A DNA stretch of 38,399 bases, taken from contig CALVKH010000006.1 in assembly GCA_944332575.1 (NCBI GenBank), positions 1-38,399 on the forward strand, in the 5' to 3' direction. Positions within the stretch are counted from its first letter, which is position 1; every line of letters begins with the position of its first letter. Shown here one piece after another: positions 1 through 38,399 of the stretch. This stretch comes from an uncultured Bacilli bacterium (GTDB lineage Bacteria > Bacillota_I > Bacilli_A > RF39 > UBA660). The notes beneath the pieces were generated by a model. That model searched no databases, had not been told where the DNA came from, and saw only the letters and a list, made by a program, of their open reading frames with translations. Made by a program: the position numbers and the translations under genes.

Positions 1-1
1 T

Positions 2-778
2 GGACTTCCTAGTGTTGGTAAAAGTACTATTATCTCTAAAGTTTCTAAAGCTAAACCTAAAATAGCCGCGTATCATTTTACTACCATTACCCCTAATTTA
101 GGCGTTTGTAAAACTAAAGATGGTAGAAGTTTTGTTATGGCTGATCTACCAGGATTAATTGAAGGAGCTAGTCTTGGTGAAGGATTAGGCGATAGATTTT
201 TAAGACATATTGAGCGTACTAGAGTAATTGCTCATGTTATTGATATGAGTGGTTTTGAAGGACGTGATCCTTATGATGATTATGTAAAAATTAATAAAGA
301 ATTAGGCGATTTTAATAAAAATCTTTTAAATAAGCCTCAAATAATTATTGCTAATAAAATGGATATAGCTGGAGCAGAAGAGAACTTAAAGAAATTTAAA
401 ACTATGGTTAATGTACCAATATATCCGATTTCTGCTATGAATGATACAGATTTTGATGTTATTTTGACTAAGCTAGCAGATATGTTAGATGAAATACCAA
501 GTACTCCCCTTTATAATGAAGATTTATTTGAATCCCATGTGTTATATAAGTTTAAAAAAGAAGAGCCATATACGATTACGAAAGAAAATGATGAATTTGT
601 CATTCGTGGTGAGGAAGTAGAAAAATTATTTAAAATGACTAAATTTACTACGGAAGAAGCTATTCAAAGATTTGCTAAAAAATTAAGAAAAATGGGAATT
701 GATGATAAATTAATTGAAATGGGATGTAAAGAAGGAGATATGGTAAGAATTCTTGATTTCTATTTTGAATTTAAATAA
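2..778 (+). CDS. obgE: GTPase ObgE/CgtA, 3' part (5' end outside window)
   Basis: Ribosome-associated Obg-family GTPase, which acts in the cytoplasm in late 50S subunit assembly and stress control. The frame is open from base 2 and begins directly at the P-loop GLPSVGKST. It continues through the switch region (YHFTTITPNLGV), the G3 motif DLPGLIEGA, the G4 motif NKMD and the G5 motif ISAMN, then a C-terminal OCT-type domain of about 70 residues. The N-terminal glycine-rich Obg fold and the first G-domain strand lie upstream of the window. An internal ATG at 137 is not the start, because the P-loop is encoded before it. An 11-bp hairpin terminator follows at 824-855. The assignment is secure; only the missing N-terminus limits it. 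Confidence 0.95.
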   Translation, partial: GLPSVGKSTIISKVSKAKPKIAAYHFTTITPNLGVCKTKDGRSFVMADLPGLIEGASLGEGLGDRFLRHIERTRVIAHVIDMSGFEGRDPYDDYVKINKELGDFNKNLLNKPQIIIANKMDIAGAEENLKKFKTMVNVPIYPISAMNDTDFDVILTKLADMLDEIPSTPLYNEDLFESHVLYKFKKEEPYTITKENDEFVIRGEEVEKLFKMTKFTTEEAIQRFAKKLRKMGIDDKLIEMGCKEGDMVRILDFYFEFK

Positions 779-823
779 TTACTATTTTTATGGAAATATG
801 AAAAGAAGATTCTTTTAAAAGAC

Positions 824-855
824 AAAAAGTAAAGTTTATAATGACTTTACTTTTT
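824..855 (+). terminator. intrinsic terminator after obgE
   Basis: Left arm AAAAAGTAAAG (824-834), 10-nt loop, right arm CTTTACTTTTT (845-855). The 11-bp stem ends in a T run. It lies just before the nusB promoter, so obgE and nusB are probably separate transcription units. Confidence 0.75.
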
Positions 856-860
856 ATTTA

Positions 861-869
861 TGTTAAAAT
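861..869 (+). promoter_or_regulatory. extended -10 promoter for nusB operon
   Basis: TG at 861-862, one base, then TAAAAT at 864-869: an extended -10 element (TGnTAnAAT type). No clear -35 is seen 17 bp upstream. It sits directly after the obgE terminator and 19 bp before the nusB start. The same TGnTA(T/A)AAT style recurs at several promoters in this window. Confidence 0.5.
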
Positions 870-887
870 TTTTGTAGGTGAAGTTAT

Positions 888-1286
888 ATGAAAAATAGAA
901 GTGAATTAAGAGAAATCAGTATGAAGGTCTTATATCAAAAATATATATTAGAAAACACTTCTACTTCTTATGATATTCCTAGTTTAATTAAAGAACAATT
1001 AGAAGTAGAAAACGATTTTGTGAACGAATTAGTAAACGGAGTTATTACGAATCAAGATAAGATTAGTTCCATTGCTAATAAGTACTTAATGGATTGGAAT
1101 ATTGATCGTCTTAGTAAAGTGGATAAAGCCATTTTAAGTATTGGTATTTATGAACTTATTTATACAGATACTCCAAGCGTAGTAGCGATTAATGAAGCTG
1201 TTGAATTATCAAAAAAATATAGTGATGAAAAAGTTACTAAAATGCTAAATGCAGCTCTAGATAAAGTGTATCATAATGAGGTATAA
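888..1286 (+). CDS. nusB: transcription antitermination factor NusB
   Basis: Small all-helical RNA-binding protein. With NusE/S10 it binds boxA in rRNA leader RNA and supports processive antitermination. The 132 residues match the usual NusB length. Typical family stretches are the N-terminal RSELREISMKVLYQ helix, DRLSKVDKAILSIGIYEL in the middle, and the C-terminal VAINEAVELSKKYSDEK. The start is supported by an AGGTGA ribosome site about 7 bases upstream. The next gene, xseA, follows after 2 bases and its ribosome site lies within the nusB end, indicating tight cotranscription, as in Bacillus, where nusB and the xse genes are also neighbours. Confidence 0.93.
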   Translation: MKNRSELREISMKVLYQKYILENTSTSYDIPSLIKEQLEVENDFVNELVNGVITNQDKISSIANKYLMDWNIDRLSKVDKAILSIGIYELIYTDTPSVVAINEAVELSKKYSDEKVTKMLNAALDKVYHNEV

Positions 1287-1288
1287 AT

Positions 1289-2539
1289 ATGAATCCTAAT
1301 TATATTACAGTGACTCAATTAACTAAATATATTAAATATAAGATCGATAACGATGTTAATTTAGATACCGTATATTTAAAAGGAGAAATTTCTAATTTTA
1401 AGGCTCATACTAGAGGACATTTCTATTTTACTATTAAAGATGAGAATAGTCGTATTAATGCTGTAATGTTTTCTTCCGCTGCTTCTAAAATCAAATTTGT
1501 TCCTACCGATGGTATGAAAATATTGGTAACAGGTAAAATAAGTGTATATGAAGCAACGGGAGGATACCAAATATATGTGAATGAAATGCTAGAAGATGGA
1601 GTAGGGAACCTTTATATTGCTTTTGAACAATTAAAAAAGAAATTAGAACAAGAGGGATTATTTGATCCAGCTAAAAAGAAGAAAATACCTAAAATTCCTA
1701 CTACGATTGGAATCATAACTGCTCCCACTGGTGCTGCTATCAAAGATATATTATCTACGATTAAAAGACGTTGGCCACTTGCTAAAACCATTCTTTTTCC
1801 TAGTTTAGTCCAAGGAGAAGAAGCGGCTAGTGATATCGTTCGTAATATAAATATAGCTAAAGATTATGATTTAGATGTTTTAATTATAGGTCGTGGTGGA
1901 GGCTCTATTGAAGACTTATGGCCTTTTAATGAAGAAATAGTGGCACGTGCTATCTATGATCTTGATATTCCTACCATATCAGCAGTAGGTCATGAAATAG
2001 ATTTTACTATTGCTGACTTTGTCGCTGATCTAAGAGCACCAACGCCAACTGGTGCTGCTGAAATGGCAGTTCCTAATGTTAATGATGTTATTAATTATTT
2101 AAAACAATTGGAGTTAAGATTAACCTCTAATATTACTAATCATATTACTATAAAAAAGGAACATTTAAAAAAATTAGAAAATAGTTTTGTTTTAAAGAAT
2201 CCTTTAACTATTTATGAAGTAAAAGAACAAAAATTTGATAATTTATTTGAAAGATTATTAATAAGTTATAAAAATTTAGTTAATACTAATAGTAACAAAA
2301 TACTTTTAATTAATAATAATCTTATTAATAGTATGAGTAATTTGTTAAGTAAAAATACGAATAGATATAATAATTTGATTGAAAAATTATCGGCGCTTAA
2401 CCCTGTTTTAACCTTAAAACGAGGATATAGTATTGTAAAGCGTGATAATAAAGTAATAGATAGTATTAAAAAATTAAAAAAAGATGATATAATAAATATA
2501 GAATTGCAAGATGGAAATGTTGTTGCTAAAGTTGTGTAG
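1289..2539 (+). CDS. xseA: exodeoxyribonuclease VII large subunit
   Basis: Catalytic subunit of exonuclease VII, which degrades single-stranded DNA in both directions with XseB. The 416 residues begin with an OB-fold (about 1-100, including ISNFKAHTRGHFYFTIKD). The conserved catalytic core follows, with GIITAPTGAAIKDI, GRGGGSIEDLWPFNEE, SAVGHEIDFTIADFVADLRA and PTPTGAAE. After this comes a long helical, coiled-coil-rich region that in the family carries XseB. It is a little shorter than the Bacillus protein. The ATG lies 2 bases after nusB. Its TAG stop overlaps the ribosome site of the next small gene (TAGGAGG), so translation is probably coupled. Confidence 0.95.
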   Translation: MNPNYITVTQLTKYIKYKIDNDVNLDTVYLKGEISNFKAHTRGHFYFTIKDENSRINAVMFSSAASKIKFVPTDGMKILVTGKISVYEATGGYQIYVNEMLEDGVGNLYIAFEQLKKKLEQEGLFDPAKKKKIPKIPTTIGIITAPTGAAIKDILSTIKRRWPLAKTILFPSLVQGEEAASDIVRNINIAKDYDLDVLIIGRGGGSIEDLWPFNEEIVARAIYDLDIPTISAVGHEIDFTIADFVADLRAPTPTGAAEMAVPNVNDVINYLKQLELRLTSNITNHITIKKEHLKKLENSFVLKNPLTIYEVKEQKFDNLFERLLISYKNLVNTNSNKILLINNNLINSMSNLLSKNTNRYNNLIEKLSALNPVLTLKRGYSIVKRDNKVIDSIKKLKKDDIINIELQDGNVVAKVV

Positions 2540-2547
2540 GAGGAAAT

Positions 2548-2799
2548 ATGTTCAATAATAATTTTAATAATTTTAAAAGTCATAATATTGCAGGAATTAA
2601 TAAGACACCTAGTAATATTGCAGGAGTTAACAAAAATCCTATGAATATCGGTGGAATTAACAAAATGCCAAAACAAAATAATCCTTTTTCTAATGTGAAA
2701 ATGGACAATCAATTATCTAAGCAAATCATGAATTCTAGTGGTGAAAATGTTATAAGAAATGAGTTTAATCAGGGTGGAGGTTTTAACGGTGGCAACTAA
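2548..2799 (+). CDS. small Asn-rich repeat protein between xseA and xseB, function unknown
   Basis: I do not recognise this 83-residue protein. It is low in complexity and rich in Asn. After the opening FNNNFNNF it carries three imperfect tandem units of 10-12 residues (HNIAGINKTPS, NIAGVNKNPM, NIGGINKMPK), then a mixed segment and a Gly-rich end (NQGGGFNGGN). There is no signal peptide or membrane segment. The start is well supported by TAGGAGGAAATATG, whose SD overlaps the xseA stop. Its last codons overlap the xseB start, and the Gly codons GGTGGAGG form the xseB ribosome site. It is therefore translated in the nusB-xseA-xseB operon. It might touch exonuclease VII subunit balance, but that is inference from position only. 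Confidence 0.7.
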   Translation: MFNNNFNNFKSHNIAGINKTPSNIAGVNKNPMNIGGINKMPKQNNPFSNVKMDNQLSKQIMNSSGENVIRNEFNQGGGFNGGN

Positions 2800-3010
2800 A
2801 GAAAAAAACTTTGAAGAATCATTAGTAGAACTTGAAAAAATAGTAAAAGATCTAGAAAGTGGAAATATTCCGTTGGATGATGCTATTACTAAGTTTAATG
2901 AAGCTATGAAGATAGCTAAAGTTTGTAATGATAAGTTAAATAAAGCGGAAGAAAGTGTCAATAAAATTTTAAATAAAGACGGAACACTAGAAGAATTTAA
3001 TGTTGAATAA
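2789..3010 (+). CDS. xseB: exodeoxyribonuclease VII small subunit
   Basis: Accessory subunit of exonuclease VII; several copies bind each XseA. I prefer the GTG at 2789, giving 73 residues (VATKEKNFEESLVELEKIVK...), which is the family's normal size and N-terminus. GGTGGAGG at 2773-2780 lies 8 bases before it. An ATG at 2759 would add ten unfamiliar residues (SLIRVEVLT) and lacks a good ribosome site. Family features are the two-helix pattern with LEKIVKDLESGNIPLDDAITKFNEAM and a C-terminal NKILNKDG stretch. The first 11 bases overlap the preceding repeat protein in another frame. A terminator follows immediately. Confidence 0.9.
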   Translation: MATKEKNFEESLVELEKIVKDLESGNIPLDDAITKFNEAMKIAKVCNDKLNKAEESVNKILNKDGTLEEFNVE

Positions 3011-3034
3011 ATTACCAGTTATGGTAATTTTTTT
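3009..3034 (+). terminator. terminator after xseB
   Basis: AAATTACC (3009-3016), 6-nt loop, GGTAATTT (3023-3030) and a T run to 3034. The stem begins within the xseB stop codon. It separates the nusB-xseB operon from spoIVB. Confidence 0.75.
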
Positions 3035-3080
3035 GTTGGAGACAATAATAATGTAGTTTGATTTAAAAGGAGATGAAATC

Positions 3081-4067
3081 ATGAATTTTAAACGTAAACT
3101 ACTTACTTTTTTCTCACTTCTTTTACTGTTGATGCCAATATCTACTTATGCTTATTCATCTAAAGTTGTCTTAGGAGGACAAAATATCGGAATAGAGGTA
3201 AATTCCAAAGGTATAATGGTTGTTGGTTTCTATAAGGTAAATAATTCTTATATCGGTCGTGATGCTGGTATTGAAATAGGTGATAAAATCGTTGCTGTTT
3301 CAAATAAGGAAGTAAATTCGATCGATGATATGGTTACCGCCATTAACAATAATATTGAAGATTCGAAAGTAAAACTGACTATCTCAAGAGGTAATAAGAA
3401 TATTGATGTTACGCTCGATTTAGTGAAAGATGATAATAATGTTTATAAGACCGGATTATATGTAAAAGATGAAATAACAGGAATTGGTACATTAACTTAT
3501 ATTGATCCAGAAACAAAAATTTATGGAGCACTTGGTCATGAAATAATAGAGAGTAATACTAATAAAAAGATCGAAGTAAAAGATGGTAAAATCTTTAATT
3601 CTGAAGTTACTGGTGCTACTAAAAGTGAACAAGGTACAACTGGAGAAAAAAATGCTATATTTAATAAGAATATTGTTTATGGTGATATAAAAGAAAACAC
3701 TATTAATGGTATTTTTGGAACCTATACAACTACATTTAGCAAAGATAATTTAATTGAAGTAGCAAATCCTAATGAAATAGTTCGTGGTGAAGCTAAATTA
3801 CTAACAGTACTAAAAGATAATCAAGTAGAAGAATTTGATATTAATATTTTAAAGGTAAATACTGATAGTAAAACTAAAAACATTTTATTTGAAATTACTG
3901 ATAAAGAACTTTTAAATATAACTAATGGAGTAATTAAAGGAATGAGTGGTAGTCCTATTGTTCAAAATAATAAATTAATAGGAGCTGTTACTCATGCTAT
4001 TGTAAACGATAACGAAAAAGGATATGGAATATTTATTACCACAATGTTAGAAGAAGGAGAAAATTAA
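3081..4067 (+). CDS. spoIVB: SpoIVB-type serine peptidase (S55), sporulation signal
   Basis: In Bacillus, SpoIVB is secreted from the forespore and triggers processing of pro-sigma-K by cleaving SpoIVFA. The 328 residues show an N-terminal membrane/signal segment (about 7-24, LLTFFSLLLLLMPIS). A PDZ domain (about 33-115, with DAGIEIGDKIVAVSNKEV) follows, then the S55 peptidase domain. The catalytic His is in GALGHEI (His153) and the nucleophile is in GMSGSPI (residues 287-293). The protein is shorter than the Bacillus one. The start has an AAAAGGAGATGA ribosome site. Bacillus places spoIVB next to spo0A, which is absent here, where the neighbour is xseB. The family call is strong; whether this organism makes spores cannot be told from one window. 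Confidence 0.9.
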   Translation: MNFKRKLLTFFSLLLLLMPISTYAYSSKVVLGGQNIGIEVNSKGIMVVGFYKVNNSYIGRDAGIEIGDKIVAVSNKEVNSIDDMVTAINNNIEDSKVKLTISRGNKNIDVTLDLVKDDNNVYKTGLYVKDEITGIGTLTYIDPETKIYGALGHEIIESNTNKKIEVKDGKIFNSEVTGATKSEQGTTGEKNAIFNKNIVYGDIKENTINGIFGTYTTTFSKDNLIEVANPNEIVRGEAKLLTVLKDNQVEEFDINILKVNTDSKTKNILFEITDKELLNITNGVIKGMSGSPIVQNNKLIGAVTHAIVNDNEKGYGIFITTMLEEGEN

Positions 4068-4087
4068 GAGACTGAAGTCTCTTTTTT
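4067..4087 (+). terminator. terminator after spoIVB
   Basis: AGAGAC-TGAA-GTCTCT hairpin (4067-4082) followed by six T's. It starts at the last base of the spoIVB stop codon. Confidence 0.85.
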
Positions 4088-4110
4088 GATGTCAAATTTT
4101 AGTGAAGCGA

Positions 4111-4139
4111 TTGATATAAAATTTTATTTTTGTTAAAAT
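4111..4139 (+). promoter_or_regulatory. sigma-A type promoter for the phospholipase C-like gene
   Basis: TTGATA (4111-4116), 17-bp spacer, TAAAAT (4134-4139), with a TG extension at 4131-4132. It stands 32 bp before the ATG at 4172 and after the spoIVB terminator. Confidence 0.65.
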
Positions 4140-4171
4140 AGTGTATGTAATAGAATAGATAGGAGTAGATT

Positions 4172-4795
4172 ATGGCATCAGCAATTATACATATTTGTGT
4201 AGCAAAAAAAGTGAATGAGTATTTAAAATTTAAAGAAAAAGAATTGTTTTTAGGAACAATTGCACCTGATATAGCAAAAGAAATAAATAAATCTAAAAAT
4301 GAAAGCCATTTTATTACTGAAAAAGAAGATATCCCTAATTTAGACTTGTTTTTAAGTAAATATAAAGGTAGATTGAAGACAGCATTTGATTATGGATATT
4401 TTATCCATTTATATACGGATAACTTATGGTATAGTAAATTAACTACTGATTTAATTGGTGAAGATGGCCTTGCATTATTAGAAAGTAAAGACGTTAAAAA
4501 CAATGCATTATTAATGCGAGATATTTTTTATAAAGATTATACCAATATGAATATTAGATTAATTGATAAATATAATTTAGATTTAACTTTGTTTTATGAA
4601 GACTTTGAAGTACCTAAAACGTGTATCAAAGAAGTTCCTATAAAAAAACTTAATATTTTAATCGATAAAATGGGAATAATTATTGCTAACTCACATAATA
4701 GGCGTAATAAAGTATTAGAATATCAAAAAGTAGTTAAATTTATTAATGAGACCGCTAAAGAGATAATTTCTTTTTTAGAGAGTAATCCCATATAA
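4172..4795 (+). CDS. zinc-dependent phospholipase C-like protein
   Basis: A 207-residue all-helical protein resembling the zinc-dependent phospholipase C/alpha-toxin-like family that is widespread in Firmicutes as an uncharacterised hydrolase. Likely metal ligands are visible in family order: His7 (AIIHICVA), Asp33 (GTIAPDIAKE), His46 (ESHF), and His79 plus Asp83 (FIHLYTDNLWY, an HxxxD motif). There is no signal peptide, so it is probably cytoplasmic and its substrate is unknown. The start ATGGCATCA has AGGAG about 7 bases upstream and its own promoter. It is a single-gene unit, convergent with the flavoprotein gene and sharing a bidirectional terminator with it. Confidence 0.65.
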   Translation: MASAIIHICVAKKVNEYLKFKEKELFLGTIAPDIAKEINKSKNESHFITEKEDIPNLDLFLSKYKGRLKTAFDYGYFIHLYTDNLWYSKLTTDLIGEDGLALLESKDVKNNALLMRDIFYKDYTNMNIRLIDKYNLDLTLFYEDFEVPKTCIKEVPIKKLNILIDKMGIIIANSHNRRNKVLEYQKVVKFINETAKEIISFLESNPI

Positions 4796-4830
4796 AAAGT
4801 AAAATAGAAATAAAATCTATTTTACTTTTT
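4794..4830. terminator. bidirectional terminator between convergent genes
   Basis: AGTAAAATAG (4798-4807) pairs with CTATTTTACT (4817-4826) across a 9-nt loop. A's lie on the left and T's on the right, so the hairpin works in both directions. It contains the stop codon of the minus-strand flavoprotein gene. Confidence 0.8.
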
Positions 4831-5362
4831 TGATCAATTCTTCCATCATTTTATTTATTTCTTCTTCTTGTTCTAAGATATCATTGGCTTGTAGGCATTC
4901 ATTAAATTGATAACTAAAGACTAATTTCATATTAGCACTGTCGGCAAAACTACCTAAGGAAGTAATAGCGGCTTCTGTAGAATATTCTTCTTTCTTTTTC
5001 CCACCGATAGCAATAGCGACCATTTTTTTATTTTCTAATTTTTTAGGAGTATATAAGGGATTTAGACGATCCATAAATATTTTTAAATCGCCTGATAATA
5101 AATTCCATCTAGTAGGAGTTATAAATATTAAAGCCTCAGACTCTAATATTTTATTAATATTATCTTCCATGTCATCTTTAAAATCGCACTTACCATTGAT
5201 ATCACAGTCCATACATCCTGTACATAAAAATATTTTTTGATTACCAGGAATTATTACATTAGAAATAATACGTTCTTTTTTAAAATGTTCCATCATTTTT
5301 TTAGCTAAATGATGTGAGTTTCCTGTTCTTCTTGATCCAATAATGATAGCAACTTTACTCAT
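4817..5362 (-). CDS. flavodoxin-like NAD(P)H-dependent FMN reductase / iron-sulfur flavoprotein
   Basis: A 181-residue flavodoxin-fold protein. The N-terminal phosphate-binding loop is GSRRTGNSHHLAKKM. A Cys cluster at Cys47, 50, 53 and 59 (CTGCMDCDINGKC) resembles the 4Fe-4S motif of iron-sulfur flavoproteins. TPTRWNLLSGDLKIFMDRL is the typical FMN-contact/dimer region. It probably moves electrons from NAD(P)H to an unknown acceptor in the cytoplasm. The ATG has an AAGGATGTGAT ribosome site. It diverges from hrcA, with the heat-shock promoter region between them. Confidence 0.75.
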   Translation of the reverse strand: MSKVAIIIGSRRTGNSHHLAKKMMEHFKKERIISNVIIPGNQKIFLCTGCMDCDINGKCDFKDDMEDNINKILESEALIFITPTRWNLLSGDLKIFMDRLNPLYTPKKLENKKMVAIAIGGKKKEEYSTEAAITSLGSFADSANMKLVFSYQFNECLQANDILEQEEEINKMMEELIKKVK

Positions 5363-5451
5363 ATTATCACATCCTTATTTTTATTATGTTTAACATATTT
5401 TCTTTTATACAAAGTAAATTATATTTAATGTCGAAAAAAAGATATAAAAAA

Positions 5452-5478
5452 TTAGCAAAAGTTGTTGACAAGTGCTAA
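5452..5478 (+). promoter_or_regulatory. CIRCE operator 1 (HrcA site), on the -35
   Basis: TTAGCAAAA (5452-5460), 9-bp spacer, AAGTGCTAA (5470-5478). The consensus is TTAGCACTC-N9-GAGTGCTAA. The outer six bases of each arm match, except for minor changes near the spacer, and the spacing is exactly nine. The element covers the -35 hexamer TTGACA at 5465-5470, so bound HrcA would block RNA polymerase. It lies upstream of hrcA itself, the expected autoregulated arrangement. Confidence 0.85.
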
Positions 5479-5493
5479 TAATAAGAATATAAT
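5465..5493 (+). promoter_or_regulatory. consensus sigma-A promoter of the hrcA-grpE-dnaK operon
   Basis: A perfect TTGACA (5465-5470), 17-bp spacer and perfect TATAAT (5488-5493). Transcription should start near base 5500. This is the strongest promoter seen in the window, as expected for a major chaperone operon held down by HrcA. Confidence 0.88.
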
Positions 5494-5497
5494 TATT

Positions 5498-5524
5498 TTA
5501 GCAATCGGATAAAGATATTGCTAG
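5498..5524 (+). promoter_or_regulatory. CIRCE-like operator 2, in the 5' leader
   Basis: TTAGCAATC (5498-5506), 9-bp spacer, TATTGCTAG (5516-5524). It keeps the CIRCE spacing and the outer TTAGCA/TGCTA bases. It lies at and just after the predicted transcription start, and its right end runs into the AGGAGG (5523-5528) of hrcA. It may act as a second HrcA operator at DNA level, or as an RNA hairpin limiting ribosome access. It is more diverged than the first site. Confidence 0.65.
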
Positions 5525-5533
5525 GAGGTAAAA

Positions 5534-6517
5534 ATGTTAACGAAGAGACAAAACGAAATATTAAAAATTATTGTTTTGGAATATATCAAGTTAGCAAAAC
5601 CTGTAAGTTCCAATTTGATATGTGATACCTTAAACTGTTCAAGCGCTACTATACGTGCTGAGATGGCAACATTAGAAGAGTTAGGACTGCTTGAAAAAAC
5701 CCATACTTCCTCAGGAAGAGTTCCTAGTGAAGAAGGTTATAGATATTATGTGGATAATTTAATGGAACTAAAAACAATGAGTGCTGAAGATATGTTAAAG
5801 TTACAGATTATATTTCATAATAATCAACTTGAAATATCAGATTGCTTAAAGAAAAGCCTTGAGATAGTATCTGAACTAACCAATTATACTTCTATTAAAT
5901 TAGGAGTTACTTCTCATGATAATATTTTAAAAGAATTTAATGTTGTTCCACTTGATAATGAAAATATGATAGCAATAGTGATTACCGATAAAGGACATGT
6001 AGAACATAAAAATATTAATATTCAAAATATTGATCTTGAAGAAGTAAAAAAGACTGTTAATCTTATTAATAATATGATAATAGGTACTCCAATTGACGAA
6101 GTAAGTGCTAAGCTTGAATATGAAGTAAAACCGATAATTGGTAAATATGTCAAAGAGCACGAACGATTATATAATGTTTTCTATGATGTATTTAATAACT
6201 TTACAAATAAGAATGTTGATATTGTTGGAAAGAAAAATATTTTAAATCAACCAGAATTTAATAATATAGATAAAGTAAAAGAAATATTAGACAAATTAGA
6301 TGAAGATAATATTGTTGATTTAGTAGAAGAAAAAGATAATGATATCAAAATATATATTGGTAAAGAAAATAATCTAGATGATGATATGACCATTATTAAA
6401 ACTAAATATAAAACTCCATTAGAGGAAGGTACTATTGCTATAGTGGGACCTAAGAGAATGGAATATGACCGAGTTGTATCACTATTAGAGTATATTAAAT
6501 CTAATCTAGAAAAATAA
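5534..6517 (+). CDS. hrcA: heat-inducible transcription repressor HrcA
   Basis: Repressor of class I heat-shock genes; it binds CIRCE and is stabilised by GroEL in other Firmicutes. The 327 residues open with a winged-helix domain (LTKRQNEILKIIVLEYIKLAKPVSS, then SSATIRAEMATLEELGLLEKTHTSSGRVPSEEGYRYYVD). The long HrcA effector domain follows and ends near GPKRMEYDRVVSLLEYI. Length and motif order fit the family. AGGAGG at 5523-5528 lies 5 bases before the ATG. It is first in the operon, under two CIRCE-type sites, and is followed at 10 bases by grpE. Confidence 0.95.
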   Translation: MLTKRQNEILKIIVLEYIKLAKPVSSNLICDTLNCSSATIRAEMATLEELGLLEKTHTSSGRVPSEEGYRYYVDNLMELKTMSAEDMLKLQIIFHNNQLEISDCLKKSLEIVSELTNYTSIKLGVTSHDNILKEFNVVPLDNENMIAIVITDKGHVEHKNINIQNIDLEEVKKTVNLINNMIIGTPIDEVSAKLEYEVKPIIGKYVKEHERLYNVFYDVFNNFTNKNVDIVGKKNILNQPEFNNIDKVKEILDKLDEDNIVDLVEEKDNDIKIYIGKENNLDDDMTIIKTKYKTPLEEGTIAIVGPKRMEYDRVVSLLEYIKSNLEK

Positions 6518-6527
6518 GGAGAGTAAG

Positions 6528-8974
<2,447 letters not shown>

Positions 8975-8993
8975 TAATATAATATAATATAGA

Positions 8994-9023
8994 GATAAAG
9001 TTCTAGTAATCTAGAACTTTATC
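8994..9023 (+). other. 13-bp perfect hairpin between dnaK and pepF, no T run
   Basis: GATAAAGTTCTAG (8994-9006), loop TAAT, CTAGAACTTTATC (9011-9023), with no mismatch. The following bases are CATAAATAAGG, not a T run, so it is not a standard intrinsic terminator. The next ribosome site begins about 9 bases later. It may be an mRNA stability or processing element that sets the ratio of dnaK to downstream messages; this is inference. Confidence 0.7.
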
Positions 9024-9041
9024 CATAAATAAGGAGAAAAT

Positions 9042-10853
9042 ATGGCTAAAAATCAAAAGTTACGTAGTGAAATTGATCCGAAGTATCAATGGGATTTAAG
9101 TACAATATATAAAAACATAGATGAATTTAACAAAGATTATGAGTTAGCATCTAATCTAATTTCAAAATTTTCTATTCATCAAAACGATATGATGGAAAGC
9201 GCTACTAATTTATTACAAACAATAGAAGACGATCATAAATTAGCAAGAATTATTACTAAACTATATATGTATGCTCACCTAAATAGTGATAGTGATACTA
9301 CTAATACAACTTATCAGGAATTAAAAGGTAGAGTAGAAAATTTAGATAACGATTATGATAAAGTATCATCATTTATGATACCAACTTTATTAAAATATGA
9401 TTATTCTAAAATAGAAGAATTTTATAAAGTGGAACCTAAATTATTGGAACATAGATTTAATTTAGAAAATATATATCGCTTTAAAGACCATGTATTAACT
9501 GAGCATGAAGAAGAGATGTTATCAACATTAAATCCAATTTTTGGGACTAGCGAAGACATATATGATGCTTTTACTAATTCTGATCTATCTTTTGGATATA
9601 TTAAAGATGAAAATAACGAAGATGTGGAACTAACAGAATCTACCTTTTCTAAATTCTTAAGATCAAAAGATCGAAGAGTAAGAAAAGATGCGTTTAAAAA
9701 AATGTATGAAACTTATGGAAGTTATAAAAATACTATAGCTAAAATATTAGTAGGAGAGATTAAAAGTAATGCTGCCGTGGATAAGATTAGAAAATATCCA
9801 TCTAGTTTAGAAGCTTGCTTATTTAGTGATAATATTTCAAAAGAGGTTTATGATAATTTAATTCATACCATTCATGAAAATTTAGAACCGCTTTATCATT
9901 ATTTTAATTTAAAGAAGAAAATGCTTAAGGTAGATGAATTACATTTATATGATACTTATGTATCCGTTATCCCTGAAAATAATAAAGAGTATACTTTTGA
10001 TGAGGCTAAGAATATCGTTATTCATGCTTTACAAGTATTAGGAGAAGATTATATTAATGATTTGCAAAAAGCTTTTGATGAGCGTTGGATCGATATCTAT
10101 GAAAATAAAGGCAAAGTATCAGGGGCTTATTCTTCAGGGTCCTATGATACGAATCCATTTATCTTATTAAATTTTAATGGAACATTAGATAGTGTATCGA
10201 CTCTTGCCCATGAGTTAGGACACTCTATGCATAGTTATTACTCAAGACTTAATAATCCATATCAATATTCTGGCTATAAAATATTTGTAGCAGAAGTAGC
10301 ATCCACAGTAAACGAATTACTTTTGGCAAATTATTTATTAAATAATAGTAATGATGACAAATTAAAGCTTACTATTTTAAATAATTTACTAGATATGTTT
10401 AAAGGAACTATCTATAGACAAGTCATGTTTGCAGAATTCGAAAAGATAATATATGAAAAAGAAGAAGCAAAAGAAGTATTGACTCATGAAGTATTATCTA
10501 ATATTTACTATGATTTAAATAAACAATATTTTGGTAATAATGTAATAATTGATGATGAAATACGTTATGAATGGATGAGAATACCTCATTTCTATTATAA
10601 TTTCTATGTTTATAAATATGCAACAGGATTAAGTGCTGCTTGTCATATTGTAAAACGTATTTTAAATAAAGAAGAGGATGCTGTTCATAGTTATTTAGAA
10701 TTCTTAAGTAGTGGAGGAAGAGATTATCCATTAGAAGAATTAAAAATAGCTGGAGTTGATATGACTGATAAAAAAGTAATAGAGAGTGCTATTAGTATGT
10801 TTAAGGAATATTTAGAAGAATTTGAGGATTTATATAATAAAATCAATAAGTAG
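9042..10853 (+). CDS. pepF: oligoendopeptidase F, M3 zinc metallopeptidase
   Basis: Cytoplasmic zinc endopeptidase that cleaves short peptides. The 603 residues match the M3B/PepF family: an N-terminal helical region (IDPKYQWDLSTIYKNIDEFNKD), a middle region (SSLEACLFSDNISKEVYDNL), and the catalytic HELGH at 390-394 (LAHELGHSMHSYYS). The third zinc ligand is probably Glu418 in VAEVASTVNE. The C-terminus shows YNFYVYKYATGLSAA. AAGGAG lies about 7 bases before the ATG. It sits between dnaK and dnaJ, which is unusual, and may share heat-shock expression. The family call is strong; a stress role is inferred from position only. Confidence 0.93.
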   Translation: MAKNQKLRSEIDPKYQWDLSTIYKNIDEFNKDYELASNLISKFSIHQNDMMESATNLLQTIEDDHKLARIITKLYMYAHLNSDSDTTNTTYQELKGRVENLDNDYDKVSSFMIPTLLKYDYSKIEEFYKVEPKLLEHRFNLENIYRFKDHVLTEHEEEMLSTLNPIFGTSEDIYDAFTNSDLSFGYIKDENNEDVELTESTFSKFLRSKDRRVRKDAFKKMYETYGSYKNTIAKILVGEIKSNAAVDKIRKYPSSLEACLFSDNISKEVYDNLIHTIHENLEPLYHYFNLKKKMLKVDELHLYDTYVSVIPENNKEYTFDEAKNIVIHALQVLGEDYINDLQKAFDERWIDIYENKGKVSGAYSSGSYDTNPFILLNFNGTLDSVSTLAHELGHSMHSYYSRLNNPYQYSGYKIFVAEVASTVNELLLANYLLNNSNDDKLKLTILNNLLDMFKGTIYRQVMFAEFEKIIYEKEEAKEVLTHEVLSNIYYDLNKQYFGNNVIIDDEIRYEWMRIPHFYYNFYVYKYATGLSAACHIVKRILNKEEDAVHSYLEFLSSGGRDYPLEELKIAGVDMTDKKVIESAISMFKEYLEEFEDLYNKINK

Positions 10854-10862
10854 GTGATATAA

Positions 10863-11969
10863 GTGAATAAAAGAGATTATTATGAGGTATTAGGAGTTGA
10901 TAAAAGCGCTTCCGATGCAGAAATAAAAAGTGCTTTTAGAAAACTAGCAAAACAATATCATCCGGATGTTAATAAAGCTCCTGATGCTGAAGCAAAATTT
11001 AAAGAAATACAAGAAGCTTATGCAGTATTATCGGATGAATCTAGACGTCGTCAATATGATCAATTTGGTCATGCTGCTTTTGATGGGAGTGCTGGTGGAG
11101 CTTCAGGATTTGGTGGATTTGATGCCTCTGGATTTGATTTTAGTGATATTTTTGATAGTATCTTTGGAAATAGTTTCGGTTTTGGGCAATCAAGAACAAG
11201 AACTAGTCGTGGAGCCGATAAATTGATGCGTATTCGATTAAGTTTTGAAGAAGCTATTTATGGGTGTGAAAAAACTATTAACCTTGATATGGATACAGAA
11301 TGTCCCGAATGTGATGGTAAAGGTGGGTTCCACGAATCAACATGTGATAAATGTCATGGAAGTGGAACAGTAACTAGTGAACAAAGGACTTTATTCGGTA
11401 CCTTTATGACTAAAACTACTTGTCCAAAGTGTGGTGGACGAGGTAAAAGTTTTAAAGAAAAATGTAGTAAATGTCGCGGTAGTGGAACTATTAGACAAAA
11501 TAAAGATATTAGTGTTACTATTCCTAAAGGTGTTGATAATGGTTATCGTCTAAAATTATCTGGTAAAGGAGAAGCCGGAGCAAATGGTGGACCAAACGGA
11601 GATTTATATATTGAATTTATTGTCGATAAACATAAATATTTTGAACGTGATGGAGATGACATTTATTTAGAGGTTCCAATTACGGTAACAGAAGCTATTT
11701 TAGGATGTAAAAAAGAAATACCAACTCTATATGGTAATATTAAACTAACGATACCTGCTGGTTCCAATAGCGGTGATAAACAACGTATTAAAGGAAAAGG
11801 TGTTGATAATGCTAATAGTTACCGTAATGGAGATATGTATATTATATTAAAAGTAAAAAATCCTAAAAAGTTATCAAGATTACAAAAAGAACTTTTATCA
11901 AAATTAGATGATACTGATTTGGAAGATAGTGAAATTAAATCTTTTGATGATTTTACAAGAAGAAATTAA
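10863..11969 (+). CDS. dnaJ: chaperone protein DnaJ (Hsp40)
   Basis: Co-chaperone that delivers clients to DnaK and stimulates its ATPase. The start is GTG at 10863, with TAGGTGAT upstream. The 368 residues contain the J domain with His-Pro-Asp at 33-35, a Gly/Phe-rich linker (about 70-112), and four zinc-finger repeats ([32 protein letters not shown]). The C-terminal substrate-binding domains follow ([22 protein letters not shown]). This is a complete type I DnaJ. It lies 9 bases after pepF and ends the heat-shock operon; a terminator follows. Confidence 0.97.
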
Positions 11970-11988
11970 TAAAAAATAAATAAATAAG

Positions 11989-12026
11989 AATAGGCAATAA
12001 TTTAAAAATAAGGTTGTCTATTTTTT
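11989..12026 (+). terminator. terminator after dnaJ
   Basis: AATAGGCAA (11989-11997) pairs with TTGTCTATT (12014-12022) with one G-U pair and a 16-nt loop, then a T run to 12026. It ends the heat-shock operon. Confidence 0.65.
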
Positions 12027-12060
12027 ACTTTAAAATAGATCTTTCTTTTTCATTTATTTG

Positions 12061-12069
12061 TGCTATAAT
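12061..12069 (+). promoter_or_regulatory. extended -10 promoter for the polysaccharide deacetylase gene
   Basis: TGCTATAAT at 12061-12069, an exact extended -10 (TGnTATAAT). No convincing -35 hexamer is seen. It lies 32 bases before the ATG at 12102. Confidence 0.6.
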
Positions 12070-12101
12070 TTAGATGATGTAGTAAATAAAGTGGTGAAGA
12101 G

Positions 12102-13349
12102 ATGAAAAAGAAAATTATAGTATTAATTATATTAATAGTACTTATCATAGGAAGTGTAGTAGGGGGAGTAATATATTATATTAATTATCAAAAATCTATG
12201 GAAGAACAACAAAAATATGAAGAAAATTTGCAAAAAGAAGAAGAAATCCTTAATACAATTAAGAATAATTATAGTGAAATAGTTAAAACCACTAAAGAAA
12301 CTAAATTGTATAAATTAATTGATGATAACTATGAAGAAATTGGTAAAATTAGTAATGATGTTAATTTAACTTTAAATACAATAGAAAATATAACTCTAGA
12401 TAATAAATATTTAAAATTAGCTAATATTGATTATTATGTATATTATGAAGATATTATACCTAGTAATATAAGTGAAGAAGAGAAGTATTATAATAATTAT
12501 ATTCCTTTTGATAATACTATAATTACTAAAAGTCCTACTAATTTTTATATAGATGATAAGTTAGTTTATAGTATAAATGAATCATTACAATTTTCCGTAA
12601 TTATCAATGAAGATGATTATTATTATGTTAAATTTGATGATAGATTATTGGCAATCAAAAAAGATAATGTTGAAAAAGAAGTGACATCTAATCAAAATAC
12701 TTCTGTAGCAGAAGAAATAGCCGTTTTAAATTACCATTTCTTTTATGACCCAAATAAAGGGGAAGTATGCAATGAAATTATTTGCTTAACTACAGATAAA
12801 TTTGAAGAACAATTAAAATATTTAAAAGATAATGGATTTTATACTGCAACAATGAAAGATATGAGTCTATGGATGCAAAAGAAAATTCAACTTCCTAAAA
12901 AGACAGCAGTGATTACTATTGATGATGGAGCAATGGGAACTGACACCCATTTAATTGAATTATTAGAAAAATACGATCTACATGGTACCTTATTCTTAAT
13001 TACGGCATGGTGGCCTAAAGAAAAATATGTGTCTGATAATTTAGAAATTCAATCTCATGGTAATGACATTCATAATTTTCAAGGAGAAGCTTTATATAAG
13101 ACAAAACAACAATTATTAACTGATTTCCAATTATCAATTCAAGCATTAGATGGTGAAAATACTGCCTTTTGTTATCCTTTTTATGCTCATAATATGACAG
13201 TGCGTAGTGCTGTAAAGGAATCAGGCTTTCAAATTGCTTTTGTAGGAGGAAATAGAAAAGCTAGTCAAAGTAATGATCTTTATCAAATAAATCGTTATGT
13301 AATATACAGTTATACAACATTAAATCAATTTATCAATATGGTCAATTAA
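12102..13349 (+). CDS. membrane-anchored polysaccharide deacetylase (NodB/CE4 family)
   Basis: Probable metal-dependent deacetylase acting on cell-wall or surface glycans outside the membrane. The 415 residues start with one membrane anchor (about 4-28, IIVLIILIVLIIGSVVGGV). An extended, poorly recognisable extracellular region of about 180 residues follows, then a NodB-type domain. The catalytic and metal Asp pair is at 274-275 (AVITIDDGAMG), the metal His pair at 319 and 324 (SHGNDIH), and the groove motif is AFCYPFYAHN. CE4 enzymes usually have TFDDG; here it is TIDDG, a small change. It is a single-gene unit with its own extended -10 promoter. The exact substrate cannot be told. Confidence 0.82.
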   Translation: MKKKIIVLIILIVLIIGSVVGGVIYYINYQKSMEEQQKYEENLQKEEEILNTIKNNYSEIVKTTKETKLYKLIDDNYEEIGKISNDVNLTLNTIENITLDNKYLKLANIDYYVYYEDIIPSNISEEEKYYNNYIPFDNTIITKSPTNFYIDDKLVYSINESLQFSVIINEDDYYYVKFDDRLLAIKKDNVEKEVTSNQNTSVAEEIAVLNYHFFYDPNKGEVCNEIICLTTDKFEEQLKYLKDNGFYTATMKDMSLWMQKKIQLPKKTAVITIDDGAMGTDTHLIELLEKYDLHGTLFLITAWWPKEKYVSDNLEIQSHGNDIHNFQGEALYKTKQQLLTDFQLSIQALDGENTAFCYPFYAHNMTVRSAVKESGFQIAFVGGNRKASQSNDLYQINRYVIYSYTTLNQFINMVN

Positions 13350-13350
13350 A

Positions 13351-13390
13351 AAAAGTTTAGTTTTTATCAGAAACTAGACTTTCTTTTTTT
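13351..13390. terminator. bidirectional terminator between deacetylase and rarA
   Basis: AAGTTTAGTTT (13353-13363) pairs with AAACTAGACTT (13371-13381) with one G-U pair, flanked by A's on the left and T's on the right. It serves both convergent genes and overlaps the rarA stop codon. Confidence 0.8.
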
Positions 13391-14595
13391 ATTTTATCAA
13401 TTTTTTCTCTTATTTGTTTTAGCATTCTTTCATTTTGTGAATTATCATTAGGTATATAATATTTTTTATTTTTTAAATTATCAGGTAAATATTGTTGTAC
13501 GACAAAGTGATTTGGATAATCATGAGGATATTTATAGTCAGGGGAAGTTGTTTTAATATGATTAGGAACACTACCACATCTACCAGTTCTAATATCCTCT
13601 AAAGCTTTATCTAAAGCTAAATGACTAGAATTTGATTTTGGAGATAATGCTAATTCTATTACAACTTCTGCAAGAGGAATTCTGGCTTCAGGAAGACCTA
13701 CTAACTGGCTAGCATGAATAGCTGCCATTACTTTAGGTCCCATCGATGGATTAGCAAGTCCAATATCTTCATAACATATCACACTCATACGTCTATAAAT
13801 ACTATCTAGATCACCTGCTTCGATTAGTCTCGCTAAATAATGTAGACTAGCATCTACATCGCTACCACGAATAGATTTTTGAAAAGCACTTAACACATCA
13901 TAATAACCATCTTCATTTTTATCATGAAAGAAAGCTGGTTTATTATTAATTTTCTTTAAATGTTCTAAATTGATTTTTTTGTCTTGAGAAGAGTAGTATG
14001 CTACTTCTAATAAATTATAAGCATATCTTAAATCAGTATTAGCAACTTTTGCTATATAATCAATACTTTCTTCATCTATTTCAATATCTTTTAAATATTC
14101 ACTTTTAATCGCTCTATTTAATCCCTCAATAATATCATCATCACTAAGAGGTAAAAGTTCAAATAATTGACATCTACTTCTAATAGCAGGATTAATAGCA
14201 TGATAGGGATTACTAGTAGTAAGACCAATTAATGTAATTAAACCGCTTTCTAATTGAGGTAACAATAAGTCTTGTTTATCTTTATTTAAACGATGAATTT
14301 CATCCATAATTAAAATCATACCATCAAATAATTTGGCTTCTTCTACCACAACATCAAAATCATGTTTATTATTAATAGTTGCATTTAAAAAACGATATTT
14401 TACTCCTAATTGTTTTACAATAGCATTAGCGATCGATGTTTTACCAATACCAGGGCGACCATATAAAATCATTGAGAATATTTTATTATTATTTGTTAGG
14501 TTCGTTAAAACTTTACCTGGACCTATTAAATGCTTTTGACCAATTACTTCATCTAATGAATTGGGCGCTAATTTTAATGCTAATGGTTTATCCAT
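13357..14595 (-). CDS. rarA: replication-associated recombination protein RarA (MgsA) AAA+ ATPase
   Basis: Clamp-loader-like ATPase acting at stalled replication forks. I place the start at 14595 (MDKPLALKLAPNSLDEVIGQ, 412 residues), the family's usual N-terminus; twelve more upstream codons are open but look non-coding. Walker A is GRPGIGKT (46-53). Walker B is ILIMDEIHR (Asp98-Glu99). Sensor 1 is in IGLTTSNPYHAINPAIRSRCQLFEL, with the arginine finger SRC. The C-terminal tetramerisation region contains SVICYEDIGLANPSMGP and a YPHDYPNHFVVQQYLPD segment typical of RarA/WRNIP1. It diverges from xerD. Confidence 0.94.
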   Translation of the reverse strand: MDKPLALKLAPNSLDEVIGQKHLIGPGKVLTNLTNNNKIFSMILYGRPGIGKTSIANAIVKQLGVKYRFLNATINNKHDFDVVVEEAKLFDGMILIMDEIHRLNKDKQDLLLPQLESGLITLIGLTTSNPYHAINPAIRSRCQLFELLPLSDDDIIEGLNRAIKSEYLKDIEIDEESIDYIAKVANTDLRYAYNLLEVAYYSSQDKKINLEHLKKINNKPAFFHDKNEDGYYDVLSAFQKSIRGSDVDASLHYLARLIEAGDLDSIYRRMSVICYEDIGLANPSMGPKVMAAIHASQLVGLPEARIPLAEVVIELALSPKSNSSHLALDKALEDIRTGRCGSVPNHIKTTSPDYKYPHDYPNHFVVQQYLPDNLKNKKYYIPNDNSQNERMLKQIREKIDKIKKESLVSDKN

Positions 14596-14623
14596 ATTAT
14601 CATCTCTTTCTACACATAAATAG

Positions 14624-14659
14624 TTTATCATATCGAAAATATGTTTGCAATATGATAAA
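14624..14659. promoter_or_regulatory. 10-bp inverted repeat over the probable rarA promoter
   Basis: TTTATCATAT (14624-14633) and ATATGATAAA (14650-14659) are perfect inverted repeats separated by 16 bp. On the minus strand a TTGCAA...TAAACT promoter-like pair with about 17-bp spacing runs through the element, with the -10 in the left arm. The dyad may therefore be an operator for rarA. No protein can be named. Confidence 0.4.
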
Positions 14660-14737
14660 TAATTATAACTTATTTAAGAATTATCGATATATAAATCTTT
14701 AAAAGGCTAATTGAATATTTTTTTATTGATTAATTTG

Positions 14738-14746
14738 TGATAAAAT
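14738..14746 (+). promoter_or_regulatory. extended -10 promoter for xerD-deoB
   Basis: TGATAAAAT at 14738-14746 is an extended -10 element with no clear -35. It is 23 bases before the xerD ATG. Confidence 0.5.
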
Positions 14747-14769
14747 ACTAATAGATATAAGGTGATTAT

Positions 14770-15660
14770 ATGAATAATACATATAGAGAAGAATATTTAT
14801 CGTATATAGAATTTGAAAGACGATTATCTAAAAATACAGTAGCTTCCTATTCCAATGATTTAGATAAGTATTATTTATTTTTAAAAAAGAGAAATATATC
14901 TTCTGTATCTAAAATAACTAAAAAAGATATACTAGATTATTTAGAATACTTATCTAAAGAAGGAATATCTACTACTTCAATTGCTAGAAAATTAACTACT
15001 ATCAAAAATTTTCATGGTTTTCTATATCAAAGAGAACTTATTAATAATGATGTAGCTTCTTCAATCGAACGTCCTAAATTAAGAAAAACATTACCTAAGG
15101 TAATGACTGTAGAAGAAGTAGATAGACTATTAGATGTTCCATTAAATACAATATTTGACTATAGAGATAAAGCTATGTTAGAATTAATGTATGCAACTGG
15201 ATTAAGAGTAAGCGAGTTATTAAATCTTACTTTAAACGACATTGATTTTGAAAATTGTATAGTAAGATGTATGGGAAAAGGTAAAAAAGAAAGAATCATT
15301 CCTATTGGAGAGTATGTTTTAGATTCGATGAAAAAATACTTAGAGAAAAGGCCTAAATTGTATTTAATGAAACGTGATGACCATTTATTTTTAAATAATC
15401 ACGGTAAAGGGTTGAGTAGAAGTAGTTTTTTTAAAATGATCAAAAAAAGATTAAAAATATGCAATATCAATATTGATATATCACCTCATACATTAAGGCA
15501 TAGTTTTGCTACTCATATGATTGAACATGGTTCTGATTTACGTGTTGTACAAGAGTTATTAGGACATTCTGATATCAGTACAACTAAAATATATACACAT
15601 ATTTCTAATCAAAAAGTACGAACTGATTATGAAAACTTTCATCCAAGAAGCAAAAAGTAA
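14770..15660 (+). CDS. xerD: site-specific tyrosine recombinase XerD
   Basis: Tyrosine recombinase of the Xer type, which resolves chromosome dimers at dif with XerC. The 296 residues have an N-terminal SAM-like DNA-binding domain (YLSYIEFERRLSKNTVASYSNDL). The catalytic domain has the full set: Arg146 (ATGLRVSELL), Lys about 170 (GKGKKERIIP), His240 and Arg243 (PHTLRHSFATHM), His266 (LLGHSDISTT) and nucleophile Tyr275 (KIYTHIS). It is called XerD rather than XerC because it is followed by deoB, as in Bacillus, where xerD precedes the phosphopentomutase gene. AGGTGAT lies before the ATG. Confidence 0.9.
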   Translation: MNNTYREEYLSYIEFERRLSKNTVASYSNDLDKYYLFLKKRNISSVSKITKKDILDYLEYLSKEGISTTSIARKLTTIKNFHGFLYQRELINNDVASSIERPKLRKTLPKVMTVEEVDRLLDVPLNTIFDYRDKAMLELMYATGLRVSELLNLTLNDIDFENCIVRCMGKGKKERIIPIGEYVLDSMKKYLEKRPKLYLMKRDDHLFLNNHGKGLSRSSFFKMIKKRLKICNINIDISPHTLRHSFATHMIEHGSDLRVVQELLGHSDISTTKIYTHISNQKVRTDYENFHPRSKK

Positions 15661-15672
15661 GGAGATTTGAAT

Positions 15673-16842
15673 ATGAAATTTAAAAGAATATTTGTCTTAA
15701 TATTAGATTCTTTAGGAGTAGGGGAAGCACCAGATGCTAATAACTATAATGATAGTGGTGCTAATACATTAAAACATATCATGGATAATTATGATTTATT
15801 TATTCCAAATTTAAAGAAATTAGGTTTTTTAAATACTATTAATATGGATGATAATCCTAATGTAGAAGCATATTATACTATTGCTCACCCAAGTAATATA
15901 GGAAAAGATAGTATTTCAGGGCATTATGAAATTATTGGATTAGATAATAAAATTCCATTTAAAACTTTTTCTGAAAAAGCTTTTCCTAGAGAATTAATAG
16001 ATATCATAGAAGCTAATATAGGAAAAAGATTGATTGGTAATAAAGTAACTAGTGGCGAAAATATCCTAGCAGAATTAGGTGAAAGACATTTAAATTATGG
16101 TTCTTTAATTATTTTTACATCAGGGGATTCTACACTAGAAATAGCCGCTCATGAAGATATTGTACCTATATCTAAATTATATTCTTACTGTGAAAAAATT
16201 AGAAAGTTAACTGAACGTGAAGAATGGAGAGTAGCAAGAGTTATTGCAAGACCATTCACTGGTAAAAATGGTAAATTTAGGTTTACTAATGATCGTAAAG
16301 ATTATACTTTAAAACCACAGAAGAAAAGCATTTTAAATAATTTAAAAGATAATGAATATGATGTGATTTCTATCGGTAAATTAAATGATATAGTAGATGG
16401 AGAAGGAATAACTAAAATAATTAAAGCTTCCGCTACTAACATTGATACGATTAATAAAATGACTGATATTATGTCTAAACATTTTACAGGAGTATGTATT
16501 ACTAATTTAAGTGAATTTGATAGTTCTTACGGACATCAACGTAATGTAGAGGGTTATGCTACAGCTATTGAAGAATTAGATGTGGAAATACCACTAATTT
16601 TAAATAAATTAAATAATGATGATTTATTAATTATTACAGCTGATCATGGTAATGATCCTACTTTCGAGGGTACTTATCATACAAGAGAGAATGTTCCAGT
16701 TATTATATTTGGAAGAAACTTTAAAGAACCTAAGAAAATGCCAATATTAAATACGTTAGCTGATATTGGGGCTACTATTGCAGATAATTTTGATGTTCCT
16801 AAGACTGATATGGGAACTAGTTTCCTAGATCAGTTAAAATAA
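15673..16842 (+). CDS. deoB: phosphopentomutase
   Basis: Converts (deoxy)ribose 1-phosphate and 5-phosphate in nucleoside salvage. The start is ATG 15673 (389 residues), 8 bases after AAGGAG; a TTG at 15667 is open but falls too close to that site. Alkaline-phosphatase-superfamily metal motifs are visible: the N-terminal ILDSLGVGEAPDA, the middle KDSISGHYEIIG, and the C-terminal ITADHGNDPTFEGTYHTRENVPV. The length is standard. It lies 12 bases after xerD and is probably cotranscribed. The purine nucleoside phosphorylase gene that often follows is not here. Confidence 0.95.
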   Translation: MKFKRIFVLILDSLGVGEAPDANNYNDSGANTLKHIMDNYDLFIPNLKKLGFLNTINMDDNPNVEAYYTIAHPSNIGKDSISGHYEIIGLDNKIPFKTFSEKAFPRELIDIIEANIGKRLIGNKVTSGENILAELGERHLNYGSLIIFTSGDSTLEIAAHEDIVPISKLYSYCEKIRKLTEREEWRVARVIARPFTGKNGKFRFTNDRKDYTLKPQKKSILNNLKDNEYDVISIGKLNDIVDGEGITKIIKASATNIDTINKMTDIMSKHFTGVCITNLSEFDSSYGHQRNVEGYATAIEELDVEIPLILNKLNNDDLLIITADHGNDPTFEGTYHTRENVPVIIFGRNFKEPKKMPILNTLADIGATIADNFDVPKTDMGTSFLDQLK

Positions 16843-16873
16843 AAAAGAGTAGGGGAATGCTCCCTATTCTTTT
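16843..16873. terminator. terminator after deoB (also serves DUF1540 gene)
   Basis: AAAAGAGTAGGG (16843-16854), 7-nt loop, CCCTATTCTTTT (16862-16873), a 12-bp stem with one G-U pair. A's and T's flank both sides, so it can stop transcription from deoB and from the minus-strand DUF1540 gene. Confidence 0.8.
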
Positions 16874-17048
16874 ATTGTTGCTTCATTTTAAAGCTATCAC
16901 ATATAGTTTCATTTTTTTCATTTACTTTATCATTTTGACATCCACTATTACATGATACCATAATCTCTTCTAAATTACATTCATTACAATCACATTTGTT
17001 GTATGCACAACTCTTAACATTACATTTGATTTTTTGATTATTTTCCAT
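16872..17048 (-). CDS. DUF1540 cysteine-rich mini-protein
   Basis: A 58-residue protein. Eight cysteines lie at 9, 14, 19, 21, 24, 33, 37 and 50 in the order typical of DUF1540 (IKCNVKSCAYNKCDC near the start, ETICDSFKM at the end). Members are probable metal-binding proteins in Firmicutes, some linked with spores; the function here is unknown. The start ATGGAAAAT has GGAGGT 7 bases upstream, a strong ribosome site that supports a real gene despite its small size. It converges on deoB and shares the terminator, which overlaps its stop codon. Confidence 0.8.
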   Translation of the reverse strand: MENNQKIKCNVKSCAYNKCDCNECNLEEIMVSCNSGCQNDKVNEKNETICDSFKMKQQ

Positions 17049-17426
17049 TTAATTTACCTCCACTATTATTTTGCTCTATTTTTAATCTATTATTCCCCTA
17101 TTCTTAAATAAATAGGGAAGTATACGAAATTAAAGTTAATTTAAACAAAATTAGATCTTAAAAGATGTATAATTATCCACCTAATTTTGTTTAAATTACA
17201 TTTATATAATGTGATGATATTAATATATAATCGTATATATAATTTAGAAATTATAAATGTATTTTATATATTAATAATATAATTATTTATTAAATTAGTA
17301 TTTGTTTCATGTATTATTTATTGTATAATAAATATATATAAAAGAGTAGTGAGAATAATATTATATTATTTATAAAATAGTATCTTAATAATTTATATAT
17401 TATATATGAAGTCAACATAATATCAA
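17049..17426. other. very AT-rich intergenic zone with inverted repeats, no gene
   Basis: About 380 bases between two minus-strand genes. The part nearest the DUF1540 gene should hold its promoter and contains a small CCCTATT/AATAGGG hairpin (17096-17117). Next is the 18-bp inverted repeat described separately. From about 17200 to 17410 the sequence is almost only A and T. I find no open reading frame with a ribosome site on either strand, and no RNA gene that I can recognise. Confidence 0.6.
17137..17198. repeat. 18-bp perfect inverted repeat, 26-bp spacer
   Basis: TTAATTTAAACAAAATTAG-type arm at 17137-17154 and its exact complement at 17181-17198. The 26-bp spacer holds a smaller palindrome (ATCTT-AA-AAGAT, 17155-17166). 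It is not followed by a T run and lies far from any stop codon on the plus strand. It could be an RNA hairpin, an operator, or the scar of a small mobile element; no target-site duplication is visible. Confidence 0.7.
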
Positions 17427-17678
17427 TTATCGGAAGTTGTTAAAAAACAAATTTATTACTATTTTCTTAGTAATATTATTAGTAAAATTAATACTACGAT
17501 TAATATTGTTATTATCATTTATTTTATTATGATTAATTAATGTATCTTGTTTAAAGGTATACAATATTTTATTTAAATACGTAATAAAAATATAATATAA
17601 AATACAAGATAAAAATATAGTACAAAATAAACAAATAATAAATATACTTATAAATAGTTTTAAATCAACATTATTCAT
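17427..17678 (-). CDS. small single-pass membrane protein, function unknown
   Basis: I do not recognise this 83-residue protein. It has one strong hydrophobic segment (about 8-35, LFISIFIICLFCTIFLSCILYY) and then a polar, Asn/Ile/Lys-rich tail of about 45 residues (NHNKINDNNNINRSINF). The start is supported by AAAGAGGTAAT before ATG. It lies downstream of the HTH regulator on the same strand, but a terminator separates them. The Asn/Ile/Lys content partly reflects the local AT bias, so the reading frame could be weakly constrained. Confidence 0.5.
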   Translation of the reverse strand: MNNVDLKLFISIFIICLFCTIFLSCILYYIFITYLNKILYTFKQDTLINHNKINDNNNINRSINFTNNITKKIVINLFFNNFR

Positions 17679-17704
17679 ATTACCTCTTTCTTATAAACAA
17701 ATAT

Positions 17705-17742
17705 ATAATTAAAATAAAAGTGATATATTTCTATATCACTTT
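17705..17742 (-). terminator. terminator after HTH regulator gene
   Basis: An 11-bp stem AAAGTGATATA / TATATCACTTT (17717-17727 with 17732-17742) with a 4-nt loop. On the minus strand it is followed by TTTATTTTAATT. It overlaps the regulator's stop codon. Confidence 0.75.
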
Positions 17743-18508
17743 ATACTTTTCTAGATTGAATCTCTGCTATTTTTTCTAATACTTCTTTTGCATTTTCTTC
17801 ATTTATTTCAGTATATCCAAGTTCTCTTAAAGCTTGTACTTTAGCCGTATTTAGTTCTTGTGTTCTACTTAGTTTTTCTTCATTCTTATGTTCAATATCT
17901 TGAACAAATCTTTTATGGGACTCAGCTAATTTAACTTTAGAAGCACTACCATTGTTGTATAATGTTAAACCAGAGAATAAAATACTCTCAAAAATAAATT
18001 GTTGATCAGGATTAAATACAAATTCCATAGGATCTGTAAATCCCATTGATTTAGACATATAAGCTAAAATATATTTAAGTTCTTTAGAAGTTTCCATTGA
18101 TTGTAAATAATGATATAAATAAACATAAGCATTATAGGTATCTTTGGTTGTATCTTCTTGTAACTTTTCTTTCAATAGATTAATAATATCAGTTAATAAC
18201 TCTTGTTCTTTCTTATTAAATCCTTTTAAATCCGCTAAAATCTCTCTATCAGATGAATCTTTAACACCTTCATTTAATCTTCCTTCAACATCAATAATAT
18301 AGTTACCATCCACTGTTAAAGAATCTAATTCTTTTTCATCTTTTATATTTAATAAACTCATAAGTTTAGTTGCTTTTTCTTTTGGCCATTCACTTAATGA
18401 ATTTAATGCCAAATAGTTATAAAGCATTTGTCTTGAAACACCTAAATATTTAGCAAGTCTAACCTTTGAAACCCCCAACTCATTTAGCAAGTTATTTAAA
18501 TTCTCCAT
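17741..18508 (-). CDS. helix-turn-helix (XRE-like) transcriptional regulator
   Basis: A 255-residue protein with an N-terminal DNA-binding helix-turn-helix (about 6-34, LLNELGVSKVRLAKYLGVSRQ followed by MLYNYL). It is joined to a mostly helical C-terminal region of about 200 residues that I do not recognise; this has a middle segment KGFNKKEQELLTDIINLLKE and ends in a coiled-coil-like stretch. It probably acts as a homo-oligomeric regulator. Two palindromes lie in its own promoter, suggesting autoregulation (inference). It is a single-gene unit between terminators. The target genes are unknown. Confidence 0.7.
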   Translation of the reverse strand: MENLNNLLNELGVSKVRLAKYLGVSRQMLYNYLALNSLSEWPKEKATKLMSLLNIKDEKELDSLTVDGNYIIDVEGRLNEGVKDSSDREILADLKGFNKKEQELLTDIINLLKEKLQEDTTKDTYNAYVYLYHYLQSMETSKELKYILAYMSKSMGFTDPMEFVFNPDQQFIFESILFSGLTLYNNGSASKVKLAESHKRFVQDIEHKNEEKLSRTQELNTAKVQALRELGYTEINEENAKEVLEKIAEIQSRKV

Positions 18509-18530
18509 ATTACTCTACCCTCCATACATA

Positions 18531-18558
18531 ATTTTATCATAGCCTTTGACATTGTCAA
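18531..18558 (-). promoter_or_regulatory. promoter of the HTH regulator gene
   Basis: On the minus strand: TTGACA (18558-18553), 16-bp spacer, TAAAAT (18536-18531), with a TG extension before the -10. A GGAGGGTAG ribosome site follows and the ATG is at 18508. Confidence 0.75.
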
Positions 18559-18571
18559 GTGTAAACTTACA
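18546..18571. promoter_or_regulatory. two palindromes at the HTH promoter (candidate operators)
   Basis: TTGACATTGTCAA (18546-18558) is a dyad of 6-bp arms that includes the -35 hexamer. TGTAAACTTACA (18560-18571) is a second dyad of 5-bp arms directly beside it, upstream of the -35. This is the arrangement expected for autorepression by the encoded HTH protein; binding is inferred. Confidence 0.5.
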
Positions 18572-18604
18572 ATATTTTATAAAAATAATTATGTAAAATT
18601 GTGG

Positions 18605-18637
18605 TAAAATAAAAAGTTATAGTAAATACCATAACTT
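18605..18637 (-). terminator. terminator after mnmA
   Basis: On the minus strand, AAGTTAT (18637-18631) pairs with ATAACTT (18620-18614) with a short inner GT/AC extension past one mismatch, then TTTATTTT. It overlaps the mnmA stop. Confidence 0.65.
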
Positions 18638-19726
18638 CTCATTATTTTTTCTTACTTCTTTGATTATTCCTCCACCAATACATTTATCTCCATCATATAA
18701 TACGCATGCTTGCCCTGGAGTTACTGATTTAATATTATCGTATTTTACGAGTATTTCTTGATTATTTAGATATTCTAATTCAACCGGATAATCTTTAGCA
18801 CGATATCTAAATTTTGCTGTACATTTTTTAGGCCTTATTTCACAATTAAAATTAATATTATCAATAATACAACTATTAGAATATAAATATTCATTATCTT
18901 CACCAAGTGCTACATACAAAATGTTTTTATTTAAATCCTTACCAACTACAAATAAACGTTCATTATTTCCACCAATATCTAAACCTCTTCGCTGACCAAT
19001 AGTATAATACATTAGACCAATATGTTCTCCTAATACTTCATTAGTTTCAATATTTACAATTTTCCCTTTTTGATTTGGTAAATAGTTCTTAAGAAACTCT
19101 TTAAAATTACGTTCGCCAATAAAACATATACCAGTAGAATCTTTCTTACTAGCAGTTACTAAATCATATTTCTTGGCTATTTCTCTTACTTTATCCTTAG
19201 TAATATCTCCTAATGGAAAGATAACATTTTGTAATTGTTCTTTACTTAATTGGGATAAAAAGTAAGTTTGATCTTTATTCGTATCTTTACTACGGCACAA
19301 ATATCCATTTTCCATTTTAGCATAGTGACCAGTTGCTATATAATCAGCACCTAGCTTTTTAGCTTCTTTAATAAAATAATCAAACTTAATATATTTATTG
19401 CACATAATATCAGGGTTAGGTGTTCTTCCCTTTTTTAACTCATCTAAAAAATAGGTAAAGACATAATCCCAATATTCTTTAACAAAATCAACTCTATGTA
19501 GAGGAATACCAATTTTTTCGCATACTTTAATTGCATCATTATAATCTTTTTCTTGCGGACAAATATCACTATTTAAATCAGGATTACCTAAATAATCATT
19601 GTTAACAGAACTATCCCAATTTCTCATAAATAATCCTATTACATCATATCCTTGTTCTTTTAAAAGAATTGCTGCAACAGAAGAATCTACTCCCCCACTC
19701 ATTCCTATTACAACCTTTTTATTCAT
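18617..19726 (-). CDS. mnmA: tRNA-specific 2-thiouridylase MnmA
   Basis: Inserts sulfur at C2 of wobble U34 in tRNA Lys, Glu and Gln. The 369 residues open with the PP-loop ATP-binding motif SGGVDSS (10-16). The two catalytic cysteines lie in their family contexts, NPDIMCNKY (about residue 105) and STGICFIGER (about 201). Other signatures are ATGHYAK, QTYFLSQL, YTIGQRRGL and a C-terminal beta-barrel segment (TPGQACVLYDGDKCIGGG). The length is normal. It is on the same strand as spoIIM, but a terminator lies between them. Confidence 0.97.
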   Translation of the reverse strand: MNKKVVIGMSGGVDSSVAAILLKEQGYDVIGLFMRNWDSSVNNDYLGNPDLNSDICPQEKDYNDAIKVCEKIGIPLHRVDFVKEYWDYVFTYFLDELKKGRTPNPDIMCNKYIKFDYFIKEAKKLGADYIATGHYAKMENGYLCRSKDTNKDQTYFLSQLSKEQLQNVIFPLGDITKDKVREIAKKYDLVTASKKDSTGICFIGERNFKEFLKNYLPNQKGKIVNIETNEVLGEHIGLMYYTIGQRRGLDIGGNNERLFVVGKDLNKNILYVALGEDNEYLYSNSCIIDNINFNCEIRPKKCTAKFRYRAKDYPVELEYLNNQEILVKYDNIKSVTPGQACVLYDGDKCIGGGIIKEVRKNNEKLWYLL

Positions 19727-19770
19727 ATAACTTCACCACGAACCTATTATATATTATTTTCTTCTAAAAT

Positions 19771-19796
19771 AAAAGAAAAACTACTAAATTAGTAGT
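19771..19796 (-). terminator. terminator after spoIIM
   Basis: ACTACT (19796-19791 read on the minus strand) with AGTAGT, loop of 5, followed by TTTTTCTTTTATTTTA. It overlaps the spoIIM stop codon. Confidence 0.7.
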
Positions 19797-20413
19797 GTAA
19801 ACAACTTAATTAAATAAGTGGATATAAAAGTTTCAAATAAAGAAATAACAACTGCTACTACACTAGATACTAATAATATTTTTAAGTATTTTCTCATAGC
19901 TTCTTTAAAATTAATCATTTGTTTTAAAAATAAGTATTTAAATAATTTCATACAGAAAGACAAAGCATAAAAACCTAATAATATCAGTAATAACAAAAAT
20001 ACTATTTGATGTGGAAATACATAAACAAATGCTCCTAATAGTCCCTTAAAACCATAGATAGCTACTATAGAAGAGATAGAAAATCCTACTATAAAACTTT
20101 TTATTGTTATCATTAAAAGAATAATAGGAAGCCCTATAATCGATATTCCTAATAACCATATTAAAATAATATAAATTAAATTAGTCACTATAGAATTAAT
20201 TAAAGATCCCCAATAATTAATACTATCACCATCTTTAATACAATTAAAAAAATTAGTTAAATCATTAGTTACTAATAGCTTGTCTTCATTACTAATAGCA
20301 AACCAAAACAAAATTCCTACAATTAATCCTACAATGATTAGTCCTATTAAGAAAAAATATAATTTTTTTTGATTCATTATATGATTCTTAGCTTTTTTCA
20401 TTCCTAAATTCAT
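19784..20413 (-). CDS. spoIIM: stage II sporulation protein M
   Basis: Membrane subunit of the DMP complex (SpoIID-M-P), which remodels peptidoglycan during forespore engulfment. I prefer ATG 20413 (MNLGMKKAKNHI, 209 residues), because GGGTGA lies about 7 bases before it; a GTG at 20422 would leave no ribosome site. Five or so membrane segments are visible, beginning with FFLIGLIIVGLIVGILFWF (about 20-40). The central IGLPIILLMITIKSFIVGFSISSI and LLGAFVYVFPHQIVFLLLL stretches are typical of SpoIIM. The Bacillus protein is of similar length. SpoIID and SpoIIP are not in this window. Confidence 0.85.
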   Translation of the reverse strand: MNLGMKKAKNHIMNQKKLYFFLIGLIIVGLIVGILFWFAISNEDKLLVTNDLTNFFNCIKDGDSINYWGSLINSIVTNLIYIILIWLLGISIIGLPIILLMITIKSFIVGFSISSIVAIYGFKGLLGAFVYVFPHQIVFLLLLILLGFYALSFCMKLFKYLFLKQMINFKEAMRKYLKILLVSSVVAVVISLFETFISTYLIKLFTLLI

Positions 20414-20475
20414 TTTTGTCACCCATTAAATAGTATTAAATTAAGTAAAAAATATTCCTATTTTATCATAGTTTA

Positions 20476-20484
20476 TGATATAAT
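20476..20484 (+). promoter_or_regulatory. extended -10 promoter for the 29-residue membrane protein
   Basis: TGATATAAT at 20476-20484 is an exact extended -10 element, followed by GAGGTG (20491-20496) and ATG 20503. Confidence 0.65.
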
Positions 20485-20502
20485 TATTGCGAGGTGTTTA
20501 TA

Positions 20503-20592
20503 ATGAATAAAACAGTTGTAAAGGTTGTTTCCGTATTTTTATTACTTGTTATGATTTTATCGTTTGTAGCAGGACTTATTTATATGTATTAA
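20503..20592 (+). CDS. 29-residue single-pass membrane miniprotein (possibly Prli42-like)
   Basis: ATG 20503 to TAA 20592 encodes a short basic start (MNKTVVK) and one hydrophobic helix (VVSVFLLLVMILSFVAGLIY). A complete small gene surrounds it: an exact extended -10, GAGGTG six bases before the ATG, and a T-tailed hairpin after the stop. Size and layout recall Prli42, the roughly 31-residue stressosome anchor of Firmicutes, but the sequence is too short for me to be sure. No stressosome genes are in the window. It diverges from spoIIM. Confidence 0.7.
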   Translation: MNKTVVKVVSVFLLLVMILSFVAGLIYMY

Positions 20593-20594
20593 TT

Positions 20595-20616
20595 GCAACT
20601 ATTCAGTTGTTTTTTT
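20595..20616 (+). terminator. terminator after the miniprotein gene
   Basis: GCAACT-ATTC-AGTTGT (20595-20610) with a terminal G-U pair, followed by six more T's. It starts 2 bases after the stop codon. Confidence 0.8.
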
Positions 20617-20661
20617 ATTGTCTAAAGTTATATATCTTTTTTTTGTACATATATTTGTTAT

Positions 20662-21954
20662 ATGAAGAAAGAGACTTTTATAACATCGACAATTATTTTG
20701 ATTATAGGTGGATTCTTAACTAAGATTTTAGGAATGACTATTAAAATAGTTATGACTAGAATAGTTGGTGTTGATGGAATAGGTCTATATATGCTCATCT
20801 TTCCTACTTTTGCTTTATTTATGACATTATCACAATTAGGATTTCCAGTAGCTATTAGTAAATTAGTATCCGAAGATAAACATAATAATAAGAATTTAGT
20901 ATTTTCTATTATTCCTTTTTCCTTAATTATTAATATTATTTTAATGTTTGTAATTATATTATTAGCACCTATATTAGCGAATGATTTATTAAAAGATCCT
21001 AGATGTTATTATCCTATTTTAGCTATTGGATTAGTATTACCTTTTGATAGCTTATCTGGTATATTAAGAGGTTATTTTTTTGGTAAACAAAGAATGGGTC
21101 CTCATGTAATTTCTAATATTACAGAACAAATAACTAGACTTATTTTAATTACTATTACAATCCCTACTCTTTTAGATAAAAGTTTAATTTATGCAGTATC
21201 AGGATTAATTTTGGTTAATGTCGTTAGTGAATTAATGTCATCTTTAGTGTTATTCTTATTCTTGCCAAAGCGTTTTCGCATAAGAAAAGAAGATATCAAA
21301 CCAGATCCCGTTAATGTCAAAGCAATATTTAGTATTTCCTTACCTACTACTGGTGGTAGAATTATTGGTTCCATTGGTTACTTTTTAGAACCTATCGTTC
21401 TTACTTTTGTTTTATTATTAGTTGGTTATGATAATTCTTATATAGTAAGAGAATATGGAATAATAAGTGGGTATGTTTTACCATTATTATTATTACCTTC
21501 TTTCTTTACTAATGCTATTTCTCAAGCATTATTACCAATTGTGAGTAAAGCCTATGCCAAAGGTGATAAAAAGTACATTATTAAAAAAATTAAGCAGGCG
21601 ATTTTCTTTTCTATGTTAATTGGTATTCCAGTGACAATAATATTTGAACTTATTCCTGCCATTCCTTTAAAATTAATTTATAATACTACCGAAGGACTAT
21701 CATATATAAGATTTTTAGCTCCTATATGCTTAATTGAATATATACAGTCTCCTCTATCCTCTAGTTTAGATGCTATTGGAGAAAGTAAAATTAACATGAA
21801 TACATCGATTATAGGCGTGTTTATTAGAACAGTGGGACTATTTATCTTTTCTTTATTTAAAATCGGTATATGGGGATTAATACTAGGAATAAGCGTTAGT
21901 TGTATTTATATTACTTGGTATAATTACAAAAAATTAAGAGAGTTATTAAAATAA
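20662..21954 (+). CDS. SpoVB/MurJ-like polysaccharide flippase (MOP superfamily)
   Basis: A 430-residue integral membrane protein with about 12-14 hydrophobic helices. The start KETFITSTIILIIGGFLTKILGM and the following VGVDGIGLYMLIFPTFALFM are typical of the SpoVB/YtgP branch of lipid-linked polysaccharide flippases. A later LSGILRGYFFGKQRMGPHVISNITEQ is also characteristic. Such proteins move lipid-linked cell-wall or cortex precursors across the membrane. SpoVB proper is needed for spore cortex, but close paralogues act in vegetative wall growth, so I give no symbol. No Shine-Dalgarno site is visible before ATG 20662. It ends at a terminator shared with the surface-protein gene. Confidence 0.8.
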   Translation: MKKETFITSTIILIIGGFLTKILGMTIKIVMTRIVGVDGIGLYMLIFPTFALFMTLSQLGFPVAISKLVSEDKHNNKNLVFSIIPFSLIINIILMFVIILLAPILANDLLKDPRCYYPILAIGLVLPFDSLSGILRGYFFGKQRMGPHVISNITEQITRLILITITIPTLLDKSLIYAVSGLILVNVVSELMSSLVLFLFLPKRFRIRKEDIKPDPVNVKAIFSISLPTTGGRIIGSIGYFLEPIVLTFVLLLVGYDNSYIVREYGIISGYVLPLLLLPSFFTNAISQALLPIVSKAYAKGDKKYIIKKIKQAIFFSMLIGIPVTIIFELIPAIPLKLIYNTTEGLSYIRFLAPICLIEYIQSPLSSSLDAIGESKINMNTSIIGVFIRTVGLFIFSLFKIGIWGLILGISVSCIYITWYNYKKLRELLK

Positions 21955-21960
21955 TTACAA

Positions 21961-21994
21961 AATAAAAGCACTAAATTTAATTAGTGCTTTTATT
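21961..21994. terminator. bidirectional terminator
   Basis: AATAAAAGCACTAA (21961-21974), 6-nt loop, TTAGTGCTTTTATT (21981-21994): a perfect 14-bp stem with A- and T-rich outer ends, between the convergent flippase and surface-protein genes. Confidence 0.85.
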
Positions 21995-21998
21995 AATA

Positions 21999-23210
21999 TT
22001 AATTAGCTCTTTTTTTCATTAAATATAAACTACTAATAGATCCGGCTAATCCTAAAGTTAAGATACCAGCAAAAATCATAATATTATCACTAGTGGAAGG
22101 ATTACTTGGATTTTCTACATTCTCACCAATAATAGCATAATTACTTAAATGAGTTGTAGTAAATACTGCATAACCATTTTCTACTGTAACAGGAAACGTT
22201 TCTTTTATTTCTCCGTTTTCTACATAAGCAACGGTTAATTTATTATATTTTCCCATTTCATTAGTTAATTTGATTCTAATTGTAAATTCTCCATCATGCA
22301 TAGGAACAACAACATCTGTAGAATCTAAAACTGAAATATCATATAATGCTAAAAGAGTTTGATTATCTTTCACTAATTTAGCAATGTCTTCATCATTTAA
22401 AGATGAAGTTAAATCTGCTACATCTAATTTATAGTCACCATTTAAAGTATCTTTAGATTCAAATATAACATTGTCATTAGTTAAAATATTATTTGACGAG
22501 AATATTACAGCATCAGTAGTATAAGTAACATTCATATCAGTAGTAATATTTCTTTCGATCCATTCCTTTGATGGATATTTATCTTCCGTAGATGTTATGA
22601 CAGAAGTAAATATCATTACATTCTCTTCATTATAAGTTTGATCTGCTAACTCTGGATTATATTTTTTTAACTCTTCAAATTGAGCCTCTAAATCTTCCAT
22701 ACTTTTTAAGAAAGTACGTTCACCTTCCGCATTTACTATTCGTACAGACGTGAATTTTTCAGGTATATAATACTCTGCTTGATATAATACATTACCATCT
22801 TCATCTGTAACATATGTTGGTTCATGTACTAAATTAATAGTTAAAGTACCATCGCCTTTAATAATATAAGAAACAGTACCATCTAAATAATTAATAGTAT
22901 TATTTCCGCTAACTACAATTGTAGTATCATTAATTCCACCAGCAAAGTGATAAGCTTTTTTATCTTTTTCAAAGCTCAATACTGTATCATCAAAAGAATA
23001 AGAAGCAATCACTTCATCTGTTCCATCCGGATTACAAGTATTATTGTATAGAGTTAATTCACTTTTTCCTCCACCAATACCACATGTTTTTCCTTCTACA
23101 CTTCCCCATCCTATTTCATAATCTTGCTGTCCTGTATCAGCACTTACTATCATTGGCAAAGCTAATAATGTACAACCTAAAGCCCCTAAAATTCTGTTTA
23201 ACTTTTTCAT
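21999..23210 (-). CDS. secreted surface protein with C-terminal NPSTSDN sorting-like tail
   Basis: A 403-residue exported protein of unknown role. It has a signal peptide (about 1-24, ILGALGCTLLALPMIVSAD), then a beta-rich extracellular region. Near the end, DGEFTIRIKLTNE through HLSNYAIIGEN resembles the module often placed just before the anchor in gut Firmicute surface proteins. The tail has NPSTSDN, a hydrophobic helix (IMIFAGILTLGLAGSISSLYL) and a basic end (MKKRAN). That is the architecture of a sortase signal, but with NPSTSDN in place of LPxTG. An AAGGAGGA ribosome site and a near-consensus promoter precede it. It is monocistronic. Confidence 0.75.
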   Translation of the reverse strand: MKKLNRILGALGCTLLALPMIVSADTGQQDYEIGWGSVEGKTCGIGGGKSELTLYNNTCNPDGTDEVIASYSFDDTVLSFEKDKKAYHFAGGINDTTIVVSGNNTINYLDGTVSYIIKGDGTLTINLVHEPTYVTDEDGNVLYQAEYYIPEKFTSVRIVNAEGERTFLKSMEDLEAQFEELKKYNPELADQTYNEENVMIFTSVITSTEDKYPSKEWIERNITTDMNVTYTTDAVIFSSNNILTNDNVIFESKDTLNGDYKLDVADLTSSLNDEDIAKLVKDNQTLLALYDISVLDSTDVVVPMHDGEFTIRIKLTNEMGKYNKLTVAYVENGEIKETFPVTVENGYAVFTTTHLSNYAIIGENVENPSNPSTSDNIMIFAGILTLGLAGSISSLYLMKKRAN

Positions 23211-23236
23211 CTATTTCGTATCCTCCTTATACAAAA

Positions 23237-23265
23237 ATTATAACTCTATTTTTTTAAAAAATCAA
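23237..23265 (-). promoter_or_regulatory. promoter of the surface-protein gene
   Basis: On the minus strand: TTGATT (23265-23260), 17-bp spacer, TATAAT (23242-23237). This is close to the sigma-A consensus, suggesting substantial expression. Confidence 0.8.
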
Positions 23266-23287
23266 CACCGAATACTCTACCTCTGTA

Positions 23288-23977
23288 CTATTTTTTTAAT
23301 GTTTTTAAATAAGTTTTATCTTCGGTACTTACTCGATATGATTCAATAATTTTTTGAATAGCTTTATTATGAGTAAATTCATCTAATTCGTTATTTTTAA
23401 TAAAACTTAAAGTTTTATCGCGATATTTAACATAGCAAACACTAATTAACCAGGCTTTAGCCATATTAACATAGTAATAATTAGATGGCTTTTCTTTATT
23501 TAAAATGTTTAAAATCTCATCAATATGCTTATCGTCCATAAAATGATCCATCATGATGATATACCCTACTCTAGTTATAAATTCTTGATTAGATTTAATA
23601 TATTTTTTAGCTAATTTAAAATATTTTTCATCTTTTCTCAATTGTTTCATATTACTAATACACATATCACATACAGCCCAATTATTAATTTTATATATAA
23701 ATTTATCTAAATATTCATTAAATAATTGATTATCTTTTATTCTTGATATTACTAATCCTTCTAGTAAAGTCTCTTCATAATATTTATTATGTAAAAGAGC
23801 AATAAAAGAAGTTATTTCATTTTGATCGATCTTCTTAGCTATACTTTTTATAATAGGAGATCTAATACCAATGATTGGACTCGTAGTATTCACTATTTTT
23901 TGATTAAAATCGCGATATTTAGTATCTTGATATGAAAATAAATATTCTATTAATTCATCGTAACCGTTAAATTTCAT
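23288..23977 (-). CDS. DNA alkylation repair protein, AlkD-like HEAT-repeat family
   Basis: A 229-residue all-helical protein matching the AlkC/AlkD DNA glycosylase superfamily, which removes N3- and N7-alkylated bases without base flipping. Family-type segments are GIRSPIIKSIAKKI near the start, YYEETLLEGLVISR, KINNWAVCDMCISNMK in the middle, VGYIIMMDHF, and ESYRVSTEDKTYLKTLKK at the end. It starts 3 bases after mtaB on the same strand, so the two are cotranscribed; the link in function is not clear. The enzyme's exact substrate range cannot be read from sequence. Confidence 0.82.
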   Translation of the reverse strand: MKFNGYDELIEYLFSYQDTKYRDFNQKIVNTTSPIIGIRSPIIKSIAKKIDQNEITSFIALLHNKYYEETLLEGLVISRIKDNQLFNEYLDKFIYKINNWAVCDMCISNMKQLRKDEKYFKLAKKYIKSNQEFITRVGYIIMMDHFMDDKHIDEILNILNKEKPSNYYYVNMAKAWLISVCYVKYRDKTLSFIKNNELDEFTHNKAIQKIIESYRVSTEDKTYLKTLKK

Positions 23978-23980
23978 ACA

Positions 23981-25258
23981 TTACTCCTTAATTATTTTTC
24001 CTATACAAAATGGATATTCAATACTATCTATTTTTACTTTTACAAAAGTATTATGATCAATATTATCTTGAATTTTAACTTGTAAATAATTAGTAGTGTG
24101 GCCAATACTATAACCATCTTTATTCACTTCTATTAGTACTTCCACCTTTTTATTTAAAAATTTATTCATATACTCTAGTTCTAATTCTTTTGATAACATT
24201 AATAAAGTTTTAGCACGCTCTTTTTTTACTTTATCATCTATTTGTACCATCTGACTAGCTTTTGTTTCATCTCTTTTAGAATATGGAAATACATGTAATT
24301 TAGAGAAGCCTATTTCTTTAATAATATCTATACTATTATTAAAATCTTCTTCGGTTTCTCCTGGGTGACCTACAATAATATCAGTAGTAATAGAAACATC
24401 TTTTTTTATTTCTTTTATTTGTCGGATCTTATTCTTAAAATATTCTAAATCATATTTACGATTCATTAACTCTAAAACATGATCGCTAGCTGCTTGTATT
24501 GGAATATGAAAGTGGTTAACAATAATATCATTATCTTTAATAACTTCTAAAATATCATTATGTAATTCTGTTATTTCTATAGAAGATATTCTAAGACGCT
24601 TTAATCCTTTAATTTTAACTAATTCTTTTAACAAATGACAAAGGTTAGTATTTATATCAGTTCCATAGTTTCCTGTATGAATTCCTGTTAAAACAACCTC
24701 ATAGAAGCCATTTTCAACTAATTTTGTAACTTCACTAATTACTGTATTAAAGTCCTTAGATCGACACTTACCACGAACAAAAGGTATAATACAATAACTA
24801 CAAAAGTTCTCACACCCGTCTTGGATTTTAACAAAGGCTCTTGTTCTAGTAGCAAAAGAATCAATATACATATCTTCAAAAGTAGTTCCTAAATCAATAT
24901 ATATATTACTTATTTTCTTTTTTTCTTTATAGAAATTATCAATATAATCAATTATCTTACTTTTATCCTTATTTCCTAATAAAATATCAACTTCTTCCAT
25001 ATCTAAATTAGGATTTGCTTGAATATAACATCCCATAGCAATAACTAAGGCATCTTTGTTTCTTCTTCTAGCCTGTCTTATCATTTTTCTACTTTTAATA
25101 TCACTAGTATTAGTAACTGTGCAAGTATTAATGATATAAATATCACAAACGTCATTAAAATCACATATTTCATAATGATTCTTCTTTAATAAATTAATAA
25201 TATATTCACTTTCATAAGTATTTACTTTACATCCTAAAGTATAAATTCCTACTTTCAT
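23981..25258 (-). CDS. mtaB: tRNA t6A37 methylthiotransferase MtaB
   Basis: Radical SAM enzyme making ms2t6A at position 37 of ANN-decoding tRNAs. The 425 residues show the N-terminal MTTase domain with cluster cysteines 10, 46 and 77 (TLGCKVN, NTCTVTN, AMGCYIQ). The radical SAM motif Cys149-x3-Cys153-x2-Cys156 (DGCENFCSYCIIP) follows, then VVLTGIHTGNYG, FHIPIQAASDHVLELMNRKY and TDIIVGHPGETEEDF, and a C-terminal TRAM-like domain. TLGCKVN and the TGIHTGNYG variant favour MtaB over MiaB. In Bacillus it lies next to rsmE; here one unknown gene separates them. Confidence 0.94.
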   Translation of the reverse strand: MKVGIYTLGCKVNTYESEYIINLLKKNHYEICDFNDVCDIYIINTCTVTNTSDIKSRKMIRQARRRNKDALVIAMGCYIQANPNLDMEEVDILLGNKDKSKIIDYIDNFYKEKKKISNIYIDLGTTFEDMYIDSFATRTRAFVKIQDGCENFCSYCIIPFVRGKCRSKDFNTVISEVTKLVENGFYEVVLTGIHTGNYGTDINTNLCHLLKELVKIKGLKRLRISSIEITELHNDILEVIKDNDIIVNHFHIPIQAASDHVLELMNRKYDLEYFKNKIRQIKEIKKDVSITTDIIVGHPGETEEDFNNSIDIIKEIGFSKLHVFPYSKRDETKASQMVQIDDKVKKERAKTLLMLSKELELEYMNKFLNKKVEVLIEVNKDGYSIGHTTNYLQVKIQDNIDHNTFVKVKIDSIEYPFCIGKIIKE

Positions 25259-25277
25259 ACTATATACTCCTTACAAA

Positions 25278-25306
25278 TAAAAAAGCTATAACGTTACTAT
25301 TATAGC
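25278..25306 (-). terminator. terminator after the Glu/Lys-rich membrane protein gene
   Basis: GCTATAA (25306-25300 on the minus strand) pairs with TTATAGC (25291-25285) across an 8-nt loop, followed by TTTTTTATTTG. It ends the operon that starts at 28460, before mtaB. Confidence 0.75.
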
Positions 25307-25317
25307 ATATTTTACAA

Positions 25318-26292
25318 TTATTCTAAATTCTTTCTCAATTCTTTCAATGCCGATAAAAATTCATTTGTTTTTCTTATTTCTTCATTTAATTTATCTAAAT
25401 TAGCAGTCTGCTCTAAGGAAATATTAGATTCCGTTGGTTTTAATCCATATACTGGAGAAATAACGGGTGTATTTTTAAATTCTTTATCGTCATAAACGTC
25501 AACAGCTGGCCTCACTTTAATTTTAAAGTCTGGTATAGTAAGTTTTTCTTCTTGTTCCGTCTTTTTAGGGAGCTCTTCTTGTTTAGGTTCATCAATACTT
25601 TTATACATCGCTTCTAATTCTTTTATTGAAATAGGCTCATTTCCATCATCTTCGTATTGTTCTATTTCTTCATCAGTTATATTTTGACTAGCCTTCGTTA
25701 ATTCTTCCACACTAATAATAGCATTTTCTTCTTGTTCTTGTTCGAAAGTATTAACTTCATCCTCCATTGTTTTTAATGGTTCCATACTCTTATTTTCTTC
25801 TATAGATTCAACTACCAGTTCTTTCTTTTCTTCCTTAGGTAATTCTACTGTCTTATCATTTGTTTTTTCAACTACAGGCTCCTCTTCTTTAGCAGGTACT
25901 TGTACTTGATTTTTCTCTTGTTCCATTTTAGCTAATTCTTTTTTTAGAGTTTCAAGTTCTAATAAAGCTTTAGTTTTTTCTAATTCTTCGTCTTCTTCTA
26001 CATATTTTATTTCTTCTATTTCTGCGGTTTTATCTAATTTACCTACTTTTTCAATATTAATGTCACGTAAAGCTGCTTCATCCGCTATCATTCCTAAACC
26101 ATTATTAGGAGTCTCTATTTTAATCTTTGTATCTTCTAATGCATCTTCTTCAAAAGTTTTCATATCTTTACTATTTTTCCTAGATACTATATCAATAATA
26201 ATAATGGTCATAATCAAAACAAAAATAGCGATCATTAATACTACTACAATTGTTAATTCATTCGAAGATAAAAACTCTAAAAAATCTGCCAT
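25318..26292 (-). CDS. single-pass membrane protein with Glu/Lys-rich cytoplasmic region, function unknown
   Basis: I do not recognise this 324-residue protein. It has a short N-terminal outside part and one membrane helix (about 13-37, LTIVVVLMIAIFVLIMTIII). The long charged region holds a coiled-coil segment (about 100-135, ELEKTKALLELETLKKELAK). Low-complexity acidic stretches follow, then a more conserved-looking patch (KEFKNTPVISPVYGLKP) and a C-terminal helix. The layout is that of a membrane scaffold or adaptor, as in some division or wall proteins, but this is only a comparison. AGGTGAG precedes the ATG, 4 bases after the rsmE stop, so it belongs to the miaA-rsmE operon. Confidence 0.65.
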   Translation of the reverse strand: MADFLEFLSSNELTIVVVLMIAIFVLIMTIIIIDIVSRKNSKDMKTFEEDALEDTKIKIETPNNGLGMIADEAALRDINIEKVGKLDKTAEIEEIKYVEEDEELEKTKALLELETLKKELAKMEQEKNQVQVPAKEEEPVVEKTNDKTVELPKEEKKELVVESIEENKSMEPLKTMEDEVNTFEQEQEENAIISVEELTKASQNITDEEIEQYEDDGNEPISIKELEAMYKSIDEPKQEELPKKTEQEEKLTIPDFKIKVRPAVDVYDDKEFKNTPVISPVYGLKPTESNISLEQTANLDKLNEEIRKTNEFLSALKELRKNLE

Positions 26293-26296
26293 AAAC

Positions 26297-27004
26297 TCAC
26301 CTCATCAATATATAGTTAATAATGCTTAAAACAAATAATGATGCCGTCTCAGTTCTTAGAACTCTAGATCCTAAACTAACAGAGATAAATCCATTACTTA
26401 TTAGATAGTCTTCTTCTTCTTTCGTAAAGCCACCTTCCGGTCCTACTACAATTAATATTCTATCACTTTCTTGTATATTTGATAAGACTGTTTTTATACT
26501 TTTTGACAACTCATTTACAGTACATAAAATCTTATAATCATAATCTAAAAGAGATAATTCCTTGATATTATGGGCTTTATTTACTAAAGGAATATCCAAT
26601 CTTTTAGACTGTTCACTAGCTTCCTTGACAATTAGGTTCCACCTATTTATTTTTTTATCTTCTTTATTTTCTATTTTAACTACACTCCTAGTTGTAATTA
26701 GTGGAATAAATTCTTTGACTCCTAACTCAGTACCTTTTTGTAAAATATAATCCATTTTTTGCTCCTTCACTAAACTTTGAGCAATAGTAACATTTAAAGA
26801 CTTACTATCATTATCAATAGAAGCAATTTTTTTAGCTACCACGAAAGGAGTTAAAGAAGTAATTTCAGATAAATATAAAGTATTATTACAAACTATTTCT
26901 ATTTTAGTACCAATATTATATCGCATTACTTTAGTGATATGATAACTATCATCACGAGATAATGTAAATAAATCACTATCCTGATTACAAAAATATCTTT
27001 GCAT
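26297..27004 (-). CDS. rsmE: 16S rRNA m3U1498 methyltransferase RsmE
   Basis: SPOUT-family methyltransferase acting on U1498 of 16S rRNA. The 235 residues start with a PUA-like domain (MQRYFCNQ, DDSYHITKVMRYNIGTKIEI). The knot domain follows, with QSLVKEQKMDYILQKGTELGV, EASEQSKRL, VVGPEGGFTKEEEDYL and SLGSRVLRTETASLFVLSI, all typical. Its ATG shares one base with the miaA stop (TAATG), indicating coupled translation. The stop is TGA, the clearest evidence in the window that TGA ends translation in this organism. In Bacillus it is found by dnaJ/prmA and mtaB. Confidence 0.95.
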   Translation of the reverse strand: MQRYFCNQDSDLFTLSRDDSYHITKVMRYNIGTKIEIVCNNTLYLSEITSLTPFVVAKKIASIDNDSKSLNVTIAQSLVKEQKMDYILQKGTELGVKEFIPLITTRSVVKIENKEDKKINRWNLIVKEASEQSKRLDIPLVNKAHNIKELSLLDYDYKILCTVNELSKSIKTVLSNIQESDRILIVVGPEGGFTKEEEDYLISNGFISVSLGSRVLRTETASLFVLSIINYILMR

Positions 27005-27873
27005 TAGTCCTCCCTATTAATAAAGTTATATACTTCTTCTATTGTCTTATTAAAATCATTATAATTTACATCAAACCAATTCATTTTAAATTGATTATTA
27101 AAAAAAGTATATTGTCTTTTAGCATAATGTCTTGAATTCTTTTTAATTAAATCAAGTGCTTCCTCAAAAGTAATCTCATTATTAAAGTATTGATATAACT
27201 CTTTATAACCAATTCCTGTCATAACAGCTTTACTATTAATTTTTCTATCATATAAGTCTTTAGCTTCTTTGATTAATCCGTCTTCTACCATTTCATCCAC
27301 ACGCTTATTAATACGTTCATATAAAGTATCACGGCTAGTAGTAAGACCAATAATAGTAAAAGGATATAGTATTTCATTTCCTAGACCATTAGATTTAGTA
27401 TTATTATATATTTTAGTAAGTTCTCTTTCTAATCTTTTACGATTATTTACATGGATGGTAGTCTCATGATCTTTTTTGATTTCATTTAGTAATTCTAAAT
27501 TTGTATAACAAGAAAAATCATAACTTTCTTCTTCTTTATTAAAAGTATAATTATATAGTGCAGCTTTTATATATAAACCTGTCCCTCCCACTATAATTAT
27601 ATTATGTCCTCTTGATTTTATTTCCTCGATTTTTTTTCTACAATCTTTTTGATAATCGTATACCGTATAATTATAAGTTACTGGGACAATATCAAATAAA
27701 TGATGAGGAATACCTTCTTGTTCTTCTTTTTTTACTTTAGCTGTAGCAATATCTAAGTCTTTATACACTTGCATAGAATCACCATTAATAACTTCAGCAT
27801 TAATTCTTTTAGCAAGTTCAATTGATAATTTAGTTTTACCAACTCCCGTTGGACCAGTAATCACAATAATCAC
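27004..27873 (-). CDS. miaA: tRNA dimethylallyltransferase MiaA
   Basis: Adds the isopentenyl group to A37 of tRNAs reading UNN codons. The 289 residues open with the P-loop GPTGVGKT (7-14) and continue with EVINGDSMQVYKDLDIATAK, GIPHHLFDIV, YDYQKDC, VGGTGLYIKAALYNY and GIGYKELYQY. The end has RHYAKRQYTFFNNQFKMNWF, the tRNA-contact region. The start codon is GTG at 27873, preceded by TAGGTGATATA. The end overlaps rsmE by one base and the start lies 8 bases after the unknown upstream gene. Confidence 0.96.
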   Translation of the reverse strand: MIIVITGPTGVGKTKLSIELAKRINAEVINGDSMQVYKDLDIATAKVKKEEQEGIPHHLFDIVPVTYNYTVYDYQKDCRKKIEEIKSRGHNIIIVGGTGLYIKAALYNYTFNKEEESYDFSCYTNLELLNEIKKDHETTIHVNNRKRLERELTKIYNNTKSNGLGNEILYPFTIIGLTTSRDTLYERINKRVDEMVEDGLIKEAKDLYDRKINSKAVMTGIGYKELYQYFNNEITFEEALDLIKKNSRHYAKRQYTFFNNQFKMNWFDVNYNDFNKTIEEVYNFINRED

Positions 27874-27881
27874 TATATCAC

Positions 27882-28460
27882 CTACTTCTTAGTTCTTTGA
27901 TTATAGTAATCATATGTTAACAAATAAATACGATTTTTGGATCCAATATTACTTTCCATAACGTCAGTTATATAACCATTTCTTAATAGAAAATCACGTA
28001 ATTGATTATAATGAGCTTTAACTTCTTTAAATAATTTAGTTTTCTTTTCCGTGCATATTCCTACAGTAAATGATCCATTATTTAGTATTTGATAAATTTG
28101 TTCTAAAGTATCATTATAATAACCATTACATATATAATGCCCTTTCAAATTTCCTACAGTTCCTTTATTTATTTTAAACTTAGAAAAATCGCTAATCCTT
28201 ACTAGTTTACTATTAACTAAAAAATCAGATACAGCTAAATCTCCACTAAGAGCACTTTCTAAAATAATTGAATCATTATCAAGTCTTTCATTTTCTATAA
28301 TATAATTAGCAAATAGACTATTTTTGTTTCTTTGTTCACTATGCCATTTACCATATTTAGGTAAATCCAAAATAATAGAACCTTTTACATAATCATAATA
28401 CATATCCTCACTATTATAAGTATCCATAAAAAACTTTTTTAGATGTTTATCGTTATCCAT
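27882..28460 (-). CDS. conserved-type unknown protein heading the miaA-rsmE operon
   Basis: I do not recognise this 192-residue protein. I start it at ATG 28460 (MDNDKHLKKFFMDTYN), which has GAGGTGAG about 5 bases upstream; an upstream ATG at 28493 gives eleven unsupported residues. There is no signal peptide, membrane segment or cysteine motif. It is a mixed alpha/beta protein with segments such as KGSIILDLPKYGKWHSE and HYICNGYYNDTLEQIYQIL, and an aromatic-rich end. It begins the operon with miaA, rsmE and the membrane protein, under a good promoter, so it may concern RNA or translation. That is inference from position. Confidence 0.65.
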   Translation of the reverse strand: MDNDKHLKKFFMDTYNSEDMYYDYVKGSIILDLPKYGKWHSEQRNKNSLFANYIIENERLDNDSIILESALSGDLAVSDFLVNSKLVRISDFSKFKINKGTVGNLKGHYICNGYYNDTLEQIYQILNNGSFTVGICTEKKTKLFKEVKAHYNQLRDFLLRNGYITDVMESNIGSKNRIYLLTYDYYNQRTKK

Positions 28461-28481
28461 GTTCTCACCTCTATAGACGTT

Positions 28482-28510
28482 ATAATAACACATAAGTCAT
28501 TAAAGTACAA
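28482..28510 (-). promoter_or_regulatory. promoter of the 28460-miaA-rsmE operon
   Basis: On the minus strand: TTGTAC (28510-28505), 17-bp spacer, TATTAT (28487-28482). It is followed by the GAGGTGAG ribosome site and ATG 28460. Confidence 0.65.
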
Positions 28511-28530
28511 TAAAAGTATTTACTAAACAA

Positions 28531-28580
28531 TAGAAAAAGTAAATGTATCTAATAATTATACTTATAAATACATTTACTTT
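28531..28580 (-). terminator. terminator downstream of the gene remnant
   Basis: Perfect 13-bp arms AAAGTAAATGTAT / ATACATTTACTTT (28536-28548 and 28568-28580), 19-nt loop. On the minus strand it is followed by TTCTATTG after a T run. It starts 2 bases after the remnant's tandem stop codons. Confidence 0.7.
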
Positions 28581-28584
28581 ATTA

Positions 28585-28851
28585 TTAACTAGTTTTTATT
28601 ACATACGGATCAGAAACAGTTCCATCTCCGCTTGTTACCTCTATCCAAAAATTTTTTTCAAACTTCTCGTTCCTTTTGAATGCAATAATTTCGCTTAAAT
28701 CACTATAAATTCTATCATTTTTTCTTATTTTTGCAAGTATTTTATCAAAAAAGTCCCCATAAAATGGGAACTTTCTAATGAAAACTACTTTTTTCGTTAA
28801 ACGAGAAGTTATCTCTTAATTTAACGGGGCATCATATCTTATATATTTATT
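28585..28851 (-). pseudogene. remnant of a decayed gene (3' end), family unknown
   Basis: A 76-codon open stretch (28815-28585) reads as a plausible protein C-terminus (EITSRLTKKVVFIRKFPFYG to WIEVTSGDGTVSDPYVIKTS). It ends in tandem TAA stops and its own terminator, but it has no ATG, GTG or TTG. Directly upstream in the same frame, after one TAA at 28818-28816, eleven more protein-like codons (NKYIRYDAPLN) run to another stop. This looks like an old coding region with nonsense mutations and a lost 5' end. The closing GDGTVSDPYVI resembles the ends of exported or pilin-like proteins, but I cannot name the family. No promoter or ribosome site is seen. Confidence 0.55.
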
Positions 28852-28902
28852 TTATCAAATAATATTCTTCTTTTAAATACCCTTACACCCTATATTTTCA
28901 AC

Positions 28903-28928
28903 AAAAAGGAGCAATTAATCCATTGCTC
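28903..28928 (-). terminator. terminator after mutL
   Basis: On the minus strand, GAGCAAT (28928-28922) pairs with ATTGCTC (28915-28909), 6-nt loop, then CTTTTTG. It overlaps the mutL stop codon. Confidence 0.75.
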
Positions 28929-30702
28929 TTTTAAATAATTTTTCTAACTCATATTTAGAATAAGATATGATAGTTGGTCGTCCATGTGGACAAGTAAATG
29001 GGTTATCTGTTTTTCTTAGGGTATCTAATAAGTATTCCATATCAGATAGACTAATATGATCATTTGCTTTAATACTCATTTTACAAGCTAGAGTAATTGC
29101 CACTTTTTCAGTAAATTTATAACTATCAAAACTTTCTTTCGAAATAATGATATCAATAATCTTTCTAATAGCTTCTTCTACATTACCACTTGGTAACCAA
29201 AAAGGATGACTTCTAATTAATATTGCATTATTACCAAATTCCTCTACTACAAAATTTAACTCTTCTAATAAATTCATATGTTCTTTTAAAATAATAAAAT
29301 CATTAGCAGGAAGTTCAATTCTAATAGGAATTAATAAATCAATCATTTTATTATCATGTGTACCCATAGCTTTTAAATACTTCTCATAATTAATTCTCTC
29401 ATTTGCAGCATGTTGATCGATCATATACATTCCATCTTCATTTTCAGCAATAATATACGTTCCATGAACTAATCCAACAGGATACATTTTTTTTACTCTT
29501 TCCGTATTATCTGTATCCTTGTTATAAGATATTTCATTGCTATTTTCACTAACCTCAAAATCAAATGACAATTCTTCTAATGATTTATTTTCTTCTACTA
29601 TGCTTGTTGTTTTATCATTATTTTCAATATAATTATCAATAATTTTAGTTAGATCTATCTTACTAGGATTGGTATAAATACTTTCTGTATTACTAGGTGC
29701 TTCTATTTTAGGAATTAAAGTAAGCTCTTCTAATTTAGAAGTAATAGCTTTATTAATTAACTCCTTTAATATATCAAAAGAAGAAAATTTAATATCCATT
29801 TTAGTTGGATGAATATTTACGTCTATTAAATAAGGATCCGCTTCTATATTTAATACAACAATAGGATATTTTCCTTCATGAATATAAGTATGATAACTAT
29901 CTAATATACATTTGATTAAATCGTTGTTACGAATAATTCTTCCATTAACCAAAGTTGTAATAACCGATCTTGTGGATCTTGTTACTTCAGGATAAGAGAT
30001 ATATCCCTCAATTTTATAATCCCTATTCTCTTTTTCTATTTTTATCATTTTTTTACTAACATCTAATCCATAAATATTATAAATTACTTTTAATAAATTG
30101 CCAGAACCATCTGTATTTAATAAAACTTTATCATTGTTAGTTAAAACAAATTTAATATTAGGAAAAGATAACGCCATTTTATTAACGTATTCAACAATAT
30201 TAGAAAGTTCTATATATAAATTTTTTAAATATTTTAATCTTACTGGAGTATTATAAAATAAATCTTTTACTGTAATTTGTGTTCCTTTTTTCAAGTCACT
30301 ATTACTTACACTTTCAATATTACCACCATGAATAATTACTTCCGTACCAGTTATTCCATCACTAGTTTTTAATGTAACATGACTAACGGATGCGATGGAT
30401 GGTAATGCTTCACCACGAAATCCTAGACTTTCAATATTAAAAAGATCTTCTAGATCTTTTAATTTACTAGTAGCATGTCTAGAGAAAGCTAACGTTGCAT
30501 CATTTCTATCCATACCAATTCCATCATCAGTAACAGTTATTTCCTTTACCCCCCTGTCAATTAAATCAATTTTAATTGAACTACTTTTGGCATCTATTGC
30601 ATTTTCAACTAATTCTTTTACTACATTCATTGTCTTCTCAACAACTTCTCCTGCAGCAATTTTATTAGCTAAATTTTCATCCATTACTTTTATTCTACTC
30701 AT
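28915..30702 (-). CDS. mutL: DNA mismatch repair protein MutL
   Basis: GHKL ATPase and nicking endonuclease that couples MutS mismatch recognition to strand removal. I start it at ATG 30702 (MSRIKVMDENLANKIAAGEV, 595 residues), with AAAGGG upstream; twenty upstream codons are open but not family-like. The ATPase domain shows ELVENAIDA, DDGIGMDRND, TSKLKDLEDL and GFRGEALPSI. The C-terminal domain has the endonuclease motif DQHAANERINYE (429-440, matching DQHA-x2-E-x4-E) and CPHGRPT (Cys571), so it should nick DNA as in Bacillus. Both motifs are intact, in contrast with mutS in this window. Confidence 0.96.
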   Translation of the reverse strand: MSRIKVMDENLANKIAAGEVVEKTMNVVKELVENAIDAKSSSIKIDLIDRGVKEITVTDDGIGMDRNDATLAFSRHATSKLKDLEDLFNIESLGFRGEALPSIASVSHVTLKTSDGITGTEVIIHGGNIESVSNSDLKKGTQITVKDLFYNTPVRLKYLKNLYIELSNIVEYVNKMALSFPNIKFVLTNNDKVLLNTDGSGNLLKVIYNIYGLDVSKKMIKIEKENRDYKIEGYISYPEVTRSTRSVITTLVNGRIIRNNDLIKCILDSYHTYIHEGKYPIVVLNIEADPYLIDVNIHPTKMDIKFSSFDILKELINKAITSKLEELTLIPKIEAPSNTESIYTNPSKIDLTKIIDNYIENNDKTTSIVEENKSLEELSFDFEVSENSNEISYNKDTDNTERVKKMYPVGLVHGTYIIAENEDGMYMIDQHAANERINYEKYLKAMGTHDNKMIDLLIPIRIELPANDFIILKEHMNLLEELNFVVEEFGNNAILIRSHPFWLPSGNVEEAIRKIIDIIISKESFDSYKFTEKVAITLACKMSIKANDHISLSDMEYLLDTLRKTDNPFTCPHGRPTIISYSKYELEKLFKRAMD

Positions 30703-30727
30703 ATCAAAACCCTTTGCTATTTTTCTC

Positions 30728-31090
30728 CTACTCTGTATCCATATCAATATAAGCTTTTCCATTCGTTGGATCTACATAATAGATAATCTCACTATCATCT
30801 ACAATATTAGTAACGATAACTTTATAAAAACTATCTTCTGTTACTTCATATCTAAATTCATAGTTATCACTACCAAAATTTTCTTTCACTATTTCAATAG
30901 CTTGTTCTCCTGTCATATCAGTTGCTTCAGTTAATTGTTCTTCTCTTGTTTTTTCTTGTTCTTCACTAGTAGGTGGAGTATTACCTGAGTCACTTTTATT
31001 TAAATTAATAATAATAACTCCTGCAACAATTAAAATAATTGCTATTATTATGGCAATAATTAAACGTAAATTATTTTTAATAAACTTCAT
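30728..31090 (-). CDS. membrane-anchored PepSY-like small protein
   Basis: A 120-residue protein with an N-terminal membrane helix (about 9-29, LIIAIIIAIILIVAGVIIINL) and a Ser/Glu/Thr linker. A C-terminal domain of about 65 residues follows (TGEQAIEIVKENFGSDNYEF to YYVDPTNGKAYIDM). Its helix-then-strands pattern resembles PepSY-like domains, which in other proteins bind or inhibit peptidases at the cell surface. The function here is unknown. It lies between uvrC (55 bases upstream) and mutL (25 bases downstream) on the same strand and is probably cotranscribed with these repair genes without obvious functional relation. Confidence 0.65.
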   Translation of the reverse strand: MKFIKNNLRLIIAIIIAIILIVAGVIIINLNKSDSGNTPPTSEEQEKTREEQLTEATDMTGEQAIEIVKENFGSDNYEFRYEVTEDSFYKVIVTNIVDDSEIIYYVDPTNGKAYIDMDTE

Positions 31091-31145
31091 ATCTTACACC
31101 CTTCCCTATATTAAATATTATAACTCTTTTTTTATATTAAGTAAA

Positions 31146-32933
31146 TTAATTTTCTAAATCTTGTAAGTATTGATATAAATTACTAGCCACATCTTTATTT
31201 AAAATTTTCTCCAAATCTTCGAGCGATGCTTCTTTCATTTTCTTTAAAGATCCAAAAGACTTTAATAATTCTTTCTTTCTTTTTTCACCTATTCCTGGGA
31301 CAAAATCTAATAAACTAGATAACATTCCTTTACTTTTAATATTTCTATGATAACTAATAGCAAAACGATGAACTTCATCTTGAATCTTAGTTAAAAATAA
31401 GAATAAATTACTTTTATTGTTAATATCTATGGTAACTAAATCAGAATTGATAATACTACTAGTACGATGTTTATCATCTTTTTTTAATCCGATGATTGGA
31501 ATACTTAAATTTAAGGAATCTAACACTTCTTTTACAACTTTTACTTGTAACTCTCCACCATCGATAACAATTAAGGAAGGGGCCTCTTCTTCTTCCATTA
31601 ATACTTTATAATATCGTCTATAAATAACTTCACGCATGGCACTTAAATCATCTTTAACATCTACACTTATTTTATATTTTCGATATAAATCCTTATTAGG
31701 AATAAAATCGTCAAAAACTACCATTCCTCCTACATAAAATGTACCAAATAAATGTGAATTATCAAAAGCTTCAATTCTTGTAATATTATCTATATGTAGA
31801 GCTTCTTCTAATTCTTTTTTAGCATTCTGTCTTGCTTCATCATTTTTCTTCAATATTTCTTCTTTTTCAGTAAGCGCTACTTTAGCATTATCATTGGCAA
31901 GTAATAATAACTTTTTAATATCACCTTTTTTAGGAATTAAAGCCTTAATATTTAAATATTGTTGTAATAACTCACTATCAATATTTTCATTAACTACGAT
32001 TTCATTTGGTAATAAATGATCTTTTTCATAAAATTTTATAATATATTCCATTACTTCTTCCGCCTCATCATCTACCGTAGTAATGATATCTTTATGGCGT
32101 CCAAATAACAATCCATCTCTTATAAAAAATACTTGGATTGATAAATAATTATTATTTTTATAAAAACCAAATAAATCAAAATTATATTTGCGATTTAAAT
32201 CGATCTTTTGACGTTTTAAAGTAATTTCTATATCATCTAACATACTTTTTAACTCTTGTGCTTTTTCAAAATTAAGAGCTTCACTAGCTTTATACATATC
32301 TTCTTCTATTTTTTTGGTAATAATACTAGCATCCCCTTTTAAAAAAGAAATGATCTCTTCTTTCATTTTGTTTATTACATCATTACTAATATTATTGTAT
32401 TTACAATATCCTAAGCATTCTCCTAAATGGTAATAAAGGCAAACATCTTTTTTTAGAGTAGCACATTTACGTAATGGATAAATTCTATTAATAATTTCAA
32501 CTGTCCTTCTTGCTGCATTTACATTAGGATATGGTCCAAACAAATGGTTTTTATTTCGTTTACGATTTAAGTTTCTTACTACTTTAACCGTTGGATACTT
32601 ATCATTAGTAAGTTCAATGTAAGGATAACTTTTATCATCTTTTAATAAAATATTATATTTAGGGTTATACTTTTTGATAAGAGTAATTTCTAATATTAAT
32701 GACTCTAATTCAGAAGATGTGACAATATATTCAAAAGTTACGATATCATTTACTAACATAACAGTTTTTCCTGTTACGGTTCCGGTGAAATAACTTTTTA
32801 ATCTATTCTTTAAATTTTTAGCTTTACCTACATAAATAATAATCCCATCTTTGTTTTTCATTTGATAACATCCTGGTAAATTAGGAACTAAAGCTAATTT
32901 TTCTTTGATATGTTTTTTTACGTCTTCTCTCAT
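31146..32933 (-). CDS. uvrC: excinuclease ABC subunit C (UvrC)
   Basis: Dual-incision nuclease of nucleotide excision repair. I start it at ATG 32933 (MREDVKKHIKEKLALVPNLP, 595 residues), with GGTGATT just upstream; a GTG at 32942 would fall on that site. The N-terminal GIY-YIG domain shows GIIIYVGKAKNLKNRLKSYF. Four cysteines in RKCATLKKDVCLYYHLGECL and the following GYC match the family's Fe-S cluster region (last gaps x7 and x3). The UvrB-binding UVR motif is near DMYKASEALNFEKAQELKSM. The RNase H-like nuclease shows EAFDNSHLFGTF and VIDGGELQV, and paired HhH motifs end the protein (VPGIGEKRKKELLKSFGS). Confidence 0.96.
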   Translation of the reverse strand: MREDVKKHIKEKLALVPNLPGCYQMKNKDGIIIYVGKAKNLKNRLKSYFTGTVTGKTVMLVNDIVTFEYIVTSSELESLILEITLIKKYNPKYNILLKDDKSYPYIELTNDKYPTVKVVRNLNRKRNKNHLFGPYPNVNAARRTVEIINRIYPLRKCATLKKDVCLYYHLGECLGYCKYNNISNDVINKMKEEIISFLKGDASIITKKIEEDMYKASEALNFEKAQELKSMLDDIEITLKRQKIDLNRKYNFDLFGFYKNNNYLSIQVFFIRDGLLFGRHKDIITTVDDEAEEVMEYIIKFYEKDHLLPNEIVVNENIDSELLQQYLNIKALIPKKGDIKKLLLLANDNAKVALTEKEEILKKNDEARQNAKKELEEALHIDNITRIEAFDNSHLFGTFYVGGMVVFDDFIPNKDLYRKYKISVDVKDDLSAMREVIYRRYYKVLMEEEEAPSLIVIDGGELQVKVVKEVLDSLNLSIPIIGLKKDDKHRTSSIINSDLVTIDINNKSNLFLFLTKIQDEVHRFAISYHRNIKSKGMLSSLLDFVPGIGEKRKKELLKSFGSLKKMKEASLEDLEKILNKDVASNLYQYLQDLEN

Positions 32934-32949
32934 AGTAATCACCGATACT

Positions 32950-32958
32950 ATTATAGCA
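32950..32958 (-). promoter_or_regulatory. extended -10 promoter for uvrC
   Basis: On the minus strand TGCTATAAT (32958-32950), an exact extended -10, 17 bases before the ATG at 32933. Confidence 0.6.
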
Positions 32959-32988
32959 TAATAACTAGAATTAAATACAATAATAAGT

Positions 32989-32994
32989 TATAAT
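32989..32994 (+). promoter_or_regulatory. probable -10 for the YigZ-family gene
   Basis: TATAAT at 32989-32994, followed within 7 bases by the GGTGG ribosome site and ATG 33010. The transcript leader would be only about 9 bases. No clear -35 is seen. Confidence 0.45.
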
Positions 32995-33009
32995 TATCTT
33001 GGTGGTTAT

Positions 33010-33585
33010 ATGTATACAATTAGTGAAAATACGGAAAAGGAAATTGAAATTAAAAAATCAAGATTTATATCTCGAATTTATAGAATATATAATTTAGAAG
33101 AAGTTGATAAAATACTACAGGAATTAAAAAAAGAATATAAGGATGCCACTCATTATTGTTATGCTTATATTATTGATGAAAATAAAAAATCTAGTGATGA
33201 TAATGAACCTAGTGGTACAGCGGGAATTCCTATTTTACAAGTGTTAGAAAAGAATAATTTAAATTATGTCTTATGTGTTGTCATTAGATATTTTGGTGGT
33301 ATAAAATTAGGAGCTGGAGGATTAGTAAGAGCTTATACCAAATCAGTTACTGAGGGATTAAAAATGTGTCAAAAGTATGAATTAATCCCTGGATATAAAA
33401 TAGAAATCAATATTTCATATGATGAACAGAAAAAATTAGATTATATAGTAAAAGAATATAAAGTTGATAAGAAATTTGATAATAATATCACATATCATAT
33501 ATTAATACCTAAAAAAGATTTCAATATTCTTACTGAATTTAATCCCAAAATAATAAAAGAAATACAAATAGAAAAAGAGAATTAA
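33010..33585 (+). CDS. YigZ/IMPACT family protein
   Basis: A 191-residue protein of the YigZ family (UPF0029, related to eukaryotic IMPACT), a conserved cytoplasmic family without a firm biochemical role in bacteria. The signature region is complete: EIKKSRFISRIYRI, THYCYAYIID, SSDDNEPSGTAGIPIL and VIRYFGGIKLGAGGLVRAYT. A smaller C-terminal ferredoxin-like domain (about 125-191) follows. GGTGG lies 4 bases before the ATG. It is divergent from uvrC and convergent with the DUF2207 gene. Confidence 0.9.
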   Translation: MYTISENTEKEIEIKKSRFISRIYRIYNLEEVDKILQELKKEYKDATHYCYAYIIDENKKSSDDNEPSGTAGIPILQVLEKNNLNYVLCVVIRYFGGIKLGAGGLVRAYTKSVTEGLKMCQKYELIPGYKIEINISYDEQKKLDYIVKEYKVDKKFDNNITYHILIPKKDFNILTEFNPKIIKEIQIEKEN

Positions 33586-33604
33586 ACCAAATTAATTCTC
33601 TTTT
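33572..33604. terminator. bidirectional terminator, copy 1 of a repeated hairpin
   Basis: Arms AAAAGAGAATTAA (33573-33585) and TTAATTCTCTTTT (33592-33604), loop ACCAAA. It lies between the convergent YigZ and DUF2207 genes. Positions 33572-33603 are identical to 36110-36141. Confidence 0.85.
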
Positions 33605-33622
33605 CTTTATTGTAATAAATGA

Positions 33623-35992
33623 TTACCAAGAGCCTCCGCCTCCGCCACCGGATCCTCCTCCTGAAGAACCTCCACCGGAAGAAGAGGAACTACTTCCACC
33701 AGATGAACCTCCAGAACTACTTGTCGGTCTAGAACTCATAGATTTTCTTGCAGATGACATTGTGTTACTCATAAATCTATCAAATGAATGATGCGTGAAT
33801 GTGTTAGGACTGTCATACCAATTTGGAGCTTGTAAACTAATTTGTTCAAATTTTTGAACCCACTTCTTTGATATTCTTAAAGCATAAGTATATGGTAAAA
33901 TATTATAGAAATAACTTGGATCTTGCATTACCAGTGCCTCTAGTCTTTCTTTTTCTGCTGTTTCTAAGAATGTTTTAAATCCTTTTATTTTTCCTAACAT
34001 TGTATTACCATATTCTGTTCGCTTTGTCATTAACTTTAGCAATATAACTGTTCCTATCAAACATATCATACCTATAATGAACCCAATAAAAAGTACCTTA
34101 TCATTTTTTATTATGTCAACAAGTGGCAAAGCCCGAATAAATAAAGATGATAAAATAACAGTAAATACTAACCAAATTATCTTAAAAAAGCCAGGTATAG
34201 AATCTGCTAAAACAACTGCGTAAAAAGGTGCTAAAAACAGTGCTACAGCTAATGATGGACCTAAGTCACTTACTCCAGCATATTGTAATGTTGGTACAGA
34301 AATCATTGTTATCAATGACAAAATAATTAAAAGAACAATAATGAATTTTTTCTTTGAAGTGTTTTCAAATATCTTTCTTTTATTAAATTTAGAATTAGTT
34401 TTTAATAATATTAAATCCAAAGTTTGATAAAAACTATTATATAAATCATTACTAGTTACCTCTATGTTATCACTAATTGGAATATTGTAAAATTTTTTAT
34501 TTATAATAGATATGTTTGACTTCCAAAATAATCCTTCTAAAAATAATTGTTCATTAGTATCATTGCCATCATAATCTTTTAACTTTACGATTTTAAATTT
34601 ATTACTAGATATGTTACTATTATCTTCAACTATTTTTATATATCCTTTATTTGCTAAATAAATCAACAAAGAAATAACATCTTCTTTATCTGCTCTACCT
34701 TTATATAAAAATCCAAGGTCTAAACTGTTAATTCCTTCTGGTGGATAAAATTCTACTGTTTCAATGACATGGTCATCGCGTCCAAATTTATACCATAATA
34801 CTAATGAAACTATTAAACTTAAAATAGGAATGATAAAATATAAATAAGTATCTACTCCTATTGGATATCCTGCTCCTACAAAATATCCTTCATCTAATTC
34901 CATTCTAACAGTTAATGCTTCATTTTTATTTAATATACCATCATATCTCCCGGTAATAGTATTATCGGTAACACTATACTTAATATTAGAATTATTAGTA
35001 GAACCAATTTTCCCTGAAGAAAATCCCATTTTACTTTCATCAAAGTCTTTTGGCATGGTAATGGTAAAAGTTACATTTCCAATAACTGTATCCCATTCAT
35101 TTCCAATAATATTAAAATAAAATTCATCGTAATTTTTATTAGGATCTTGTCCTATATTATAATTATAACTTATAACGTATTTCTTAGTTCCTGTTATAGT
35201 TTTATTAGCATCTCCTATTTGTATTTGATAGTAATTACTTCCCTTGGAAGTAGTATACTTTTCATTTACTTGTAAATTAGTTAAGCGTGCTCTATTTTTA
35301 GAAGTAGTACCATCTAATCTTTTGATTGTATTGACTAAAGGTATTTTTCTAAAAATTCCGTGTTTAGGAATATAAAAATTAGCAGTAATTGTCTCTGTAA
35401 TATCGAAAGTATTGTTTTCATTTACTATAATATTGACATTATAACTATCTATAACATAATCATATACATCATATAACTCGTTTAAACTTGGGGTATTGTA
35501 TATTGACTGAGAAGAATTACTAAAGTTATCTTCATGATAATCAAATAAAATTTTATAATAATAAATATCATCTACACTATAGCCACCTTTAATCTTGTTT
35601 ATATTTAACATTTGAACAAGATCAGCATATTTATTCGCAGAAATTTCATGGTTATAATTGCTAGTAGCAAGTAATGTATAAGATTTATCATAATAATAAA
35701 TAGTACTATTTAAATTATAATCAAAACTACTATTATTATAAACAGAGGCCACCATTCCAAAAGATAAACTTGAATTATTAGAATTATCTTTAAAAGTAAT
35801 TGATTTGACTTTTACATCACTATTTAACTCTATTTCAGAAATAACATCTATTGGGATATAATCTGATTCTTTGGTTTGAGCATTTACAACACAAGGTAAG
35901 AATAATAAAATAAATAAACTAATTACAAATATTAAAAACCTATTTTTAACCATTCTTCGTACAATTTGCTTATCATTTAAATTAACCTTCAT
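33623..35992 (-). CDS. DUF2207 membrane protein with Gly/Ser-rich C-terminal tail
   Basis: A 789-residue predicted membrane protein of the DUF2207 family, of unknown function. It has a signal peptide (about 18-38, FLIFVISLFILLFLPCVVNA). A large beta-rich extracellular part (about 40-375) includes the family segment ANFYIPKHGIFRKIPLVNTI. A membrane helix (about 380-398) precedes a cytoplasmic segment with GINSLDLGFLYKGRADKEDV and LIYLANKGYIKI. Further hydrophobic helices (about 550-660) and a cytoplasmic domain follow. The extreme tail is Gly/Ser-rich and ends GGGGSW, as often in this family. AAGGAG lies 8 bases before the ATG. It is monocistronic between two identical hairpins. Confidence 0.85.
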   Translation of the reverse strand: MKVNLNDKQIVRRMVKNRFLIFVISLFILLFLPCVVNAQTKESDYIPIDVISEIELNSDVKVKSITFKDNSNNSSLSFGMVASVYNNSSFDYNLNSTIYYYDKSYTLLATSNYNHEISANKYADLVQMLNINKIKGGYSVDDIYYYKILFDYHEDNFSNSSQSIYNTPSLNELYDVYDYVIDSYNVNIIVNENNTFDITETITANFYIPKHGIFRKIPLVNTIKRLDGTTSKNRARLTNLQVNEKYTTSKGSNYYQIQIGDANKTITGTKKYVISYNYNIGQDPNKNYDEFYFNIIGNEWDTVIGNVTFTITMPKDFDESKMGFSSGKIGSTNNSNIKYSVTDNTITGRYDGILNKNEALTVRMELDEGYFVGAGYPIGVDTYLYFIIPILSLIVSLVLWYKFGRDDHVIETVEFYPPEGINSLDLGFLYKGRADKEDVISLLIYLANKGYIKIVEDNSNISSNKFKIVKLKDYDGNDTNEQLFLEGLFWKSNISIINKKFYNIPISDNIEVTSNDLYNSFYQTLDLILLKTNSKFNKRKIFENTSKKKFIIVLLIILSLITMISVPTLQYAGVSDLGPSLAVALFLAPFYAVVLADSIPGFFKIIWLVFTVILSSLFIRALPLVDIIKNDKVLFIGFIIGMICLIGTVILLKLMTKRTEYGNTMLGKIKGFKTFLETAEKERLEALVMQDPSYFYNILPYTYALRISKKWVQKFEQISLQAPNWYDSPNTFTHHSFDRFMSNTMSSARKSMSSRPTSSSGGSSGGSSSSSSGGGSSGGGSGGGGGGSW

Positions 35993-36109
35993 TTTGCTTT
36001 CTCCTTAAATTCCATCATTTTTCTACACTCTATTATTATAAGTATATCATGAGTAGTTCTAAATGACTATATGATAAATAACGTATTATTCATATTTTAC
36101 ATTACAAGC

Positions 36110-36141
36110 AAAAAGAGAATTAAACCAAATTAATTCTCTTT
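36110..36141 (-). terminator. terminator after trxA, copy 2 of the repeated hairpin
   Basis: The same 32 bases as at 33572-33603: arms AAAAGAGAATTAA (36111-36123) and TTAATTCTCTTT (36130-36141). On the minus strand it is followed by TTTTTGCTTG, so it ends the trxA transcript. Confidence 0.85.
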
Positions 36142-36144
36142 AAT

Positions 36145-36444
36145 TTAATCAAACCAACGCATTAATACTTCTTTTGGAACAAATCCAACTTGTTTTTTAT
36201 CTATTACTCCATCTTTAAATAGAATAATAGTTGGAATGGACATGATTCCATATGTTTTAGCAATATCTTCTCGCTCATCCACATTAACTTTGATTACTTT
36301 AACATCCTTTAATTCATTACTAACTTCTTCAATAATAGGCCCTACCATACGACATGGCCCGCACCAATCTGCATAAAAGTCTACTAAAACAGTACCACTT
36401 TTAATCTCTTCATTAAAATTTTCGTTTGTTAAATGTTTAACCAT
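36145..36444 (-). CDS. trxA: thioredoxin
   Basis: A 99-residue cytoplasmic disulfide reductase with the active site WCGPC at 27-31 (VDFYADWCGPCRM). The cis-Pro loop is SIPTIILFKDG and the C-terminal GFVPKE stretch is typical. GGAGAG lies before the ATG. It starts 10 bases after the cvpA stop on the same strand, so the two are cotranscribed. In Bacillus, trxA, uvrC, cvpA and mutS2 are near one another; a similar cluster of trxA, cvpA, uvrC and mutS/mutL occurs here. Confidence 0.95.
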   Translation of the reverse strand: MVKHLTNENFNEEIKSGTVLVDFYADWCGPCRMVGPIIEEVSNELKDVKVIKVNVDEREDIAKTYGIMSIPTIILFKDGVIDKKQVGFVPKEVLMRWFD

Positions 36445-36454
36445 AATTTCTCTC

Positions 36455-37162
36455 CTATCTATATTTATTTAATATTGAGTCAATTCCTGGAACTCTGATT
36501 TTTCCATGATCAATTAATTTTTCTACATACTCCACTGTAATCATTTTATGTTCTAACATGATGTCTATTGCTTCTCTATTAAATCCATCTGGATCATTTT
36601 CATATCTATTATCTTCTATTAAATGATATACATCTTTAACTGTATCATCAACACTAGAGATGACTTCATTTAAAACAGGTGTATCTAATATATTATCTTT
36701 AAATTTAGAACCATCCATAATACCTACATCTAGCATAGGTTGATTTAAGATAAATACTACGATAAAAGCGATAATATATCCCTCTATTGCTCCTACGATA
36801 GCACCTAATATTTTAGAAGGTATTCCTAAAATAATAGTAAACTTAAGTATTTTTTCAATAAATCCAGTAGCACTTAATATTAATCTAAATACAATCATAA
36901 TAAGACTAAATACAATTAGAAACGCTAATAATTGATAAAGAATAATATTTAATACAGTAACTCCTTCTATAGCTCCCCCAAATTCAAAAAATGGCAAATA
37001 TGGACTAAGAAAATCTGCAACAGGATTTTTTAAATAGAAAGAGATAATAAATACTAATAAAAATCCTACTGTCATTACTAATTCATTTAAAACTCCACGT
37101 TTAAATCCTACTACTGCTGCACATAAGATGATTAAAATAATAACTACATCTATAATATTCAT
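36455..37162 (-). CDS. cvpA: CvpA family membrane protein
   Basis: A 235-residue integral membrane protein of the CvpA (colicin V production) family. Four hydrophobic segments are visible in the first 140 residues: IIDVVIILIILCAAVVGFKRG, LVMTVGFLLVFIISFYL, ILYQLLAFLIVFSLIMIVF and LGAIVGAIEGYIIAFIVVFI. GFKRGVLNELV after helix 1 and the GAIVGAIEGY loop are family hallmarks. A charged C-terminal part of about 85 residues follows. The molecular role is not established in Firmicutes. It is cotranscribed with trxA, 10 bases downstream. Confidence 0.85.
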   Translation of the reverse strand: MNIIDVVIILIILCAAVVGFKRGVLNELVMTVGFLLVFIISFYLKNPVADFLSPYLPFFEFGGAIEGVTVLNIILYQLLAFLIVFSLIMIVFRLILSATGFIEKILKFTIILGIPSKILGAIVGAIEGYIIAFIVVFILNQPMLDVGIMDGSKFKDNILDTPVLNEVISSVDDTVKDVYHLIEDNRYENDPDGFNREAIDIMLEHKMITVEYVEKLIDHGKIRVPGIDSILNKYR

Positions 37163-37247
37163 ATACTGCCTCCTTATTATAGTATAATCAAATTATATCC
37201 ATATATTAAAAAATAGTCAAATAAAGTGCATTTATCTATAAAACATT

Positions 37248-37643
37248 TTATATATTAGATAATTTACTTTTTATAAATTCATCTAAATATTCAGAATCCT
37301 TGGTAACCCATTGATAATCACAATGCTCATTGCTTAATTTAACTTTTATGGACGATCTATCGACATTGATAATAAAATCCAATTCTATAAGATGTACCAA
37401 ATTTCCTTTTACTTCTTTAATTTCATCAAAATAGTGAGTGATCATAGGCTCAAAATCATAAGTAAAACCAATTTCCTCCTTTAATTCTCTTTTTAACCCT
37501 TCTTTTAAAGTCTCACCATCTTCTAGGTGACCTCCCGGAAATTCCCAAGCACCAGGATATAAGTTATCATTATTATTTCGTTTTACAACTAATAATAAAT
37601 CTTTATCTTTTAAAATACCAGTTAATACAATTTCTGTTTTCAT
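37248..37643 (-). CDS. Nudix hydrolase (MutT-like)
   Basis: A 131-residue pyrophosphohydrolase. The start is ATG 37643 (MKTEIVLTGIL), with AGGAGG upstream; an earlier TTG (37652) would sit too close to that site. The Nudix box is complete at 38-59: Gly38-x5-Glu44-x7-Arg-Glu-Leu-x-Glu-Glu-x-Gly (GGHLEDGETLKEGLKRELKE). The upstream YPGAWEFPG resembles 8-oxo-dGTP and CTP hydrolases of the MutT/NudG group. The substrate is not fixed by the motif. It follows mutS by 23 bases on the same strand, so a DNA-protection role is plausible. Confidence 0.85.
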   Translation of the reverse strand: MKTEIVLTGILKDKDLLLVVKRNNNDNLYPGAWEFPGGHLEDGETLKEGLKRELKEEIGFTYDFEPMITHYFDEIKEVKGNLVHLIELDFIINVDRSSIKVKLSNEHCDYQWVTKDSEYLDEFIKSKLSNI

Positions 37644-37666
37644 ATGATTCAAAGCCTCCTTTTATT

Positions 37667-38399
37667 TTATTCTTTATCCTTGATACTATTTTTTAATTCA
37701 TATAAGAAGTTCAAAGCTTCAATCGGTGTCATCTCTAGAGGATTTATTTCTTTTATTTTTTCTTCTAAATAATTAGTTTCCGTTTCTTTTTCATTTGCAT
37801 CCAAGAAAAGAGACGTTTGAACAAAAGATTGTTTTTTATTATTTTTATTCTCATAGATAGATAAGATCTCATTAGCACGTTCTATTAAGGAATGCGGAAG
37901 CTTTGCTAATGATGCTACATGAATACCATAACTCTTATCCACTGCTCCCGATTTTATTTTATGCAAGAAAGTTATTTTGCCGTCTTCCTCAATCGCACTT
38001 ACATGAACGTTCCTTAAATTTGATAAATCAGCGGATAAGCTAGTTAATTCGTGATAGTGAGTAGAAAATAACGTCTTTGCTTTAATTTTATCATGAATAT
38101 ATTCTAATATTGCTTGCGCTAGACTCATTCCATCATAAGTTGCTGTACCTCGTCCTAATTCATCAAATAAAATTAAACTATTGGGAGTAGCTTCTTGGAT
38201 AGCATAATTAGCTTCTTTCATCTCAACCATGAATGTTGACTCACCACTAACTAAATCATCACTTGCGCCAATTCTAGTAAAAATTTTATCAAAAATCGGA
38301 ATCGTACAACTTTTAGCTGGAACAAAAGAACCAATTTGAGCCATAATAACCGTAATAGCAAGTTATCTCATATAAGTTGACTTACCATCCAAATTAGGA
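37667..38399 (-). pseudogene. mutS: mutS (mismatch recognition ATPase), 3' part, with in-frame stop after Walker A
   Basis: The C-terminal ATPase half of MutS1; the 5' part lies outside the window. Read on the minus strand from the window edge, the frame encodes PNLDGKSTYMR, the Walker A motif. It then meets TAA (38365-38363) where the family has Gln, and resumes [19 protein letters not shown] with no shift. Downstream the protein is intact: Walker [37 protein letters not shown], and the MutS1-type end [19 protein letters not shown]. One base change (CAA to TAA) explains the stop. Taken as it stands, the product ends before most of the ATPase, so it should be inactive. A sequencing error or mutator strain are both possible. 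A Nudix gene follows. Confidence 0.85.

Follow-up and report, generated by a model that had tools for sequence, protein, structure and literature searches.

The locus described here is a case of probably ordinary translational coupling around a real, narrowly distributed family of orphan small proteins. We analysed a window of 38,399 nucleotides (the whole stretch of DNA under study) from an uncultured Bacilli bacterium, in which a gene for 83 amino acids, here called mini (2548..2799), lies between the genes for the two subunits of exonuclease VII. The genes of the locus are encoded on the plus strand: nusB (888-1286; from the list of open reading frames and Pfam), xseA for the large subunit (1289..2539; Pfam PF02601, 8.1e-97), the Asn-rich mini (identified by its open reading frame, its homologues and dN/dS), xseB for the small subunit (2789..3010; Pfam PF02609, 1.2e-19) and, 3′ of xseB, spoIVB (3081..4067; peptidase S55, Pfam PF05580). 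The xseA stop codon is fused with the Shine-Dalgarno sequence of mini (TAGGAGG, 2537..2543, plus strand). GGAGG in the Gly codons of mini (2776..2780, plus strand) constitutes a Shine-Dalgarno-like site 8 nt before the GTG of xseB (2789-2791), and the mini stop codon TAA occupies 2797-2799, giving an overlap of 11 nt. We place the xseB start at GTG 2789 and not at the in-frame upstream ATG 2759, because the equivalent start is ATG in the other four of the five genomes of the window's genus. A sequence-only reading had described an 83-residue gene wedged between xseA and xseB, three NI(A/G)G(I/V)NK repeats in its product and a GTG-started xseB with GGAGG in Gly codons and an 11-nt overlap; all of this is confirmed by the coordinates, by Pfam for XseA and XseB, and by the sequence itself.

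Homologues of mini were found in all 15 genomes of three genera that were searched in full (5/5, 9/9 and 1/1). A protein search of 291 genomes of the family reached E values of 0.004 or better in seven genomes, one of them the window's own, with weaker matches in another 18. The profile of the seven-member alignment A1 returned the same seven at 3e-27 or better; its four further matches were weak (0.01-0.08) and fell in frames of at least 720 codons. Searches of the order (385 genomes) and the class (395 genomes), whose samples overlap that of the family, yielded no further credible mini and only weak matches (E 0.008-0.04, two genomes each). Such weak matches outside the three genera (E 0.008 and worse) lie mostly in long frames. 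A scan of genome_contigs returned one relative, apparently G192. With strong matches in 7/291 genomes, mini is absent from most of the family, in agreement with the earlier statement that it is not part of the standard xse operon. Pairwise dN/dS was calculated for eight pairs chosen from 105 possible and amounts to 0.10, 0.12, 0.14, 0.17, 0.18, 0.18, 0.35 and 0.65, which points to purifying selection in seven of the eight pairs (0.10-0.35), with one species pair at 0.65. Judged by its homologues and these ratios, mini is a real protein-coding gene.

Several other candidates were set aside: two short frames (L009 and L018), for which no xse neighbour was found and which are absent from the profile-search matches; a short frame of G501, which continues as a different protein; and, in G294, an ORF of 31 aa on the antisense strand. 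A viral origin of mini was rejected, with no relative in viral_contigs (searched with the protein and with alignment A2), and tblastn found nothing at E ≤ 1 among phages or plasmids. An RNA element was likewise rejected: no Rfam match reached the gathering score, and the window showed no tRNA.

The proteins of the family comprise 82-108 aa, and an Asn-rich N-terminus is common to all 15 sequences. In the window, the repeats read NIAGINK (residues 13-19), NIAGVNK (23-29) and NIGGINK (33-39), and across the alignment of 15 they follow the pattern N(I/V)AG(I/V)N--P at ten-residue spacing. Conservation is strongest in the C-terminal signature Q(I/V)MNS-G-N-I-N, which corresponds to QIMNSSGENVIRNEF (residues 59-73) in the window. 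Eight columns are invariant in 15/15 (M1, N3, P21, G26, M61, G65, N67 and N71), four of which fall within the signature; conservation of at least 90% is further found for N62, S63 and I69 of the signature and for I14, A15 and G16 of the first repeat. The IAG of the first repeat, P21 and G26 therefore match the signature in conservation, yet the repeats are nearly gone in G283. A profile of the signature found one strong match per genome in 15/15, each of them mini, and three weak extras (E 0.2-5). All members have a positive net charge (+2 to +8), no Trp, at most 4% Leu and 16-33% Asn, with aromatic residues spaced along the Asn-rich N-terminus; the genes have 24-35% G+C. The window protein has no Pfam match at E ≤ 1; among the seven members scanned against Pfam, one has a match to a DUF at E 0.3 and nothing else was returned. 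Alignment A1 has no match in NCBIfam and none among PDB chains at E ≤ 1, and PHROGs gave two weak matches of about 0.05. The AlphaFold2 model has a mean pLDDT of 58.9 and a pTM of 0.18, with no residue at 90 or above and one helix (68-76). This low confidence is consistent with disorder without proving it, and the thin alignment of 15 sequences may explain the low pLDDT instead.

The order xseA-mini-xseB-spoIVB is found in 5/5 genomes of the window's genus, and mini sits after xseB in nine of ten genomes of the two other genera. In G298, mini lies on a different contig from xseAB, after some 5.4 kb of genes without match to the window. The end of the xseAB contig of G298 reads into a gene resembling one upstream of its mini, and an island has therefore probably been inserted between xseB and mini. 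This apparent island (L111 1-5402) holds three long tandem unknown proteins (441-482 aa); L111 also has a short frame resembling the gene at the end of the xseAB contig. With the order varying by genus and mini separated in G298, there is no fixed link of mini to xseAB. The expectation of homologues between xseA and xseB in relatives thus held in part: homologues exist in 15/15 and their repeats recur, G283 apart, but they stand between xseA and xseB only in the window's genus.

The same terminator-like hairpin stands between xseB and spoIVB throughout the window's genus (5/5) and follows mini in seven of the ten other genomes, as if mini and xseB had been swapped in front of a fixed terminator. 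In the window, this hairpin, TTACCAGTTATGGTAA with a T run, lies between xseB and spoIVB (3012..3034, plus strand); it was found by pattern and by eye, and a stricter terminator scan did not return it. In an XseA tree of 37 rows, the 15 mini genomes group together (89/89, below the treekit star), and within this group the window's genus (100/100) branches next to the other two. The outgroups of this tree are the best-scoring xseB loci and not a random sample, and eight of 45 loci are omitted (XseA short or missing, or the second copy of G060). Because no mini was found in the outgroups, the direction of the order change is not readable from them. In G297 the contig stops short of spoIVB, which was found on a different one. 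A search for SpoIVB gave no match in G057 (97% complete), G295 (93%) and G296 (74%), and the corresponding loci (L113, L115 and L114) keep xseA-xseB-mini with spoIVB absent; this absence may mark a loss of sporulation within one genus. A window gene at 4172-4795 has a weak match to zinc-dependent phospholipase C (23.6 bits against the Pfam cut-off of 26.8), and its relative directly follows mini in G057 and G296. Elsewhere in the window, positions 21999-23210 of the minus strand encode a 403-aa protein with a signal-peptide-like start (by eye) and no Pfam match at E ≤ 0.01.

The conservation of −10 elements indicates that mini probably has its own promoter. An exact extended −10 element, TGNTATAAT, is present at most 80 nt upstream of mini in 11/15 genomes (chance 0.7-3.4% each by first-order resampling). 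Its distance to the mini ATG is 53-55 nt in the window's genus, in all five genomes of which it falls within xseA, and 23-26 nt in six genomes belonging to the second genus. In the window, the element TGATATAAT (2485..2493, plus strand) in the 3′ end of xseA, separated by 54 nt from the mini ATG, is the candidate promoter of mini and xseB. Within the final 75 nt of xseA, TGATATAAT occurs in 5/5 genomes of the window's genus and in 0/37 others (10 of the sister genera and 27 further relatives), with a chance of about 1% per sequence in a first-order resampling that ignores the coding frame; the five occurrences count as one event, because the five genomes share descent and the stretch also encodes XseA. 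Among the ten copies of the sister genera, six have an exact −10 element of their own, two more (G295 and G085) have one that is one base off, which is expected by chance in 29% and 26%, and G057 and G296 have no such element upstream of mini. A terminator-like hairpin after xseB was seen by eye in the six copies with an exact −10 element and not in G085 and G295. A plain promoter scan of 700-4300 gave 21 sites against a shuffle mean of 25.5, the hexamer of the TGATATAAT element being among them; with no surplus over the shuffles, the case for a promoter has to stand on conservation.

The overlap of mini and xseB amounts to 11, 11, 1, 14 and 14 nt in the five congeners, and a Shine-Dalgarno-like site lies in the Gly codons of mini 5-8 nt before xseB in all five (GGAGG in four, GGGGG in one). 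Two features of a coupled pair are present in these genomes: the downstream start overlaps or adjoins the 3′ end of the preceding ORF, and a Shine-Dalgarno sequence lies inside that ORF at working distance. GGAGG is missing from the mini tail in nine of the ten relatives where xseB does not follow, the exception being G295; the tails of G293 and G294 retain the weaker AGAGGA. Fisher's test for GGAGG in the tail (4/5 congeners vs 1/10 others) gives p = 0.017, a value that is descriptive only, because the five congeners share kinship. The proposal that the Gly tail may be kept for xseB is in keeping with the narrow range of distances of the site (5-8 nt), despite an overlap of 1-14 nt, and with the lack of GGAGG in all but one of the tails where xseB does not follow.

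The same reading had seen a special merger of coding and regulatory roles in this tail, a view that the relatives do not uphold. We fetched the loci of 30 relatives, of which 29 have both xse genes and one is the congener G060, leaving 28 relatives outside the genus. For each of these we located the best Shine-Dalgarno-like site of xseB, with 4-8 matching bases: in 15 relatives the whole site falls within xseA, in six it overlaps the xseA stop and in seven it comes after it, two of the seven having another wedge gene before xseB. An xseB ribosome site within the preceding gene is therefore common in the family, and mini appears to have taken the place of xseA as its carrier. In G291 and G292, the last Gly-Gly codons of xseA are the Shine-Dalgarno sequence for mini, and in G057 and G296, where mini follows xseB by 2 nt, this sequence lies in the last Glu codons of xseB. 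Huber et al. 2019 report that, in 20 of the 24 groups of prokaryotes they compared, roughly half or more of the overlapping pairs have a Shine-Dalgarno motif in the upstream gene, and the termination-reinitiation pairs described there have the same short overlap and the same motif in the upstream 3′ end (PMC6728339). In comparison with that account we see no difference in kind, the upstream gene here being an orphan. The Gly/Shine-Dalgarno merger looks real in the window's genus but ordinary for bacteria. As in the xseA-xseB operon of exonuclease VII, the two genes have the same direction, but in the window's genus an unrelated gene lies between them, whereas in 26/28 relatives outside it no more than about 30 bases separate the xseB start from the xseA stop. 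In other genera, two different genes occupy this junction, one of 62 aa in L044 (G207; 1272-1460) and one of 231 aa in L046 (G097; 763-1458, reverse-complement coordinates), neither with a Pfam match at E ≤ 0.01; the xseA/xseB junction thus takes in different genes repeatedly.

We considered four further accounts of mini. One holds that the peptide serves exonuclease VII, either as an accessory subunit or as a regulator, and is produced beside XseB and in proportion with it. In its favour, mini adjoins xseB on one side or the other in 14/15 genomes, with XseA present in 15/15; its overlap with xseB also fits the enrichment of overlapping gene pairs for subunits of one complex (PMC10666635). 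However, xseB occurs in 271/291 genomes of the family and mini is confined to three genera, mini has no homology to XseA or XseB in the Pfam comparisons described above, and in the six sister-genera copies with an exact −10 element a terminator-like hairpin was seen by eye after xseB. The tie to exonuclease VII suggested by the wedged position is weakened by the order change, by a promoter that is probably its own and by the location of mini apart from xseAB in G298, which make mini an orphan neighbour of xseB and not a demonstrated part of the enzyme; we regard such a role as rather unlikely. The tail site and overlap in 5/5 congeners would also be explained if the peptide had no function and the ORF were a leader passing ribosomes to xseB, but the ten relatives without xseB after mini retain the protein and its C-terminal signature, and three pairs tested among them have dN/dS of 0.10, 0.18 and 0.35, which leaves this account hardly credible.

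Since spoIVB is a neighbour, adjacent to mini or one gene away in 11/15 loci as fetched, a sporulation protein (a small spore protein or coat component) was also weighed, and RF39 Bacilli are predicted to be capable of sporulation (PMC10868615), which bears on mini if the window belongs to them. Against this, mini is kept in the three genomes without a match to SpoIVB, the spore gene searched, and no spore-protein family of Pfam or NCBIfam was matched by the seven members. The −10 elements before mini resemble what we take to be the housekeeping type, which we also count against a sporulation protein; overall, we find it quite improbable. The positive charge, the Asn content and the spaced aromatic residues would suit a peptide rich in Gly and Asn that binds nucleic acids or forms condensates (prion-like) and that may handle single-stranded DNA or RNA. 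This account draws on composition, with no homology to such a family, and genes of 24-35% G+C favour Asn codons in any case; we consider it unlikely.

A binding peptide acting via short motifs is the likeliest reading of mini, and our best guess is that it is disordered and basic. In full, mini would be a lineage-specific, basic, Asn/Gly-rich and probably disordered cytoplasmic peptide, mostly made from its own extended −10 promoter, binding through short motifs and coupling xseB through its tail, an account to which we give an even chance. A single origin of the gene in the ancestor shared by the three genera is probable and, as conservation suggests, it would mostly be expressed from its own extended −10 promoter. 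Its product of 82-108 residues would be intrinsically disordered and cytoplasmic, with the degenerate ten-residue repeats and the C-terminal signature as putative short linear motifs that would bind at least one protein or nucleic-acid partner in the cell. In the window's genus, where mini lies between xseA and xseB and its tail carries the xseB Shine-Dalgarno sequence, xseB is probably translated by ordinary coupling. A bolder scenario, possible but doubtful, is that a new family of disordered, multivalent peptides was born once in an uncultured Bacilli clade with its own promoter and then came to stand before xseB in one genus, the −10 element lying inside the xseA frame and the tail forming the xseB ribosome site, so that expression of the small subunit of exonuclease VII would depend in part on the promoter and the translation of a protein unrelated to it.

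Lineage-specific small proteins in bacteria, or orphans, are short, of low complexity and narrow in taxonomic range, and have no known domain. In all these respects mini is alike; it differs in being present in every genome searched of three genera and in carrying a sharp C-terminal signature. The locus points to no new mechanism. What it contributes is a conserved family of small proteins, marked by a precise C-terminal signature and without significant match in the copies of Pfam, NCBIfam and PHROGs searched (7/15 members scanned), together with a clean, small case of a young orphan gene settling in a housekeeping operon. As the peptide exists both with xseB behind it and without, a comparison can separate the constraints of coding from those of the ribosome site.
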